From: Melghirimyces profundicolus
Lineage (GTDB): Bacteria; Bacillota; Bacilli; Thermoactinomycetales; DSM-45169
Direction of reading: 5' to 3'
Assembly: GCF_003054245.1 (NCBI RefSeq)
Contig: NZ_QBKR01000013.1
Span: 1 to 64,000 of the forward strand
Length of the DNA stretch: 64,000 nt
Of this stretch, positions 1 to 64,000 are shown piece after piece. The translations under genes and the position numbers were made by a program. The notes under the pieces are model-generated. The model searched no databases and was not told where the DNA came from. It was given only the letters and a program-made list of their open reading frames with translations. How positions within the stretch are numbered: position 1 is the stretch's first letter; every line of letters begins with the position of its first letter.

Positions 1-62
1 GCACCTCTCTTGTGGGTAAACTGTGGTGGGTTTTCCCATTATACAGGAGAGTGCTCTTTTTG
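1..62 (+). terminator. Intrinsic terminator of a gene left of the window
   Basis: An imperfect inverted repeat pairs the first 13 bases (GCACCTCTCTTGT) with ACAGGAGAGTGC near 43-54, followed by TCTTTTTG. The loop is long and holds a smaller TGGG/CCCA pairing. It probably ends a rightward gene lying just outside the window. Confidence 0.5.
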
Positions 63-468
63 TTTATCCGAAATTTTGGCTAATCAACAGGCCTGATACA
101 TAACATTACATTCTATTATATACAGGTCATTTCAAGGGAGATAGTAGAAAATCACCAACGAATAACAAGTTAGGAGCATTCCATTAAAGAAAGAACTCAC
201 TGTGAAAAAGAAAGAGTACCTCCTGTAGGCTGTTAGCGAGGGCACAACGTGTTGAAGCCGCTCATGAATCCATCGGAATATGAATCCCCGGATGCGGCGG
301 CTCCTTTTGTCGGGACTCACCATACAGGCATTGGGGGTGCGGGGCAGGCGCGGGGATTGTTAAGGTTTGCTCATTTCTTTGTTAAGGGTGATGGAGGACC
401 GGTTCCCGCCGGGATTTTATGTTAAGATACAGGTGGCAGGTCCATTGACGGAAAGAGGGGGGGAGGCT
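63..468. other. Intergenic stretch without a convincing gene
   Basis: About 400 bases precede the first acyltransferase. The first part is A+T-rich and could hold a promoter, but no clear -35/-10 pair was found. A 63-codon minus-strand reading frame (132-323) has no ribosome site and no recognisable features. The 34 codons in frame ahead of 469 (from ATG 367) are read as untranslated leader because the good ribosome site lies just before the TTG at 469. Confidence 0.5.
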
Positions 469-1554
469 TTGAACCACCTGAAACGGCGGTCTTTTATCGA
501 AGAGCTGTTTTTTGTCCGGGCCATCGCTTGCCTCTGTGTGGTGTTGATTCACGCCATCTCGGCCAACATCGATCTTTATGACCTGACCCCCTTGGAAACA
601 GAAGCGTTTCGCTCTCTCCAGCTGGCAATGATGTTTGCCACCCCGCTGTTCATCTGCATATCGGAATTGCTGCTCGCCCACGCGTATCCTGACCGAACCC
701 CCACGGGATTCTGGGGAAAACGGATCCGGTTCATCCTGATCCCGTATATCGCGATCGGGTTGCTCTACACCATCCTGTATTACGAAGCATCCTTTGAAGA
801 GTTTTGGAGCCGGGCGGTGGACATCGTGGTGTTCGGCCGCTGGAACGGATACTTTGTCCTGATCATTTTTCAGTTTTACTTCCTCCATCGGATTTTCATC
901 CGTTACATGAAAGATTGGCCGCCGGTTCCGGTTCTGGTCACTTCGTTTGGGATCAACTTTCTTTACTTGGCCGTCGTTATGGCCGCCGGACGGTTCGATC
1001 TGGTGGATCCGGCTCTCCTGTCCCATCACAAACTGCCCTTCCCCGGCTGGTTGTTCTATTTCACCGCAGCCTATTACATCGGGCGCAACCTGGGCGGCTT
1101 CCGCGAGTGGATCCGTCTGCGATGGCGTTGGGTGGGGTGGAGCTTTTTCGTCTGCATGGCCGGAGTGCTTCTGCTCAAAATGACGGGCTTGGTCCATACC
1201 GCCTCTTCCAAGCGGGTGGATATGCTCCTGTATACCGTGGCCGCCCTTGGTTTTCTGTTCGGGCTTGCCATGAGGCTCCGCCGGATTCCGGCCGCGCTGG
1301 TCCTGATCAGCCGGCTCTCGTACGGGATCTATCTGCTTCATCCCCTCGCCATGATGTATGTGGGACAGTGGTGGCTGTCCACCGGGTCCCTCCCCTATGC
1401 CGTCAGCCTTTTTCTCCTGTTCTCCGCCGGGGTGGTCGTGCCGGGGATTCTGACCTGGTTGTTGAACCTGACGGACTGGGGTCCGTACTTGGTGGGGAAA
1501 ATCGGATCCGCCGCCCCGGGTGAGAAAGGCTACCGAACCGCACGGGTCACCTGA
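469..1554 (+). CDS. Membrane acyltransferase, acyltransferase-3 family
   Basis: This 361-residue protein is a multipass membrane O-acyltransferase of the acyltransferase-3 family, whose members acylate cell-surface sugars or other envelope molecules. The family's N-terminal hallmark is visible as FVRAIACLCVVLIHAIS, where the His after the first membrane helix is the catalytic or essential residue in the family. About ten hydrophobic segments follow, and the typical SYGIYLLHPL motif lies near the C-terminus. The TTG at 469 was chosen because GGGGGGAGG sits a few bases upstream; the ATG at 367 has no ribosome site and would add a non-family tail. It is followed after 130 bases by a paralogue (1685-2776), suggesting a tandem duplication. 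The substrate is unknown. Confidence 0.85.
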   Translation: MNHLKRRSFIEELFFVRAIACLCVVLIHAISANIDLYDLTPLETEAFRSLQLAMMFATPLFICISELLLAHAYPDRTPTGFWGKRIRFILIPYIAIGLLYTILYYEASFEEFWSRAVDIVVFGRWNGYFVLIIFQFYFLHRIFIRYMKDWPPVPVLVTSFGINFLYLAVVMAAGRFDLVDPALLSHHKLPFPGWLFYFTAAYYIGRNLGGFREWIRLRWRWVGWSFFVCMAGVLLLKMTGLVHTASSKRVDMLLYTVAALGFLFGLAMRLRRIPAALVLISRLSYGIYLLHPLAMMYVGQWWLSTGSLPYAVSLFLLFSAGVVVPGILTWLLNLTDWGPYLVGKIGSAAPGEKGYRTARVT

Positions 1555-1684
1555 CCGCCGGGAACGATCGGCGGTCCTTTTTGTTAAGGAAACATTTGTT
1601 TATTTAAGGTTGGATGAATGCTCCGTTTCAAAGTTCTTTTTGTGTTATGTTGGAAGAAAAAAGAGTCGCTGGGGGTTTTCATCC

Positions 1685-2776
1685 ATGAAACCGGCACGAT
1701 TTATTTCCGAAATCAATTTTGTGCGGGCGCTGGCGTGTCTGGCCGTTTTGGCCGTTCACGTTTCAGCGGGGGTGTTTTACCGGCAGGGGTACTGGGACCC
1801 CGTCGCCGCTGGGATGAATCAAATCGGGCGGTTCGGTACGCCCGTTTTCGCCGTGATCAGCGGTTTTCTCCTCTTTAACCAGGTGAGGGTGAAAGGATTT
1901 TCGTTGCCGCGCTTCATCCGGTCCCGGACGACCAAGATCATCGTTCCGTATCTGGTATGGAGCACGATCTATCTCTCTATTTTGAAATTCGGGTACGGGA
2001 TCGATCATTTTGTCTCCTTCGACCACTGGTTGAAGACGGTTCTGTCCGGCAATGTTTTTTATCACCTGTATTTTGTCATGGTGGTCATCCAGTTTTATCT
2101 GGTATTTCCGCTTCTGCAACGGATTCTTCGGACTCGTGCGGCCTGGTGGGTTGGAACCGCGGCCGCCCTGGTTGTAAACGCCGCCGTCCTGATGGGGGAC
2201 GTCACCGACTTGCCCGGCTGGATCGGAAAGGGATTTACCTTTTTTAGCAAAGCATCCCTGCCTTATTGGATCTTCTATTTCCTGTTCGGAGGGTGGCTGG
2301 CCTTTCACTGGGACGGGCTGGCCCAATGGTTCCAGAAAAAATCCGCGGCCGTTGCCGCTTGGATCGCCGGAGCAGTGGTCACGGCGGGAGCGGTGGTGGA
2401 ATATCAATGGCTGGGGATGTACGGTTCCAGCCGACTGGCCAACCTGTTCAATATTCCGGTCCTGATCCTGACCGGTTCCGTTCTGTATGCGTCTATCCGC
2501 CGGGCGGTCCGGCTTCGGGAAGGGCTTCAGACGATCGGAAGCCTGGGATTCGGAATCTATCTCGTGCATCCCCTCGTGATTCTGTGTTTGGTACAGGTCC
2601 TTCCCGCATCGATGTGGAGGCCCCATTTTCTCCCGGTGCTCTTCCTCCTGGTCCTCCTGCTCACGGTCGGAGCGGTCAAAGCCATCCAACGGCTCCCCTT
2701 CCACCAGTATCTTCTGACGGTTCCGTCCCGGAATACGGGCTATACTGCAGGGAAGAGAGGAACGGAGCTGCGCTGA
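1685..2776 (+). CDS. Membrane acyltransferase, acyltransferase-3 family
   Basis: A 363-residue second copy of the acyltransferase-3 family. The N-terminal signature reads FVRALACLAVLAVHVSAG, and the late motif GFGIYLVHPL matches the first paralogue; the fold is about ten transmembrane helices. The ATG at 1685 starts a protein whose N-terminus aligns with the neighbour (MKPARFISEINFVRAL), so the longer frame from 1520, which would overlap the upstream gene, was rejected. No strong Shine-Dalgarno is seen (GGGGG about 10 bases upstream). It probably modifies exopolysaccharide, teichoic acid or peptidoglycan, but nothing nearby identifies the acceptor. Confidence 0.82.
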   Translation: MKPARFISEINFVRALACLAVLAVHVSAGVFYRQGYWDPVAAGMNQIGRFGTPVFAVISGFLLFNQVRVKGFSLPRFIRSRTTKIIVPYLVWSTIYLSILKFGYGIDHFVSFDHWLKTVLSGNVFYHLYFVMVVIQFYLVFPLLQRILRTRAAWWVGTAAALVVNAAVLMGDVTDLPGWIGKGFTFFSKASLPYWIFYFLFGGWLAFHWDGLAQWFQKKSAAVAAWIAGAVVTAGAVVEYQWLGMYGSSRLANLFNIPVLILTGSVLYASIRRAVRLREGLQTIGSLGFGIYLVHPLVILCLVQVLPASMWRPHFLPVLFLLVLLLTVGAVKAIQRLPFHQYLLTVPSRNTGYTAGKRGTELR

Positions 2777-2858
2777 TTTCTTTGTATGTAAAAAATCTCT
2801 CACTCCTTTCTGGGCTCATGCATAACTAAATGTAGAACCTCGGATTGGAGGGTGGAGG

Positions 2859-3754
2859 TTGAACCGCAAGCATCCCAGATGGTCCCGGCTTCCCTATGCC
2901 GGGGAAAGAAATCCGCCGACGAACCCGGTCAATCCGCTGGCCGGATCATGGCCCACCTGCTTTCTCAAACGGGGGCCGAAGGGGACATTCCGAACCCGGG
3001 GAGGGAAACGGATCCGGTTAGCAATCAGACATCCCAACACCATCGATTTTCATAAACAGTTACGAAGGGTGCAAAAAAAACGCTCAATACGATCACCCCG
3101 CGTCAGATCATCATCGCGAAATATTGGGGAGCCGGAGTGGCAACCAAGCAGTGGACGCCAATCATCGACCGGCTGATCGACACCTACGGTTTTTCGCCGC
3201 CGAGAGCGGCCCGGGTTTTGGCGGCAACCCAAGCCGCTATAAATGATGCCTTCGTCGTTGTCTGGTATTTGAAGTATCTCTGGGATGTGGCCCGTCCCAA
3301 TCAGTTGGACCGAAGCTTGGCCACCATCCTGTGCACCCCGCGCTTCCCCGCTTACCTATCCGGACATGCCGTCATGGCGGCCACAGCGGCCGGCGTACTG
3401 AGCCATTTTTTCCCGCCCGAATCCAAACGGTTGCATGAATTGGCCCGGGAGTGTGCGATCTCCCGATTGTATGCGGGTGTTCATTTCCCGGTGGATAACA
3501 ACCAGGGCTTGCGTCTCGGTCGACAGATCGGAAACATCGCCGTCAACATATTGAGAAAACAACGGAATTCCGCCGGAAAACGGATTGATGGTTTGAATTT
3601 GGAGGATCGAAACGCCGATCTGATTCCGCCTCCGTACAGACAGGCCATTCCCTTCAATTTTGATGAATCCTGCCAGTCGCTGGTTCGCGACACCTCCGAA
3701 ATCGGGGAAGAATTCCCATACCGGATGAGCGATGAAGAAGACTGGGAGGAATAG
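2859..3754 (+). pseudogene. Frameshifted PAP2 / vanadium haloperoxidase-like protein
   Basis: Two reading frames together encode one protein of the vanadium-dependent haloperoxidase/PAP2 phosphatase superfamily. The first (TTG 2859, preceded by GGAGGGTGGAGG) reads RWSRLPYAGERNPPTNP, the usual N-terminus of a Bacillota group of these proteins. The second continues with WTPIIDRLIDTYG and carries the three active-site blocks: WDVARPNQLD, YLSGHA and SRLYAGVHFPVDN. The frames meet at a run of eight A's (3073-3080); one more A restores an unbroken protein through ...VQKK-TLNTITPRQ.... The first active-site Ser-Gly-His and the final Arg/His are intact, so the decay, if real, is recent. It might alternatively be a sequencing error or slippage at the A run. 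Confidence 0.8.
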
Positions 3755-3798
3755 AAATGACCGGCTCCCCGCTTAAAATGATTCAGAAAATTGGGAGT

Positions 3799-3852
3799 GA
3801 ACCCGGGGAAGGTGAAAGGGGATTTCTCACCTTCCCCCGGGGGTTCGTTTTC
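3799..3852. terminator. Strong bidirectional terminator hairpin
   Basis: GAACCCGGGGAAGGTGA pairs with TCACCTTCCCC and GGGGGTTC over a long stem, followed by GTTTTCT. It lies between convergent genes (the haloperoxidase-like gene and the ThyX-like gene) and likely serves both. Confidence 0.8.
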
Positions 3853-3863
3853 TCATCCCTGTT

Positions 3864-5360
3864 TCATCCCCGTCGTTTGGCGTACCGCGCCAGGACGGGG
3901 TGTTCTTTTTCCCATTCGGTGAAGAGCTGTTCGAAGGCATGGCGGATATCCCATTGGGCCTCCGGTGTGGTTCTGAGGTTGATCAGGTGGTACATCTCCC
4001 ACAGGCTGGCGGTGGCCACCACCTGGCGGTGATGGGCGTTGGTGACGCAATAGGGGGCGGCTTCCGGACATTCTTCCATCATCTGTTCGTGGACACGGTC
4101 CGCCTCTTCCACCAACCGGGAAAAAGGTTCCGCCAGCCCCGCTGCCCGCACGTGGGGAGGAACGGTGTACCCCCAGTCCACAGCGGGCTCCCCGAAGGTA
4201 AAGTGGGTGCCGCGGTTGTGGCGGAGCAACTGATGCCAATTGGCTTCCGAAACCGACAGCTCCATCGTGTAAAAGAGATGACGGAACAAATCCTTCGGGT
4301 TGTCGAAGAAGCGCAGGTGTTTTAAGGCCGCTTCCAGTCGTGTCTCCATTTCCTTTTGTTCCATTTGCTTTACCGCCGACTCCGCCTGCTCCCAGGAGAA
4401 ACCGTATGCTTCCACCAGCAGGTGGGCGCACAAATCTTCCAACGCTTGCCGATAATCCGGCAGGCGGACAAAACGGGCGCAGGGTCCGTCAAAGGCGCGG
4501 CCACGCCAGGAGGTTTCCGGAGGTTGGATGGGGTTCTCCATCAGTTCCTTCCGGGTTTCCAGCAGGTAATCGCTCGGCCGGACGTGTTTGAGCAAGGTGG
4601 GGATGACACGACTGATCTCCCGTTCCATCTGCCGGGCCAGTTTCCGGGATTCGGAGTGACGGCTGGACAACAGGCGGACCAGCGTGTCCCTCAGGGCACG
4701 CCCGTTGCCTGTCAGCCCCAGGCTGGTTTGGGTGGCCAAGGTCAAAACGTAACGGGCGTCTTCGAAGGCCACTTTTTCCACGCGGGAAGAAAACCGCTTG
4801 TCGCTTTCCCCTTCATTCCGGGGGAGGGTGGCTTCCAGGTAAGGGACGAGCCCCGCCAGAAGGCGTTCATAGGTATCGTAGGCTTTCCCGTTGAGCCGGA
4901 TAAACGCTTCTTTGGCCGCGGGGCGGGATTCCAGTTCCGCCGGGATGTGGAAAGAACCCCGTACGGGCCGCTGATAGCGTTGGCTGTACTCGGTGAAGCT
5001 GTTGAAGGTGTTGGCCAGTTCCAGTTCCGCCGATGCCAGACGGCTGATTTGCTCCACTCCCAAGTGGGCGACGGCGTGTTCGGCGACGCTGCTGTGTCCG
5101 TAACCGACGACCCACTTTTCGTGGAACCGGGCCGCTTTTTCCGAGTAGGCGGTGGCCATTCCGCCGGAGGAATCGCCCACGGCCAGTTCATCGTCCTTCA
5201 GAAGCTTGGCCAGGTTTTCCCGGAATCCGGCCGGGCTTCGGCTTACATAGGCGAAGATGACGGCGATCACTTCTTCCGGCAGGTTATAGATGGCGTATAC
5301 GTTTTTGTCCTGGTTGGAGACGTACCGGGACAGGTCGATTTTCTCCTCCGCTTGCGTCAC
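3864..5360 (-). CDS. Tandem ThyX-like (FAD-dependent thymidylate synthase-like) protein
   Basis: A 498-residue protein that appears to hold two ThyX-like domains. The first half (about residues 20-220) contains GHSSVAEHA and NSFTEYSQRYQRP, resembling the substrate/FAD part of ThyX where the classical motif is RHRxxSxNxxSxRY. The second half (about 290-480) has a further ThyX-like block, LLRHNRGTHFTFGEP, followed by VTNAHHRQVVATASLWEMYHLINLRT, the usual ThyX end with a conserved Arg-rich segment. Normal ThyX is 210-260 residues and works as a tetramer, so this length fits an internal duplication forming a pseudo-dimer. Both signature motifs are altered, so real thymidylate synthase activity is doubtful. 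The gene stands alone, transcribed away from the opp operon. Confidence 0.72.
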   Translation of the reverse strand: MTQAEEKIDLSRYVSNQDKNVYAIYNLPEEVIAVIFAYVSRSPAGFRENLAKLLKDDELAVGDSSGGMATAYSEKAARFHEKWVVGYGHSSVAEHAVAHLGVEQISRLASAELELANTFNSFTEYSQRYQRPVRGSFHIPAELESRPAAKEAFIRLNGKAYDTYERLLAGLVPYLEATLPRNEGESDKRFSSRVEKVAFEDARYVLTLATQTSLGLTGNGRALRDTLVRLLSSRHSESRKLARQMEREISRVIPTLLKHVRPSDYLLETRKELMENPIQPPETSWRGRAFDGPCARFVRLPDYRQALEDLCAHLLVEAYGFSWEQAESAVKQMEQKEMETRLEAALKHLRFFDNPKDLFRHLFYTMELSVSEANWHQLLRHNRGTHFTFGEPAVDWGYTVPPHVRAAGLAEPFSRLVEEADRVHEQMMEECPEAAPYCVTNAHHRQVVATASLWEMYHLINLRTTPEAQWDIRHAFEQLFTEWEKEHPVLARYAKRRG

Positions 5361-5734
5361 GCTCTCTCCTCCGTTTCCGATTCCGATGATGAGCTTCTCT
5401 TATTCTATCAGGAGAGGGGCCGATGCCCAAGGAGGAAGAGGCGGGAGCCCGCCCGTGTTTTTCCTCTTTTTTAAATCCATTTAATACCATGGAAGATTAT
5501 TCAAGATTCAGTCTGTCCGATGAGTGCGAACACTCCGAAACCCCGACGGGAAGAGGGGTTGGAGAATTTCAAGGCGATCGGTGAAAAGATTTAGCATTAT
5601 CCGTCTTTTTGAATACTTATTGACGAAAGGGGAATTGTTTAGTTATATCGAATATAGCAATGGTGAAAGGATTCATTCTTTTTCTTCGATTCAACGAATT
5701 TAATGTCTGATTTCACGATGATTGAGGTGTCTTC
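5361..5734. other. Divergent intergenic region
   Basis: This 374-base A+T-richer gap separates the leftward ThyX-like gene from the rightward opp operon and should contain both promoters. A good sigma-A-type promoter for the opp side is listed separately (5620-5648). No riboswitch-like structure was recognised. Confidence 0.5.
5620..5648 (+). promoter_or_regulatory. Candidate sigma-A promoter of the opp operon
   Basis: TTGACG at 5620-5625, a 17-base spacer and TTATAT at 5643-5648 form a near-consensus housekeeping promoter about 85 bases before the first ATP-binding gene. Confidence 0.55.
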
Positions 5735-6745
5735 ATGACTGAACCGTTACTCGAGATCTCCCAGTTCAAACTGCACTTTCACACGGACAAAGGGGTCGTG
5801 AAGGCGGTCGACGGTGTGGACATCACCGTGGGTGAAGGCGAAGTGGTCGGACTGGTCGGGGAATCCGGCTGCGGAAAAAGTGTCACCTCCCTCTCGGTCA
5901 TGGGACTGGTTCCCCAGCCCCCGGGCAAGGTGGCGGGGGGCTCCATCCGGTTGGCGGGTAAGGATTTGACCCGCCTTGGGCGGAAGGAGTGGCGGAAAGT
6001 CCGCGGCAACGAGGTTTCCATGATCTTTCAGGAACCGATGACTTCCCTCAACCCTGTGTTCACCATCGGAAACCAAATGGTGGAAGCCATCCGGCAGCAC
6101 CGGAAGCTCGATAAAAAGGAAGCCCGGCGATTGGCTGCGGAAACCTTGAGGGAAGTGGGGATTTCCCGTGAAGGGATCCTCGACGAGTATCCTCATCAGC
6201 TCTCCGGAGGGATGCGGCAACGGGTGATGATCGCCATGGCGATGGTTTGCCGTCCGAAGCTTCTGATCGCCGATGAACCGACCACGGCGCTGGATGTGAC
6301 CATCCAGGCCCAGATCCTGGACCTGATGCGGCGCCTTAATGAGGAGACGGGGACCGCGATTCTGATGATCACCCACGATCTCGGGGTGGTGGCGGAGATG
6401 TGTGAACGGGTGGTGGTGATGTATGCCGGACAGGTGGTGGAGCAAGCGGACATCCAAACCTTGTTCCGCGACCCCCGGCATCCTTACACCCAAGGTCTTC
6501 TGAAATCCATCCCCAAGTTGGACAAGCGCACCGATCGCCTTTATTCCATTCCGGGAAACGTTCCCAATCCACGATCGATGCCCCAAGGGTGCCGTTTCGC
6601 CCCGCGTTGCGAATTTGCAATGGACATCTGCCGGGAAAAGGAACCGGGCCTCTTCACCCTGGGTGAAAACCGGGTGAGTCGGTGCTGGTTGGAAGAAGAG
6701 AAAAAGGAGGATGCGGATCGTGGCACAACCACAGTCCATTCTTGA
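5735..6745 (+). CDS. Oligopeptide ABC transporter ATP-binding protein, OppD type
   Basis: A 336-residue ATPase of the oligopeptide/dipeptide importer family; it energises peptide uptake as one of two different ATPase subunits. Walker A reads GESGCGKS (about residue 42), the signature is LSGGMRQR (about 156), Walker B is [12 protein letters not shown] (about 173), and the switch His lies in MITHDLG. The C-terminal oligopeptide-binding extension contains GCRFAPRC and ends with a second Cys cluster; related proteins bind a [4Fe-4S] cluster there. The end overlaps the next ATPase by 26 bases, implying translational coupling. It belongs with the adjacent ATPase, the binding protein at 8260 and the two permeases at 9978 and 10994. 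Confidence 0.93.
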
Positions 6746-7697
6746 CGTACGCAACCTGAAAAAATATTTCCCGATCCGCGGCGGTGTGTTCGGCAGGAAA
6801 GTGGGCGAAGTGAAAGCGGTGGACAACGTCTCCTTTTCGGTCAACAAAGGGGAAACGCTTGGAATCGTGGGTGAAAGCGGTTGTGGAAAGTCCACCACCG
6901 GACGGACCATTCTCCGGCTGGAAGAGCCGACATCGGGGGAGGTGCAGTTCGAAGGGAAGAACCTGGTTCGATTGAAAGGAGAAGAGATGCGTCGGATGCG
7001 CCGGGAACTGCAGATGGTTTTCCAGGACCCCTTCGCCTCCCTCAATCCCCGGAAAACTGCCGGTGAAATCATCGAAGAACCGCTTCAGGTGCACGGGATC
7101 GGCAGTGCCAAAGAGCGCAAAGAACAGGTGAAGGAGCTCCTCCGGGTCGTGGGCCTCGATGCCTTCCATGCCGGGAGGTATCCCCACCAGTTCAGCGGGG
7201 GGCAGCGGCAGCGGATCGGGATCGCCCGGGCGCTGGCGGTCAAGCCGAAACTGATTGTCGCCGATGAACCGGTTTCCGCCCTGGATGTCTCCATTCAGTC
7301 GCAGGTGTTGAATCTTCTGGAAGATTTGCAGGAAAAGTTTGATTTGACTTACTTATTTATCGCCCACGACCTGAGCGTGGTCCGTCACATCAGTGACCGG
7401 GTGGGCGTGATGTACCTGGGGCGGATGGTGGAGTTGGCGGACCGGGACGGATTGTACGAAAACCCGCTCCATCCATACACCCAGGCGCTGCTCTCCGCCG
7501 TGCCGGTGCCGGACCCGGAAACCAAGCGGGAACGAATCATCCTGAGCGGAGACGTTCCCAGTCCCAGCAATCCGCCGAAGGGATGCGCCTTCCACACCCG
7601 CTGTCCCCATGTGATGGACGTCTGCCGGGAAGTGCGTCCGGAGTTCAAGGAACACGGAGACGGTCATTTCGCGGCCTGTCATCTGCTGGAGAAATGA
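6720..7697 (+). CDS. Oligopeptide ABC transporter ATP-binding protein, OppF type
   Basis: The second ATPase (325 residues) of the peptide importer. Walker [13 protein letters not shown], signature [15 protein letters not shown], Walker [13 protein letters not shown] and the C-terminal [10 protein letters not shown] segment are all intact. GTG 6720 was taken as the start because GGAGG (6706-6710) is at the right distance; the ATG at 6711 abuts that site and cannot be used with it. Its start lies within the end of the upstream ATPase gene. A 470-bp repeat element (7736-8205) separates it from the binding-protein gene. Confidence 0.93.
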
Positions 7698-7735
7698 GAT
7701 TCCGTGAAGGAGGTGTTGTCGAAAGGGAGAACTTC

Positions 7736-8205
7736 TGGAAGCGTTGTGATTGATGGTCAGGCTCAGAAGAAGGGAAGCGTTTACCCGAAACAGCGACTTT
7801 GCTGTTTTGCCCGGCGGAGAATCAGCAGCAAGGGCATTCAGGGGCAAAAGCTTCTCTGTGTTGCATCCGCAGGCGTTGGCCCCTGCCGCAGCAGGAAGAT
7901 TCGGCCACGGACAGAGCATACACCCTGCAGGACAGCATAGCGAGACCGGGAGAGAAGCGACCCCGGCGAGACTTGTGCTCTGTGAGTGCATAGCGAGACC
8001 GGGAGAGAAGCGACCCCGGCGAGACTTGTGCTCTGTGAGTGCATAGCGAGACCGGGGAGAGAAGCGACCCCGGCGAGACTTGTACTCTGTGAGTGCATAG
8101 CGAGACCGGGGAGAGAAGCGACCCCGGCGAGACTTGTACTCTGTGAGTGCAACCGGAGCGGCTTCGGGTAAATGCCGCCGCTCACTTTTTTTCACAATAC
8201 TTCCA
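7736..8205 (+). repeat. Long copy of a dispersed inverted-repeat-bounded element (copy 1)
   Basis: The element begins TGGAAGCGTTGTGATTGA and ends TTCACAATACTTCCA, so its ends are imperfect inverted repeats of about 14 bases. Inside are a left part with GTCAGGCTCAG, a middle part with GGGGCAAAAGCTTCTCTG, a tandem array of four 53/54-base units (7935-8148) and a right part with GGAGCGGC...GCCGCTCAC. A second long copy lies inverted at 36805-37228, and two internally deleted copies lie at 23249-23332 and 45066-45129. No transposase or convincing protein is encoded; short frames within it are produced by the repeats. No obvious target-site duplication was seen. It sits inside the opp operon between the ATPase and binding-protein genes. 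Confidence 0.88.
7935..8148 (+). repeat. Four contiguous 53/54-base tandem repeats
   Basis: Units start with GCATAGCGAGACCGGG at 7935, 7988, 8041 and 8095, giving periods of 53, 53 and 54 bases, and end with CTCTGTGAGT. Units differ only by one extra G and a GTGC/GTAC change. There is no spacer between units, so this is not a CRISPR array. The inverted long copy at 36.8 kb has three units of the same repeat. Confidence 0.92.
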
Positions 8206-8259
8206 GCGCGACTGATAAGCTGGAATCCATCTGAAAGGTTTAAGGGGGTCATATCAAAG

Positions 8260-9873
8260 ATGAAAATTCACAAATCGTTATGGATCGCCATCGGATTCGT
8301 ACTTGTGTTATCGACGGTCCTGGCCGGCTGCGGCGGCGGGGGGTCGAATGCCGGAGGCCAGGGGAAAACCCTGATCTACGGACGCGGGGCCGATTCACCG
8401 AAATTGGATCCGGCGCTGGTCACCGACGGTGAATCCTTCCGCGTGACCGAAAACGTGATGGAAACACTGGTGGATTACGAGAAGGACAGCATGGACGTCC
8501 GTCCGGCCCTGGCCACCAAGTGGGAGACATCCGACGGCGGCAAGACCTGGACCTTCCATTTGCGCAAGGACGTCAAGTTCCATGACGGAACCGACTTCAA
8601 CGCCGAGGCCGTTGTCTTCAACTTTGAGCGATGGATGAACCAGGAGCACAAATCCGGCAAGAAAGACGATTTCACCTACTACGCTTCCATGTTTGGCGGA
8701 TTTAAGGGGGATGAAGGCCACCTTATCGAAAGCGTGAAAGCGGTGGATGATTACACGGTCGAGTTCAAACTGAAAGAGCCGCAGGGTCCGTTCCTGCAAA
8801 ATCTGGCCATGTCTCCCTTTGCCATCGCTTCCCCGAAAGCGGTGAAGGAGGACCCCGGCAAATTCGCCCAACATCCGGTGGGGACCGGACCGTTTAAGTT
8901 CAAGAGCTGGAAAAAAGGCGACTCCATCACCATCGTCAAAAACGAAGATTACTGGCAGAAAGGCCTTCCGAAACTGGACCAGGTCATCTTCAAATCGATT
9001 CCGGATAACTCCGCCCGCCTGACCGCTCTCCAATCCGGGGACATCGACGTGATGGACGGGCTCAACCCGGACGATGCCAAGACGGTGGAGCAGAACGACA
9101 AACTGCAACTTTTCAAGCGACCGCCCAACAACGTCGGGTACCTGGCCTTCAACATGGAAGAGAAGCCCTTCGACGACAAAAAGGTGCGTCAGGCCATCAA
9201 CCACGCCGTCAACAAAGAAGGTCTGATCAAGAGCTTCTACGCGGACCTGGCCGAACCGGCCAAAAACCCGATGCCGCCTTCCATGTGGGGATACAACGAC
9301 GAGATCGAGCCTTATGAGTACAACCTGGAAAAAGCCAAGAAGCTTTTGAAGGAAGCCGGGTACGAAGACGGATTCGAAGTGGAGTTTTACGCGATGCCGG
9401 AACCCCGTCCCTACATGCCCGACGGCAAGAAAATTGCCGAGTACATCCAGGCTGATCTGAAGAAAATCGGCATCAAAGCGAAGATCGTCAGCCCCGAATG
9501 GCAAAGCTACCTGGAAGCCACGGAAGAAGGAAAGCACGACATGGCCCTCCTGGGCTGGACCGGTGACAACGGCGACCCGGACAACTTCCTCTACGTGCTT
9601 CTGGACAAGGACAACGCCCGGATTCCCGCCCAGAACATCGCATTCTACAAAAGCGACAAGCTCCACGACATCTTGATCAAAGCACAACGGGAAACGGACA
9701 AAGCCAAGCGTACCGAGCTTTACAAAGAAGCGCAGGAAATCATCCGTGAAGACGCACCCTGGGTTCCGCTGGTCCATGCGACCCCGCCGTTGGCCGCTCA
9801 ATCCTACGTGAAGAACTATGTTCCCCATCCGAAGGGTTCCGACAGCCTGGCGGAAGTCGACATCCAAAAATAA
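8260..9873 (+). CDS. Peptide ABC transporter substrate-binding lipoprotein, OppA/DppA type
   Basis: A 537-residue solute-binding protein (family 5) that delivers peptides to the importer. The N-terminus MKIHKSLWIAIG leads into a lipobox LAGCGG, so it should be lipid-anchored outside the membrane. Family features include the early GADSPKLDPAL segment, WTFHLRKDVKFHDG (residues about 95-110) and HPVGTGPFKF. The ATG at 8260, behind AAGGGGG, gives a normal signal peptide; the frame extending back to 8134 runs into the repeat element. A terminator-like hairpin follows the gene, which fits higher expression of the binding protein than of the permeases. Confidence 0.93.
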   Translation: MKIHKSLWIAIGFVLVLSTVLAGCGGGGSNAGGQGKTLIYGRGADSPKLDPALVTDGESFRVTENVMETLVDYEKDSMDVRPALATKWETSDGGKTWTFHLRKDVKFHDGTDFNAEAVVFNFERWMNQEHKSGKKDDFTYYASMFGGFKGDEGHLIESVKAVDDYTVEFKLKEPQGPFLQNLAMSPFAIASPKAVKEDPGKFAQHPVGTGPFKFKSWKKGDSITIVKNEDYWQKGLPKLDQVIFKSIPDNSARLTALQSGDIDVMDGLNPDDAKTVEQNDKLQLFKRPPNNVGYLAFNMEEKPFDDKKVRQAINHAVNKEGLIKSFYADLAEPAKNPMPPSMWGYNDEIEPYEYNLEKAKKLLKEAGYEDGFEVEFYAMPEPRPYMPDGKKIAEYIQADLKKIGIKAKIVSPEWQSYLEATEEGKHDMALLGWTGDNGDPDNFLYVLLDKDNARIPAQNIAFYKSDKLHDILIKAQRETDKAKRTELYKEAQEIIREDAPWVPLVHATPPLAAQSYVKNYVPHPKGSDSLAEVDIQK

Positions 9874-9885
9874 GACCCAAAAAAG

Positions 9886-9920
9886 GGCGGCGTTGCGTCA
9901 GGGCAATGCCGCCTCTTTTT
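9886..9920 (+). terminator. Intra-operon terminator/attenuator
   Basis: GGCGGCGTTGC (9886-9896) pairs with GCAATGCCGCC (9903-9913), followed by TCTTTTT. Located between the binding protein and permease genes, it probably ends part of the transcripts and lowers permease expression. Confidence 0.75.
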
Positions 9921-9977
9921 AACCGATTCGGACCCGGTGTCAGGTGGGTCAGTCAGGAAGGAAAGGTTGGTGAGAAC

Positions 9978-10988
9978 GTGATTGCCTATACGATCCGGAG
10001 AATTTTAATGTTGATCCCGGTCTTGATCGGGATGTCCATCATTACCTTTTTCATCGTTCATGCCATTCCGGGAAGCCCCGCCAAAGCGATCCTGGGGGAA
10101 CGGGCCACTCCCGAAGCGGTGGAGCGGCTGGAGAAGAGCATGGGGTTGAATGACCCCCTCTACATCCAATACTTCCGTTACCTTGGGAACATCCTTCAGG
10201 GGGATTTGGGGACCTCGGTCAAAACCGGCCGTCCGGTGCTGGAAGAGATCGGACCCTACCTTGCAGCCACCTTCGAGCTGGCGTTGTTCGCGATGTTGAT
10301 CGCCATCTTCTTCGGAGTCAATCTGGGGATTATCTCGGCATGGCGGCATAACTCCACCGTGGATTACGGCTCGATGGTGATCGCTCTCATCGGGGTCTCC
10401 ATGCCGGTGTTCTGGCTGGGTCTCATGGAACAATGGATCTTTGCCCAGGAATTGGACTGGCTTCCGTCCAACGGGCGGATGGATCCCCGAATGTTTTTTG
10501 AACCGATCACCCATTTTTATTTCTTGGACGCGTTGATTCAGGGGAATTTTTATGCCTTGCAGGATGCGTTCAACCATATTCTGCTCCCCGCCGTCGCCTT
10601 GGGAACGATCCCGATGGCGATCATCGCCCGGATGACCCGGTCCAGCATGTTGGAGGTGATGCGTTCCGATTACATCCGCACTGCCCGGGCCAAAGGGGTG
10701 GGGGAAACCCTGATTATCTACAAGCATGCATTGAAAAATGCTTTTATCCCGATTGTGACGGTTTTCGGTCTTCAGATGGGCCTTCTGTTGGGAGGAGCGA
10801 TCTTGACGGAGACGATCTTCAGTTGGCCGGGGGTGGGACGTTATCTTTACGATGCCATCCACTCCCGCGACTATGCCGTGGTCCAGTCCGGGATTCTGGT
10901 CGTGGCCACCATCTTTGTGGTGATCAACCTGATCGTCGACCTTCTGTACGCCTATATTGACCCACGGATCCAATACGGGAAGGAGTGA
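9978..10988 (+). CDS. Peptide ABC transporter permease, OppB/DppB type
   Basis: A 336-residue inner permease subunit. It starts with the family N-terminus IAYTIRRILMLIPVLIGMS, has about six transmembrane helices, and near the C-terminus shows the EAA loop region RTARAKGVGE that contacts the ATPases. The GTG at 9978 follows GGAAAGGTTGG and gives the standard family N-terminus; the upstream 24 codons are not conserved in character. The next permease starts 5 bases after its stop, so the two are co-transcribed and must form the heterodimeric channel. Confidence 0.92.
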   Translation: MIAYTIRRILMLIPVLIGMSIITFFIVHAIPGSPAKAILGERATPEAVERLEKSMGLNDPLYIQYFRYLGNILQGDLGTSVKTGRPVLEEIGPYLAATFELALFAMLIAIFFGVNLGIISAWRHNSTVDYGSMVIALIGVSMPVFWLGLMEQWIFAQELDWLPSNGRMDPRMFFEPITHFYFLDALIQGNFYALQDAFNHILLPAVALGTIPMAIIARMTRSSMLEVMRSDYIRTARAKGVGETLIIYKHALKNAFIPIVTVFGLQMGLLLGGAILTETIFSWPGVGRYLYDAIHSRDYAVVQSGILVVATIFVVINLIVDLLYAYIDPRIQYGKE

Positions 10989-10993
10989 GTGAG

Positions 10994-11899
10994 ATGTCCA
11001 TGAACGCCCCCACGATGCCAAACCAGGAGTCGGTGACGGAGACGAAGCCGGAACAGATGGATTCTCCCTTCCGGGATTCCATGCGGGCCCTGTTACGCCA
11101 CCGATCTGCGATGATCGGAGGAGGGATTATCCTCTTTTTCATCCTGATCGCTCTGATCGCTCCTCTGTTGCTCCCGTTCGGGTACAACCAGATTGACGCC
11201 GACGCCCGCCTTCAGGCACCGTCTGCCGAACATTGGTTCGGAACGGACGATTTCGGCCGTGATATCTTCGCCCGGGTGATCTACGGTGCCCGCATTTCCC
11301 TCTGGGTCGGATTTTTCGCCATTACGGGATCGATTGTGGTCGGTTCCGTCCTAGGACTGATTGCCGGTTTTTACGGCGGGTGGCGTGATACCCTGATTTC
11401 CCGGTTTTTCGATATCCTGCTCGCGTTTCCGGCGATTCTTCTGGCCATCGCCATTGTGGCCATGCTGGGTCCCGGCCTGGAAAACGCCATGTATGCCATT
11501 GCCATCATCAATGTTCCCACCTTCGGACGGTTGATGCGCTCCCGGGTCCTGGCCGTGAAGCAGGAGGATTACGTCCTGGCGGCTCGGGCCATCGGGATGA
11601 AGAACAGCCGCATCCTGTTCCGCCATATCCTCCCCAACTCCTGGACACCGATCATGGTCCAGGGGACCCTGGGATTCGCCACGGCGGTGCTGGAGGCGGC
11701 GGCTCTCGGGTTTATCGGGATGGGGGCCCAGCCTCCGGAGCCCGAATGGGGAAAGATGCTGTCCGATTCCCGTGCGTTTATCCAGTCGGCCCCCTGGACG
11801 ATGGTCTTCCCGGGTCTGGCCATCATGTTGACCGTTCTCGGTTTCAACCTGTTGGGCGACGGCCTCCGGGACGTGCTGGATCCCCGGATGAAGCAGTGA
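10994..11899 (+). CDS. Peptide ABC transporter permease, OppC/DppC type
   Basis: A 301-residue permease, the partner of the upstream one. It has the OppC-type N-terminal segment (a hydrophilic stretch, then RHRSAMIGGGIILFFILIAL), the periplasm-like loop with HWFGTDDFGRD typical of this family, and the ATPase-contact loop AARAIGMKN. ATG 10994 is used because GGAAGGAG lies eight bases upstream and overlaps the end of the previous gene; a GTG at 10985 is too close. It is the last gene of the operon, followed by a strong terminator. Confidence 0.92.
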   Translation: MSMNAPTMPNQESVTETKPEQMDSPFRDSMRALLRHRSAMIGGGIILFFILIALIAPLLLPFGYNQIDADARLQAPSAEHWFGTDDFGRDIFARVIYGARISLWVGFFAITGSIVVGSVLGLIAGFYGGWRDTLISRFFDILLAFPAILLAIAIVAMLGPGLENAMYAIAIINVPTFGRLMRSRVLAVKQEDYVLAARAIGMKNSRILFRHILPNSWTPIMVQGTLGFATAVLEAAALGFIGMGAQPPEPEWGKMLSDSRAFIQSAPWTMVFPGLAIMLTVLGFNLLGDGLRDVLDPRMKQ

Positions 11900-11910
11900 C
11901 TTCCAAGGAA

Positions 11911-11945
11911 AAACCCCCGTCCGAACCCATGGGACGGGGGTTTCG
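11911..11945. terminator. Bidirectional terminator between opp operon and symporter
   Basis: AAACCCCCGTCC and GGGACGGGGGTTT pair almost perfectly around a short loop. The element lies between convergent genes. Confidence 0.85.
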
Positions 11946-11984
11946 TGTTTCTCCCGGTTTGTTGGCGAGGCGATTTTGTTTTTC

Positions 11985-13628
11985 TCACTTCATCGGCGAC
12001 ATCAGGTCGATTCCCCAGAGGTTGGGGAGTAAGAGGTAAACCGCCAGGGTGATCAAGAGGATGGAGAAAAGGTTGATCCACAAACCGGTTCGGGCCATGT
12101 CCTGGATCCGGACCGACCCCGAACCGAACACCACGGCATTGGGCGGGGTGGCCACCGGCAACATGAAAGCGCAGGAGGCAGCGATTCCGGCGGCCACCAT
12201 CAACCCGTAAGGGTGAACCTGCATCGCCCCCGCGAAGGCGGCCATGATCGGAAACATCATGGTGGCGGTGGCGGTGTTGGAGGTGATTTCCGTCAGGAAA
12301 ATGACGAGTGCCGTCACCAGGGCGAGAATCAGAAGGTAGTTCAACCCTTCGAGGGAGATGAGCTGCTTCCCGATCCATTTATCCAGGCCGGATTCCGTGA
12401 TACCGGCGGCGATGGAGAGACCTCCCCCGAAAAGGAGCAGGATGCCCCACGGGAGGTTTTTAGCTGTGTCCCAGTTGAGCAGGAAGACGCCGGGACGGTT
12501 CCTGGAGGGGATCAGGAAGAGAACGGCGGCGGCGCTGATGGCGATCACCGTGTCGTCGATTCCCGGAATCCATTTCTTCAGAAGAAAGTCCCGGGTGATC
12601 CAGGCCAGGGCGGTCAAGGCAAAGACGGTGAAGACGGCTTTTTCTTCATAGGTGGTTGCCCCGAGGGCGCGTTGTTCCCTTTGGATGATCTCTTTGCCGC
12701 CGGGGATGTTGTCAAAATTCATCGGGTAGGCCACTTTGATCAGATACCACCAGGCGACGGCGAGGAGAAGGATCACCAGCGGAACGCCGAAGAGCATCCA
12801 GGTGGCGAAGGAGATCTCCACGCCGAACAGCTTGTTGACCTGGGCGGCGAAAATGGCGTTGGGAGGAGTGCCGATCAGAGTACCCAGTCCGCCGATGGAA
12901 GCCGAGTAAGCGATCCCCAGCATCATGGCGGTTCCGAAGGGGAACCGGCCCGGGGTGGTATCCACTTCCCCGTGTCCCTCCCTGCGGAACGATTCGGCCA
13001 CATGACTGATGACGGCCATTCCGATCGGGACCATCATCATGGCCGTGGCCGTGTTGGAGATCCACATCGAGAGAAAACCGGTGGCCACCATCGACCCGAG
13101 GACGAGCCGGCCTGGCTGGGTCCCGATCCAGGCGATGATGTTGAGGGCAATCCGCTTGTGGAGATTCCACCGCTCCATCGTCAGTGCGATCATGAAACCG
13201 CCCATGAAAAGGAAAATGGTCGGGTCGCCGTAAGCGGCGGTCGCTTTGTCCACTTCCAGCGCACCCGTCAGGGGAAACAGAACCACCGGGAGAAGGGAGG
13301 TGGCGGGGATCGGAATCGCTTCCGTGATCCACCAGGTGGAAATCCAGAGGGTGCAAGCGAGCACGGCCCGGGCTTGATCCGTCATCCCTTCGGGAGAAAA
13401 ACCGAAAAGTGCGAGAAAAAACAGGAGCGGTCCCAAGATCAAACCCACTTTTTGCCGGGGGGTGTATCCCGGAGTGGGGGGGCGGGTTTGGGCACGTGTC
13501 CCACCGGAGGAGATCCGGCCGCCTTCCGGTCCCGGTTCACCGGAGGGGGCGGCGGTGAAGCGGAGAAGTTGCTTTGCTTCTTCGTTCCACTGCCAAAGAC
13601 GGTGCCACCAAAGTCGCAGGGTACTCAA
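11985..13628 (-). CDS. Sodium:dicarboxylate-type symporter (DASS/SLC13 family)
   Basis: A 547-residue sodium-coupled anion transporter of the divalent anion:Na+ symporter family, which usually moves succinate, malate or fumarate (or sulfate). Both copies of the Ser-Asn-Thr substrate/Na+ motif are visible: MWISNTATAMM (about residue 190) and ITSNTATATMM (about residue 450), each on a re-entrant hairpin in known structures. Around eleven to twelve hydrophobic segments follow a non-conserved, Pro/Gly-rich N-terminal extension of about 60 residues that is longer than usual. The TTG start is supported by GGAGG 11 bases upstream. The gene stands alone, divergent from the MBL gene at 13817. Confidence 0.88.
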   Translation of the reverse strand: MSTLRLWWHRLWQWNEEAKQLLRFTAAPSGEPGPEGGRISSGGTRAQTRPPTPGYTPRQKVGLILGPLLFFLALFGFSPEGMTDQARAVLACTLWISTWWITEAIPIPATSLLPVVLFPLTGALEVDKATAAYGDPTIFLFMGGFMIALTMERWNLHKRIALNIIAWIGTQPGRLVLGSMVATGFLSMWISNTATAMMMVPIGMAVISHVAESFRREGHGEVDTTPGRFPFGTAMMLGIAYSASIGGLGTLIGTPPNAIFAAQVNKLFGVEISFATWMLFGVPLVILLLAVAWWYLIKVAYPMNFDNIPGGKEIIQREQRALGATTYEEKAVFTVFALTALAWITRDFLLKKWIPGIDDTVIAISAAAVLFLIPSRNRPGVFLLNWDTAKNLPWGILLLFGGGLSIAAGITESGLDKWIGKQLISLEGLNYLLILALVTALVIFLTEITSNTATATMMFPIMAAFAGAMQVHPYGLMVAAGIAASCAFMLPVATPPNAVVFGSGSVRIQDMARTGLWINLFSILLITLAVYLLLPNLWGIDLMSPMK

Positions 13629-13816
13629 AGTTTCAACCTCCTTCAGTAAGCGTTTACATCCTGAGCTTTATCTTAGACTCCGGGTCCGGGGGGCTGTCAA
13701 GGGGTATTTATACTGTGAGGTTGATCCGGATGCAACAGACGGTTTCCGCTTTGGGGTTGAATCCGTTATCATGGAGAGGAACGGGATTCAATCCACATTC
13801 ATCCGAGGAGGTTACC

Positions 13817-14764
13817 ATGGAACCGATCCGCCTGTTCGACTGGGGTCACCGCATCCGTATGATCGACGGTTACGATTTGAACATGCCGAGCCGAACCGGC
13901 ATCTATGTCCTGGAAGAGGAAGAACTCACCCTGATTGAAACCGGTCCGAGCCCGTCGGTCCCGTACATATTAAAAGGGTTGGAAGAACTGGGGCACCGTC
14001 CGGAAGATGTCCGGAACGTCATCGTCACCCACATCCACCTGGACCATGCGGGAGGGGCCGGTCTGCTGTTGAAGAGTTGTCCGGAAGCGAGGGTGGTGGT
14101 CCACCCAAGGGGAGCCCGGCACCTGGCTGATCCCTCCCGGCTGATCCAGGGAGCCCGGATGGTGTACGGAGACCAGTTCGACGCCTTGTTCGACCCGGTG
14201 CTCCCGATCGGGGAGGAACGGATCCTGGTGCGGGGAGACGGGGAAAAGCTGGCCATCGGTCCGGATCGGACACTGACGTTTCTGGATTCCCCGGGCCATG
14301 CCGCCCACCATTTCACGATCCACGATCCGGTGAGTAACGGTCTGTTCACCGGGGACACGGCCGGTATTCATTACGCCCAGACGGAGGAATTCGGTTTTCG
14401 GCTATACCTTCCCTCCACTTCCCCCAACCAGTTTGACCCGGATGCCATGAAAGCGTCCATCGAGCGGTTCCGCGAACGACGGCCGGAAAGGATCTTCTTC
14501 GGCCATTTCGGAATGTCGGAAGAACCTGCTGCCGTCTTTGAACAAGTGAAGGAGGAACTGGAGGCCTTCATGGAGATTGCGGAACGGAGTCTGGCGGTCG
14601 GGGAAGGAGCAGCCGGCATGGAACGGGGTTTAAAAGACCGTTACCGGCGGATGCTCATGGAAAAGGGAGTTCCGGAGGATCATCCCGTGTTTCGGATCTT
14701 GTATCTTGATCTGACCGTCTGTGCCATGGGCCTGGAACATTACCTGAACCGGAAAAACCGTTGA
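13817..14764 (+). CDS. MBL-fold metallohydrolase
   Basis: A 315-residue metallo-beta-lactamase-fold hydrolase. The metal motif THIHLDHAGG (HxHxDH, about residue 74), the later GHAAHH and FTGDTAG metal ligands, and the FGHFG segment are present, so a dinuclear metal site should form. The ATG at 13817 follows GAGGAGG; the frame from 13574 overlaps the divergent gene and was rejected. The substrate cannot be deduced; the family includes lactonases, thioesterases and glyoxalase-like enzymes. A glutaredoxin-like gene starts 53 bases downstream and is likely co-transcribed. Confidence 0.85.
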   Translation: MEPIRLFDWGHRIRMIDGYDLNMPSRTGIYVLEEEELTLIETGPSPSVPYILKGLEELGHRPEDVRNVIVTHIHLDHAGGAGLLLKSCPEARVVVHPRGARHLADPSRLIQGARMVYGDQFDALFDPVLPIGEERILVRGDGEKLAIGPDRTLTFLDSPGHAAHHFTIHDPVSNGLFTGDTAGIHYAQTEEFGFRLYLPSTSPNQFDPDAMKASIERFRERRPERIFFGHFGMSEEPAAVFEQVKEELEAFMEIAERSLAVGEGAAGMERGLKDRYRRMLMEKGVPEDHPVFRILYLDLTVCAMGLEHYLNRKNR

Positions 14765-14817
14765 CGGCGGGGCCCGGTAACCGACGGAAAAGGGTCACAC
14801 AGAGGAAGGTGGCAGAA

Positions 14818-15045
14818 ATGAACGTGGTTGTATTTTCCAAGCCCCACTGCCTGGAGTGTAACTTGGTGAAACGGTTTCTCCGGGACCATGGGGTGGAATT
14901 CGAGGTGAAGGACTGCGGAAGTGACCCGCGGTACTTGGAGGAAGTGAAGGCGATGGGGTTCCTGGGGGTTCCGGTCACCGTGATCGACGGCACGCCGGTC
15001 CAGGGACTTCAGCCGGAAAAGTTGAAAGAGCTTTTGTATCTTTGA
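14818..15045 (+). CDS. Glutaredoxin/NrdH-like thiol protein
   Basis: A 75-residue thioredoxin-fold protein of glutaredoxin or NrdH type. The active site is CLEC (CxxC) directly after the first beta strand (VVVFSKPHCLEC), and GVPVTVID carries the cis-Pro and following Val that contact substrate thiols. It could reduce a metalloprotein or ribonucleotide reductase; no nrd gene is nearby. ATG 14818 is placed after GAGGAAGG. The partner MBL gene upstream might depend on redox control, but that is a guess. Confidence 0.85.
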   Translation: MNVVVFSKPHCLECNLVKRFLRDHGVEFEVKDCGSDPRYLEEVKAMGFLGVPVTVIDGTPVQGLQPEKLKELLYL

Positions 15046-15056
15046 TCTTATCCAGG

Positions 15057-15082
15057 GCCCGGCTCCCGAAGCCGGGCTTTTC
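15057..15082 (+). terminator. Terminator after MBL/glutaredoxin pair
   Basis: GCCCGGCT pairs with AGCCGGGC around CCCGA, followed by TTTTCC. Confidence 0.85.
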
Positions 15083-15311
15083 CATGAGTAAAATTTTATA
15101 AAATTGAATCGGACGTGTCCTCTGAAGATGATCAAAACCAGAAAATGGTGTGGATTCCTTCTATTTTTGTATCTGAATACATGGACATTTGAATCACATT
15201 ACGTTAATATTTCATAAAAAGTCCTTAGCAGTGGGGTCGATAAGGCAACTGAATTTTCATTCTATTCCAGCTCTATTTGCATCACCATTTACATTCAGGA
15301 GGCACTGCAAT

Positions 15312-16814
15312 ATGGCAACACGGGAACAATGGAACACCAAAGCGGGTTTTCTCTTGGCTGCGATCGGTTCAGCGATCGGGCTGGGCAATATCTGGCGTTA
15401 TCCTTATATTGCCTATGAAAACGGCGGCGGGGCATTTTTGATTCCTTATTTCATCGCCCTCTTGACAGCCGGAATCCCGATTTTGATCCTGGAGTATTCC
15501 TTGGGTCACCGATACAAGGGATCCGCCCCTCATGTATTTCGCAAACTTTCGCAAAAATGGGAATGGCTTGGTTGGTGGCAGATTTTTATCTCCTTTGCCA
15601 TCATTACCTACTATGTCATTATTATCGGCTGGGCTTTGAGTTACACTTTCTTCTCCTTCGGAACCCGGTGGGGAGAGAGCACGGATACGTTTTTCTTCGG
15701 TCAATACCTCGGCACCACCGATTCCTTCTGGGAAGCGGGGGGACTTCAGTGGAACGTACTCCTGCCGGTTCTTCTGATCTGGGCCGCGATCCTTGTGGTC
15801 ATGCATAAAGGGATTCGCAAGGGAATCGAACGGGCGTCCAAAATCCTCATGCCGGTTCTGATCCTGATGATGGTTTTCATCACCATTCGGGCCGTCACAC
15901 TTCCGGGGGCTTCGGAGGGGTTGAATGTCCTGTTCACCCCTGACTTCGATTCCCTCACCGATCCGAACGTCTGGATTGCGGCTTATGGCCAAGTGTTCTT
16001 CTCTCTCAGCATCTGCTTCGGCATCATGATCACTTATTCCAGTTATTTGCCGAAAAAGTCCGACCTGGCCAACAGCGGCATGATCGCGGCGCTGGCCAAC
16101 AGCGGGTTTGAATTCATGGCCGCCATCGGGGTTTTCGGCGCTCTCGGTTTCCTGGCCGTCAGCCGGGGGATTCCGGTCAACGAGGTGGCCGATGCGGGGG
16201 TGGCCCTGGCCTTTGTTATCTTCCCGCAGATCATCAACCAGTTTCCGGGCCTCAATTCCCTCTTCGGGGTGTTGTTTTTCGGGTCGCTGCTTTTCGCCGG
16301 CTTCACTTCGGCAGTCTCCATTCTGGAACCGGCCGTCGCGGGGGTGAAAGAGAAGTTCAACCTGACCCGTCGCGGAGCGGTGAACTGGGTTTGCGGTTCG
16401 GCGATGGTTGTCAGCCTTCTCTACACCACCCAAGGCGGGATCCGGTATCTGGATACCGTGGACCATTTCATCAACCAATACGGGATCGCCGTGGCCGGTT
16501 TGGTCGAAGTGATCCTGATCGCCTGGTTGCTGCGTAAGTTGGATGATCTGAAGGGCCACATCAATGCCGTTTCCGATATCCGGATCGGTGGCTGGTGGAA
16601 TTTCTGTCTGAAAGGAATCACCCCGATCATGGTTTCGCTCATGACCGCATTCAACCTTGCCGCGGAATGGGCCAAGCCCTATGAAGATTATCCGATGAGC
16701 GGTTTGGTGTCCATGGGTTGGGGTTCTGTCGCGCTTGTGATTCTGTTGGCCTTTGTTTTTCAGAATATCGGATGGCGGGATCCGGCCATCCGGCTTAAGG
16801 GGGGGCGGAGATGA
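15312..16814 (+). CDS. Sodium-dependent transporter, NSS/SNF family (MetP-like), copy 1
   Basis: A 500-residue, eleven-to-twelve-helix sodium symporter of the neurotransmitter:sodium symporter family. The N-terminus contains the Na+ and substrate motif GSAIGLGNIWRYPY, followed by NGGGAFL. In bacteria with a following small subunit this type imports methionine and/or alanine. ATG 15312 gives the usual MATREQWNTKAGF start after AGGAGGCACTGC; the frame back to 15189 is non-family. The small subunit gene at 16811 overlaps its stop codon (ATGA), indicating translational coupling. A closely similar transporter-subunit pair follows at 17099. Confidence 0.92.
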   Translation: MATREQWNTKAGFLLAAIGSAIGLGNIWRYPYIAYENGGGAFLIPYFIALLTAGIPILILEYSLGHRYKGSAPHVFRKLSQKWEWLGWWQIFISFAIITYYVIIIGWALSYTFFSFGTRWGESTDTFFFGQYLGTTDSFWEAGGLQWNVLLPVLLIWAAILVVMHKGIRKGIERASKILMPVLILMMVFITIRAVTLPGASEGLNVLFTPDFDSLTDPNVWIAAYGQVFFSLSICFGIMITYSSYLPKKSDLANSGMIAALANSGFEFMAAIGVFGALGFLAVSRGIPVNEVADAGVALAFVIFPQIINQFPGLNSLFGVLFFGSLLFAGFTSAVSILEPAVAGVKEKFNLTRRGAVNWVCGSAMVVSLLYTTQGGIRYLDTVDHFINQYGIAVAGLVEVILIAWLLRKLDDLKGHINAVSDIRIGGWWNFCLKGITPIMVSLMTAFNLAAEWAKPYEDYPMSGLVSMGWGSVALVILLAFVFQNIGWRDPAIRLKGGRR

Positions 16815-16930
16815 ATCCGGAAGCCGTCGCGGTACTGATCACCGGGGCCACGGGTTTGTGGGGCGGTCTGGCTTTCTTTCTGTGGCACGCTTATCGCTGT
16901 AAACGGAAAAATCAAACCGGTTCGGTTTAA
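16811..16930 (+). CDS. Small MetS-like subunit of NSS transporter, copy 1
   Basis: A 39-residue protein with one membrane helix, LWGGLAFFLWHAY, and a short basic tail. Its start overlaps the stop of the transporter gene as ATGA, with GGGGGCGGAG upstream. Its size, position and the LWGGLAFFL pattern match the small subunit of methionine/alanine NSS transporters (MetS in Corynebacterium), which is required for activity of the large subunit there. The second pair downstream has a matching subunit, which supports this call. Confidence 0.85.
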   Translation: MNPEAVAVLITGATGLWGGLAFFLWHAYRCKRKNQTGSV

Positions 16931-16937
16931 CCGAAAA

Positions 16938-16976
16938 AGGGATCCCCTGTCGGGTCTGACGGGGGATCCCATAACT
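16938..16976 (+). terminator. Terminator after first NSS pair
   Basis: GGGATCCCC (about 16940) pairs with GGGGATCCC (about 16963-16971), followed by ATAACTTTTG. It separates the two transporter pairs. Confidence 0.7.
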
Positions 16977-17098
16977 TTTGTTTGATTGAATTATAAGAGG
17001 GAGGGATTAATTCAGAAAATGTCGAATACAGTTATAGTGACGGCCGAACAGGCTGTCACTCATAAACATCATGTTTTTTTACTCAAGGGGGGAACGAT

Positions 17099-18607
17099 AT
17101 GGCACAAGCAAGGGACCAGTGGACCACGCGCACCGGGTTTATCCTGGCCGCGGTCGGGTCCGCCATCGGTCTGGGGAACATCTGGCGTTATCCTTATGTC
17201 GTTTACGACAACGGCGGCGGGGCATTTTTGCTTCCATATTTCTTTGCTTTGCTGACGGCCGGGATTCCGATTTTGCTCTTGGAATACTCGCTCGGTCACA
17301 AGTACAGGGGATCCGGCCCGCTGTCTTTCCGCCGGCTGTCCAAAAAGTGGGAGTGGCTCGGTTGGTGGCAGTCACTGATCGCCTTTTTGATCTCAGGGTA
17401 CTATATGGTGATCCTGGGGTGGGCACTCAGCTACACCTACTATTCCTTCGGAACCCAATGGGGGTCGGAGACGCAAACGTTCTTTCTGGAGAAGTACCTC
17501 GGAGCGGCAGATTTCGGTTCCTTTACACCACAGCTCAAAGTACTGATTCCGGTCGTTCTCCTGTGGGCTTTTGTCTACTACGTGATGCGGCAGCAGGCCC
17601 ACAGAGGAATTGAAAAGCTGGCCCGCATTCTGATGCCTCTGCTGGTCATCATGCTGGTGATCATCACCATCCGGGGGGTGACCCTGCCGGGAGCCGCCGA
17701 GGGTCTGAACACGCTGTTCACACCGGACTTCACCGCGCTGGCCGATCCCCAGGTGTGGGTGGCGGCCTACGGACAGGTGTTTTTCTCCCTCAGCGTCGGT
17801 TTTGCCACGATGATCACCTATGCGAGCTATCTGAACAAAAAAGAGGATCTGGCCAACAGCGGGTTGGTCGCCGCTTTTGCCAACTCCGGATTTGAGTTCA
17901 TGGCCGCCATCGGGATCTTCGGTGCTCTCGGCTTCTTGGCCGCCCAGTCCGGCGTGGGGGTCGATGAGGTGGTAAACCAGGGCGTCATTTTGGCCTTCGT
18001 GATTTTCCCGCAAATCATCAACGAACTGCCATTCCTCAACTCTTTCTTTGGGGTGACATTCTTCGGGGCCCTCGTGTTTGCGGGGCTGACCTCCATCGTC
18101 TCCCTGCTGGAGCCGGCAATCTCCGCCATCCGTGACAAAACGGGAGCGGCCCGGACAACCGTGGTGAACTGGATTGTCGGTCTGGCCGCCCTGATGAGCG
18201 TACTCTATGCAACCGACGGCGGGCTCAACTACTTGGATACGATCGACCATTATCTCAATTCCTATGGCCTGTTGATCGCGGCCACCTTGATGGCGGTCGC
18301 CACGGCCTGGACCACCCGGAAGGTCGGTGAGCTGCAGAGCCACATCAACCAGGTGTCCGATGTCCATATCGGCAAGTGGTGGGTCATCTGCGTCAGTGTC
18401 GTCACTCCGGTTATGTTGATCATTATGACCGGGCTGAATATCCGGACGGAATGGCTGGTGCCGTACTCCGGTTATCCGATGCCCTGGCTGATCGGGATGG
18501 GCTGGGGTGCCTTGGTTGCCGTTCTGATCGCAGCTGTCATCTTGCAGTCCAAGGAGTGGAAGGTGAACACCGGGCAGGCTGAACAACAAGAGAAGGAGGG
18601 AGCGTAA
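17099..18607 (+). CDS. Sodium-dependent transporter, NSS/SNF family (MetP-like), copy 2
   Basis: A 502-residue paralogue of the transporter at 15312. The N-terminal motif GSAIGLGNIWRYPY and the YNHFxNQ/YLNSYG-type C-terminal region align between the two. ATG 17099 follows AAGGGGGGAACGAT. The products are similar along their whole length, so this is a tandem duplication; a different substrate preference between the copies is likely but cannot be read from sequence. A small subunit gene starts one base after the stop. Confidence 0.92.
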   Translation: MAQARDQWTTRTGFILAAVGSAIGLGNIWRYPYVVYDNGGGAFLLPYFFALLTAGIPILLLEYSLGHKYRGSGPLSFRRLSKKWEWLGWWQSLIAFLISGYYMVILGWALSYTYYSFGTQWGSETQTFFLEKYLGAADFGSFTPQLKVLIPVVLLWAFVYYVMRQQAHRGIEKLARILMPLLVIMLVIITIRGVTLPGAAEGLNTLFTPDFTALADPQVWVAAYGQVFFSLSVGFATMITYASYLNKKEDLANSGLVAAFANSGFEFMAAIGIFGALGFLAAQSGVGVDEVVNQGVILAFVIFPQIINELPFLNSFFGVTFFGALVFAGLTSIVSLLEPAISAIRDKTGAARTTVVNWIVGLAALMSVLYATDGGLNYLDTIDHYLNSYGLLIAATLMAVATAWTTRKVGELQSHINQVSDVHIGKWWVICVSVVTPVMLIIMTGLNIRTEWLVPYSGYPMPWLIGMGWGALVAVLIAAVILQSKEWKVNTGQAEQQEKEGA

Positions 18608-18608
18608 G

Positions 18609-18713
18609 ATGGGAGCCAGCGCTTGGGTGATGTTTCTGATCGGTGCGGTCCTTCTCTGGGGAGGGTTGGCTTTCTTCCTGTATAAGGCGATGAAAGCCGG
18701 TCAAAAAGCCTGA
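18609..18713 (+). CDS. Small MetS-like subunit of NSS transporter, copy 2
   Basis: A 34-residue single-helix protein (LLWGGLAFFLYKAMKAG) immediately after the second transporter, with GAGGGAGCGTAAG as ribosome site. It shares LWGGLAFFL with the first small subunit. The match of both pairs makes a coding role much more likely than either short frame would alone. Confidence 0.85.
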   Translation: MGASAWVMFLIGAVLLWGGLAFFLYKAMKAGQKA

Positions 18714-18728
18714 ACCGGATCATGCCGG

Positions 18729-18757
18729 AAAGACCCCTTTGACAGGGGTCTTTTTTA
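18729..18757. terminator. Terminator after second NSS pair
   Basis: AAAGACCCCT pairs with AGGGGTCTTTTTT. It lies between convergent genes and overlaps the stop of the M23 peptidase gene. Confidence 0.85.
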
Positions 18758-19780
18758 TGAGCGTTTGCGTTTGGCTTTCCGGGTCTTTTTTCGCTTTTTG
18801 TATTCTTTTCGTTCCCATGCTTTCAGAAAAGGGTAGGGATCAAAAGAGAACGTGGTCCGCCCGTTGTACTTGTAAATCCCATAATGAAGGTGAGGAGGGA
18901 ATTTCCCGGAGGTGCCCGGCGGGCCGTAGCCGGAGGAGCCCACGTACCCGATCACCTGGCCCGGTTCCACCACGTCACCCTTCTTGATCTCCTTGTTGAA
19001 ACGGCTCAAGTGGGCATAGTAATGGTAATTGTTTCGCAAGTCCCGGATCCCGATGCGCCAGCCCCCGTACCGGTTCCATCCCTTTAATTCCACGTACCCG
19101 TAACTGGTGCTGAACACCGGGGTGCCGTAGTCAGCGAAGATGTCGGTGCCCTCATGGATTCGGAGCCCTCCCCAACCCCGTCGGTCGCCCCAGGTGTTGT
19201 GGTAGGTGTAGTTGTATTGAAGCGGCATGATGAAGTGGTTCCGGTCCAGTTGGGTCGTTCCGAAATGCTGATAGACCTTGGCGATGTGAGAGATGATGTC
19301 GACAGCGGTGGGGTTTTGGTAGTAGCGCCACAGGCCGATACGGAGGTCGTCCCGGCTCAGGCCGGTGTCGGAGAGGTACTTGGTAACGGTATAAAGAACG
19401 TCGATGGAATTTCCGGGGTCCGCCGTGCCATCTTCGTTGCCGTCTTTTCCGATGCCCCCGAAAAAGCGGATCGATTCCGGCACGGAGTCATAGGGGTCCG
19501 GGTTGGTGGGGCCGCTCCACATACGGGGTGGGACCGCAATGGACACTAGCCCCTTTCGCTCTTTCAAATCCTGTCGTGCCCGTTGAATGTTCCGCTCGTA
19601 CTGGTCCATGGCGGCAAGAAAATACCAGGGTACCCCTGTCAACGTTTCCATTTTTTCGAAGAGAGCCTGTCGCTCCGCTTCGAATTTGTTTTCTTTTCTT
19701 GTCGCAGCCACTGGAGAGACGGTCCACAGATGGGTCCCCAAGGCGATGATCAGCACGAGAGAAAGAAGTTTTTTTCCCAT
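18755..19780 (-). CDS. lytH: LytH/YunA-like M23 family peptidase
   Basis: A secreted cell-wall peptidase of about 341 residues. A signal peptide (MGKKLLSLVLIIALG...VSPVAA) precedes a helical domain, and the C-terminal M23 domain has the zinc ligands IHEGTDIFADYG and HLHYGIY. B. subtilis LytH (YunA) is an L-Ala-D-Glu endopeptidase made in the mother cell that trims spore cortex peptidoglycan; similar length and the neighbouring lipA support orthology. The basic C-terminal tail (RKEYKKRKKTRKAKRKRS) is unusual. Start choice is uncertain: the frame extends to ATG 19840, but the 19780 ATG begins a typical signal sequence. Neither has a strong ribosome site. Confidence 0.82.
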   Translation of the reverse strand: MGKKLLSLVLIIALGTHLWTVSPVAATRKENKFEAERQALFEKMETLTGVPWYFLAAMDQYERNIQRARQDLKERKGLVSIAVPPRMWSGPTNPDPYDSVPESIRFFGGIGKDGNEDGTADPGNSIDVLYTVTKYLSDTGLSRDDLRIGLWRYYQNPTAVDIISHIAKVYQHFGTTQLDRNHFIMPLQYNYTYHNTWGDRRGWGGLRIHEGTDIFADYGTPVFSTSYGYVELKGWNRYGGWRIGIRDLRNNYHYYAHLSRFNKEIKKGDVVEPGQVIGYVGSSGYGPPGTSGKFPPHLHYGIYKYNGRTTFSFDPYPFLKAWERKEYKKRKKTRKAKRKRS

Positions 19781-19840
19781 CCAAAACACCGCGTTTCCTG
19801 ATTGATATTTCATAGTCTGCATGTTCGGAGAGGGCTTCAT

Positions 19841-20265
19841 TTAGGTATTTGATGGAAATCTCCTCCCGGGAAAAGGGAGGGGGCGGGGGATTCAGGAGAC
19901 GGTGGCTTTGGGCGAGGTCACGGGCTTCCCGGGCCTCTTGGAACGGGATCAGCCATTCCGGACCGATGAGAAACAGTTCCTGAATCATCAAATGATCGAT
20001 CACGCCGATGACTGACCAGACCGGGATCATCGCCCCGATCAACAGCAAGATGCCGATCCGTTTCTTGGTTTCCGCCACACCCGCGATCACGGATATCCGT
20101 ATCCGGCGGGCCGGCGTTCCCATCCGGCGGGCCATCCAGCCGCAGACAAGGTTCCCGTGAGCAACGGCACAAACAGGGGAAGCACTTCAATGACGGGGTC
20201 ATATTCCCTTTTCTTCCTGTTCCACAGAATGGATCTGAGATATTTTCCGAGTTCACCGATCCGTT
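19841..20265 (-). pseudogene. Probable degraded small membrane protein gene
   Basis: Two minus-strand frames join into one plausible protein. The upstream part reads ELGKYLRSILWNRKKREYD and a hydrophobic VLPLFVPLLTGTLS; the downstream part (frame open from 20135) reads RRIRISVIAGVAETKKR, a membrane helix IGILLLIGAMIPVWSVIGVI, and FQEAREARDLAQSHR, then runs into the lytH start region. The switch lies near 20130-20140 and needs a one-base change. No clear start codon or stop of its own was found. I do not recognise the family. It could instead be chance coding in the gap between lytH and lipA. Confidence 0.35.
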
Positions 20266-20426
20266 CATGCTAATGGGGGCGTAAGACGGGGAGGTTTGTG
20301 GTAAACTATCCGTGGGTGCCGTAGGCGGTCAAGCTGAAACAACCAGAGAGACATCGCCATTTTATCATTTGGATCATCCACGGGCACGATGAGGCCCGTA
20401 AAACTTACATAGAGGAGGGCGCGGTT

Positions 20427-21323
<897 letters not shown>

Positions 21324-21334
21324 AGCGCAAAAAA

Positions 21335-21368
21335 ACAGCCTCCGAAAAAATCGGGGGCTGTCTTTTTT
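21335..21368. terminator. Terminator between lipA and yutC
   Basis: AACAGCCTCCGA and TCGGGGGCTGT pair around AAAAA, followed by CTTTTTT; convergent genes on both sides. Confidence 0.85.
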
Positions 21369-21371
21369 AGA

Positions 21372-22013
21372 TCAGTCGTTCGGGTTGACAACGTTTCCAG
21401 GGGATGGGTTGTCCGGAATATGTTTTTTCATGGGGTACCCTCGATCCATCCGATCAACAAGGTCTTCCATCTCCTCTTTGTTCAGGCGATGGTTCTGCTG
21501 CGCATTTCCGGCCTTTCGTCCGATGTTCATCAGTTCCTTCCGGATCGTGTCGTTTTTGGTGACGTATACCTGATAATAACGGGGGGTCAGGCTCCATGCG
21601 GTCCGACGGACTTCATAGAGGGTGTCGTCGCTGATGTTACCCTTGTTGTTTTTGACACCGATGAAAACCTTGTCGTCCGTCACCACAACCGTGGCGTCAT
21701 CCACTGTCGGCAGCCTCGTTGACAGAGAGGAAATCTGACGGGCCAGGGCGCTGCGGTTGATGTATACGTCCGGCCCGGGAACGGCCCCGCCGTCGGTGGC
21801 GTTGTAATATTCCCTTCCCTTCTGCCGGCTGAAGCCGATCTCGTTATAGAAGTTTTGCCGGGGGCGCCGTCCCTTGTTTGTCACGTAATCGTAAGCACCG
21901 TTCTGTGTGTCCGGGTTGAGGGATTCATCGTACCCGTCGTTGGGCCGCTCCGCGGGCGCACAGGCGGACAGGGCCAGGAACAGGGCCATGACGGGGAAAA
22001 GGTAACGTTTCAC
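21372..22013 (-). CDS. yutC: YutC-like sporulation lipoprotein (YhcN/YlaJ family)
   Basis: A 213-residue lipoprotein with lipobox LSACAP after a short signal (RYLFPVMALFLA). The C-terminal half has the YhcN/YlaJ-type domain (ATVVVTDDKVFIGV), found in spore and germination lipoproteins; members sit on the inner forespore membrane. GTG 22013 was chosen because AGGAGGAGG lies just upstream; a further frame extension to 22427 adds no conserved sequence. Placement beside lipA and yutD matches B. subtilis yutC. Exact role is not established. Confidence 0.82.
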   Translation of the reverse strand: MKRYLFPVMALFLALSACAPAERPNDGYDESLNPDTQNGAYDYVTNKGRRPRQNFYNEIGFSRQKGREYYNATDGGAVPGPDVYINRSALARQISSLSTRLPTVDDATVVVTDDKVFIGVKNNKGNISDDTLYEVRRTAWSLTPRYYQVYVTKNDTIRKELMNIGRKAGNAQQNHRLNKEEMEDLVDRMDRGYPMKKHIPDNPSPGNVVNPND

Positions 22014-22199
22014 GGCATTCACCTCCTCCTTTTTGATTAGGTTGCCCCCGGACAAGTGGGATACCCTTGGACAATTCCTCCACTTTCTTTTGGGAAAAGA
22101 AGGAGATGCGGTGGGTTTTTCCGAAGAATTCAAGGAAGTGATCGAAAGGAATGCTTGTGGTAACATATAATGAGAACAGGAAATGTTGAGGGGTCGTCC

Positions 22200-22541
22200 A
22201 TGGAAAAGATTGAAGTCAAAGGAAAGCCTTACGAGGTGATCATCAATCACAAGAATGGATGGAACCGGGAAGCCTTCGACAAACGATACAGTGAGATATT
22301 GGATAAATATGATTACATTGTGGGGGACTGGGGGTACGGTCAGCTTCGGCTGAAAGGTTTTTTTTCCGACCAGCACCCCCGTGCCACACGGGAAACGCGG
22401 ATTACCCATGTGGAGGAGTACATCCACGAATTCTGCAATTTTGGATGCGCTTATTTTGTCCTTCGCCGTCTCCGTCCCTCAAAATCTCATTCCTTTCGGA
22501 AAGGGAAGCACCGGGAACGGCGTTCGGCGCGGTCCAAATAA
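22200..22541 (+). CDS. yutD: YutD family protein (DUF1027)
   Basis: A 113-residue basic protein of the YutD (DUF1027) family. Recognisable features are EKIEVKGKPYEVIINHKNGW, a central YDYIVGDWGYGQLRLKGF block and a Cys pair, CNFGCAYFVLRRL. The C-terminus is rich in Lys and Arg. The molecular function is not known. ATG 22200 lies after GAGGGGTCGTCC. A terminator overlaps its stop. Confidence 0.88.
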   Translation: MEKIEVKGKPYEVIINHKNGWNREAFDKRYSEILDKYDYIVGDWGYGQLRLKGFFSDQHPRATRETRITHVEEYIHEFCNFGCAYFVLRRLRPSKSHSFRKGKHRERRSARSK

Positions 22542-22578
22542 AACCCGACGCCTTTTTGAGGCGTCGGGTTTTTACGAT
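22542..22578. terminator. Terminator after yutD
   Basis: AAACCCGACGCC and GGCGTCGGGTTTTT pair around TTTTTGA. The convergent gene that follows (22572-22838) shares it. Confidence 0.88.
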
Positions 22579-22838
22579 TCTTCGTCCCGCTTCGGATCGT
22601 CATGGGTCGGATGGCTTCCCGGCACCTGGCGGGGAATCCCTTCATGGAAATCACGCATTTCGTAGACAAAGGCGGAAGCGGCATGCTGGGAAGCTCTCCA
22701 GGGGGATTCTTTTCCCAACACATCTTCGTTGGTGGTCGCTCCGTAGGGGCCTTCCGGGAATTCTTCCGGAATCAGATCGTTTCTTTGGGACTCCACGCTT
22801 TTCAAGTCGTTGAATGGAGTGTTTCTGCGCCGGATCAA
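22572..22838 (-). CDS. Small conserved hypothetical protein
   Basis: An 88-residue polar protein. It includes KSVESQRNDLIPEEFPEGPYG, HEGIPRQVPGSHPTHDDP and an acidic end; this Pro/His/Asp-rich pattern resembles small conserved Bacillota proteins of unknown role in this neighbourhood. TTG 22838 follows AGAGGTGG. No domain is recognised and no function is suggested. Confidence 0.65.
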   Translation of the reverse strand: MIRRRNTPFNDLKSVESQRNDLIPEEFPEGPYGATTNEDVLGKESPWRASQHAASAFVYEMRDFHEGIPRQVPGSHPTHDDPKRDEES

Positions 22839-22911
22839 CACAAACCACCTCTTTCGAATACCTTGTCCAAAGAGGGGGTCCATTATTCAACCTGTGAGTT
22901 GGATGGGGGGA

Positions 22912-23184
22912 TCAAAACAGGGATTCAAGAAACTCCTTCAGTTCCGCTGCTTCTTCTTCTCCGATTCCGTACACGTGCTCCAGGTAACCCGGCTCCTCCA
23001 GGTCGTCCTGTCCGATGATGGCGTAACGGTTGGATTGAATATTGAAGATCAGCAGCTTTCCGTAGAAGCGGTTCGTCACCGTGATTCCGAGATCAAAACG
23101 GTTCGTTTCGCCCATGAAGCTGACAAAGCGTGTACGGGTGTCTTCCGATTCATCATACAGAAATTCAAAGTCATCTTGGGTCAT
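22912..23184 (-). CDS. DUF3055 family protein
   Basis: A 90-residue protein with the DUF3055 pattern: FLYDESEDTRTRFVSFMG, then NRFYGKLLIFNIQ and YAIIGQDDLEEPGYL. The acidic C-terminus ends EFLESLF. The family is conserved in Bacillota and its function is unknown. It starts at ATG 23184 with GGAG in the upstream sequence. Confidence 0.82.
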   Translation of the reverse strand: MTQDDFEFLYDESEDTRTRFVSFMGETNRFDLGITVTNRFYGKLLIFNIQSNRYAIIGQDDLEEPGYLEHVYGIGEEEAAELKEFLESLF

Positions 23185-23248
23185 GGGGAGAGCTCCTTTT
23201 CAAGTGTCTCCCCCATTATACCGAAACCCGGAAGTTTCCCGAAACCCT

Positions 23249-23332
23249 CGGAAGCGTTGTGAAAAAGTGAGCGGCAGCATTTACCCAAAGCCGCTGTTTC
23301 TTCTGAGCCTGAAATAAATCACAACACTTTTA
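23249..23332 (-). repeat. Short internally deleted copy of the dispersed element (copy 2)
   Basis: The 84 bases begin CGGAAGCGTTGTGAAAAAG, carry GAGCGGCAGCATTTACCC with its partner GCCGCT, and end TCACAACACTTTTA. They correspond to the two ends of the long copies joined with the middle missing, and in opposite orientation to copy 1. The right end overlaps the stop codon of the RacA-like gene. Confidence 0.82.
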
Positions 23333-23980
23333 GAAGATCCCGAGAAAACGGGTCCGCTTCTGCCGTCTGGGGGTCAGTTGCTGGGTTTCCGAGGTGGCGG
23401 AAGCGAGCCTGTGGGAGAAGGTGGCATTCCGGAGTTCGGCCTTCAACTGATCTTGTTTTTTTCCGATCTCATCCATCATGTGCTGAACCGTGGTTACCGG
23501 AAGGGTGTTTTGTTGGGAGGAAATCACCTTGCTCTCCATCTCCTCCATCATGTCGAACATGGTAAACACATGATCTTCCAGCTGATCGAGACGGGTGAAG
23601 ACCGTCTCCATCATTTCACCGATTTCATCCAGGCTTCCCACCAGACGGTGAATGGGATATTCGGTCCCGAAGGGAGCCGCCGGAGCCTCGGCCGTCTCTT
23701 TTAAGGCGGGGGTTTTCTCCACGGTCCGTTCCAATTCCCATTTCCCTTCTTTGATCAAATCCTGCCGGATCTGACGCATGGATTTGTTGGTTTCCTGCAA
23801 CCGATCCTGAATGTCCACCAACCTCTGGAAGCCTTCGGGAGACAATAGATAATGTCCACGGTCATTCACTTCGGGAGAGATGTATTCTTCAAACGCGTCA
23901 ATCCATTTTCTTACCGTACGTGCATGAACGTGGAGGCGTTCGGCGGCCTCTCTGGTAGAAATGCGCGCCTCTTCGGACAT
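23330..23980 (-). CDS. RacA-like MerR-type DNA-binding coiled-coil protein
   Basis: A 216-residue protein with a MerR/RacA-like helix-turn-helix (ISTREAAERLHVHARTVRKW, residues 6-25) followed by long, charged helical sequence rich in Gln/Glu/Met, predicted coiled coil (about 60-190). RacA of B. subtilis anchors chromosome origins to the cell poles during sporulation and has the same architecture; here sequence similarity is limited, so only the type is named. ATG 23980 follows GGGGAGGTAATCGT. Its last bases and TAA stop coincide with the end of the short repeat copy, so the C-terminus may be an addition or truncation. Confidence 0.65.
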   Translation of the reverse strand: MSEEARISTREAAERLHVHARTVRKWIDAFEEYISPEVNDRGHYLLSPEGFQRLVDIQDRLQETNKSMRQIRQDLIKEGKWELERTVEKTPALKETAEAPAAPFGTEYPIHRLVGSLDEIGEMMETVFTRLDQLEDHVFTMFDMMEEMESKVISSQQNTLPVTTVQHMMDEIGKKQDQLKAELRNATFSHRLASATSETQQLTPRRQKRTRFLGIF

Positions 23981-24126
23981 ACGATTACCTCCCCGGGATA
24001 CTTGTTTCACACACTTTTTCGTTCGTCCCATACGGATTCCTTCCCCTGTGACAAAGGATGTCAGTCTGTGACAAACAAAGCGAAGAGATGACAAAGGTTG
24101 GGATTCCGAAAGGAATCCGGGAAATA

Positions 24127-24152
24127 AAAGACGGCCCTCCGTGGGCCGTTTT
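24127..24152. terminator. Bidirectional terminator
   Basis: ACGGCCC and GGGCCGT pair around TCCGT with A- and T-runs on both sides, next to the 3' end of the acyltransferase gene. Confidence 0.8.
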
Positions 24153-24154
24153 TG

Positions 24155-25222
24155 TCAGTAGGCAGCTTTGTTCAATTGGTTTCTTTTTTCCTGCTTTTGA
24201 AACAACCAGTCCATCTTGGGTTGTAAAAGCGGGCTTGCGATGTTTTGGATCCAGCCGGAGGACAGGATAAAGGTCAGGGCGATGGCCGCGAGAGTGGCCA
24301 CGATATACATGGTGGGGCCGGCATATTTATCATCCAGGTCAATGGAGTCATAGAACTTGATGAAAAACCCGTGCAGGAGATAGACGTAAAGGGAACGACT
24401 CCCCAGGTGGCTGAAAAAGGTTTTCCCTCTGGGAATCACCGCCAAAAAGAGCGCCGAGGCTGCCAGGGCCAAAAGAATGAAGGCGAGTCGGATGGTGCCC
24501 GCATACCATTCGGGGTGACCCAGATCTTCGTACGGAAAGACGAAATAGAGCCACCGGCGATAGTCCAGGTCGATGGAGGAGTGGAATTCCAGGAAGTACA
24601 TCAGAGAGACCAGGGAGAGTCCCCCCGCCACTCCGGCGATCTGTTTCCACCTGGAGAACAGTACTTCGAAATGCTTTCGTCGGAGGTAAAATCCGAGCAG
24701 AAAGAACGGGAAAAACGCCACAGTCCGTGACAGGCTGAGAAAGCTGTCGGCATCGTCGATATATCCCACCCCGATTGAAAGGAGGAATGCAATGATCAGA
24801 GGGTACTTGAGGTTGACGAAGTACGGCAGCATCAGCCGCCACAGGAAGAGGCTGAACAGGAACCACATGATCCAGTAGGGTTCCAGAATGGCGATCTCGA
24901 TTTCGTCCGTTTGGTAGACAAAGTGGTCGTACAAGGAATAAAGCACTTGAAAAATGAAATAGGGGATCAGGACGGAGCGGATCAGTTTCTTGTTTTGTCC
25001 CTCTTTGTTGAAGTTTTTGGCGAAATAGCCGGATACCAGAATAAAGAGAGGCATGTGAAAGGTGTAAATGGCCAAGTACACCGCCTTCACGATTCCACTT
25101 TCATCGATCAGGGGGCGGTAGGTGTGGCCCAGGACCACCAGCATGATTAATACGAATTTGACATTGTCAAAATAGTAATCCCTTGACTTGGGAGTGCGGG
25201 CCTCTTGATTTGTTTCAGACAT
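24155..25222 (-). CDS. Membrane acyltransferase, acyltransferase-3 family
   Basis: A 355-residue third acyltransferase-3 protein in the window, only distantly like the two at the left edge. The first helix region reads FDNVKFVLIMLVVLGHTYRP with the family His, and SLYVYLLHGFFIK matches the late motif. About ten transmembrane helices are present, plus a charged C-terminal tail. Related proteins (YkrP/OatA-like, N-terminal half) are in the cell envelope. ATG 25222 lies just after TTATCCAAAACGG, without a strong ribosome site. Acceptor unknown. Confidence 0.82.
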   Translation of the reverse strand: MSETNQEARTPKSRDYYFDNVKFVLIMLVVLGHTYRPLIDESGIVKAVYLAIYTFHMPLFILVSGYFAKNFNKEGQNKKLIRSVLIPYFIFQVLYSLYDHFVYQTDEIEIAILEPYWIMWFLFSLFLWRLMLPYFVNLKYPLIIAFLLSIGVGYIDDADSFLSLSRTVAFFPFFLLGFYLRRKHFEVLFSRWKQIAGVAGGLSLVSLMYFLEFHSSIDLDYRRWLYFVFPYEDLGHPEWYAGTIRLAFILLALAASALFLAVIPRGKTFFSHLGSRSLYVYLLHGFFIKFYDSIDLDDKYAGPTMYIVATLAAIALTFILSSGWIQNIASPLLQPKMDWLFQKQEKRNQLNKAAY

Positions 25223-25430
25223 AAGCCGTTTTGGATAACCCCCTAAAACCGCAAATAAGCGGTTATATTTTTAAGGCATAAGACCAATCAGAATCCTATC
25301 TTAGAAACGTCGGGAACGCTCTGTAAGTTTCACCACAGACCCGATACGGTTTTTTATTTTATACCCCGGATGGAAGGTGCGCAAACCGTTTTGGCGGGTA
25401 TGATATAATCCGCACAAAGGGGGGGTGAAC

Positions 25431-25935
25431 TTGACGATTCGGGTTCGTCCGGTATCGGATCAAGACATTGAAGGAATCCGGGAAGTGGCTGTCCGTTCCT
25501 GGAGAGATACCTATGACGGGATCTTACCATCAGAAGTGATTGAAAAATTTTAATCTTCCGCTTATTCCCCTGACGCTTTGCGTTCAGTCGTAAAGGGAGG
25601 GAATCCCTTTTTTTGGGCGGCGGAAAACCGGGGACATCTGATCGCTTTTGCGGAGATGGCTGCCCGGGAAGGCGGGGTTTATGAGTTGACCCGCATCTAC
25701 GTGGATCCGGATTCTGGGTGCGGGTTCGGCTCTCCTCGGACGCTTGTTGGATCAGGCGCCGGTTCGAAACTTGGTTGCTTGGGTGGAAAAAGAGAACCGG
25801 AAGGGGCGAAGGTTTTACGAAAAGCACGGTTTTCACGCGGTGGAAGAGATCGAGGAAGAATTCATGGGATTCCGCACCCGGACGCTTCGCTGCCTTCTGG
25901 TGTTGGAGACAAAACAAAACCGGCCGGAGATGTAA
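25431..25935 (+). pseudogene. GNAT acetyltransferase pseudogene
   Basis: Three pieces give one GNAT-family acetyltransferase. TTG 25431 (after AAAGGGGGGGTG) starts TIRVRPVSDQDIEGIREVA; an in-frame TAA interrupts it at about 25552. The same frame then carries ENRGHLIAFAEM and IYVDPDSG. A one-base insertion (T near 25719) breaks the next part; after it another frame reads AGSALLGRLLDQAP and continues through VEKENRKGRRFYEKHGF to a TAA at 25935. The acetyl-CoA motif (Q/RxxGxG/A region) is therefore split. One nonsense and one frameshift change make it a dead gene, or a gene with two sequence errors. Confidence 0.85.
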
Positions 25936-25950
25936 TCCGACCGGTTTTGC
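25916..25950. terminator. Bidirectional terminator
   Basis: AAAACCGGCCGGA pairs with TCCGACCGGTTTT around the pseudogene's end, adjoining the convergent CotF-like gene. Confidence 0.75.
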
Positions 25951-25956
25951 TGTGGA

Positions 25957-26304
25957 TTACCGGTAGGGAAACTGGGTCTGGTAGTTGGTGAACTTTTGGG
26001 CGGCTTTGGCGACGTTTTGTTGATCGGCGTTGTCAAATTTGTACCAGCCTTTGGCGTGCATCAGGTTGAAAACATCCCGCTGGCACTGGTGAATGTCGGA
26101 GAGGATGTTCATCTGCACCCTGTAGAGCGCATCATTGCTCGCTTCATTGGAGGCGACGTTGTAAGCCAACATCATGTACTTTTCCATGGCCAGCACATCA
26201 TTGATTCGGTCACGATCGTTCATTTCCGGACCTTTGATTTTGGAAAGCTGGGACTGGGCTTGCCCTCCCGCTTGTTGGCCTTGTTGCGGTTGTGGGTTTT
26301 TCAA
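25957..26304 (-). CDS. Spore coat protein, CotF family
   Basis: A 115-residue coat F family protein. A Gln-rich N-terminus (QPQQGQQAGGQAQ) precedes the CotF-type helical domain: RINDVLAMEKYMMLAYNVA, then ALYRVQMNILSDIHQCQRDVFN. The TTG 26304 follows GAGGAGGGAAGG. CotF proteins are spore coat components made in the mother cell. The neighbour at 26318-26563 is a shorter relative on the same strand, 13 bases upstream, probably co-transcribed. Confidence 0.87.
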   Translation of the reverse strand: MKNPQPQQGQQAGGQAQSQLSKIKGPEMNDRDRINDVLAMEKYMMLAYNVASNEASNDALYRVQMNILSDIHQCQRDVFNLMHAKGWYKFDNADQQNVAKAAQKFTNYQTQFPYR

Positions 26305-26317
26305 GGGCCTTCCCTCC

Positions 26318-26563
26318 TCATTGTGTCATGTTGGCACCCGATGGAGCGGGTTGGGTTGCTTGGGTGCCGCCGGCATTTGCGGCGTTCAGTTGTTGCAGGA
26401 GCTGTTCGTAGTGTTGCTGATGTTTGCGGCCGATGTCATCGATCAGCTGTTTCACTTGGGGATCCTGGCACTCTTTGGCATAATGGTGACACTTCTTGAA
26501 GGCCAAAAGCTCCCAGGACATTTCGTCTTTGAGATAGTTCAGGTCTTTGGTGCTGAGTTGCAT
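26318..26563 (-). CDS. Short CotF-like spore coat protein
   Basis: An 81-residue protein that aligns with the coat-F fold: MQLSTKDLNYLKDEMSWELL, then KCHHYAKECQDPQVKQLIDD and a Gln-rich C-terminus. ATG 26563 follows GGGGAAAAGG; longer frames lack conserved sequence. On the minus strand, GCATATTTTCACC and GGATAGTAAGG upstream could form a sporulation sigma promoter, but spacing was not verified. Confidence 0.8.
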   Translation of the reverse strand: MQLSTKDLNYLKDEMSWELLAFKKCHHYAKECQDPQVKQLIDDIGRKHQQHYEQLLQQLNAANAGGTQATQPAPSGANMTQ

Positions 26564-26713
26564 CCTTTTCCCCGCCTTTCTGTTGGAGGTGATTTCCTTA
26601 CTATCCTTCGATATCCGGGTGAAAATATGCAAAAAGGGTCCGTCTTCCCCAGAGGGGCGGACTGGGCTATAATGGAGGGGGTTTGAAGCCAACGACGGGA
26701 AAGGGTGGCATGA

Positions 26714-27172
26714 ATGATTTATGAAGTGGATACGGAACGGATCAAGAGCCAGTTGGAGTACCTGGAGAGATGTTTGGATGTGATGTTTGACGCCCGAGAG
26801 GCGTGGTCCCGGGACGATCGGCTGGCTTGTTTCGCCGGGGCACGGGCGTTACATATCGGGGTGGAATGCGTCATCGATGTGGGCAGCACCATGATCGACG
26901 GGTTCATCATGCGGGATCCGGGCGGTTACCTCGACATTGTCGACATTTTGGAAGATGAAAACGTGGTTCCCTCATACGGGGCGGTCCGGCTGAAGGAACT
27001 GATTCGTTTCCGGGACCGGTTGGTCCGTCGATACCATGAAGTGTCGGAGGAAGAGCTGTTTCGGGAACTGTCCGACACGGAAGTCTTTCATTCTTATATC
27101 ACGTGGGTCCGGGATTATCTGAAACAGGAGCTGGGTTCCGCCTACCCGGGCCCCAAGGGAGAAGAACGTTGA
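26714..27172 (+). CDS. yutE: YutE-like HepT/DUF86 family protein
   Basis: A 152-residue all-helical protein of the HepT-like DUF86 family, known as YutE in B. subtilis. It contains ARALHIGVECVIDVG and RFRDRLVRRYHEVS. Toxin-like HepT RNases use an RX4-6H motif; here the position of the usual His in this segment is Arg, with the His two residues later, so RNase activity is doubtful. No MNT nucleotidyltransferase antitoxin gene is adjacent. GGTGGC lies just before ATG 26714. The next gene starts at its stop codon. Confidence 0.8.
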   Translation: MIYEVDTERIKSQLEYLERCLDVMFDAREAWSRDDRLACFAGARALHIGVECVIDVGSTMIDGFIMRDPGGYLDIVDILEDENVVPSYGAVRLKELIRFRDRLVRRYHEVSEEELFRELSDTEVFHSYITWVRDYLKQELGSAYPGPKGEER

Positions 27173-27747
27173 TGAGCCGTTTTGCCTTTCATTCCCTCTC
27201 CGGATTTTGCGAGCGGATGGCCGAGCGGAAGATCCCCAGTCCGGCGGCGGGAAGCAGCTTGGCCGCATCGGTTATGATGGCTTGCTCCTTGTTGGAACTG
27301 ACCGTATCTTCCCTGGCGGAGAAAGGAGAGAGTGTGGGAGAGAGGAATCCTGCCAGTGACTGGAGGCGGATCAGGGAATGGCGGAAAGAAGCAGAGTTTT
27401 TGGTCGATGAAGATATCCGGATCGTGGGGGAAATGATTCGTGAAAAAGAGCAAGTGAAACCAAAGGAATGGCTGAAGCCGATTCGGCGTCTACACGACAT
27501 GGCCGTCGAGATTCTGGATCTGATCCCCGTTTATCTCCCCGTATCGGGGAACAAAGCCAGCGACACTGTGGTATCCTGCCTTCACCTGCGCACAGCGATG
27601 GCGGGGTCGTATCATATCGCCTGTTCCAATGCTCGTGCGTTTGGTTGGGAGTGTCCGTTTCCCGCGAATGGGGAAGCGGCATTGGAACGAGCGGACCGAT
27701 TGGTGAGGGAGGCGCTCCGGACGGTGAAAGGCGCCCCTTTCTCCTGA
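27172..27747 (+). CDS. Cyclodeaminase/cyclohydrolase family protein (FTCD_C)
   Basis: A 191-residue helical protein resembling the formiminotransferase-cyclodeaminase C-terminal family. The N-terminal FCERMAERKIPSPAAGSSLA followed by a helix matches the conserved 'F...P.PAGGSxAA' start. It lacks the formiminotransferase half, as do methenyl-tetrahydrofolate cyclohydrolases and serine cycle enzymes. ATG 27172 overlaps the YutE stop (ATGA), so both are coupled. The exact reaction is uncertain; folate one-carbon metabolism is the likeliest role. Confidence 0.75.
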   Translation: MSRFAFHSLSGFCERMAERKIPSPAAGSSLAASVMMACSLLELTVSSLAEKGESVGERNPASDWRRIREWRKEAEFLVDEDIRIVGEMIREKEQVKPKEWLKPIRRLHDMAVEILDLIPVYLPVSGNKASDTVVSCLHLRTAMAGSYHIACSNARAFGWECPFPANGEAALERADRLVREALRTVKGAPFS

Positions 27748-27940
27748 AGGAAGTTTCAATCCCCGGCCGCTTCAGGTAGAATGGACGGGAGAAGTGACGC
27801 CGGAATCCGGTCCCGGTGACGGCCATCATCCGGCCGTCTTCCCTCGCACCGGAACGGGTTCTTATGCCCCGGCCGGGCGTCCGGGGAAGAACGGCACCTT
27901 TGTGTCGTTCTTTTTGGTGAACAGACGGGAGGAACCGAAC

Positions 27941-28672
27941 ATGCCATGGTATGAAGAAAGCTTCGGAGAAGATTATCTGTTGGTGTATCGTCACCGCAAC
28001 CGGGCCAACGCGGAACGGGAAATCCGTGCCGCCGCCGGTTGGCTGGATCTGAAAAAGGGGGACCGGGTTCTCGATCTGTGCTGTGGGACCGGCCGCCATT
28101 CCATCTCGCTGGATGACCTCGGATTGAAGGTCACCGGAATCGATCTCTCGCCCGTTTTACTGAAGTATGCCGAGAAGGCTTCCAAGGGTCGGGACATCCG
28201 TTATGTCCGGGGGGACATGAGAGATCTCCCCTTTGAAGAAAACGAATTTGCCGCCGTTTTCAATCTCTTTACTTCTTTCGGCTATTTCATCGAAGACGGG
28301 GAGAATGAAAAAGTCCTGTCTGAAATCCATCGCGTGACACAGCCCGGGGGGCGCTTTCTGATCGACTTCCTCAATCGGAACGCCGTGGAGAAAAACCTCG
28401 TCCCCGAGAGTGTTCGGGAGGAAAACGGGGTGAAGATCACTGAACGACGGTGGATCGACGGAGATTTTGTCCGTAAGAAAATCACGCTGTCCGATTCCCG
28501 CGGACAACGGGAATATCGGGAACGGGTTAAGATGTACGACAGGACACGGATGGTCGAAATGATGGAAAAGGCGGGTCTGACCGTGGAAGGGGTGCGGGGT
28601 GATTTTGAGGGAAGCCCGTATTCCGAAGAGGAGAGCCCCCGCATGATTTTCTACGGAAGGGTGAACCCATGA
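27941..28672 (+). CDS. Class I SAM-dependent methyltransferase
   Basis: A 243-residue methyltransferase. Motif I reads VLDLCCGTGRHS (SAM-binding), followed by GIDLSPVLLKYAEK and the post-I aspartate in GDMRDLPF. The C-terminal part has strands including ITERRWIDGDFVRK. ATG 27941 follows GGAGGAACC; the frame to 27794 was rejected. The HAD phosphatase gene begins inside its end (ATGA overlap), so the pair is coupled. The substrate is not recognisable. Confidence 0.85.
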   Translation: MPWYEESFGEDYLLVYRHRNRANAEREIRAAAGWLDLKKGDRVLDLCCGTGRHSISLDDLGLKVTGIDLSPVLLKYAEKASKGRDIRYVRGDMRDLPFEENEFAAVFNLFTSFGYFIEDGENEKVLSEIHRVTQPGGRFLIDFLNRNAVEKNLVPESVREENGVKITERRWIDGDFVRKKITLSDSRGQREYRERVKMYDRTRMVEMMEKAGLTVEGVRGDFEGSPYSEEESPRMIFYGRVNP

Positions 28673-29436
28673 CACGTTATCGCGGCTATCTGATCGACTT
28701 GGACGGAACTCTTTTTAAAGGAGAGGAAGTGGTTCCCGCCGGGCTTTCCTTTATCAAAGAGTTACGGAAGAGGGACCTGTCCTATCTGTATTTCACGAAC
28801 AACTCCACCCGCCGTCCGGAACAGGTGGCGGAGAAGCTCCGCGGATTCGGTTACCCGGCAACGCCGGAGCAGGTGGTCACGTCGGCTCAGGCGACGGCTG
28901 CCCATCTGGCGGAAGAGCTGAATTCTCCTGACGTGTACGCCGTCGGCGGGGAGGGGCTCAAGGCGGCGCTCGTTCAAGCGGGCTTGCGCCTGACGGAGAG
29001 CCGCCCCGATGCGGTGGTGATCGGCCTCGATCCCACCTTCACATATGATAAGATGAAGACAGCCTGTCTGGCGATCCGGGCCGGGGCGAGATTTTACGGA
29101 ACCAACGGGGATTTGGTGTTGCCCACGGAGGAAGGGCTGTTGCCCGGCAACGGTTCTCTGTGCGCGGCCGTGGCCGCCGCCACCGGAGTCCGCCCCGTTT
29201 TCATCGGAAAACCGGAACGCCCCATTGTGGAGTACGCCCTGGATCGCCTGGGGGTCCGGCCGGAAGAAACCCTGATCGTGGGGGATAACCTGAGTACCGA
29301 CATCCAGGCCGGTGTCAAGGCCGGAATCGACACCCTGTTGGTGTTCGGGGGTGTCACCACGGCAGAGGAGTACCGGAAAGGATCCATCCGGGCGACCTAT
29401 ACGGTCCGAAACCTGAGGGAATGGGAGTTCATCTAG
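28669..29436 (+). CDS. yutF: HAD phosphatase, YutF/NagD type
   Basis: A 255-residue haloacid dehalogenase-like phosphatase of the NagD/AraL subgroup. Motif I DLDGTLF (catalytic Asp plus Asp+2), motif II NNSTRRP (Ser/Thr), the Lys in GKPERP and motif III GDNLSTDIQAG are complete. The C2-type cap lies between motifs II and III. YutF has broad sugar-phosphate or nucleotide phosphatase activity. ATG 28669 overlaps the upstream methyltransferase stop. Confidence 0.92.
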   Translation: MTRYRGYLIDLDGTLFKGEEVVPAGLSFIKELRKRDLSYLYFTNNSTRRPEQVAEKLRGFGYPATPEQVVTSAQATAAHLAEELNSPDVYAVGGEGLKAALVQAGLRLTESRPDAVVIGLDPTFTYDKMKTACLAIRAGARFYGTNGDLVLPTEEGLLPGNGSLCAAVAAATGVRPVFIGKPERPIVEYALDRLGVRPEETLIVGDNLSTDIQAGVKAGIDTLLVFGGVTTAEEYRKGSIRATYTVRNLREWEFI

Positions 29437-29448
29437 AGGAGGTTGCCC

Positions 29449-30414
29449 ATGAACCGCTGGGAGGATATATGGGAAGTTCCCCTGCCTTTGCCTTTCCCCC
29501 TGAAAATCATCAAATCCTACCTGTTGAAAGGTAGCAATGGATATACCGTGGTGGACACGGGTCTCCATTATGAAGGGGATATCGAAGCCTGGGAAGAAGC
29601 GGGAAAGACCATAGGATTCGACTGGAACGAAGTGGAGAGAATTGTCCTCACTCATTACCATCCGGACCATTATGGATTGGCCGGTTGGATGCAACGGCAA
29701 ACCGGAGCCCCGGTGAAAATGTCCCGTACGGATTTTGAACAGGCCTCCCTTTTTTGGGATGAGGATTCAGACCAGCCGGAAGAGATGGCCCGTTTTTACG
29801 CCGGTCACGGATTGTCATCCGAATGGGTGGAGAAAATACCGGAACATCTGCGCGGCTTCACAAAGTGGGTCCAACCCCACCCCGAACCGGAATTTATCCG
29901 GGGAGGGGAAACCATCCGCCTGGGAGACCGGGAATACCGGATTCTTCATACGCCGGGGCATGCCGACGGCCACCTCAGTTTTTACGATGAAGAACGGGGG
30001 TGGCTGATCGGCGGGGATTTTCTGCTTCCCAAAATCACCCCCAATATCAGCTTGTGGCCCGGTTGTGACCCCGATCCGCTCCGCACTTATTTGAACATGC
30101 TCGAAGAGATGGACCAACTTCCGGTCAAAAAGGTGTTTCCTGCCCACGGCCCCGCTTTTGAGCATTATCATGAGCGGATCGAAGAGCTGAGACGACACCA
30201 CGGGGAACGCCTGGAGCGCATGAAGGGATGGGTGAAAGGGAAAGGAGCCAATGCCGTGGAAGTCTGTTGCCGGATGTTTGGTAAGAACTTAACCATCCAC
30301 AACCTCCGCTTCGCCCTCTCGGAAACGCTGGCCCACCTGGAATATCTCCGACTTGGGGGGGAGCTGGTGCGGGAGAAGGAAGCAGGAGTCTGGATCTACC
30401 GGACGACGGCATAA
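29449..30414 (+). CDS. MBL-fold metallohydrolase
   Basis: A 321-residue metallo-beta-lactamase-fold protein. The metal motif THYHPDHYGLAG, then HTPGHADGHLSFY and GGDFLLPKITPN, followed by PAHGPAFEHY, give the family's metal-binding residues in order. The C-terminal helical part (after about residue 225) resembles the extra domain of hydroxyacylglutathione hydrolase-like or lactonase-like members. ATG 29449 follows GAGGAGG by six bases; the TTG at 29443 is too close. It follows yutF by 12 bases and is probably in its operon. Confidence 0.87.
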   Translation: MNRWEDIWEVPLPLPFPLKIIKSYLLKGSNGYTVVDTGLHYEGDIEAWEEAGKTIGFDWNEVERIVLTHYHPDHYGLAGWMQRQTGAPVKMSRTDFEQASLFWDEDSDQPEEMARFYAGHGLSSEWVEKIPEHLRGFTKWVQPHPEPEFIRGGETIRLGDREYRILHTPGHADGHLSFYDEERGWLIGGDFLLPKITPNISLWPGCDPDPLRTYLNMLEEMDQLPVKKVFPAHGPAFEHYHERIEELRRHHGERLERMKGWVKGKGANAVEVCCRMFGKNLTIHNLRFALSETLAHLEYLRLGGELVREKEAGVWIYRTTA

Positions 30415-30421
30415 AGAACAA

Positions 30422-30450
30422 AGACCCGGGGTGGCTCGGGTCTTTTCTTT
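30422..30450. terminator. Terminator after the yutF/MBL operon
   Basis: AAGACCCG pairs with CGGGTCTT around GGGTGGCT, with TTTC; convergent gene follows. Confidence 0.8.
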
Positions 30451-30456
30451 ACCGGG

Positions 30457-30981
30457 CTAGGAGGTTTTTTGGGCGTCCTGCTGCCTCTTCCGGTTATGGG
30501 AAAGACGGGCGGCGGCGGAGGCGGCCAAGGCACCGACCAGATCATCCAGAAAGGTGTGGATCCGCCCGGAGGTTTTGTTGTTCAGTTCCTCAAGAATTCC
30601 CGGCTTCATCCGGTCGATGAATCCATAGTTGGTCATCCCGATACTGCCGTAAACGTTCACGATGGAAGTGGCCAGAATTTCATCGATTCCGTAAAGGCCC
30701 TCGTCCCGGCGGATCATATCCTGCAGGGGCTCGAACAGCAGATTTTTCTCCGTCAGGATATCCAGCTGAATCCCGGTGAGGATGGCGTTTTGGACCTCCC
30801 GCTTGATCAGCACCTGGTCCACGTGAGTCCGGCACTCTTCCAGGGTGAGTTCTTCGTGGAAATCCTTTTGTAGGTAATAGACGAGGTCGGCGACCTGGTC
30901 CAGGTCCACTCCCCGTTCCTCCAACCGGGAAAGGGTGGCCCGGTGAACTTCTTCTTCCGTTATGTTGATCTCATGACCCAT
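30457..30981 (-). CDS. yutG: YutG-like phosphatidylglycerophosphatase A family protein
   Basis: A 174-residue protein of the PgpA-related YutG type. PgpA-like motifs are the Asp/Glu cluster in EGLYGIDEILATSIVN and the C-terminal FLDDLVGALAASAAAR. PgpA enzymes dephosphorylate phosphatidylglycerophosphate in membrane phospholipid synthesis, but these Bacillota relatives are soluble-looking and their activity is less established. ATG 30981 follows GGGGGGAAGGAT. Its place after the yutF region matches B. subtilis order, though with inserted genes. Confidence 0.72.
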   Translation of the reverse strand: MGHEINITEEEVHRATLSRLEERGVDLDQVADLVYYLQKDFHEELTLEECRTHVDQVLIKREVQNAILTGIQLDILTEKNLLFEPLQDMIRRDEGLYGIDEILATSIVNVYGSIGMTNYGFIDRMKPGILEELNNKTSGRIHTFLDDLVGALAASAAARLSHNRKRQQDAQKTS

Positions 30982-31100
30982 ATCCTTCCCCCCAAAGAAA
31001 CATAACGTTATTGTGGCAAAAAGGACGCCGGAATATGTTCCGGCAGGTTGGCCCAATCTGTTCAGGGAGATCATAAAAAAGCGGTACGGAGGAGGACGTC

Positions 31101-31886
31101 ATGCTGACGAAAAAGAACAGGACAGCGTTGGTCACGGGCAGTTCCCGGGGGCTGGGCCGGATGGCGGCCCGACTTTTGGCGGAAGCGGGTTGGTCTCTGG
31201 CCGTTCATTGCCGAGACCATGTATCGGAGGCCGGGGAGCTGGCGGAAGATCTGAAACGGCAGGGCAGTACGGTGCATGTTTTTCAGGCTGACCTCAGCCG
31301 TCGCGGTCCCGCGGACCGTCTGGTGGAAGAGGTGATCGGACGGTTCGGAGGTCTGGATGCGCTGGTACATGCCGTGGGACCCTTTGTCCGGGAGCGTCGC
31401 CGATTTGCCGATTATACCCCGGAAGAGATCGACGCCATGGTGGACGGCAACCTGAAAAGCGCGCTCCACACCACCCATGCTTCCCTTCCCCATCTGCGGA
31501 AAAGCGGCCACGGACGCATTATCCTGTTCGGGTTCGGGAGGGTCGGGGAAGCCCCGGCTTGGCCGGACCGGGCCGCCTATGCCGCTTCCAAGACGGGATT
31601 GGTCTCTTTTGTCAAAACGCTCTCGGTGGAGGAAGCCCCCTTCGGGGTCACAGCCAATATGGTTTGCCCGGGCGATATTGTCGGAGAAAACAAAGAGAAG
31701 CGGATTTCCGAGGTAATGGGGTGCCAAGACGGGGAAACCCCCTTGGGCCGACCGGGAACCGGCGAGGACGTGGCGCGGGTGATCCGGTTCCTGTGCAGCC
31801 CGGAATCCGATTTTGTCACGGGAAACCTCATCCAAGTGACCGGAGGGTTGGATGTGATCCATCCCGCATCCAAGGCAAAACGCTAA
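31101..31886 (+). CDS. Atypical short-chain dehydrogenase/reductase
   Basis: A 261-residue Rossmann-fold SDR. The coenzyme motif TGSSRGLG is intact, and the active-site YxxxK appears as YAASK. The catalytic Ser normally 13 residues before that Tyr is missing; the segment is RIILFGFGRVGEAPAWPDR. Either the enzyme uses another residue, or it has lost activity. The C-terminal SPESDFVTGNLIQVTGG is typical of FabG-type proteins. ATG 31101 follows GGAGGAGGACGTC. It lies between yutG and yutH, where some Bacillota also carry a SDR; role unknown. Confidence 0.78.
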   Translation: MLTKKNRTALVTGSSRGLGRMAARLLAEAGWSLAVHCRDHVSEAGELAEDLKRQGSTVHVFQADLSRRGPADRLVEEVIGRFGGLDALVHAVGPFVRERRRFADYTPEEIDAMVDGNLKSALHTTHASLPHLRKSGHGRIILFGFGRVGEAPAWPDRAAYAASKTGLVSFVKTLSVEEAPFGVTANMVCPGDIVGENKEKRISEVMGCQDGETPLGRPGTGEDVARVIRFLCSPESDFVTGNLIQVTGGLDVIHPASKAKR

Positions 31887-31915
31887 ACGGGGCATAGGGC
31901 GACTTTCTCCCGCCT

Positions 31916-31925
31916 ATACATAGAG
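31916..31925 (+). promoter_or_regulatory. Possible sporulation -10 element of yutH
   Basis: ATACATAGAG sits 39 bases before yutH. It resembles the -10 of mother-cell sigma factors (CATACANT-like), with GCATA about 19 bases further upstream as possible -35. A near-identical ATATATAGAG lies before cotJA (40878-40887). Only two examples support it. Confidence 0.35.
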
Positions 31926-31963
31926 TAGACAGCATCGGTTGCAGGAAACGGAGGGAGAGCCCG

Positions 31964-33055
31964 ATGTCCGAGGTCGGCAGCATCAAAAAACTGACGGGGG
32001 AGCCGCGGTTGCCGGAAGTTCTCCGGCACCATTACGGGCTCCGGGTGAAAGCGGCCCGCCCCGTGGAGGGAATCCTGCAGCTCACAACCGACAGGGGAAT
32101 TTTCGGCCTGAAACGGGTGCACGATCGGGAAGAAGGGCGCTGGAAGTTGGTAAGGGAGTTGGCGGAATATATATCGGAAACCGGGTCCCCCCAGATTCCC
32201 TCTCCGGTTCTCACCCGTCGGGGAGCTGTCACCGTGGCGGGTCACCGACGCCGTTATGTCCTTCTTCCCTGGATCAAAGGAGAGGTGCACGATCTTAGGA
32301 TTGGGGATCGCTGGTCCCGGGCCGCCCGGACCCTGGCCCGGGTCCATTCCGTTTCCAAAGGGTTCGACCCCTCCCGGGGACTGGGTTCTTTCGTCCATAC
32401 GGGAAAATGGGAGCGAATATGGCGAGATCTCGGACAGCAAGTCTCCATGTTCAAGCTGGCCGCCGATCTCAGCGAGGAAACAACACCGGTGGACCGGCTT
32501 TGGTTACGGCAGTGCACCTTTACAGAAGGAATGCTGGAGACCGCCCTTCGTTATCTCGAAAAACTGGGTGGAGATTCCGTCGTCCTCGAGACGCGGAAGA
32601 ACGGGGAAGCTTGCCATTGCAACCCCCATCGGCGAAACTGGGTCTGGGACGCGGCCGGGATTCCGCATCTCATTGACTGGAACCGCCTGGTGTTGGATGG
32701 GAGGAGCCGGGATCTGGCCCGGTTCATTCTGTATGCTTACGGACGGACCGGCTCTCTTGCTCCGGCGGAAGCGATCCTGAAGGCCTACCAGGAAACGGCG
32801 CCTCTCGAAGAGGCGGAATACGGTCTCATCTATGCCCAACTGCTCTTTCCCCACAACCTCCTCCGAACCCTGTCCAATATCTACCGGGAACAGAAAATTC
32901 CTTCCCATCTGGCAAAGGGGCATCTCTCCTCCACTTTGGACCTGGAGGAGAAAAAAGAAGGTCTCCTGCGCGGATTCCCCGCTTTGGTGACGCGGGAGTT
33001 CCAAGTCACCATCCCCCGGGTGGACTGGCTGGAACGGTCAACCGACCGTTCCTGA
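31964..33055 (+). CDS. yutH: YutH/CotS-like spore coat kinase-fold protein
   Basis: A 363-residue protein of the CotS/YutH spore coat family, with a kinase-like (choline/aminoglycoside-kinase) fold. Recognisable parts are RRRYVLLPWIKGEVHDLR (hinge region), ARTLARVHSVSKG, and CHCNPHRRNWVWD, where the kinase HGDxHxxN catalytic loop is replaced by CNPHRRN; ligation of Mg via IDWN follows. Such changes are typical of these coat proteins, which may bind but not phosphorylate sugars. ATG 31964 follows GGAGGGAGAGCCCG. It ends the B. subtilis-like block begun at lytH. Confidence 0.85.
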   Translation: MSEVGSIKKLTGEPRLPEVLRHHYGLRVKAARPVEGILQLTTDRGIFGLKRVHDREEGRWKLVRELAEYISETGSPQIPSPVLTRRGAVTVAGHRRRYVLLPWIKGEVHDLRIGDRWSRAARTLARVHSVSKGFDPSRGLGSFVHTGKWERIWRDLGQQVSMFKLAADLSEETTPVDRLWLRQCTFTEGMLETALRYLEKLGGDSVVLETRKNGEACHCNPHRRNWVWDAAGIPHLIDWNRLVLDGRSRDLARFILYAYGRTGSLAPAEAILKAYQETAPLEEAEYGLIYAQLLFPHNLLRTLSNIYREQKIPSHLAKGHLSSTLDLEEKKEGLLRGFPALVTREFQVTIPRVDWLERSTDRS

Positions 33056-33070
33056 GTGCGGTACAGCGGA

Positions 33071-33100
33071 AACCACCTTGATCGACAAGGTGGTTTTTGG
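33071..33100 (+). terminator. Terminator after yutH
   Basis: AACCACCTT pairs with AAGGTGGTT around GATCGAC, followed by TTTTGG. The 294-base gap from here to 33350 holds no gene; TTGAGA (33221) and TATACT (33242) may form a promoter for the following PspC gene. Confidence 0.8.
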
Positions 33101-33349
33101 TGTTTAAGCAACCCCCGTTGTCAGGTGGAGAAAGCCGTATGTGCGCCTTGCCGCGGGACGTGAATGCGGATCGCAAAAATCAGACCCGGGTCGGAGTCGG
33201 ACTTATCCCCGGGGTTTGTTTTGAGAAGTCGGTTTTGCTCCTATACTTATCATCAAAGGAATGAAAAAAGCCGTCCCTTTCCCTCAATTTGGGAGAGAAG
33301 GGAATGCTATGGAAGTTCGGAATGAAGCCGGGAAAAGGGGGATTCACCG

Positions 33350-33544
33350 ATGACACGGCTGCGAAGATCCCGCACGGATCGAAAGATTTTCGGAATCTGC
33401 GGGGGATTGGCAAAATGGTGGAACGTTGATTCGACCCTGGTAAGGGTTGTGTTCGTTCTATTGCTGATTTTTACTGGTTTCTTTCCCTTCGGGCTCTTGT
33501 ACCTGATCATGGTCCTCGTCGTTCCAAAGGAACGCGTGGGATGA
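33350..33544 (+). CDS. PspC domain protein
   Basis: A 64-residue membrane protein with the PspC domain: [33 protein letters not shown] and a second hydrophobic part ending [11 protein letters not shown]. PspC-type proteins take part in envelope stress responses. ATG 33350 is preceded by AAAAGGGGG. It is a single-gene unit followed by a terminator. Confidence 0.9.
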
Positions 33545-33582
33545 TCCGGAAGGAGAAAATTCAGCCGCCACATTGTGATCAA

Positions 33583-33618
33583 AAAAAGACGCCTCCCGTA
33601 GAGGAGGACGTCTTTTTG
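33583..33618. terminator. Terminator after pspC-like gene
   Basis: AAAGACGCCTCC pairs with GGAGGACGTCTTTTT; lies between convergent genes. Confidence 0.85.
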
Positions 33619-33641
33619 GCATGATGATACCCGTTTCCGGT

Positions 33642-34178
33642 TCAGAACGTGATTTCTGCCACGGGAAGGGTACTAATTTCAGCTTCTACGTTATCTAACC
33701 CGTTCAGAATGTGATTATGGTGAGCGACGATTCGATCCGCCGCCAGGACACCGTTATCCGTGGTGGAATGGGCGTCGGCCGCTAAGATCACCTGGTAACC
33801 TAATGTGGTCGCCCTTCGGCAAGCGGTGTCGATGCAATATTCCGTTTTGCATCCCGCGATCACCAGCCGGGTGATCCCTGCCCGGCGTAACTTTTCATCC
33901 AGGTCCGTCCCATGGAAGGCGTCGGTTGCCACTTTTCGTACTGACGCTTCCCCGGGTACCGGGGCGATCAAAGGATGAACCCGCCACTCCACGGATTCCG
34001 GGGGAGCCACGTCGTCATCTTGGACGAAAATGACCGGCACGAAGGCATCCCTGGCCTTGCGCAGAAGAATACCGATATTCTTAAGGAGCCTCTCTCCCTC
34101 CCAAACCGGATCATGCATCTCGTCACCATCGATTAATCCGGTCTGTGCATCAATCACCAACAAAGCAGTTGCTTGCAT
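33642..34178 (-). CDS. Isochorismatase-family cysteine hydrolase
   Basis: A 178-residue member of the isochorismatase-like hydrolase family. The catalytic triad fits: Asp in LLVIDAQTGLID, the Lys in SVRKVATDAFHGTDL, and Cys in VIAGCKTEYCIDTACRRA. The family includes nicotinamidase and N-carbamoylsarcosine amidase. No biosynthetic context points to isochorismate. ATG 34178 follows a weak GGGAGAAAG. It is divergent from the histidine kinase gene. Confidence 0.9.
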   Translation of the reverse strand: MQATALLVIDAQTGLIDGDEMHDPVWEGERLLKNIGILLRKARDAFVPVIFVQDDDVAPPESVEWRVHPLIAPVPGEASVRKVATDAFHGTDLDEKLRRAGITRLVIAGCKTEYCIDTACRRATTLGYQVILAADAHSTTDNGVLAADRIVAHHNHILNGLDNVEAEISTLPVAEITF

Positions 34179-34516
34179 GAACTTTCTTTCTCCCCTTCCG
34201 TATCAATCGAAATGCGTTCCCTCCTTTGCGGTCCGGCAACAACGCTCTATTCTCGTTTGTTTGTTCATGATGACCGACCTCCTTCCTTTTCACATATCAC
34301 TTTTATTCGGCACGGGAGACTTCATTCCTTTTTCCTGAAATGATGGAGATATTTTCATCTTCATCCGGGTGGCTTTGTTTTCTGGATCAGGAAGGAGAAC
34401 GAACTTATCCCGCTCGGCCGGTGCCGTTTTGCCATCGTCCCGATCATGATATATTAAAAGTGGAACAAAACCGTACGGTTGACAAAGAGATGGACAAAAG
34501 GGAAGGGGAAAGAGAG

Positions 34517-36163
34517 ATGGCGGGAGGGCTCCGGGACCCCCGGTGGAAAACCCTGCGAACCATTGCCGAGACGCTGAACCGGTCCACGGCGGTTCGTCCG
34601 ATGCTGCAATCGGTGTTGGAAGAGTTGCTGAATGTGACGGGTCTTTCCACCGGTTGGATCTTTCTTACGGAGGAGCGGCCCGGGTTTGAACCGGTGGCTG
34701 TGCACCGACTTCCCCCCGCTCTGTCCCGGGATGGCGGCCGGCCGATGTGCCGGGGATCCTGTTGGTGTCTGAACCGATACTGGGACGGACGGTTGAAGGA
34801 AGCGGTCAACATCATCGAATGCAAGCGCCTGGAAGACGCGGTCAAATACGATTGGGGAGATACGGGGGGCATCACGCACCATGCCACCGTTCCGCTGACG
34901 GCGGGAGAGGAACGGATCGGGCTTTTGAATGTGGCTTCCCCCGGGAAAGAGCGGTTTTCCGAGGAGGAACTGGCTCTGTTGGAAGCGGTGGCTTACCAGA
35001 TCGGAACCGCCGTTCAGAAAACACGGTTGATCCAGGCCCAGAAAAAGCGGGCGGAGCTGTACGCCCGGCTGGATGAAGCCAGCCGGGCGATCTGGTCCGT
35101 CCGGGGTGACAACGGCTTGCCCGAACGAGCCGTGTGTGAGGTGGGGCGGCTGTTCGGTTGGCCTTTTGTGGCGATGTGGGTGAAAGAAGGGAAACGGTTT
35201 AAACTGGCCTCCCTCTACTTCCGGGGCACCTGTGTGTCCCCGGAAACCCGGTTTCCCCTGGAGAAATTGGGTCCCGTCAGCGCAGCTTTCGCGGAGCAGC
35301 GGGCGGTGAGCGGGGATCGATCTCTGGAGACGATCCAAGCTTTTTGGCCCGATTGCGCGGCGGTGGCCGCCGTTCCCGTCTCCATGCGGACGGAACGGAT
35401 CGGTGTCTTATCCGTGGGAGTCAACCGCGCGGGCGGGATCGGAGAGGGAGACCTTCCGGTGCTGAAAGCGTTGGGCGAACATCTTTCCCTTGCCTTGGAG
35501 AGCGCCCGTCTGGAGGAGGAACGACAGCAACTGACCGTGTCCGCGGAACGGAACCGGCTGGCCCGTGATTTGCATGACTCCGTCAACCAGAAGTTGTTTT
35601 CCCTTTCGTTGACCGCCAGAGCGGCTCAGGACCTGCCGCCGGGAGAAATTCGGGAGAGCCTGGAAGACATCCAAAACCTCTCAACGGAAGCGCTGAAAGA
35701 GATGCGTTCCCTGATTTGGCAACTCCGTCCCCCGGGTCTCGAAAAGGGGGTGCTCACCGAGCTTCGGGACTACGGCCGACGTCTGGGTCTGAAAGTGGAA
35801 GACCGGGTGGAAGGGGTCCGGGATCTTCCCCGGAACGTGGAGGAAGCCCTTTGGCGGATCGGACAGGAAGCGCTCAACAACATCAGCCGTCATGCGGGAA
35901 CCGATCAGGTATTACTTGTCCTGAAAATCGGGAAGGATGAGGTCCTCCTGGAAGTGGAGGATCACGGGCGGGGTTTTTCCCATGATCCGGACCTCAACCG
36001 GAAATGGTCCCTCGGGATCACCAGCATGAAGGAGCGGGCGGAACTATTGGGCGGCACCTTTACGGTGAAAAGCCGTCCCGGGGAGGGGACCCTTTGCCGG
36101 ACGGTGCTTCCCCTCAGAGAAAGGAGTGCGGAACATGGCGATCCGGATCCTGCTCGTGGATGA
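34517..36163 (+). CDS. Soluble GAF sensor histidine kinase (HisKA_3/NarX type)
   Basis: A histidine kinase of about 548 residues with no membrane helix. Two GAF domains lie near residues 15-170 and 190-345. The first contains a Cys-rich stretch, MCRGSCWC followed about 20 residues later by ECKRLED, which could bind a metal or iron-sulfur cluster. The HisKA_3 phosphorylation site is ARDLHDSVNQKLF, and the ATPase has N-box EALNNISRHAG and G-box VEDHGRGFS. ATG 34517 is used because GGAAGGGGAAAGAG lies before it; ATG 34490 and 34340 were judged less likely. The regulator gene overlaps its end by 29 bases. Confidence 0.87.
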   Translation: MAGGLRDPRWKTLRTIAETLNRSTAVRPMLQSVLEELLNVTGLSTGWIFLTEERPGFEPVAVHRLPPALSRDGGRPMCRGSCWCLNRYWDGRLKEAVNIIECKRLEDAVKYDWGDTGGITHHATVPLTAGEERIGLLNVASPGKERFSEEELALLEAVAYQIGTAVQKTRLIQAQKKRAELYARLDEASRAIWSVRGDNGLPERAVCEVGRLFGWPFVAMWVKEGKRFKLASLYFRGTCVSPETRFPLEKLGPVSAAFAEQRAVSGDRSLETIQAFWPDCAAVAAVPVSMRTERIGVLSVGVNRAGGIGEGDLPVLKALGEHLSLALESARLEEERQQLTVSAERNRLARDLHDSVNQKLFSLSLTARAAQDLPPGEIRESLEDIQNLSTEALKEMRSLIWQLRPPGLEKGVLTELRDYGRRLGLKVEDRVEGVRDLPRNVEEALWRIGQEALNNISRHAGTDQVLLVLKIGKDEVLLEVEDHGRGFSHDPDLNRKWSLGITSMKERAELLGGTFTVKSRPGEGTLCRTVLPLRERSAEHGDPDPARG

Positions 36164-36791
36164 CCATCCCATGGTGCGGAAGGGATTGCGTCTTTTCCTG
36201 AAAACGAAGGAAGATATGGAAATCGTCGGCGAGGCGTCCAACGGAAAAGAGGCCGTGGAAGAGATGGAACGCCTGCAGCCCGACGTGGTGCTGATGGACC
36301 TGGTGATGCCGGAGATGGACGGAGTGGAAGCCACCCGAAAGATGAAGGAGGCCCATCCCGGGGTGAAAGTGGTGGTCCTCACCAGCTTCTCCGACCAGGA
36401 CCATGTCTTGCCCGCGATTCGGGCCGGGGCGGAAGGATATCAACTGAAAGAGATCGAGGCGGATGAGCTGGCGGAAACCATCCGGGCGGCTCACCAGGGA
36501 CAAACCCACCTCCACCCCCGGGCCGCGGGCCACTTGGTACACCAATTCACCTCCGGGGTTTCAAGGGAGGAAAAAAATGGACCGGATGTGCTGACCCGAA
36601 GAGAGCGGGAGGTTCTGCGCCTGATCACGGCGGGAAAAAGCAACAAAGAAATCGCCGCCGAACTGGTCATCGCCGAAAAAACGGTGAAGACCCATGTCAG
36701 CAGTATCCTGGGCAAGCTGGAACTCCAGGACCGGACCCAGGCGGCGATTCACGCCATAAAACAGGGGTGGTTTGATTACAGGAAGGAATGA
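36135..36791 (+). CDS. NarL/LuxR-type response regulator
   Basis: A 218-residue regulator with an N-terminal receiver (phosphorylation Asp in VVLMDLVMPEMDG, about residue 53; conserved Lys in YQLKEIE) and C-terminal LuxR helix-turn-helix (LTRREREVLRLI, then NKEIAAELVIAEKTVKTHVS). Resembles LiaR/VraR/YhcZ-type regulators. ATG 36135 is chosen because AAGGAG lies nine bases upstream; GTG 36126 is possible. It overlaps the kinase gene, so both form one two-component pair, probably responding to a redox or oxygen-related cue given the kinase's Cys motif (inference). Confidence 0.88.
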   Translation: MAIRILLVDDHPMVRKGLRLFLKTKEDMEIVGEASNGKEAVEEMERLQPDVVLMDLVMPEMDGVEATRKMKEAHPGVKVVVLTSFSDQDHVLPAIRAGAEGYQLKEIEADELAETIRAAHQGQTHLHPRAAGHLVHQFTSGVSREEKNGPDVLTRREREVLRLITAGKSNKEIAAELVIAEKTVKTHVSSILGKLELQDRTQAAIHAIKQGWFDYRKE

Positions 36792-36804
36792 ATCGGAGTC
36801 CTCC

Positions 36805-37228
36805 TGGAACTTTTGTGAAAAAGTGAGCGGCAGCATTTACCCAAAGCCGCTCCGGCTGCACTCACAGAGCACAAGTCTCGCCTGGGTCGCTTGCGCTCCC
36901 CGGTCTCGCTATGCACTCACAGAGCACAAGTCGTGCCTGGGGTCGCTTGCGCTCCCCGGTCTCGCTATGCACTCACAGAGCACAAGTCTCGCCTGGGTCG
37001 CTTGCGCTCCCCGGTCTCGCTATGCTGTCCTGCAGAGATGGTTGCACTGTCCGCTCCGAATCATCCTGCTGCGGGCAGGGGCAAAACGTCTTCGGATGCA
37101 ACACAGAGAAGCTTTTGCCCCTAAACGCCCTTGCTGGCTGATTCTCCGCTGGGCAGGACAGCAAAGTCGCTATTTTGGGCAAACGCTTCCCCTTTTCTCG
37201 AAACGAACATTCAATCACAACGCTTCTA
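36805..37228 (-). repeat. Second long copy of the dispersed element (copy 3, inverted)
   Basis: Bounded by TGGAACTTTTGTGA and TCACAACGCTTCTA, this 424-base copy is inverted relative to copy 1 and shares its whole structure: CAGCATTTACCCAAAGCCGC at the left, a tandem array of three 55/56-base units (about 36860-37025), then the middle part with GGGCAAAACGTCTTCGG and GGGCAAACGCTTCC. It fills the gap after the response regulator gene. Differences from copy 1 are scattered, so the copies are not recent duplicates. Confidence 0.88.
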
Positions 37229-37237
37229 AAGGTGTCT

Positions 37238-38671
37238 TTAATGAACATCGGTTCCGGCGGAAATGGTTTCCGGATTCCCTTCCGTCCTTGCGTGGGAGCG
37301 ATCCTGCCGGTATGGATTTGACGGGGATGTTGAATGTTCGGGGCGGTAAAACCCCGCGAGACGTTTGGCGTAGGCGAGGTTGGAACGGCAGGCTTCTCTG
37401 GCCAGATCCTTTCTGCCCGCTTTGGCGGCTTTGTAATGATGGGGGTCCCTGGAGTTGATCTCGATCAGCCAGAGCTTCCCGTCCTGATCCATGGCCAGGT
37501 CCATGCCAAAGTTTCCGTAGTGGTGTTTCCGGTCCATGATCCGGGCGGCGCTCAGGGCGAGCTCCGACATTTTCTTTCTCACTGAATCAGCGTCCCTCTC
37601 TTCGGCAACGAGGCTCTGGATCGTGGCCTCTCCCGGTTCCCGGCGTGCACCTGTGATGCTGCTGCTGACCACGGCCCCCCTTTTGCCGAGGCGGCCGATC
37701 AGTCCCACGTCCTTCCACTCCCCGGTTTCGTCTTTGACCACGATGAGACGGAAATCCCGGATCCCCCCGGGGTAACAAATGCGGAGCAAGGGTTGAAATA
37801 GGTAGGTCTTTTCCGGATCGAGATGTTTTTTCAGGCTCTTCAGCAAAGCCTTCTCATTTGCAAGACGGATACTGAAGTTTCCTCTCCGGTTACTGGTGCT
37901 CAAACTATAACCGGACCCGTTTTTTCTGATCCGGTAGATGCTTCTTCCGAGGCTGCCCGCGACCGGCTTGATGTAAATTCCGTCCCAGGAATCCAAATAG
38001 GGAACCAGGTCACACAGGGAAGCCAGGAGATGGGTTTCCGGAAGATGATCCCGGGTCTCGGGGTGTTCTTTCAGGGCTTGATACATCTCCCATTTACTGA
38101 AGCGATACTCGTTGAACAGGCACCTGTCCAGGGAATTCCGAAAATGCGACCTCCAACGGTCGTTCAATGTGATCATATTGAAAATGGAGTCGGGATAGGG
38201 GACGGTGACCCGTTTCCAATTCTTTTTTTCCGGGTGGTAATAGAAGCCGCTGACCTGTTTTTCTTTCCGGTTGACGCCGGACAGGGAGAATGCCAGAAGA
38301 ACCCCGTTGATGGAAGGATAGTGTTGGGTATACCGGGACAGGAATCTCAGTCTCCTGCGGAGTCCTTGTTCCGTTCCCGACACCAGCATTCCGATCAGGG
38401 GTCCGACCTGGATCTCCCGGTCCCCCGACACGATTTCATAACGTGGCGGAAGCGGGATGTTCATGGAGTGGAGCAGGCTTTCGGACAATCGGAGGAGGTT
38501 TCTCCGGTCCAGGTTGGGGTCAGGTTCCACCTGAACGATCCGAGTGGCGGCTCCGAATTTCAGGGTTCGGGTCTCCAGTGCCTTTATGCCGTACACGGCG
38601 GCGGTTTCCGGATGCATGTAAAGCCGGTCGGTGGAGGACTTCTCAATCGTCAGGGTGAAGGGGCCATCCAT
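37238..38671 (-). CDS. YheC/YheD-like endospore coat-associated ATP-grasp protein
   Basis: A 477-residue ATP-grasp protein of the YheC/YheD family found in the spore coat or cortex region. The C-terminal ATP-grasp portion has DGIYIKPVAGSLGRSIYR, ICYPGGIRDFRLIVV and the metal-binding NFGMDLAMDQDGKLWLIEIN. The N-terminal half (1-200) is the family's own domain. ATG 38671 follows AAGGGGGATACGGG. A CATAGTCTA on the minus strand upstream fits the sigma-K -10 consensus CATANNNTA, but no -35 was confirmed. A divergent relative begins at 38838. Confidence 0.82.
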   Translation of the reverse strand: MDGPFTLTIEKSSTDRLYMHPETAAVYGIKALETRTLKFGAATRIVQVEPDPNLDRRNLLRLSESLLHSMNIPLPPRYEIVSGDREIQVGPLIGMLVSGTEQGLRRRLRFLSRYTQHYPSINGVLLAFSLSGVNRKEKQVSGFYYHPEKKNWKRVTVPYPDSIFNMITLNDRWRSHFRNSLDRCLFNEYRFSKWEMYQALKEHPETRDHLPETHLLASLCDLVPYLDSWDGIYIKPVAGSLGRSIYRIRKNGSGYSLSTSNRRGNFSIRLANEKALLKSLKKHLDPEKTYLFQPLLRICYPGGIRDFRLIVVKDETGEWKDVGLIGRLGKRGAVVSSSITGARREPGEATIQSLVAEERDADSVRKKMSELALSAARIMDRKHHYGNFGMDLAMDQDGKLWLIEINSRDPHHYKAAKAGRKDLAREACRSNLAYAKRLAGFYRPEHSTSPSNPYRQDRSHARTEGNPETISAGTDVH

Positions 38672-38837
38672 CCCGTATCCCCCTTTCTCATTCTGTCTTT
38701 CCTGATAGACTATGGTGGAACTCTCTCCTCTGACTATGCACTTCCCCAGGCAAAACACCCAATCTTGCAACCGCCCTTAACTCCCGCTGTGCCGGTGCAT
38801 AGAGATATAGGGACCAGTCAGGATGTGGGTGAGTCGA

Positions 38838-39590
38838 ATGGAAAGAGACACCAAGTGGACCCGGTATCTTTTGTTGGTCGGGAATGAAGGCATCAAAGAT
38901 GCTCTCCCCCACACGGTCCCTTACAGCACAAAGGCGTTTCGTTCCTTTCTTGAGAAATACGGGGAGGTGATTGTCAAAAGGGAGGTGGGGTGCAGGGGAT
39001 ATGGCATGATGAAAGTGACGAAAAAAGGGGAAGAGCAGTACATCCTTCATTACAACCGGAAGCGGAGGACTTTTGGGGACCTGAGGCTTTTGATCCGTCA
39101 GATGGAAAAGCGGATGCAGGGGAGAAAATATCTCGTTCAGGAATACATCGATCTGGCTTCGGTGGATGGCAGACCCTTCGATTTAAGGGTGATGGTTCAG
39201 CGAAAAGCCGGTGAGCCTTGGAGAGTGACGGGAAGTTACGCCAAGCTCGCCCAAAAAGGTTGGTTCAACACCAACCTGGCGACGGGCGGAATCGTTCTCC
39301 CGACCCGGAAAGCCCTCCTCCTTGCCGGCCTGAAGGAAAAAGCCCCGGAGGTCATCCTGGACGAAATCGAAGGGTTGGCGATAAAGATCGCAAAACAGTT
39401 GGACGAAAAGTTCAAGCGTCAAACCATATGGGGCATGGACATGGGGCTCGACAAAACCGGAAAGGTCTATCTGATCGAAATGAACCGGGCCCCGGGAATC
39501 AAAGGGTTCAGGAAATTAAACAATCCCCGGGTGTACACCCGGATCCAAAGCATCATCCGCCACAACCGGAGAAAGCGGAAAAGCGCCTGA
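38838..39590 (+). CDS. Short YheC/YheD-like ATP-grasp protein
   Basis: A 250-residue ATP-grasp protein, homologous to the C-terminal part of its divergent neighbour. Features include EVIVKREVGCRGYGMMKV, YLVQEYIDLASVDGRPFDLRV and the C-terminal WGMDMGLDKTGKVYLIEMN. It lacks the long N-terminal domain of YheC-type proteins. ATG 38838 (GGTGAG upstream) is one choice; ATG 38823 adds five residues. It may act together with the neighbour in spore coat assembly, with a substrate not known for the family. Confidence 0.78.
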   Translation: MERDTKWTRYLLLVGNEGIKDALPHTVPYSTKAFRSFLEKYGEVIVKREVGCRGYGMMKVTKKGEEQYILHYNRKRRTFGDLRLLIRQMEKRMQGRKYLVQEYIDLASVDGRPFDLRVMVQRKAGEPWRVTGSYAKLAQKGWFNTNLATGGIVLPTRKALLLAGLKEKAPEVILDEIEGLAIKIAKQLDEKFKRQTIWGMDMGLDKTGKVYLIEMNRAPGIKGFRKLNNPRVYTRIQSIIRHNRRKRKSA

Positions 39591-39606
39591 GAAGGCGTTT
39601 TTTATA
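39583..39606 (+). terminator. Short terminator after ATP-grasp gene
   Basis: CGCCT pairs with AGGCG across GAGA, then TTTTTTATA; it overlaps the end of the gene. Confidence 0.65.
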
Positions 39607-39639
39607 TACTTTTAAAGTAAAATAAAGGGTCTCTTCAGG

Positions 39640-39898
39640 GCCGCCTGCGAAATGAGGGGATGGACGTTTCCAACTGTGGTCTTCAAACGGATCCAAGCAG
39701 ATGAACACAGCAGTTATACCGTCGGCGGATGGTCTTCCGCTGACGGGTTGCCTGGTCATGCAGGTCTCTTTTTCGTCCCGGGATTGGACCCCGTTTAAGA
39801 ATTCGGGTGGCCGTCCAGCCTTTCAGAGGTGGGTCCCCACAGCGGTTCGCCAAGATGGCAGGGAAGGAGGGAACCCTGGTTCCCTTCTGTCTTTTTTT
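39640..39898 (+). ncRNA. Candidate structured RNA ending in an orphan terminator
   Basis: The + strand between two gene ends holds successive hairpins: CGTCGGCGGA...TCCGCTGACG (39720-39745), CCTG...CAGG (39751-39763), GGTC...GACC (39763-39789) and GTGGG...CCCAC (39829-39840). It ends with GGGAACC/GGTTCCC and TTCTGTCTTTTTTT (39869-39898), a rightward terminator with no + strand gene before it except the ATP-grasp gene, which has its own. Nothing matches a riboswitch or T-box that I recognise. It may be a small RNA, or a second terminator for read-through. Confidence 0.35.
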
Positions 39899-40358
39899 AA
39901 AGCTTATACAGGTGAACGTCGTGATCGAATTTTTCCGTGCTCTCCAGGATGATGGCTTCCACGGTTTCCCAGGATCCTCCCGCGAGGCCGCAGCCGATCC
40001 CGTAAGGCAGACCGACTTTGTAGCAAGAGGGATCTTCGTGCCGGTAAAGTTCGATAAACATGGAATCCAAGGCACGTTGCAGCGCATCATAATCTGTCTC
40101 ACGGGTTCCGCTTCCATAGTGGAATTGCCCGTAGAGGTTGAAGATGAGACGCCCGTCGCTGTGGGCGTAGGAGACTTTTCCCAACCGATTTCGGTCTCCG
40201 GCCGGGATGTCAAAGTTTTTGTCGGCTTCCAGGGCTTCAGGATATCGCCGGGCAATCTGGCTGGCGATCCCGGCACCCATGGTGGCGAAACAATTGCATT
40301 GGTGGGCGATGACCGTGCAGTCACTCTCCAACAGATTTCCCTTCTGAATGGTGATCAC
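39897..40358 (-). CDS. Macro-domain protein
   Basis: A 153-residue single macro domain, a module that binds ADP-ribose or related nucleotides and in some members removes ADP-ribose-1''-phosphate. The N-terminal strand ITIQKGNLLESD, AHQCNCFATMGAGIASQI and LPYGIGCGLAGGSWETV match the ligand-binding loops. GTG 40358 follows GGAAAGGATG; the frame upstream adds no conserved sequence. It shares its strand with the thiamine-binding gene, separated by a terminator. Confidence 0.85.
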   Translation of the reverse strand: MITIQKGNLLESDCTVIAHQCNCFATMGAGIASQIARRYPEALEADKNFDIPAGDRNRLGKVSYAHSDGRLIFNLYGQFHYGSGTRETDYDALQRALDSMFIELYRHEDPSCYKVGLPYGIGCGLAGGSWETVEAIILESTEKFDHDVHLYKL

Positions 40359-40425
40359 CGAATCATCCTTTCCTTTCGCTTTTTCTGTTTGGTTTCTTCT
40401 CGGTCGGCTTGTCATTTTCCTGGCG

Positions 40426-40460
40426 AAAAAAAGAGAACCCTCCTGAAGGCTCTCTTTTTT
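40426..40460 (-). terminator. Terminator after thiamine-binding gene
   Basis: AAAGAGA pairs with TCTCTTT with a GG/CC inside, T-run in the minus direction. It follows the leftward gene at 40467. Confidence 0.75.
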
Positions 40461-40466
40461 CGTCGT

Positions 40467-40760
40467 TTATTGCTTCTTGACCTTATCCACCTGGGTCCCC
40501 AGTTCCATCGGCCCGTCCAGCCGGTCGTCGATGGTGATCTGGGTGACGACGCGGCGGATGCCGTTTTGGAGGGTGGAGCGGTGGATATCGGATGAGACGG
40601 CCATCAGCTGATCGATCTCTCCTTCCACCACGGTGGCTGTCGGGGTGACCTGGTAGGAGAGGCCGTTCTGCTCAACCACACGGCAGGCTTCCTTGACTGT
40701 CTCACTGAAGCTGGGCGTTTCACCGCCCACGGGCACGATGCTGATTTCCATCAGGGGCAT
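40467..40760 (-). CDS. Thiamine-binding protein of MTH1187/YkoF type
   Basis: A 97-residue protein of the MTH1187 (DUF77) family. Its sequence has the pattern PLMEISIVPVG, VTPTATVVEGEIDQLM and VTQITIDDRLDG, with repeated beta-alpha-beta. Members bind thiamine or hydroxymethylpyrimidine-like ligands. ATG 40760 is used because AGGTG lies seven bases upstream. No thiamine riboswitch is seen. It is the first gene of a leftward pair. Confidence 0.85.
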   Translation of the reverse strand: MPLMEISIVPVGGETPSFSETVKEACRVVEQNGLSYQVTPTATVVEGEIDQLMAVSSDIHRSTLQNGIRRVVTQITIDDRLDGPMELGTQVDKVKKQ

Positions 40761-40877
40761 GGGGTTCACCTCAATTCTTTCGAGTGTCCTTCGTTAGTAT
40801 GTCCCCGGCAGGTCCGTTCAAAAAACGGGAAATCGGCCGCGTTTTTCAACGGTTGTTCTAAAAGGCCCGGCCGTGAA

Positions 40878-40887
40878 ATATATAGAG
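40878..40887 (+). promoter_or_regulatory. Possible sporulation -10 element of the cotJ operon
   Basis: ATATATAGAG lies 38 bases before the cotJA start and is nearly identical to ATACATAGAG at the same relative place before yutH. CotJ operons are mother-cell controlled in B. subtilis, so a sigma-E-type -10 is plausible. Confidence 0.35.
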
Positions 40888-40924
40888 TACAGGAGACAAC
40901 GGGAAGGAGAAGGAGGGCGGAGGA

Positions 40925-41179
40925 TTGTACACCTACCGGAAGTATTACGAACCGTATGTCAGCCCTTTGGATCCCTGTCCGCCGATGCGGGTGAAGTCGT
41001 ACGAAACCCCACCCCAGCTGTACATGGGGTTTCAGCCGCCCAACCTCCCTCAGTACCACCCGAGGGAAGCATTGAAACAGGGGACGCTCTGGCCGGCGTT
41101 GTTCGCGCCGTATACCAATCCTTACAAAGGACCGGGAGGAGGTGTGGACGGTGGCGGGGAGAACCCCGATAACGGATGA
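40925..41179 (+). CDS. cotJA: Spore coat protein CotJA
   Basis: An 84-residue coat protein rich in Pro, Tyr and Gly. It has the CotJA pattern DPCPPMRVKSYETPPQLYMGFQ, where each line of the family reads similar Pro-rich segments, followed by the LPQY and LKQGTLWPALF parts. TTG 40925 follows GGAGGGCGGAGGA. CotJA, CotJB and CotJC assemble together in the inner coat; here the three genes follow in that order, with cotJB starting before the end of cotJA. Confidence 0.9.
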   Translation: MYTYRKYYEPYVSPLDPCPPMRVKSYETPPQLYMGFQPPNLPQYHPREALKQGTLWPALFAPYTNPYKGPGGGVDGGGENPDNG

Positions 41180-41432
41180 ACAAAAAGAGATGTACTTCCG
41201 GATGATGGAGGAGATCCAGGCGGTCGACTTTGTGTTGGTGGAGTTGAACCTGTATTTGGACACCCACCCCGATGACCAACAGGCGGTTCAGCAGTACAAC
41301 GAGTACGTGCAACGGAGTGCGGCACTCAAAAACCGCTTCCAGTCCATGTTCGGTCCGCTCTACGGTTTTGGGAACAGTTACTCCGCCAGTCCGTTTTCAT
41401 GGAAGGAAGCCCCGTGGCCATGGCAAGTGTAA
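41151..41432 (+). CDS. cotJB: Spore coat protein CotJB
   Basis: A 93-residue helical coat protein. It contains MMEEIQAVDFVLVELNLYLD and QQYNEYVQRS, as in the CotJB family. GTG 41151 is preferred because GGGAGGAGG (41134-41142) lies eight bases before it; the frame would also allow GTG 41142, within the ribosome site itself. It overlaps cotJA by 29 bases. Confidence 0.9.
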   Translation: MAGRTPITDEQKEMYFRMMEEIQAVDFVLVELNLYLDTHPDDQQAVQQYNEYVQRSAALKNRFQSMFGPLYGFGNSYSASPFSWKEAPWPWQV

Positions 41433-41454
41433 CCGGGTACAGGAGGTTTTGAAT

Positions 41455-42024
41455 TTGTGGGTATATGAAAAAAAGCTCCAGTATCCCGTCCGGGTGAATC
41501 AATGCGACCCCCGGATGGCGAAGTTTTTGATGGAACAATACGGGGGAGCCGACGGGGAACTGGCGGCGGCCCTGCGCTACCTTAACCAGCGGTACACCCT
41601 GCCGGACCGGGTGATCGGGATCGTCAACGACATCGGGACGGAAGAACTGGCCCATCTGGAAATGATCGCGACCATGGTTTACAAACTGACCAAGGACGCC
41701 ACCGCGGAACAGATGATGGAAGCGGGCCTGGGAGATCACTATGCCGACCATGACAAGGCGTTATTCTTCCACAACGCGGCGGGCCACCCTTTTACCGCTG
41801 AGTATTTTCAAGCCAAGGGCGATCCCATCGCCGATCTGTACGAGGACGTTGCGGCGGAAGAGAAAGCGCGGGCCACCTACCAGTGGCTGATCAATATGAC
41901 CGACGACCCGGACCTGCAGGACGGCCTGCAGTTCCTCCGGGAACGGGAAGTGGTTCACTCCCAGCGGTTCCGGGAAGCGGTGGAGATCCTTAAGGAAGAA
42001 CGGGACAGAAAAAAATTTTTCTGA
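41455..42024 (+). CDS. cotJC: Spore coat protein CotJC (manganese catalase family)
   Basis: A 189-residue protein of the manganese catalase-like CotJC family. The helices show the Glu/His ligands of the family: GADGELAAALRYLNQ, GTEELAHLEMIATM and DVAAEEKARATYQ, then REVVHSQRF. TTG 41455 follows AGGAGGTTTTGAA. In B. subtilis CotJC is an inner-coat protein; whether this family has catalase activity is unsettled, but the ligand residues look conserved. A strong terminator follows. Confidence 0.93.
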   Translation: MWVYEKKLQYPVRVNQCDPRMAKFLMEQYGGADGELAAALRYLNQRYTLPDRVIGIVNDIGTEELAHLEMIATMVYKLTKDATAEQMMEAGLGDHYADHDKALFFHNAAGHPFTAEYFQAKGDPIADLYEDVAAEEKARATYQWLINMTDDPDLQDGLQFLREREVVHSQRFREAVEILKEERDRKKFF

Positions 42025-42066
42025 AAGCCACAGACTGGGTCACGGGCGGAGCCTGTGGCTTTTTCA
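42024..42066 (+). terminator. Terminator of the cotJ operon
   Basis: AAAGCCACAG pairs with CTGTGGCTTTTT across a long, partly paired loop. The following 207 bases to the convergent gene contain nothing recognised. Confidence 0.85.
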
Positions 42067-42273
42067 CTGAAGGTTAATCCACGGTGTAACGATGGAGAAA
42101 CGGAAACGCATCTTTTGATTTTAAGCACGAAGGGCGGGAGTCATCCCCGCCCTGGTTTTCGAAATGGGAGATATTTATCCGCTCAACTCCTGGAGGGTTT
42201 CATACAGATCCATGTGACGGAAGCGGGAGCCTTCGTCCAAAAAGCGTTTCGGAATGAGAAGATCGTGAGTATT

Positions 42274-42606
42274 TCATTCCCATCCTCCTTTGTGGGCGAG
42301 GATATTGACGATCGCAACGGTCAGGAGAATCAGGATGATATAAAATCCGATCCAACGACCCGCCTTTCCTTTCATACGTTCTTTCCTCTTTTGCTCATAT
42401 CGGCGTTCAAACTCTTTGGAGACGCGACGATGAGCTATAATCGCAATGAGAAACGAAACTGCACCCATTGTTCCAGTGAAAACAACATAGCTATTTAATT
42501 GGTCATGCCTGAAATAATCCATGAGCGCATGAACTAAGTGAACGGTTCCAAACACACTCACAAAATCCCGGATCTGATACCAGGTTTTTTCACTGATCGA
42601 ATTCAC
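42274..42606 (-). CDS. Hypothetical two-helix membrane protein
   Basis: A 110-residue protein with two or three hydrophobic segments, VVFTGTMGAVSFLIAIIAH and IGFYIILILLTVAIVNILA, separated by a strongly basic stretch (HRRVSKEFERRYEQKRKERMK). GTG 42606 overlaps the RecQ stop; AAAGAGG is very close to it, so the real start could be slightly different. No family recognised. Translational coupling to recQ is suggested by the overlap. Confidence 0.6.
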   Translation of the reverse strand: MNSISEKTWYQIRDFVSVFGTVHLVHALMDYFRHDQLNSYVVFTGTMGAVSFLIAIIAHRRVSKEFERRYEQKRKERMKGKAGRWIGFYIILILLTVAIVNILAHKGGWE

Positions 42607-44780
42607 CTCTTTGATTTCATTTCATCTTCCTTCTGACCCCACGACCGACCCCTTCCCGACTGCTTGGCCAGCACCGCTTTGATGGCCGTGTAGGAAACAT
42701 GGTCGGGAAGGGTTTCCTTGATCGGTTTGAGGCGGGTTCCGCCCACTTCTTCGACGGCTTGACGGATCAAAGGCTCCTGGCCTTCGGGAATCAGCCGGTC
42801 CCAATCCACCGGATATCCCTCTCCGGCGGCGCGGAAAAGATGGCCGTCCAGGGTGGCGGGGGAGAGGCCGCGTTCCTTCGCGATCGCGTCCAGATCCATC
42901 CCGTCATTCCAGAGTCGCCAAGTGATGAGGTGGCTCGGCTCTTTGTCTTTCCCGCCGGCGGGGGTGTCGAGGGCCGCAGCGGCTTCTTTGGCGGCATGGT
43001 TGGGGGAAAGTCCCTTTTCCTCCGCGTATTCCCGGATGACTTCCAGGAAACGGGTGCCGTACTTCTCCAGTTTCCGGTCTCCGACCCCGCGGACGGAGCG
43101 CATGCTTTCCGGTTCCACGGGAAGGATCCGGGTCAGGTCGGCCAGCGTGCTGTCCGGGAAGATCATGTAGGGGGGCACCTGTTCCGCTTCCGACAGTTCT
43201 TTCCGCAAGGACCGAAGTCTTTCATAGAGGTCGTCCCGGATGGAAGCGGTTTGTTTTCTCCGTTTTTTCACCCGGAGCAGCACCCGTTTTTCTCCTTTCA
43301 GGACGGCTGCGGCGTCGGGTGTCAGGGTGAGCACCGGGTACTCCTCATTGGTGAATTGGAGGTACCCTTCCGCTGCCAGGACGCGGATCCGGTGGGTGAT
43401 CTCCTTTTCCGTATACTCCTTGAGCAGGCCGTAGGTGGGGAGGGAGTCGAATCCCAGTTCGAGGACCCGTTTGCTTTTGGAGCCTTTCAACACTTTGGCC
43501 GTCAGGGAAATCCCGAAGCGTTCCCGCATCCGGCGGACGCAGGAGAATATCTTCTGAGCCTCCACGGTGACGTCCGTCCGTTCTCCCGCATCGGTGCAAT
43601 TTCCGCATTTCCCGCATGGCTCCGTCATTTTCTCCCCGAAATAACGGACGAAGGTTTGCTGGAGACACTGTTGGGTATGGGCGTACCCGTACATCTCCCG
43701 CAGTTTGGCATGCTCTTGCGCTTTCAGTTCGGGAGGAAGCTCCGACTGGTCGATCAGAAACTTCTGGGTTTGAACGTCGGAGGGGGAGAAGAGCAGGATG
43801 CATTCACTCTCCTCTCCGTCCCGCCCCGCCCTGCCCGCTTCCTGATAGTAAGATTCCAGGTTGCGGGGCATCTGGCAATGGATGACGAACCGGACGTTGG
43901 ATTTGTCGATCCCCATTCCGAAGGCATTGGTGGCGACGATGGCCTGCACCCGGTCGAAGGCGAAATCTTCCTGGGCCTGCTTTCGTTCCGTTTCGGACAG
44001 ACCTCCATGGTATCGTCCGACGGAAAACCCCCGCTCGGTCAGGAATTGGTGGAGACGCTCCGTCTCCTTGCGGGTGGCACAGTAAAAGATGCCCGGCCGG
44101 CCGGGGTTTTCTTTCAGGTAACCGGCGGCGAATCCCCGGGTGTCTTCGCCGTGAAGGACGGAGAAGGAGAGATTCTTCCGCTCCAGTCCCATGGTGAAGA
44201 TATGTTCCGGTTCAAAGGAGAGAAGACGGGCGATGTCTTCCCTCACCTCCCGGGTGGCCGTGGCCGTGAAGGCGGCAATGACGGGCCGCTGGGGCAGCTC
44301 TCCGATCCACCGGGCAAGTGACCGGTAACTGGTCCGGAAGTCATGTCCCCATTGGGAGATGCAGTGGGCTTCGTCAATCGTGACGAGAGAAAGGGGAATC
44401 CCCCGGAGTATGGATTGAAAGCGGGGGGATTCCAGCCGCTCGGGAGCGACGTAGAGGAGTTTGTACGCTCTCCGTGCGGCGTCTCTCAGCACCTGTTCCA
44501 TTTCCTCGGAAGAGAGGGTGCTGTTGATGTAGGCGGCGGGAATCCCCAGTTGATTCAAATGATCCACCTGATCCTTCATCAAAGAGATCAGGGGGGAGAC
44601 CACCAGGGTCAATCCCTCCATCATCAGGGCGGGGATCTGGTAGCAGATCGACTTCCCTCCCCCCGTCGGCATCACCGCAAAGGTGTTGTGTCCGGCGAGG
44701 ATCTTCCGGATAATGGTTTCCTGCCCCGGGCGGAAGGAAGAATACCCGTAATACCGCTCCAATAATTGCAGGGGTTCCAA
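42603..44780 (-). CDS. recQ: ATP-dependent DNA helicase RecQ
   Basis: A 725-residue RecQ-family helicase that unwinds DNA with 3'-5' polarity in recombination and repair. Motif I MPTGGGKSICYQ, motif II DEAHCISQWGHDFR, motif VI QEAGRAGRDG and the RecQ zinc cluster CGKCGNC are present; a winged-helix RQC region and HRDC domain (VRGVGDRKLEKYG) follow, and a further C-terminal HTH-type part ends with IKAVLAKQSG. TTG 44780 is chosen because AAGGAAGGAG lies eight bases upstream; ATG 44837 has no ribosome site. Confidence 0.92.
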   Translation of the reverse strand: MEPLQLLERYYGYSSFRPGQETIIRKILAGHNTFAVMPTGGGKSICYQIPALMMEGLTLVVSPLISLMKDQVDHLNQLGIPAAYINSTLSSEEMEQVLRDAARRAYKLLYVAPERLESPRFQSILRGIPLSLVTIDEAHCISQWGHDFRTSYRSLARWIGELPQRPVIAAFTATATREVREDIARLLSFEPEHIFTMGLERKNLSFSVLHGEDTRGFAAGYLKENPGRPGIFYCATRKETERLHQFLTERGFSVGRYHGGLSETERKQAQEDFAFDRVQAIVATNAFGMGIDKSNVRFVIHCQMPRNLESYYQEAGRAGRDGEESECILLFSPSDVQTQKFLIDQSELPPELKAQEHAKLREMYGYAHTQQCLQQTFVRYFGEKMTEPCGKCGNCTDAGERTDVTVEAQKIFSCVRRMRERFGISLTAKVLKGSKSKRVLELGFDSLPTYGLLKEYTEKEITHRIRVLAAEGYLQFTNEEYPVLTLTPDAAAVLKGEKRVLLRVKKRRKQTASIRDDLYERLRSLRKELSEAEQVPPYMIFPDSTLADLTRILPVEPESMRSVRGVGDRKLEKYGTRFLEVIREYAEEKGLSPNHAAKEAAAALDTPAGGKDKEPSHLITWRLWNDGMDLDAIAKERGLSPATLDGHLFRAAGEGYPVDWDRLIPEGQEPLIRQAVEEVGGTRLKPIKETLPDHVSYTAIKAVLAKQSGRGRSWGQKEDEMKSKR

Positions 44781-44879
44781 CCCTCCATCTCCTTCCTTAT
44801 CTGTGATTCCGGTCGGTTCATGATGACATGAAACCATTATATCGAAGCGTGGGAACCCTTGGAAGATGATTCCCGGACC

Positions 44880-44922
44880 AAAGTCCTGGGACGGGTCCCG
44901 AAAGGCCTGCAGGACTTTTTTT
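44880..44922 (+). terminator. Orphan terminator-like hairpin upstream of recQ
   Basis: AAAGTCCTG pairs with CAGGACTTT over nine bases, with an internal GGGA/TCCC hairpin, followed by TTTTTT on the + strand. No + strand gene precedes it. Either it stops antisense transcription or it is the 3' end of a small RNA. Confidence 0.45.
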
Positions 44923-45065
44923 GTATGCCATTTTCGGTCTTGCTGCCGACGAAAATCCGGCCGCCCCCCGGTAAGATGAAAGAGAAAACGGGAACGGGGG
45001 GATCCATGACGGATGATCGTGGCCATTCTCTTGTTCTTGCTGACGCCGCTTCCCCTTTTTCAGAC

Positions 45066-45129
45066 AGAAGCGTTGTGATTGATTGTCAGGCTCAGTAGAA
45101 GCGCCGCTCACTTTTTCACAACGCTTCCA
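45066..45129 (+). repeat. Shortest deleted copy of the dispersed element (copy 4)
   Basis: AGAAGCGTTGTGATTGAT and CACTTTTTCACAACGCTTCCA form the ends of a 64-base copy in the same orientation as copy 1. The TCAGGCTCAG left part and GCCGCTCAC right part of the long elements are present, with everything between deleted. Confidence 0.85.
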
Positions 45130-45186
45130 GGGGGGTGTTGCCTTCCTTTATTCTGCAGGGAAAACCGAACACGGGGTGGAGTGGAT

Positions 45187-45396
45187 ATGATGACGGAATT
45201 CCAACTGGATGGGATGCTCGCGGAACAAAAAGTGCGTCAGGACTGGATCAACCGCCACGGATGGAAGTTCTTCGACGAAGCTCTGTCAAAGGGAAGGAAA
45301 AGGAAACGGGAAAATGGAATGTCCCGGTCAACAGCGGATCGCCGGGGCGGGTTTCCAGGTGACGGTTTTTGGGATTTGAATTCCATCCATACATGA
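45187..45396 (+). CDS. Small hypothetical protein
   Basis: A 69-residue basic protein starting MMTEFQLDGMLAEQKVRQD. ATG 45187 follows GGGGTGGAGTGG. It contains a short amphipathic helix, then GRKRKREN. The gene ends 14 bases before the Rieske gene, so may be its partner. Family not recognised; the C-terminal third may not be conserved. Confidence 0.45.
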   Translation: MMTEFQLDGMLAEQKVRQDWINRHGWKFFDEALSKGRKRKRENGMSRSTADRRGGFPGDGFWDLNSIHT

Positions 45397-45410
45397 AAGG
45401 AGTGGATCCG

Positions 45411-47156
45411 ATGGAGAGTTGGGTACACGCGGGATCATGGGAGGAGATTCGCAGAACCCCCAAAACGGTGAAAGGAGGGGAATCGGGGATTGCGGTCTTT
45501 TACCATGACGGGGAGGTGTTTGCCGTCGACAACCGTTGCCCCCACATGGGCTTTCCCCTTCACACCGGCAGTCTCTGTGACGGCATTCTCACCTGCCATT
45601 GGCACCATGCCCGCTTTGACGTGAAGACGGGTGGGACCCTGGACCCGTGGGCGGATGATGTCTCCACCTACCGGACCGAAGTGAAGGACGGGGAAGTCTG
45701 GGTAGAGCCGTTCTCCCGGCAAAAGCGAAACGTGGAACAGTACCGCAGGCGCCTTCGGGAAGGTTTGGAACAGAACATCGGCCTGGTGATCGCCAAGGCG
45801 GTGGTCGGTCTGGTGGAGGCCGGGGAGCCGATCGAAGCGATCGCCCGGATCGGGGTGGAGTTCGGGACCCGGCACCGGAGAGGGGGATGGCGTTCCGGTT
45901 TGACCATCCTGACGGCCATGGTGAACATTGCTCCCAAGTTGGACCGCCGCGGCCGGATCCTGGCCCTTTACCAGGGCCTGGTCCACGTCGCCCGGGAGAG
46001 TGCCGGAATGGGAACCCGTTTCCTGTTGGAACCGCTGCCGGGGGAAGTGGATCCGGACCGGTTGGCCCGTTGGTATCGCCGTTCGGTGGAGGTAAGAGAT
46101 GTCCGGGGGGCGGAGCGGGTTTTGTTGACCGCCATCCGTGCCGGCGTACCGGAAGAGAGGCTGGCCGACATGATGACGGCGGCGGTGACGGACCACTTTT
46201 ACATGGACACAGGTCATGCCCTGGATTTTCAAAACAAAGCATTTGAAATCCTGAAACACATCGGGCCGGAACATCGGGAGGAGGTGCTGACCTCCCTTTT
46301 GCCGCAGTTGTCAGAGGCGGAACGCAGCGAAGAACTTCACAGATGGCAATCCCCGGTGGATTTGGTCACCCCGCTTCGGGATGCCTTCGCCCGTCTGGAA
46401 GAGTTGGAATTCGGGGACGCCGTCGGATCCGTGGATGAACGGGCGCTGGTGGAGCGGATCCGGGGAGACGATCCCCTGAAGACCGTATCCAAGATGACAG
46501 AGGCCTTGGAAAAGGGCTTGTCTCCGGTGCGATTGGCACAACTGGTGGTCCTGGCCGCCGCCGAACGGATCGAGCGCTTCCATGTCCAGAACGATTTCGG
46601 GGATTGGATCACGGTGCTTCACACCTTTACCCATGCCCATGCGGTTCATGAGACCCTTCGCCGTTCACTCACCAAAGAAGGGGTGCGGGCCGTTTTCCAC
46701 GGAGCGATGAGCGTCTACCTCGACCGGTTCCTCAACATCCCGGCGGCCAAGCCTCCGAATCCGGATGGATCTCCCGGTTCTGACCCGGGGGATCCGGCGG
46801 ACCTTCTCCAGCTTATGGAGAAACAACAACAAGTGGTGGAGGCGGCGGTATGGACATCCGCCTACCTGGACCGCGGCGGCGAAAAAGGGCGATTGTTCAA
46901 CACGCTGGGTCATGCGCTTTTGCGGGAAGATGCGGAGTTCCATTCCTTTCAGATGGTGGAGGCGGGGATGGCGGAACACGACCGGTGGGAAGAAGAGGAT
47001 TCTTCCTTGGCGCAAGAAGCCACAAGGACGATGATTCTGGCCATGACCCGATACCTTGCGGCCCACGCCCCGACCGCCCGGGAACTTCCCCATACCGCCC
47101 GGATCGCCTGGCGCCTCCATCGCGGAGAAAAACTTTTTGAGGAGCCGGGAGAGTAG
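45411..47156 (+). CDS. Rieske [2Fe-2S] protein fused to a long helical domain
   Basis: A 581-residue protein. The N-terminal 100 residues form a Rieske ferredoxin domain with CPHMGFPLH and CHWHHARFD, the Cys-His pairs that bind a [2Fe-2S] cluster. The remaining 480 residues are helical, with DHFYMDTGHALDFQNKAFEI and RSEELHRWQSPVDLVTPLRD; these look like the uncharacterised domain fused to Rieske modules in several bacteria, with resemblance to questin-oxidase-like proteins. No ring-hydroxylating oxygenase catalytic site (2-His-1-carboxylate) was recognised. ATG 45411 follows AAAGGAGTGG. It probably acts as an oxidase or electron carrier; exact role unknown. Confidence 0.78.
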   Translation: MESWVHAGSWEEIRRTPKTVKGGESGIAVFYHDGEVFAVDNRCPHMGFPLHTGSLCDGILTCHWHHARFDVKTGGTLDPWADDVSTYRTEVKDGEVWVEPFSRQKRNVEQYRRRLREGLEQNIGLVIAKAVVGLVEAGEPIEAIARIGVEFGTRHRRGGWRSGLTILTAMVNIAPKLDRRGRILALYQGLVHVARESAGMGTRFLLEPLPGEVDPDRLARWYRRSVEVRDVRGAERVLLTAIRAGVPEERLADMMTAAVTDHFYMDTGHALDFQNKAFEILKHIGPEHREEVLTSLLPQLSEAERSEELHRWQSPVDLVTPLRDAFARLEELEFGDAVGSVDERALVERIRGDDPLKTVSKMTEALEKGLSPVRLAQLVVLAAAERIERFHVQNDFGDWITVLHTFTHAHAVHETLRRSLTKEGVRAVFHGAMSVYLDRFLNIPAAKPPNPDGSPGSDPGDPADLLQLMEKQQQVVEAAVWTSAYLDRGGEKGRLFNTLGHALLREDAEFHSFQMVEAGMAEHDRWEEEDSSLAQEATRTMILAMTRYLAAHAPTARELPHTARIAWRLHRGEKLFEEPGE

Positions 47157-47639
47157 ACGTTCCATCCAAGTGGAACTTTTCGTGGGTTCCTTCCGGATTT
47201 ACACCGATGTTCCCGGTTTTCGCTCCGGTCTCCGGAAAAAGAGCACGGTATGGGTGGAAAACGGTTCGGACGGGTACTCCTGACTTCCGAATCGGTCCGC
47301 TCCCTGATCATTCTTTCTTTCCCTATGCCCTGAACTTCCGGAGGGGAGTGGGGGTGGATATCAGGATCACGTTGGATGACGTCCGAAATGATTCCCACCG
47401 GGTGGCGGGTCCGGATGGCCAGTGGAAGGGCCCCTGGAGGGACAGTTACAAAGATCGGCGGGATTCTCTTTCACTTCGTGGTGGAGAAAGGGTCATGTAC
47501 GAAAGATACCGTCTCTCAGCAGCCGGTATTTTGCACCTCTCTTTTTGACGATGTGAAAGGGAAAAAATATTCGGTTGTCGAATGATGATCGAAGGCGGAT
47601 GTTGGAATCATCCGACTTTTTCTCCAGGGAGTTGAGACC
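47157..47639. other. Intergenic region with possible coding remnants
   Basis: This gap of 483 bases precedes the metalloprotease. Parts of it could once have been coding: a + strand frame (47207-47548) shows GVGVDIRITLDDVRNDSHRV followed by AGPDGQWKGPWRD, which looks biased, but no start with ribosome site and no continuous protein exist. Promoter of the protease gene must lie here; none was clearly identified. Confidence 0.4.
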
Positions 47640-49328
47640 ATGAAGAGGCACTGGATTTCTTCCCTGGCCGTTTTCTCTCTGCTGTTGGGAACGGTCATCA
47701 CGGGAGGGTGGAGCGCCCCCGGTGCGGGATCCGCGGAAGCCGGCAAGGCCCCGTCCTATGAGGGGGTCAGCTTACCGGACGAAGTGGTGCAGGAGGCCAG
47801 GAAGAAGGGGATGAACCCGGCGACACACCAGCCGGCCCACCTGATCAACGGCCCCCATGCGGAAAACCCCAACCACACAGTGGACCCCCAACCGATCGAT
47901 CCGGATCAGAAAGTGCTCGCCATCTATATGGATTTTCCGGATGCGGACGAGCCGCCCACTGAAGTGGCCTATGACCACGTGCCGGTGGACCAGCTGAACG
48001 ACCTCCTGTTCGGGGATACATACAACCCCTACGAGATGGAACAATTCAAAAAATACGCCGAGTACAACGGACAGGCTGCCCCGACGGACCGCACGATGAA
48101 AAACTTCTACCAAGAAATGTCCTACGGAAAAGTGAACGTTTCCGGGGAAGTCGTCAAGGTGAAGATGCCGCATCCCTATTCCTATTACAAAATCGGCCAA
48201 CCGTACGGGACGGTCCAGAACGACTACGGTGATTACACCATGGCCCTGTTGCTGGAAGACGCCGTGGCCGCCGCCGACCCGGTGGTGGACTTCTCCCGAT
48301 ATGCCGTGGACGGGGAAGTGCCCAACGTCTTCTTCATTCACGAAGGGACGGGAGCGGAATGGAACCTGGATCCCCGCGTGATCTGGTCCCATAAGTGGGA
48401 GTACAACGAAGCCGCCTACTACAACGAGTGGGCCAGAACCGGTGAGGAACCGACCTTTGATCCCGACAACAAGCTGGAAGTGGACGGGGTGAAAGTGAAC
48501 ACCTACTCCGTTGAACCGGAAGTCGGCGGCGACATTACCGGTTATCTGGGGGAAGTGGAAGGGCCGTTCCCGCCCCAAGTCGGCGTTTACGCCCATGAGT
48601 TCGGCCATGTGCTGGGGTTGCCCGACCTCTATGATTACGGCTACGACTCCGAAGGGGTGGGGGCCTATTCCCTGATGTCCGGCGGTTCCTGGACCCGTTA
48701 TCCCAACGCCACCCCTTACTCCGGCAACTCACCGGTCCACCCCGACGCATGGTCCAAGATTTTCATCGGGATGGAGAAAGCGCAAACCCTGACCGAGGGG
48801 TCCAAAACCTTCACCCTGCAACCCTCCGCCACGGATCCAGGCGTGGTGAAACTGGTGGTCCCGGACTCCGAAGGAAGCGAATACTTTCTGATCGAAAACC
48901 GGCAACCGGTGGACGGATCCTTTGACAAAGGGCTGACCCGATACGGGGACGTAAAGGGCCTCGCCATCTACCACGTGGATGAGAATGTGTTGAAGCGCAA
49001 TTTCTGGCGGCCCAACGAAGCCCAGAACTGGTTCCAGTCCCGGAAACAGGGCGTCAAACCGGATCCGCGAACCGGGGAAACCCATTACGCTGTTTCCGTC
49101 CTGCAGGCGGACAACCGCTGGGATCTGGAGAAGAACCACAACCGGGCCGATGAAGGTGACCTGTACCAGCCGGGCGACGTCTTCTCCCCCACCTCCACTC
49201 CGAACTCCGGTTCCTACTACTTTGACAATGGCAATGGGCAATCCCCCAACTACACCGGCATCTTCGTGAAGGACATCGTGCAGAACGAAGACGGCTCCGT
49301 TACCTTCACCGCCGGATTTGAGAAGTGA
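47640..49328 (+). CDS. Secreted M6 family metalloprotease
   Basis: A 562-residue secreted zinc protease of the M6 (immune inhibitor A-like) family. A signal peptide (KRHWISSLAVFSLLLG...SAEA) precedes a pro-part and catalytic domain with HEFGHVLGLPDLYD (HExxHxxGxxD) and the Met-turn region YSLMSGGSW. The C-terminal domain has GSEYFLIENRQ and AIYHVDE, as in other M6 proteases. It is shorter than InhA and lacks the long C-terminal extensions. ATG 47640 follows AGGGAG. It could supply peptides for the importers in this window. Confidence 0.93.
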   Translation: MKRHWISSLAVFSLLLGTVITGGWSAPGAGSAEAGKAPSYEGVSLPDEVVQEARKKGMNPATHQPAHLINGPHAENPNHTVDPQPIDPDQKVLAIYMDFPDADEPPTEVAYDHVPVDQLNDLLFGDTYNPYEMEQFKKYAEYNGQAAPTDRTMKNFYQEMSYGKVNVSGEVVKVKMPHPYSYYKIGQPYGTVQNDYGDYTMALLLEDAVAAADPVVDFSRYAVDGEVPNVFFIHEGTGAEWNLDPRVIWSHKWEYNEAAYYNEWARTGEEPTFDPDNKLEVDGVKVNTYSVEPEVGGDITGYLGEVEGPFPPQVGVYAHEFGHVLGLPDLYDYGYDSEGVGAYSLMSGGSWTRYPNATPYSGNSPVHPDAWSKIFIGMEKAQTLTEGSKTFTLQPSATDPGVVKLVVPDSEGSEYFLIENRQPVDGSFDKGLTRYGDVKGLAIYHVDENVLKRNFWRPNEAQNWFQSRKQGVKPDPRTGETHYAVSVLQADNRWDLEKNHNRADEGDLYQPGDVFSPTSTPNSGSYYFDNGNGQSPNYTGIFVKDIVQNEDGSVTFTAGFEK

Positions 49329-49348
49329 AACAACGTTTTTTCCCAAGC

Positions 49349-49386
49349 AGAAATCCTCCCGGATCAAGGGAGGGTTTCTTTATATT
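49349..49386 (+). terminator. Terminator after metalloprotease
   Basis: GAAATCCTCCC pairs with GGGAGGGTTTC, followed by TTTATAT. Confidence 0.85.
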
Positions 49387-49545
49387 TGATTGAAAGGAAT
49401 CAGTACATTAACACAACGCATTTAGGTGTTTTTCATCCTTCCACCCTGAAACGGGCGGAAAAAACTGCGTGAGAGCGTGTAAGATTCATCCTCCTTCCGG
49501 CATCGATGTGTCGAAACCTTCGCAATGACCGACGAGGTGATGCAT

Positions 49546-51237
49546 GTGAACATCCGGGAATGGACAGAGAAAAAAGGTTCATCGACCGACACCTCCCCCG
49601 ACCTGGTCCAACAGGCACGGGCGGGGGACCGGGATGCCTACGGGGAGCTGGTTCGGCTCCATCGCGCCCGGGCTTATCGATGGGCCCAAAGAATGGCGGG
49701 GGACGCCCACCTGGCGGAAGACATCGTACAGGACGCGCTGGTGCGGGCCTTCCTCAAACTGGGGACGTTGTTGGATGAATCCCGTTTTCTCCCCTGGTTG
49801 CGCCGGATTGTGAGCAACGAGGTTCGGATGAAGATGCGGCGGGGCGGTCCCCGGGGGCGGGAGCGGCCTGCCACGGGATGGAGGGATCCAACCGGTTCCG
49901 AAGGGGTGAATCCCTCCAACATGGAGGAGATTCTGGACTGGCTCCGTTTTCGGAAGGACGGGACCCTGATGGAAACGGAGCCGGAAGCGGCCGCCCTGCG
50001 ACGGGAGACGTTGGAGACGATCCGGGTGGTTCTCCGTTGCCTCTCCCACCGGGAACGGGAGCTGTTCGAGGCCCATTTTTTCCGGCAACTGGCCCCGGGG
50101 GAGATCGCCGATCTTTTGTCCATGAGCCGGGGGAACGTCTACACCTCCCTTCACCGTGTCAAGGAAAAGGTTCGTCGCGAGGGTTTCCGGCTGACGCTTC
50201 AGCCGTATCTTCATAATCGGAAGGAGAAGGGGCACATGAGCCAAAAACAGCTGCGGAAACCCGTCCTCAACGGGAGATGGAATTCCGGTATCGCCTCGTT
50301 GGAGGAAGCGTTGCGTTATACCCATGGTACGGCATACGATTACACGGAGTTGATGGGATACACCGGTCAGGCTTTCCGGATCCAGGTCCATCCGGGGGAT
50401 GTGGATGTGGCGGGACCGACGGCTTATCCGTGGAAAAACGTGTGGGGGCGGGGGCTGTCCAATATCGGGGTGCGGATGGGTTACTGCGGGGCGGAGGTTC
50501 CCACTTATGAACCCCCGACCGCGGAAGAGGTGATGGAAGCCATCCGCCGGATTCACGGGAGCATCGACCGGGGGGTGCCGGTGATTGCCTGGGATCTGTT
50601 CATTCCCGAGTTTGGCCTGATTTACGGTTACGATGACGGGAAACGGGAGCTGGATGCGTTGGATTATGAGGACAACCGCAGGCTCCCCTATGACCGGCTG
50701 GGCAGGGGACGGTTGAAGGAGTTGGCCCTGTTTACGCTGGAGAAGCGGGAAGCGGTCACACCCCGAGCTTCCCTGGCGGGAGCCCTGCACATGGCTTTGG
50801 ACCACGGGAAGGGGAAGGAAACGCCGATCCCGGGGTATGTTCAGGGGCCACAAGCGTATGAGGTATGGGCGGAAGCCTTCCGCTCCGGGGAGGTGAACCC
50901 CTTCGGCAACGCCTACAACGCGGCTGTTTACTCCGACGCCCGCCAGTCCGCGGCGCAGTTTCTGCTCCGGTGGTGCGCATCGTATCCGGAACCCGGAACC
51001 ACATCGGATGAGCAGGTGTTGCTGGCCCGGGCCGCCGTCTGCTATGCCCGGGTAAATGAAGCTCTCGTCCGTGTGAGGAGCCTCTTTCCCTTCCCGTCCG
51101 GAGGAGATCCCAAAAATCCGGAGGATGTCCGGGAAGCAATCCGGTGTCTTGACGAAGCCCGGGAGGCGGAGAAGGAAGGACTGGAGGTGCTGGGAGAACT
51201 GGCGGGGAAGATGGCGGCTGAGGGGGTGGCGGAATAA
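49546..51237 (+). CDS. ECF-type sigma factor fused to an extra C-terminal domain
   Basis: A protein of about 563 residues. The N-terminal 210 residues are an ECF RNA polymerase sigma factor: region 2 (AYGELVRLHRARAYRWAQRM, EDIVQDALVRAFLKL) and region 4 (LSHRERELFEAHFFRQL, GEIADLLSMSRGNVYTSLHRVK). The other 350 residues contain YDYTELMGYTGQAFRIQV, YGYDDGKRELDALDYEDN and a repetitive Ala/Glu-rich end, resembling butirosin-H/C39-like papain-fold proteins, though no catalytic Cys was recognised. An internal ATG (50236) behind GGAAGGAGAAGGGG could start the second domain alone. GTG 49546 follows GAGGTGATG; ATG 49525 lacks a site. No anti-sigma factor gene is adjacent. Confidence 0.8.
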   Translation: MNIREWTEKKGSSTDTSPDLVQQARAGDRDAYGELVRLHRARAYRWAQRMAGDAHLAEDIVQDALVRAFLKLGTLLDESRFLPWLRRIVSNEVRMKMRRGGPRGRERPATGWRDPTGSEGVNPSNMEEILDWLRFRKDGTLMETEPEAAALRRETLETIRVVLRCLSHRERELFEAHFFRQLAPGEIADLLSMSRGNVYTSLHRVKEKVRREGFRLTLQPYLHNRKEKGHMSQKQLRKPVLNGRWNSGIASLEEALRYTHGTAYDYTELMGYTGQAFRIQVHPGDVDVAGPTAYPWKNVWGRGLSNIGVRMGYCGAEVPTYEPPTAEEVMEAIRRIHGSIDRGVPVIAWDLFIPEFGLIYGYDDGKRELDALDYEDNRRLPYDRLGRGRLKELALFTLEKREAVTPRASLAGALHMALDHGKGKETPIPGYVQGPQAYEVWAEAFRSGEVNPFGNAYNAAVYSDARQSAAQFLLRWCASYPEPGTTSDEQVLLARAAVCYARVNEALVRVRSLFPFPSGGDPKNPEDVREAIRCLDEAREAEKEGLEVLGELAGKMAAEGVAE

Positions 51238-51401
51238 GGATGATGTTACCCTCATTTCAGTACCGGAAGGGATCTTCCGTCTTCAGACGTTGGACTGAAT
51301 CAAACACCGGACCATGGGCTGAAACAAATTCCCGTCCTTTTCTGGAAGTGCGAAACCTCCCCCGTCTTCTACAATGAAGATAAAGAAGGAGGGGAGCGCT
51401 G

Positions 51402-51872
51402 ATGCGCCTGTTTGAACAACATCTGGTGGTATCGGACCTGGAAAAATCCGCGGCTTTTTATGAGGGTATTCTCCGTTTCACCCTGGGCTTTGACGCAGGG
51501 AATATCCGGTTTTACTGGATCGATCCATCCCGACGATCCATGCTGGGACTGTGGCAAAGAGGGAAAGCCGACAGCCCCTTCGGACCGGATCCCGGCGAGA
51601 TCATCCGCCAGCATCTCGCCTTTGAAGTTCCTGCGGAACAGTTCGAAGAGAGGGTGAAGGAGCTGAAGAACGGCGGAATTGAGGTGGTCGACTTCTTTGG
51701 AACCCCCACGGAGGAAGGGTCGGTGCATCCGTGGGTGCCGGCTGTTTCCGCCTATTTTTCCGACCCGGACGGGCATGTCCTGGAACTGTTGTCCATACTC
51801 CCCGGTCCATCCCGACCGGATTGGGAGCCAATGAGTGGGTCTGAATGGCGCAGGCGGACCGCGGGAGAGTGA
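51402..51872 (+). CDS. VOC (glyoxalase/dioxygenase) family protein
   Basis: A 156-residue vicinal-oxygen-chelate protein. Two beta-alpha-beta-beta-beta units are seen: MRLFEQHLVVSDLEKSAAFYE and HLAFEVPAEQFEERVKEL, with metal-ligand positions His7 and a C-terminal Glu in HVLELLSIL. Could be a glyoxalase-, FosB- or bleomycin-resistance-type protein; the length and DPDGH motif are general. ATG 51402 follows AAGGAGGGG. Confidence 0.85.
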   Translation: MRLFEQHLVVSDLEKSAAFYEGILRFTLGFDAGNIRFYWIDPSRRSMLGLWQRGKADSPFGPDPGEIIRQHLAFEVPAEQFEERVKELKNGGIEVVDFFGTPTEEGSVHPWVPAVSAYFSDPDGHVLELLSILPGPSRPDWEPMSGSEWRRRTAGE

Positions 51873-51953
51873 TCCACCCTTCGGAGAGCGGTTTGCCGAA
51901 CAGATGAAAATGCCGGATAATCGGGTTGTTGGAACCCATACAGAGGTGAGTCG

Positions 51954-52640
51954 ATGACTGTATCCATGAGGGGAACCCCCGTATCCGGCATTTTTTTGGA
52001 ACGTCCCAACCGGTTTCAGGCCGTGGTGGAGTTGGAAGGGGAGAGGGAAATCGTTCATGTCCCCAACACGGGCCGCATGGACGAGATGCTTTTTCCCGGA
52101 ACCCCGGTCCTGTTGGAGAAATCGGAGAATCCGAAGCGCAAACATCCCTACAGTCTGAAGTTCGTCAATAAGAACGGCCATTGGATCTGCATCCATTCCG
52201 CCCTGGCCAACCGGGTGTTTGAAGATGCGGTCCGTTCCGGTGAAATCGACTGGGCGGAAGGAGAACTGAAGCGGGAAGTCACCTTCGGCGGCAGCCGGGT
52301 GGACTTCCGGGTGGAGGGCAAGCCGCCCACCCTGGTGGAAGTGAAGTGCGTCACCTATGAAGAGGACGGGGTTGCCATGTTTCCCGACGCCCCCACGGTC
52401 CGCGGACAAAAACACGTGGACGAACTGATCCGTGCCGTGGAGGAGGGATACCGGGCCGCCATCGTTTTCGTCGCTTTCATGGATTTTGTCCACCGGTTCA
52501 CCCCCCATGACAAAATCGATCCGGTCCTGGGAGAGAAGCTCCGGTTTGCCCGGGATCGGGGTGTGCTCCTGAAAGCCTATGCCTGCCGTCTCGGGTGGGA
52601 GGAGATCCGGTTGGACAGGGAGTTGCCGATCCATCTGTAA
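51954..52640 (+). CDS. sfsA: DNA/RNA nuclease SfsA
   Basis: A 228-residue SfsA family protein. The N-terminal OB-like part has PNRFQAVVELEG and HVPNTGRMDEML, and the nuclease-like C-terminal part has VDFRVEG, LVEVKCVTYEEDG and MFPDAPTVRGQKH, matching the PD-(D/E)XK-type core with EVK. Members act on maltose regulation in E. coli and have been reported as nucleases. ATG 51954 follows AGAGGTGAG. It lies 81 bases after the VOC gene. Confidence 0.93.
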   Translation: MTVSMRGTPVSGIFLERPNRFQAVVELEGEREIVHVPNTGRMDEMLFPGTPVLLEKSENPKRKHPYSLKFVNKNGHWICIHSALANRVFEDAVRSGEIDWAEGELKREVTFGGSRVDFRVEGKPPTLVEVKCVTYEEDGVAMFPDAPTVRGQKHVDELIRAVEEGYRAAIVFVAFMDFVHRFTPHDKIDPVLGEKLRFARDRGVLLKAYACRLGWEEIRLDRELPIHL

Positions 52641-52677
52641 AAAGGCCTTCACGCTTGGGGTGTGAAGGCCTTTTGGC
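52640..52677. terminator. Terminator after sfsA
   Basis: AAAAGGCCTTCAC pairs with GTGAAGGCCTTTT around a G-rich loop. Confidence 0.85.
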
Positions 52678-52857
52678 GGCTTCGGAAACGAAATAGGAAG
52701 AATCCTCGAGGTACTACCCCCGATTCCCGCAAAAAACAGTGCGAGGCCTGTCAGGGAGCCGATGACATCGTTCAGGAGGCTTCCCCCGCAAAAAATAAGT
52801 CCTCCCCTTGCGCAGGGTCAACCCCTTTTTCCGTTCCGGGAGGGTGTCGTTCCTTTG

Positions 52858-52886
52858 TTGCGAAAAGCCTGGATAAAAGATAAAAT
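52858..52886 (+). promoter_or_regulatory. Promoter of the ABC-F leader
   Basis: TTGCGA at 52858-52863, a 17-base spacer and TAAAAT at 52881-52886. The predicted start of transcription is about 20 bases before the leader's ribosome site, giving a leader RNA of about 250 bases before the ABC-F gene. Confidence 0.65.
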
Positions 52887-52927
52887 AAAATCACCTGAAT
52901 GAATGAATAAAAGGAGGTGAAGGGACC

Positions 52928-53041
52928 GTGTCGTTCGGTCAGATGGCTTGGTATTCCATTGAGATTGCCAACATTACCCATGGGTTTGCCGCCAACGGGA
53001 TTCGTATGCCCTTTTTCAGCCATCTGAACCGAAGGATGTAA
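52928..53041 (+). CDS. Leader peptide of ABC-F gene
   Basis: A 37-codon frame (GTG to TAA) with an excellent ribosome site AAGGAGGTGA seven bases ahead. The peptide begins MSFGQMAWYSIEIANITHGF and ends RMPFFSHLNRRM. Such leader peptides precede macrolide-lincosamide-streptogramin resistance genes (erm, msr, vmlR) and regulate them by ribosome stalling in the presence of drug. The SD element GGTGAAGG (52916-52923) is complementary to CCTTCACC at 53053-53060, and CCGAAG (53029) to CTTCGG (53078), giving alternative foldings before the terminator. Confidence 0.78.
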   Translation: MSFGQMAWYSIEIANITHGFAANGIRMPFFSHLNRRM

Positions 53042-53084
53042 AGTGTAAGGTTCCTTCACCACGTTCAGCGGATAATGCTTCGGA

Positions 53085-53117
53085 CCGCAGGCGGGGATTC
53101 CTTGCCTGCGGTTTTTT
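53085..53117 (+). terminator. Attenuator terminator before the ABC-F gene
   Basis: CCGCAGGC (53085-53092) pairs with GCCTGCGG (53104-53111), followed by TTTTTT, 26 bases before the ABC-F start codon. GCGG at 53068-53071 can compete for CCGC at 53085-53088, a candidate antiterminator pairing. Confidence 0.8.
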
Positions 53118-53143
53118 GTGTTCAAAAAAGGAGGATCATCATC

Positions 53144-54790
53144 ATGCTTTGTGCGGCAAACCAGGTGGGTAAAATGCTGGGCGGCAACTGGGTGCTGGAA
53201 GATGTCCGTTTTCAAATCGGACCGGGGGAACGGGTCGGGCTGGTCGGTCCCAACGGTTGCGGCAAGACCACCCTGCTCCGGCTGTTGGCGGGGATGGAGA
53301 CCCCCGACCGGGGTGACATCTTCATCGGAAAAGAAGCCCGGACGGGTTATTTGGAGCAGGTTCCCGGAACGGATCCGGCGGCGACGGTGTGGGATGCCTT
53401 GCGGGCCCCCTTCGAAGGAGTGCTCCGACTGGAAAAACGGATGGAACGACTGGCGGCGGAGATGGCCGATCCGGGGCTGGCGCCGGCGGAGTTGGACCGG
53501 GTGATGAAGCGGTACGAATCCTGTCAGGAGGACTTTGAGAAGCGGGGCGGCTATGAAACGGAGGCCCGGATCCGCAGGGTGGCCCACGGCCTCAATCTGT
53601 CGGAAGGAATGCTGGCCCGTCCCTTCGGTTCCCTGAGCGGCGGGGAAAAGACCAAAATCGGGCTGGCGCAGATCCTGCTGTCGGAAGCCGATCTGCTCCT
53701 GTTGGATGAACCGACCAACCATCTGGACTTGATGGCCATCGAGTGGTTGGAGGAGTATCTCTCCCAATACCGGGGCGCGGTTTTGGTGGTCTCTCACGAC
53801 CGCTGTTTCCTGGATCGGGTGGTGAATCGGGTCATCGACCTGGAAGGGGGCGAAAGCCAAGTGTACCCGGGTAATTACTCCGCCTTTATCCGGGAGAAAG
53901 AAGAGCGGTTGTTGGCGGAGTTCCAGGCCTACCAGGAGCAGCAGAAAAAAATCAAAAAGATGAAAGAGACGATCAAGCGCCTCAGAGAGTGGGCCAACCG
54001 GGCCAATCCCCCCAACGCCGGTCTGCACCGCCGGGCCGCCAGTATGGAAAAGGCCCTGGAGCGGATGGAAAGACTGGACCGGCCGGTACTGGAGAGGAAA
54101 AAGATCGATCTTACCTTTCAACTGGATCAAAGGAGCGGACAGGACGTTTTCCGCTGTGAAGAGGTTTATAAAGAATACGGGGAAGATCTGATCCTGGATG
54201 GCGTCAATCTCCTCGTTCGGTCCGGGGAACGGGTCGCCATCGTCGGGGAGAACGGTTCGGGGAAATCCACCCTGCTTCGCATCCTTCTGGGGATGGAGAC
54301 GGCCGATCTCGGGAAAGTCGCTGTCGGTCCCTCGGTGAAGGTGGGGTGCCTGTCCCAGCAGGGATGGGAGGGGGACCCCGGTCAATCGGTGCTGGACGCT
54401 TTTCGGGAGGAGGTTCCGGTGGAAGAAGGGGAGGCCCGCCATCGGTTGGCCCGTTTTCTCTTCTGCGGCTATGACGTATACCGGCGGGTGGGAGACCTCA
54501 GCGGCGGCGAGCGGATACGTCTCCGCCTGGCCCAGTTGATGCACCGGGATTTGAATGCCCTGATCCTGGATGAACCGACCAACCACCTGGACATCGATTC
54601 CCGTGAAGTGCTGGAGGACGCACTGGAGCGTTTTCAGGGAACGGTTCTCGCGGTCTCCCACGACCGCTATTTTCTCAACAAACTCTTCGCTCCCGTCTGT
54701 TGGCTGGAAAAGGGGAAGCTCACCCGGTATGAGGGGAACTACGACGAAGCCAGGCGGAAGCGGGCGGTGTTGCAGGAATGGAACCGTTGA
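53144..54790 (+). CDS. ABC-F ribosomal protection-type ATPase
   Basis: A 548-residue protein with two ABC ATPase domains and no membrane part. Domain 1: GPNGCGKTTLLR, LSGGEKTKIGLAQ, LLLLDEPTNHLD. A linker (about residues 245-335) carries basic coiled-coil sequence (EQQKKIKKMKETIKR). Domain 2: GENGSGKSTLLR, LSGGERIRLRLAQ, LILDEPTNHLD. Antibiotic-resistance ABC-Fs such as VmlR/VgaA/MsrA bind ribosomes at the exit site and displace drugs; the length, the linker and the upstream leader match that class, rather than Uup/EttA. Drug specificity cannot be read. ATG 53144 follows AAAGGAGG. Confidence 0.88.
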   Translation: MLCAANQVGKMLGGNWVLEDVRFQIGPGERVGLVGPNGCGKTTLLRLLAGMETPDRGDIFIGKEARTGYLEQVPGTDPAATVWDALRAPFEGVLRLEKRMERLAAEMADPGLAPAELDRVMKRYESCQEDFEKRGGYETEARIRRVAHGLNLSEGMLARPFGSLSGGEKTKIGLAQILLSEADLLLLDEPTNHLDLMAIEWLEEYLSQYRGAVLVVSHDRCFLDRVVNRVIDLEGGESQVYPGNYSAFIREKEERLLAEFQAYQEQQKKIKKMKETIKRLREWANRANPPNAGLHRRAASMEKALERMERLDRPVLERKKIDLTFQLDQRSGQDVFRCEEVYKEYGEDLILDGVNLLVRSGERVAIVGENGSGKSTLLRILLGMETADLGKVAVGPSVKVGCLSQQGWEGDPGQSVLDAFREEVPVEEGEARHRLARFLFCGYDVYRRVGDLSGGERIRLRLAQLMHRDLNALILDEPTNHLDIDSREVLEDALERFQGTVLAVSHDRYFLNKLFAPVCWLEKGKLTRYEGNYDEARRKRAVLQEWNR

Positions 54791-54814
54791 TGAATTGCGG
54801 AAATGCCATGAAGA

Positions 54815-54848
54815 AAGAACCCGCCACGGGGAGTGGCGGGTTCTTCTA
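54815..54848. terminator. Bidirectional terminator after ABC-F gene
   Basis: AGAACCCGCCAC pairs with GTGGCGGGTTCT, T-rich on one side, at the convergent aminotransferase end. Confidence 0.85.
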
Positions 54849-56174
54849 TTCAACCGTGGCGGGCTGTTGAGTTTCCTGTTCGAATCGGGTCAACGCCCGA
54901 TCCAGCATGCGGATCCCTTCGTCGATCTGTTCGCGGGTTACTGTGAGGGGCGGGATCATCCGGATGACTTCCCCGTGATTGCCGCAGAGGTAGAAAAGGA
55001 CTCCTTCTTCCAAGGCAAGGTCCAGGATCCGCAGTGTCGCTTCCCCGTCAGGTTTCCCGGTATCAGGGTGGATGATTTCGATTCCGATCATGAGTCCGAT
55101 CCCCCGGACATCGCCGACGATCGGGTGACGACGTTGGATTTCCTTCAGTCGTTCCATGGCATGGGCTCCCATGCGACGGGCATTTTCCAGCAGGTTCTCC
55201 TCCCGGATCACTTCCAGGGTGGCCAGGGCTGCGGAGCAGGCGATCGGGTTGCCGCCGAAGGTGGTTCCGTGGCTGCCCATCGGCCATTGATTCATCAGTT
55301 CCTTGGGGGCGACCGTGGCGGACAGGGGAAGGCCGGAGGCAATCCCCTTGGCAATGGCCATGATATCCGGCGTCACGCCGAACGATTGGGCGGCGAACCA
55401 GTCACCGGTGCGGCCGAAACCGGTTTGCACCTCGTCGAATATGAGGAGGATCCCGTGACGGTCGCAGATCTCCCGGACTTTTTTCAGCCATGCTTTGGGG
55501 GGAATGACATATCCCCCTTCTCCCAAAACGGGTTCCAGAATGACGCACGCCACTTCCTCCGGGGTGACCTGATGGGCGAACAGGCGCTCAAAGTCTTTCT
55601 CCAGTTCTTCCACGCACCGGACTTCGGGGTTTTCGTCCGGGAAACGACTCCGTGGGTCAGCGTAGGGAATCTGATAAACCAGGCCGGAGGGTTGAAGAAA
55701 GCGGCGGTATTTGCTTTTGGACGTGCTGACGGAGAGCGCTCCCAGCGACCGCCCGTGAAAACAACCGGTGAAGGAGACGGCGTAGGGGCGGCGGGTGACG
55801 TGCTTGGCCAGTTTGATGGCGCCCTCCACCGCCTCCGTTCCGCTGTTGGAAAAGAAGAAGGAGTCCAAATTTCCGGGAAGGACCCCGGCCAGTTCGTCAG
55901 CCAGGCGAAGGATCGATTCGTACACGATGACCCCGATGGGTCCGTGGATCAGATGATCCGCTGATTCTTTGATGGCGGCGACCACTTTGGGATGACGGTG
56001 ACCGGTGTTGGTCACCGCGATTCCGGAGGTGAAATCGAGGTATTTTTGTCCCTCGGGACCAACATAGTACCCGCCTTCTTCCCTCACCACCGGGAGGTTG
56101 GGATGGTCTTTGGACATGCTGGGAGCAAATCGGTTGGGCATGTGTGCCATGAGTGAAGTCCAGTCTTGAGTCAA
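54846..56174 (-). CDS. Class III pyridoxal-phosphate aminotransferase
   Basis: A 442-residue class III aminotransferase, of the 4-aminobutyrate/ornithine type. It has [31 protein letters not shown] and the PLP-lysine region [16 protein letters not shown], all in order. Candidates are 4-aminobutyrate or 5-aminovalerate, ornithine or similar omega-amino acid aminotransferases. TTG 56174 follows GGAAGGTG by six bases; an ATG lies 24 bases in. The gene ends just past a shared terminator; YjiH lies immediately upstream, in the same orientation, so the pair may be one operon. Confidence 0.88.
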
Positions 56175-56199
56175 TCTCAACACCTTCCCGAATTCGAGT

Positions 56200-57582
56200 T
56201 TAGAAAAGGAGATGAGCCACGAGGGCAAAGAAGGGGAGTGTGATCAGGGTTCGTTGAATGAAAATGATCAGGAGATCCGTAAAGGAGACCGGGATCTTGG
56301 AACGAAGGAGCAGAATGCCGATCTCCGACATGTAGATCAATTGAGAGACGGACATGCCGGCGATGACGAACCGGGTCAATTCGCTCTCCACCCCTTTGCC
56401 CACCACCACCGGCAGGAACATGTCGGCGAAGCCGACGATCAGGGCGGGGGCGGCTGCCTGGGCTTCCGGAATTTGCAGGAGTCCCAACAGCGGGACCAAT
56501 GGGTAGGAGAGCAGGAAAAACACCGGGGTGTATTCCGCGATGACCAGCGCCAGCGTCCCCAGGGCCATCACCAGCGGAATCAGTCCGAACCAGATGTCCA
56601 GCACGTTTTGAAACCCGTGACGGATGACTTGGGAGAAGCTTTGGACGGTGGAAGCCTGTTCGACTGCTTTTTCGAGCCCCCACTGCCATCCGGATCTGCC
56701 TTTCGGGACTTCCTCGGAAATCTGTTTTCCCACGGCTTCATGGTACGTGTCTTCTTTTCTGGAAAGAGGAGGAATGCGCGGGCAGATGACAGCTGCAACA
56801 ATTCCGGAGACAAGAACCGTCAGGTAGTAAGGAACGAACATGTGTTCCAATCCGATGAAGCTGATTACCACCAAGCTGAACGCGATGGAAGCCACGGAGA
56901 AGTTGGTGGCGATCACCGCCGCCTCGCGTTTGGTGTAGAAACCCTGTTCATACTGTTTGGTGGTGATCAGCACCCCGACCGTGCCGCTCCCCATCCAAGA
57001 GGCGACGGCGTCAATGGAAGACCGCCCCGGAATTTGAAAAAGGGGGCGCATGATCTTCCGAACCAAGGTCCCGAAAAACTCCATCAACCCGAAATCGAGG
57101 AGGAGAGGCATCAAAAGTCCGGCAAAGAGGAACCAGGTGGTCAGGACGGGAACGAGGGAATGGAGCACGGTTCCCCCCGTGGCTTCCGACCAAATCCATT
57201 CAGGACCGGTATGGTACAGCACCATCGTGGCGAAAACAGCTCCGATCAGACGCATGGCGACGGCGAAAATGCCGACATCAAACAACCCTTTCAGGAAAGG
57301 AGACCGGATCAGCCAACCGGGTTTCGCCGTCTTGGCCAAAACCGCAAGCAAAACGGATCCCCACAGAAGGAAAGTCATGAAACCGGACAGATAGTCTTGA
57401 GCCAACCCCTGGATGCTTTCCGCCAGGATGCCCACTCCGATGGTCCATTTCCCCTGATAGTACACAGGTGTCAAAAACAGAATAATCCCCAATAATGACG
57501 GGAGAAGGAATTTCAGAAAGTTCACCGGATGCCTCAGTCGTTTGTCATTCTCCAGGGCGGTTTTCGCTTGTTGAGTTTGCAA
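56200..57582 (-). CDS. YjiH-family membrane protein (nucleoside-recognition domain)
   Basis: A 460-residue protein with 11-12 hydrophobic segments and a conserved core resembling the Gate/nucleoside-recognition domain ([42 protein letters not shown]). Function is not known; YjiH-family members sit beside amino-acid and aminotransferase genes. TTG 57582 follows AAAGAGGTGG, which is better than ATG 57621, although the longer start cannot be excluded. It stands 25 bases before the aminotransferase start. Confidence 0.83.
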
Positions 57583-57957
57583 TGTATCCACCTCTTTCAC
57601 CCATGTTGGATTTTCATTCATCCGACCGAAAATGAATAAATATAAATTAATGGTTATATTTTATACACCCCCGTTCTGTTGTTCAACCGGTGGTCCCGAA
57701 AGGGTCGGAAGAAACTTTTTAACCATCGGGGCCGCCTCAAAAGTTCTTTGTTGCGATAAATATTTTGCAAGATGAATGCCAAGATCAACGAATGTTATTT
57801 TTTTTCAATTTTCTTGTCGCGTGCCCGGATCCGTTGTTTTCTCAACATCTCCAACTCACTTTTCACCCGGTCCATCTCCTCTTCCATTTTTTTGAGGTAC
57901 TTTGTTGAATAAAGCCTGGCAGCAGAAGAGGCTGCCAGGCCAAAGGACGGGAAGGGG
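57583..57957. other. Gap between YjiH and NhaC genes
   Basis: The 375-base gap holds a terminator for the antiporter gene at 57911-57943 and a tiny minus-strand frame (57795-57887) for about 30 residues, MEEEMDRVKSELEMLRKQRI, then basic. The short frame looks natural (a helix with heptad pattern) but lacks a ribosome site. It may be the remainder of a longer protein. Promoter of YjiH lies in the A+T-rich 57600-57680 part. Confidence 0.4.
57911..57943 (-). terminator. Terminator after NhaC-type gene
   Basis: GCCTGGCAGC and GCTGCCAGGC pair around AGAAGAG, with a T-rich tail on the minus strand (CTTTATTC). Confidence 0.8.
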
Positions 57958-59487
57958 TCAGCGGCTCAGCATCCATCCAACCCACGCGTAGAGGGCAGTG
58001 CTGACGACGATGACGATCAGGGAAGCCTTCAGCTTCCGGCGGGCGTACTTCATCAACGGAAGTTTCATCACCGTGGCCATGGCGACGGTGTTGTCGCTTA
58101 AGGGGGAGGCGAAACCGCCGAAACTTCCACTGGCAAAGACCGCTCCGGCCACCAGCGGAAGGGGGGTTTCCGTTCCGGAGGCCAATGAAAAAGCCAGAGG
58201 CATCAGGATGGCCCAGGCGCCGAAGGTGGACCCGATCACATAGGAGATCAGGCAACCCACCAAAAAGAGGGCCGGGGCCACCCACAGGGGAGGGACGGCG
58301 GCTCCGATCAGGTTCCGGGTGTAAGCGATGAAACCGAGATCTTCCGAAACGGCGGTGAGCGCCCAAACCAAAGCGAGGAGCACATTGACCCCCATCATTT
58401 CGTTGCCTCCCTGGAGAAAGCCGAACAACAGGCGCTGCAACGGCTGTCGCCGCAGTCTGTACCAGAGGAGAGAGAGGAGGAGGGTGGCGAAAACCGCCAA
58501 CAGCATGGCCTTGGCGGCATTGGCCCTGGCCAGCGCGCCGAGCAGCGTGTTGGATTGGGCCGCTCCGTCCAGCCAGGTGAGGAGGAAAGTGAATCCCACC
58601 AGAAGAACGAGGGGGATGGTCAGGTGGATCGCCCGGGGCGTCGATGTTTCAGCCACGATTTCCACCGGATCGGGAAAGTCGCTGTCAGCTTCATGTTCGC
58701 TGCTGGCTCCCGAAGCTTTCGGTTCCGCCCCCTCCGGCTGGGAACAGAGGTCCTCCAGGTATGCCACCTGGGGTGAGGTTCGGAACGGGGTGCGGATTCC
58801 GGGCGGGCAATCTTCTCCGTTTTCCACGTCGGATTCCGGCTTCCCTTGAACAAAACTGCGGAACAGGGCGTAGAGGAGCATCAGGATGGAGAAAAAATTG
58901 AAGGGGAGGCTTTGGAGCAACAGCCGGTATGCCGGGACCTGCAGTCCCTGGTGACCGGCGGAGTCGTTAATGAGCCCCACCATATACCCCACAAACGCCG
59001 TCCCGATCGGAACCAGGGCGATCAGCGGGGTGGAAGTGGCGTCGATGATGAAAGCCACCTTCGAAGCAGGGACTTTCAAGCGCTCGAACACCTTTTTCAT
59101 CACGGGACCCACGGTGATGATCCGAAAGTCCGGTGCCATGAAGGTGGCCGCCGAAGAGAGCCAGGTCAGACCGAAGGCCCCCCGGACGGTGCGGACTTTT
59201 TTGTTCATCCACCGTGCGAACCCGGACACCCCGCCGGTCACCCGGACCAGCCCCACAAAGGAGCCGAAGCCGTACAGGAATACAAGCAGACGAAGGTTGT
59301 CCGGAGAGGCCAGTTCCTGTAACAGGTATTGCATGGCGGCTTCCAGTCCGCCCACGGGAGTCGGTCTCATCATGTAGGCTCCCACGAGCAGACCCGCCAC
59401 CAGCCCGGGAAGAACCTGGCGGGTGAGAAGGGCCAAGGGAATCACCAGAAAAAACGGAAGGAGGGACCAAATGGAAGGTTGCGGCAT
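57958..59487 (-). CDS. NhaC-type Na+/H+ antiporter family protein
   Basis: A 509-residue antiporter-like membrane protein. It has about twelve hydrophobic segments and a hydrophilic acidic loop in the middle (residues about 225-285, e.g. ESDVENGEDCPPG). TM motifs include GLVRVTGGVSGFARWM, APDFRIITVGPVMKK, and SPLSDNTVAMATVMK, typical of NhaC or malate/lactate antiporters. ATG 59487 is placed after AAGGA; ATG 59496 is too close. Transport substrate (sodium, or an organic anion exchange such as malate-lactate) is not certain. Confidence 0.82.
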   Translation of the reverse strand: MPQPSIWSLLPFFLVIPLALLTRQVLPGLVAGLLVGAYMMRPTPVGGLEAAMQYLLQELASPDNLRLLVFLYGFGSFVGLVRVTGGVSGFARWMNKKVRTVRGAFGLTWLSSAATFMAPDFRIITVGPVMKKVFERLKVPASKVAFIIDATSTPLIALVPIGTAFVGYMVGLINDSAGHQGLQVPAYRLLLQSLPFNFFSILMLLYALFRSFVQGKPESDVENGEDCPPGIRTPFRTSPQVAYLEDLCSQPEGAEPKASGASSEHEADSDFPDPVEIVAETSTPRAIHLTIPLVLLVGFTFLLTWLDGAAQSNTLLGALARANAAKAMLLAVFATLLLSLLWYRLRRQPLQRLLFGFLQGGNEMMGVNVLLALVWALTAVSEDLGFIAYTRNLIGAAVPPLWVAPALFLVGCLISYVIGSTFGAWAILMPLAFSLASGTETPLPLVAGAVFASGSFGGFASPLSDNTVAMATVMKLPLMKYARRKLKASLIVIVVSTALYAWVGWMLSR

Positions 59488-59637
59488 GGAAGGCATCCTT
59501 TCTTCAATGTTCCAATCATATTTTGCTGCAGAAGGAATGAGAACATGCGGTCATTCCGGTCCTGAAACAAAAGGGCTGATGGGCGGGGGGAAATAGGATA
59601 CAATAGACTTCAGTTGATGTTCTTCGGAGGTGGAACC

Positions 59638-60071
59638 GTGACCGAGCTTGCAAAAAAACTCCATATCAAAGAGGGACAGAGCATCCTCATTCTGAACGAA
59701 CCGGTTGGCTACCGCGAACGGCTGGAACCGTTGCCCGAAGGGGCGGAGTACATATCCGACGCAGGGGAAGGGATGGCGGATTTCGTCCAGCTTTTCGTCA
59801 AAAGCGTGGCCGATTTGGAAGAGTGGGTGCCCCGGACGCTCCGGACGCTCAGATATGACGGTCTCTTCTGGGTGACCTATCCCAAAAAAGCTTCCGGTGT
59901 GGAGACAGACATCCACCGGGATCAGGGGTGGGAATCATTGACGGAGGCCGATTCAACCCCGTCGCCCAGGTTTCCATCTCCGATATCTGGTCCGCCCTGC
60001 ACTTCAGGCCGACGGAGAAAATCACACGGAGTCAGGTGACAGGTCCATTTGCCGGACACAAGAGAGCATAA
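59638..60071 (+). pseudogene. Frameshifted DUF3052-like protein
   Basis: GTG 59638 (after GGAGGTGG) encodes TELAKKLHIKEGQSILILNE followed by a central part ending TEA. Then the frame changes: at 59952 one missing base brings the reading into ...AGFNPVAQVSISDIWSALHF..., which ends at TAA 60071. The direct frame instead runs on with no family resemblance to a stop at 60039. The joined protein would be about 144 residues and resembles small bacterial proteins of DUF3052 type (function unknown). One base deleted, so a pseudogene or sequencing error. Confidence 0.7.
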
Positions 60072-60108
60072 AAAAAGCGACTGTCGCAGGACAGTCGCTT
60101 TTTTTATG
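60070..60108 (+). terminator. Terminator after the frameshifted gene
   Basis: AAAAAAGCGACTGTC and GACAGTCGCTTTTTT pair around GCAG. The next 212 A+T-rich bases up to the OPT gene should hold its promoter; no clear match was found. Confidence 0.85.
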
Positions 60109-60320
60109 CAGATTCCACCAATGAAATGGGAAAAATAAAAGATCATACCACTAATTCCCTTATAATGTATTATATAAAAGTTCAACTTTTCTCCTTGTGC
60201 CCCTTTTTTGACGGTGGTATCATAATCAAAGCGATCTTTTAATTAACTTAATTTGTATTTAATTTACTAAAAATAGAAACCAATTTCCGTTAACCAACCA
60301 GTGAAAAGAAGGGGTAGGAG

Positions 60321-62210
60321 ATGAGCAAAGAAAGCAACAAGCCATCCGCGGGATTTGTACCTTATGTCTCGTCATCCAAATCCCTGCCGGAAATGACGGT
60401 AATTGCCGTCCTCCTCGGGATCGTGCTGGCGATCGTGTTCGGCGCGGCCAATGCTTACCTGGGGCTCAAAGTGGGTCTGACGGTTACCGCTTCCATCCCG
60501 GCAGCCGTGATTTCGATGGCGATTCTGCGGGGGATTTTCCGCAGGGAGTCCATCCTGGAAAACAACATTGTCCAAACCATGACCACCGCCGGTGAAGCGA
60601 TCGGCGCGGGGGCGGTTTTCACCCTGCCGGCGCTCTTCCTTTGGGATCTTCAGCCGAGCCAGGTGATGATTGCCTTCATCGTGCTGACCGGTGGATTTCT
60701 GGGTGTCTTCATGATGGTGCCGCTCCGTCGCCTGCTGATTGTGAACGAGCACCACACCTTGCCTTACCCGGAAGGCACCGCCTGCGCCGAAGTTCTGAAG
60801 TCGGGGGAAACCGGCGGACGGAATGCCCGCCTCGTCTTCTCCGGGTTTATCGTGGGCGGTCTGGTCAAAGCCCTCGGGGACGGCTGGATGCTCTTCAAGA
60901 CCGAGATTGAAACGGGAATCGGCAAATTCAAGAATGCGGTCATTGGAATGGACGTCCTTCCCTCCCTTCTGGGGGTCGGGTATATCATCGGTCCCCGGAT
61001 CGCCGGACAGATGATTGCCGGCGGGCTGCTCGCCTGGATCGTGTTCATTCCCATGATCGGGTTCTTTGGTGCCGGGACAGAACAAACCATCTTCCCGGCT
61101 GAAAAACCGATCCGCCAGTTGGATGCTTGGGGGATCTGGAAGGGGTATATCACGTATATCGGTGCCGGCGCCGTGGCCGTGGCCGGTGTGATCACCCTGA
61201 TCAAGACCCTTCCCACTCTGGTCCAATCCATTCAGGCCACCGCCCGGAGCTTCCAGGGTGACCAGCTGTCCGGCGGCCTGGAGCGGACGGATCGCGACAT
61301 CCCCTTCAAGTGGGTGCTGGTTGGCGTGCTGGCAGTGATTGCCCTGATCGCCTTCGTTCCCGTGACCAACGTCGGAATCACCGGTGCCGTTGCCATCGCC
61401 ATCTTCGGTTTTCTGTTCGTGGCCGTGGCTTCCCGGATCGTGGGTATTGTGGGAAGTTCCTCTTCACCCGTATCGGGGATGACGATTGCGACCATCCTGA
61501 TTGTGACGATGATCTTTAAGTTTACGGGTCTCTCCGGTCAGGAAGGGATGATCGCCTCCCTGACCGTCGGTGCCATTGTCTGTACGGCACTGGCCGTTGC
61601 GGGTGACATTTCCCAGGACCTGAAGACCGGTTACCTGGTCGGCGGGACTCCCTGGAAACAGCAAATTGCCATGATGATCGGCGTGGTGGCTTCCGGTCTC
61701 TTGATCGGATTTGTGCTGGTGGTTCTCGATGCTTCCTTTGAAATGGGTTCGAGAGACCTGCCCGCTCCAAAAGGGGTTCTGATGAAAATCATCATTGAAG
61801 GTCTGATGGCCGGAAACCTGCCCTGGGATCTGATCTTCCTGGGCGCGGCCACCGCTGTGGTCATCGAATTTTTGGGTCTGAATTCCCTGGTGGTGGCCGT
61901 GGGTCTGTACCTGCCGGTCCACATCAGTGCTCCTGTGATGATCGGTGGGGTTGTGCGTTGGTTGATCGACCGATTCACCAAAGAGGACCTCGTGCGAAAA
62001 GCGCGTCAGAACACCGGAACCCTCTTTGCCTCCGGTTTGATCGCGGGTGAGTCCCTGGTGGGCGTGATTATCGCCGCTCTCATCTTCTTCGGAATCATGG
62101 GCGGGGATGCTCCGGTTATGATCGAAAACAATCTGGTTTCCTTGAGCGTCTTCCTTGCCGTCACGGTGCTCTTGTGGGCGGTTTCCCGCCGGGGCAAAGC
62201 TGAGGTTTGA
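60321..62210 (+). CDS. OPT family oligopeptide transporter
   Basis: A 629-residue transporter with about fifteen membrane helices. The N-terminal core FGAANAYLGLKVGLTVTASI is typical of the prokaryotic OPT family, with further motifs LPYPEGTACAEVLKSG and DGWMLFK. Members move small peptides or peptide-metal (iron-chelate) compounds across the membrane. ATG 60321 follows AAGAAGGGGTAGG. A PqqD-like gene follows by 12 bases. Confidence 0.92.
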   Translation: MSKESNKPSAGFVPYVSSSKSLPEMTVIAVLLGIVLAIVFGAANAYLGLKVGLTVTASIPAAVISMAILRGIFRRESILENNIVQTMTTAGEAIGAGAVFTLPALFLWDLQPSQVMIAFIVLTGGFLGVFMMVPLRRLLIVNEHHTLPYPEGTACAEVLKSGETGGRNARLVFSGFIVGGLVKALGDGWMLFKTEIETGIGKFKNAVIGMDVLPSLLGVGYIIGPRIAGQMIAGGLLAWIVFIPMIGFFGAGTEQTIFPAEKPIRQLDAWGIWKGYITYIGAGAVAVAGVITLIKTLPTLVQSIQATARSFQGDQLSGGLERTDRDIPFKWVLVGVLAVIALIAFVPVTNVGITGAVAIAIFGFLFVAVASRIVGIVGSSSSPVSGMTIATILIVTMIFKFTGLSGQEGMIASLTVGAIVCTALAVAGDISQDLKTGYLVGGTPWKQQIAMMIGVVASGLLIGFVLVVLDASFEMGSRDLPAPKGVLMKIIIEGLMAGNLPWDLIFLGAATAVVIEFLGLNSLVVAVGLYLPVHISAPVMIGGVVRWLIDRFTKEDLVRKARQNTGTLFASGLIAGESLVGVIIAALIFFGIMGGDAPVMIENNLVSLSVFLAVTVLLWAVSRRGKAEV

Positions 62211-62222
62211 CCCGGGAAATTC

Positions 62223-62612
62223 ATGGACGGTGCAACGATGTTCAGGCGCCATAAAATACGGAAGAACCTGTTGGAGATGAAGCCGCTCCTGAAGGAGCAA
62301 TATAAACTGGAACCCCGGGACTCGGCGGAGTCCGGCTTCCCGCTGTACGAGCTGGTGATTCCCCGGGACAGCTGGCTGGAACGGCTGTCGGTCCGATATC
62401 TCGGGCAACCGGAGACGATCAAGGTGAAGCTGGACCGTCTGGGAAGTTATGTGTTGTCCCATTGTCGGGGGGAGCTGACGGTGGAAGAGATCTCAGACAA
62501 ACTGTCGGAAACTTTCGGGGAAGAAGCGGAACCCGTCTTGCCCCGGCTGGTGAAGTATCTCGAAATCGTGGAAACCAACGGGTGGATCCGGATGATTCCG
62601 GACCCATCATGA
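62223..62612 (+). CDS. PqqD-family peptide-binding-like protein
   Basis: A 129-residue protein with a PqqD-type winged helix fold in its C-terminal half: VKLDRLGSYVLSHCRGELTV, EEISDKLSETFGEE and VLPRLVKYLEIVETNGWIR. PqqD-family proteins bind peptide precursors for radical SAM enzymes. No such enzyme is visible here. ATG 62223 has a weak site, ATG 62238 is an alternative. It is adjacent to the OPT gene, so peptide uptake and peptide binding may be linked (inference). Confidence 0.72.
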   Translation: MDGATMFRRHKIRKNLLEMKPLLKEQYKLEPRDSAESGFPLYELVIPRDSWLERLSVRYLGQPETIKVKLDRLGSYVLSHCRGELTVEEISDKLSETFGEEAEPVLPRLVKYLEIVETNGWIRMIPDPS

Positions 62613-62616
62613 TGTT

Positions 62617-62656
62617 GAAAAATCCCCGCACCGGCAAAGGTGCGGGGATTTTTTTG
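62617..62656. terminator. Bidirectional terminator
   Basis: AAAAATCCCCGCAC and GTGCGGGGATTTTTT pair around CGGCAAAG; convergent genes lie on either side. Confidence 0.88.
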
Positions 62657-62663
62657 ACATGTT

Positions 62664-63074
62664 TCAAAGAAAGGAGAGCAACAAAAAGGAGAATGCGGTA
62701 TCCAGAGCGCCCGCGCCGAAACAGACGGCCGCCAGCCAGGCTCTGATCTTCTCCCGGCGTTTTTCGGCCGCTTCGCTGCCGGATCCGTCCAAGGGATCCT
62801 CAAATCCGTAATCTTCTTTGCGACCTCCGAACAGCCTCGAAAAAACGTTGCGGGATGGTTCGGAGTTGGCACTCAACTGTTTAAACCCTTTGACAAAAAC
62901 GCTGAAAAAACCGCCGTTCACTACCGTGTAAATCGCGGCCAGCAAAAGCAGGGTCAGGCCGATCATGAAAAGGGAATTGATCCATCCCACCCGATCCCCT
63001 CCCGAATACACGTAACAACCCGCGAGGCTGATTCCTGCCCATATCACGGACCAGAGGATGCGGCTTCTTATCAT
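62664..63074 (-). CDS. DUF3899-like membrane protein
   Basis: A 136-residue protein with two membrane helices at the start (residues about 6-22 and 33-55), then the block GGFFSVFVKGFKQL and a C-terminal helix (LAAVCFGAGALDTAFSFLLL). This layout suits the DUF3899 family of Bacillota, function unknown. ATG 63074 follows AAAGGAGGTATCC; the frame to 63116 was rejected. It lies convergent to the PqqD-type gene and divergent from the partial binding protein. Confidence 0.72.
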   Translation of the reverse strand: MIRSRILWSVIWAGISLAGCYVYSGGDRVGWINSLFMIGLTLLLLAAIYTVVNGGFFSVFVKGFKQLSANSEPSRNVFSRLFGGRKEDYGFEDPLDGSGSEAAEKRREKIRAWLAAVCFGAGALDTAFSFLLLSFL

Positions 63075-63281
63075 ATCTGGATACCTCCTTTTGCGAAGGT
63101 GCGAAAACAGGTACAATCTCGGTGAGACGAAAGCATTATACCACAGGGTTGACTTGCTTTGAAATCTTCCTATTTTTCAACAACTCTTTTCTGGAATGAA
63201 GAATTCATTTATAATTGGACAAGGTTGGATTCATTTGAAAGCGATCATGATACCCGATTTTTTCCTGAAGGAGGCAGGGTG

Positions 63282-64000
63282 TTGGCTAAAAAGCGATTGG
63301 TTCCTTTGTTGGCATTGGTATCCGCTGCAAGCCTTGTGTTGACGGCTTGCGGAGGGTTGACGACCTCCAACAGCAACGCGGAGTCCACGGTGGACAAAAA
63401 CCAGGTGCTGGACATGACGTTTCCGGCCGAACCGCCGACCTTGGACAGTGCGACCACCACAGACGTGACCTCCTTTGACGTTTTGAACAACATCATGGAA
63501 GGCCTTTACCGGCTGGACAAAGACAATCGTCCGGAGCCGGCCATTGCCAGCCGGGTGGAGATCTCCGACGACAAGAAAACCTATACGTTCCACCTGAAGG
63601 AAGCCAAGTGGAGTGACGGCAAGCCGGTGACAGCGAAGGATTTCGAGTACGCCTGGAAGCGGGCTCTCGACCCCGGGACCAAAGGGGAATATGCTTACAT
63701 TCTTTTTCCGATCAAAAACGCAGAAGAGTTTAACAGCGGCAAAGCTTCCCGGGAAGAAGTCGGGGTCAAAGCGGTGGATGATCAAACCCTCAGAGTGGAA
63801 CTGAAACAGCCGGTTCCGTATTTCCTGAGCCTGACCGCTTTTGCCACCTATCTTCCTCAGCGGAAAGACATCGTTGAAAAGAACGGATCGAAGTATGCCA
63901 CCGAACCGGACAAGATGGTGTACAACGGCCCCTTCAACCTGGAAGAATGGAAGCACGAACAAAGTATGAAGCTGAAAAAAAGCGATACTTACTGGGACCG
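63282..64000 (+). CDS. Peptide ABC transporter substrate-binding lipoprotein, OppA type (cut by window end)
   Basis: The first 239 codons of a solute-binding protein family 5 member, open at the window edge. TTG 63282 follows AAGGAGG by seven bases; the adjacent GTG at 63279 is closer. The signal MAKKRLVPLLALVSAASLVL ends with lipobox LTACGG. The following FPAEPPTLDSATTTDVTSFD, TFHLKEAKWSDGKPVTAKDF and YAYILFPIKNAEEF resemble OppA/MppA of Bacillus, closer to classical OppA than the protein at 8260. A -10-like TATAAT lies at 63210, about 70 bases before the start. Its transporter partners would lie outside the window. Confidence 0.9.
   Translation, partial: MAKKRLVPLLALVSAASLVLTACGGLTTSNSNAESTVDKNQVLDMTFPAEPPTLDSATTTDVTSFDVLNNIMEGLYRLDKDNRPEPAIASRVEISDDKKTYTFHLKEAKWSDGKPVTAKDFEYAWKRALDPGTKGEYAYILFPIKNAEEFNSGKASREEVGVKAVDDQTLRVELKQPVPYFLSLTAFATYLPQRKDIVEKNGSKYATEPDKMVYNGPFNLEEWKHEQSMKLKKSDTYWD

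Follow-up and report, generated by a model that had tools for sequence, protein, structure and literature searches.

BOX elements of Streptococcus pneumoniae and S. suis (boxA-boxB(n)-boxC) occur in many copies, each with two end modules around a variable tandem middle. Their mobilization in trans by an insertion sequence (IS) has been proposed, and S. suis combines one boxB with more than one type of outer module (PMC3049150). MITEs generally, such as RUP, Correia/NEMIS, and Nezha, are short and protein-less and have inverted ends, a target duplication, and an IS with matching ends. Within the IS1182 family, ISPse1 has 16-bp ends and a 4-bp duplication (PMC3281130), and the target varies among members, being GGCC for ISPsy36 (PMC8027508). 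A literature search found no report on repeats in Thermoactinomycetaceae or Kroppenstedtia. We present here four repeats from Melghirimyces profundicolus that are best explained, as a whole, as members of a MITE family with a modular core, mobilized by an IS1182-type transposase, a reading to which we assign a probability of about 0.9.

The window, meaning the whole stretch of DNA analyzed, comprises 64,000 nt of contig NZ_QBKR01000013.1 (C13) of the M. profundicolus genome GCF_003054245.1 (G000). A preliminary description had reported four copies in both orientations with inverted ends. A profile search of C13 located exactly these four within the window, and the end 13-mer GGAAGCGTTGTGA, allowing up to 2 mismatches, gave 8 matches there versus 1.8 expected and a maximum of 6 among 100 shuffles. 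The boundaries given earlier need correction, as they included the flanking 4-mer; the mobile unit begins at AAGCGTTGTGA, and the preceding CTGG or CTAG is the target. The features are as follows.

7739 to 8202, plus strand: long copy, L-M-B4-R, 464 bp, from the profile search
7735 to 7738, no strand: left target 4-mer of the long copy, CTGG, also present at the empty site in Melghirimyces thermohalophilus
8203 to 8206, no strand: right flanking 4-mer of the long copy, CCAG
7739 to 7784, plus strand: left end module L of the long copy, variant CAGGCTCAGAAGAAGG, first bases AAGCGTTGTGATT
7795 to 7904, plus strand: core module M of the long copy, common to six genera of Thermoactinomycetaceae
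7935 to 8150, plus strand: four B units of the long copy in tandem, 53 to 54 bp each
8153 to 8202, plus strand: right end module R of the long copy, last bases TTTTTTTCACAATACTT
23252 to 23329, minus strand: short copy, L-R, 78 bp, flanks TCGG and TTAG
36808 to 37225, minus strand: second long copy, L-M-B3-R, 418 bp, with the other L variant, TGTTCGTTTCGAGAAAAGG, flanks CTGG and CTAA
45068 to 45126, plus strand: shortest copy, L-R, 59 bp, flanks ACAG and CCAG
41431 to 41441, no strand: site without the element, filled in two Kroppenstedtia genomes by a 131-bp MITE with TTAG on both sides

The short copies at 23252 to 23329 and 45068 to 45126 are, as had been proposed, the two end modules joined with the middle absent. 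The tandem array of the long form had gone unmentioned.

Beyond the window, the end 12-mer GAAGCGTTGTGA was counted with at most 1 mismatch across the 3.77 Mb of G000, with the reversed sequence as control, giving 313 matches (165 + 148) versus 6 (3 + 3). Modules were surveyed in 819,464 bp of this genome (contigs C1, C2, part of C3, and C13), where 59 module clusters cover 11.5 kb, or ~1.4% of the DNA; extrapolation to the whole genome suggests about 270 copies. Elements follow the general plan L-M-B(0 to 7)-R, in which M is optional and the tandem unit B measures 53 to 54 bp, and they range in size from ~52 to 630 bp. The survey counted LMR 8 times, LMBR, LMBBR, and LR 6 times each, and LBR 4 times, with LMB7R the largest form and many copies lacking both M and B. 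The L module exists as two sequence variants. The L and R end modules are unlike each other, the MITE ends being GTGAAAAAGT and GTGATT; in copies inspected in G009, of the Kroppenstedtia group, the element proper runs from AAGCGTTGTGA to TCACAACGCTT. The copies are numerous and dispersed, have terminal inverted repeats, and lack a transposase gene, in agreement with the earlier proposal of a non-autonomous element that encodes no protein. Plasmid and phage records were searched as well and held no copy of the element. At the contig ends of G000 (C1, C3, C4, C12, C15, C19, C27, C33, C37, and C40), several contigs begin or stop within long copies; the repeats are therefore a likely cause of breaks in this assembly and probably set a limit to it.

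The four bases beyond each end form a target of the type YTAR, mostly CTAG. Duplication was assessed by comparing flanking 4-mers with a shuffled pairing (20,000 shuffles). Copies with identical flanks numbered 14 of 62 in G000, where shuffled pairing gives 3.4, and 20 of 49 in G009, where it gives 8.2; 0 of 20,000 shuffles reached these numbers in either genome. Among non-palindromic flanks, direct duplicates numbered 13 in G000 and 9 in G009 versus 5 and 1 inverted ones, which identifies the flanks as a duplicated target rather than an extension of the inverted repeat; the direct repeats include TTAG/TTAG, CTAA/CTAA, and CAAG/CAAG. Successive copies in G009 share a CTAG between them. The preliminary description had seen no target duplication, which is accurate for the four window copies, whose unlike flanking 4-mers left it unable to see one, and does not extend to the family, which duplicates its target. 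In G000, the two flanking 4-mers of most copies now differ. Empty sites lie within open frames in 7 of 27 cases (G000) and 5 of 44 (G009), compared with about 0.6 for random points. CTAG sites generally are as rare in open frames (11 of 61 and 10 of 94, with the flanks of the elements themselves counted in), and the intergenic bias may thus need no cause beyond target choice.

Exact 12-mer counts were 174 in G000, 156 in G009, 67 in Kroppenstedtia guangzhouensis (G004, of the same genus as G009), and 63 in Paludifilum halophilum (G007), with only 8 in the same-genus M. thermohalophilus (G001). The element is a non-autonomous transposon of Thermoactinomycetaceae. The window copy at 7739 to 8202 is missing in M. 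thermohalophilus, where 40 bp separate the flanking matches, compared with 522 bp in the window, and the site itself reads CTGG. The reverse case is found at 41431 to 41441, which is empty in the window and carries the 131-bp copy in G004 and G009. That copy, shared by two Kroppenstedtia-group genomes (L123:87-217 and L201:8018-8148), lies directly 5' of a putative ribosome-binding site, TTAGGAGGT, whose gene has a conserved counterpart in the window near 41441. A 20-kb M. thermohalophilus stretch (L200), the match to the surroundings of the window copies at 36808 and 45068, yielded no copy of the element. At the counterpart of 45068, this stretch has a single B unit without AAGCGTTGTGA ends (L200:10885-10932), enclosed by the short inverted repeat GTATACCCCC/GGGGGTAC. 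The preliminary description had held that a lack of further copies in the genome, together with identical placement in relatives, would speak against mobility; the searches found further copies in G000 and in relatives, and placement differs. The best full-length copy pairs are 97.8% (G000) and 99.2% (G009) identical and no pair is fully identical, which gives no evidence of recent movement.

Of the PF01609 transposases in five genomes, two adjoin ends of this type, one in G004 and one in G007. In K. guangzhouensis, the parent IS is 1,454 bp long (L146, positions 1054 to 2507) with CTAG on both sides; it starts with AAGCGTTGTGAAATACGG and its other end is AATTGTGAAAAAGTCATTCA, whose inner 12 bases equal one MITE end in G009. 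Stop codons and frame changes break up its transposase and keep the scores of the pieces under the curated cut-off for the full-length protein; the pieces match NF033551 (IS1182) with values of 4.7e-34, 7.5e-13, and 6.1e-18, the best model for every piece. In P. halophilum (L155), a frameshifted relative is 71% identical to the G004 transposase over the N-terminal part and has both end types beside CTAG, GTGAAAAAGTC at the 5' end and GTGATCATC at the 3' end of the second fragment; its gene start adjoins CTAG-AAGCGTTGTGAAAAAGTC, and the end of the second fragment is CTAG-AAGCGTTGTGATCATC. The MITEs agree with the parent IS in both of its unlike ends and in the CTAG duplication. The transposase with matching ends that the preliminary description had proposed to look for is present as broken copies in G004 and G007, and none was found in G000, where the PF01609 transposases lack matching ends and only distant IS1182 genes without such ends occur (contig gaps could hide a parent). 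Intact IS1182 relatives in the order (G015 and G011), also considered as parents, have other ends. The MITE-like family suggested earlier is supported on four counts: the copy number, the 4-bp duplications, sites that are empty in relatives, and an element with matching ends that carries a transposase.

IS5-group enzymes also favor YTAR targets. Movement by a transposase outside IS1182, for example one of the IS5 group, could draw on this shared 4-bp target and on the IS5-family models that rank second for the same protein pieces; we consider it highly improbable, since the sole transposase genes found between these ends match IS1182 best in every piece in two genera, and the PF01609 matches in G000 do not have these ends. 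No intact parent IS was found among 42 genomes of the order, so movement in trans by an IS1182-group transposase is something we infer from the ends and the target.

The core modules bear on whether the element is instead a structured RNA, the alternative that the preliminary description had offered. Such an RNA, regulatory or small, would be maintained for its fold, with dispersal secondary. The long form folds better than shuffles, with z values of -3.4 and -3.6. M, found in G000, G001, G004, G006, G007, and G009, shows conservation across six genera, and in some of its pairs both partners have changed. Among 128 distinct B units, the B box reads CGAG/CGAG in 100, CGTG/CACG in 11, and CGCG/CGCG in 3; because the copies are related, this alternation is a lead and not proof of selection. 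These observations could fit an RNA, but the two strands of the long form fold equally well, which is the behavior of a quasi-palindromic MITE, and the M consensus folds as well on the opposite strand (z values of -2.6 and -3.7) with no strand preference. A consensus fold was sought for 125 B units and none was found, Rfam models gave no match for the element, placement differs between sister species, and many copies have neither M nor B. A dedicated RNA function is therefore unsupported, and we judge this explanation very unlikely, if marginally less so than a different transposase group.

B is more widespread than M and includes a few genomes from other families of the order. It occurs within AAGCGTTGTGA-ended elements, within elements with GGCGTGTCTG-like ends, and at places with neither (G001 and G002). 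One reading of this range is that B moves or amplifies on its own and enters several MITE families as an independent unit, which would be compatible with the MITE reading. The B units showed neither a target duplication nor an end structure, however, and recombination between related elements or descent from a common element explains the range equally well (compare the S. suis BOX, PMC3049150), so we regard a separate B unit as unlikely. Similarly doubtful is a broader idea, that B, with its alternating box, is an exchangeable, structure-conserving tandem cassette spread across the order among transposon families with different ends, where it would parasitize MITEs or confer on them a common trait, for instance RNA stability. 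Kroppenstedtia and Paludifilum also have another interspersed family, ~163 to 290 bp in size and with ends near GGCGTGTCTGATAAATC beside CTAG or TTAG (L119:3814-3976, L123:915-1077, L201:8846-9008, L214:3969-4177, and others). Some of its members carry a B unit, and its target duplication was not significant in this small sample.

For the family in the window, a MITE mobilized by an IS1182-type enzyme remains the reading we prefer. The transposase would have recognized the terminal AAGCGTTGTGA repeats, and insertion would have been into a YTAR target, best CTAG, with the 4 bp duplicated as seen at the flanks. The unlike L and R ends enclose an optional M and between zero and seven B units in tandem. 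This array probably changes length through slippage or unequal recombination, and the short forms presumably arise by internal deletion. The transposase may later have been lost; with the parent IS broken in relatives and not found in G000, the family is probably dormant in the window's genome. Its targets are rare and mostly intergenic, and copies co-transcribed with a neighboring gene would form long hairpins, with a possible effect on attenuation or on the stability of the mRNA.

The parent's transposase family and a 4-bp duplication like that of ISPse1 are shared with IS1182-family ISs, from which the MITEs here differ in having no transposase. Compared with MITEs generally, the present family has a tandem-array core, internal modularity, and a wide range of sizes. 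By analogy it appears to work like BOX, a likeness of architecture for which homology is not claimed. Unlike BOX, which belongs to an unrelated host order and has ends only somewhat similar to ISSpn2, it has an extra core module M, a demonstrable 4-bp YTAR duplication, and an IS1182 parent. It offers a clear case for the origin of BOX-like modular repeats, as parent IS, unlike ends, target, and empty sites are all readable here and only partly so for pneumococcal BOX. With a B unit shared between MITE families, the exchange of modules among them becomes testable.
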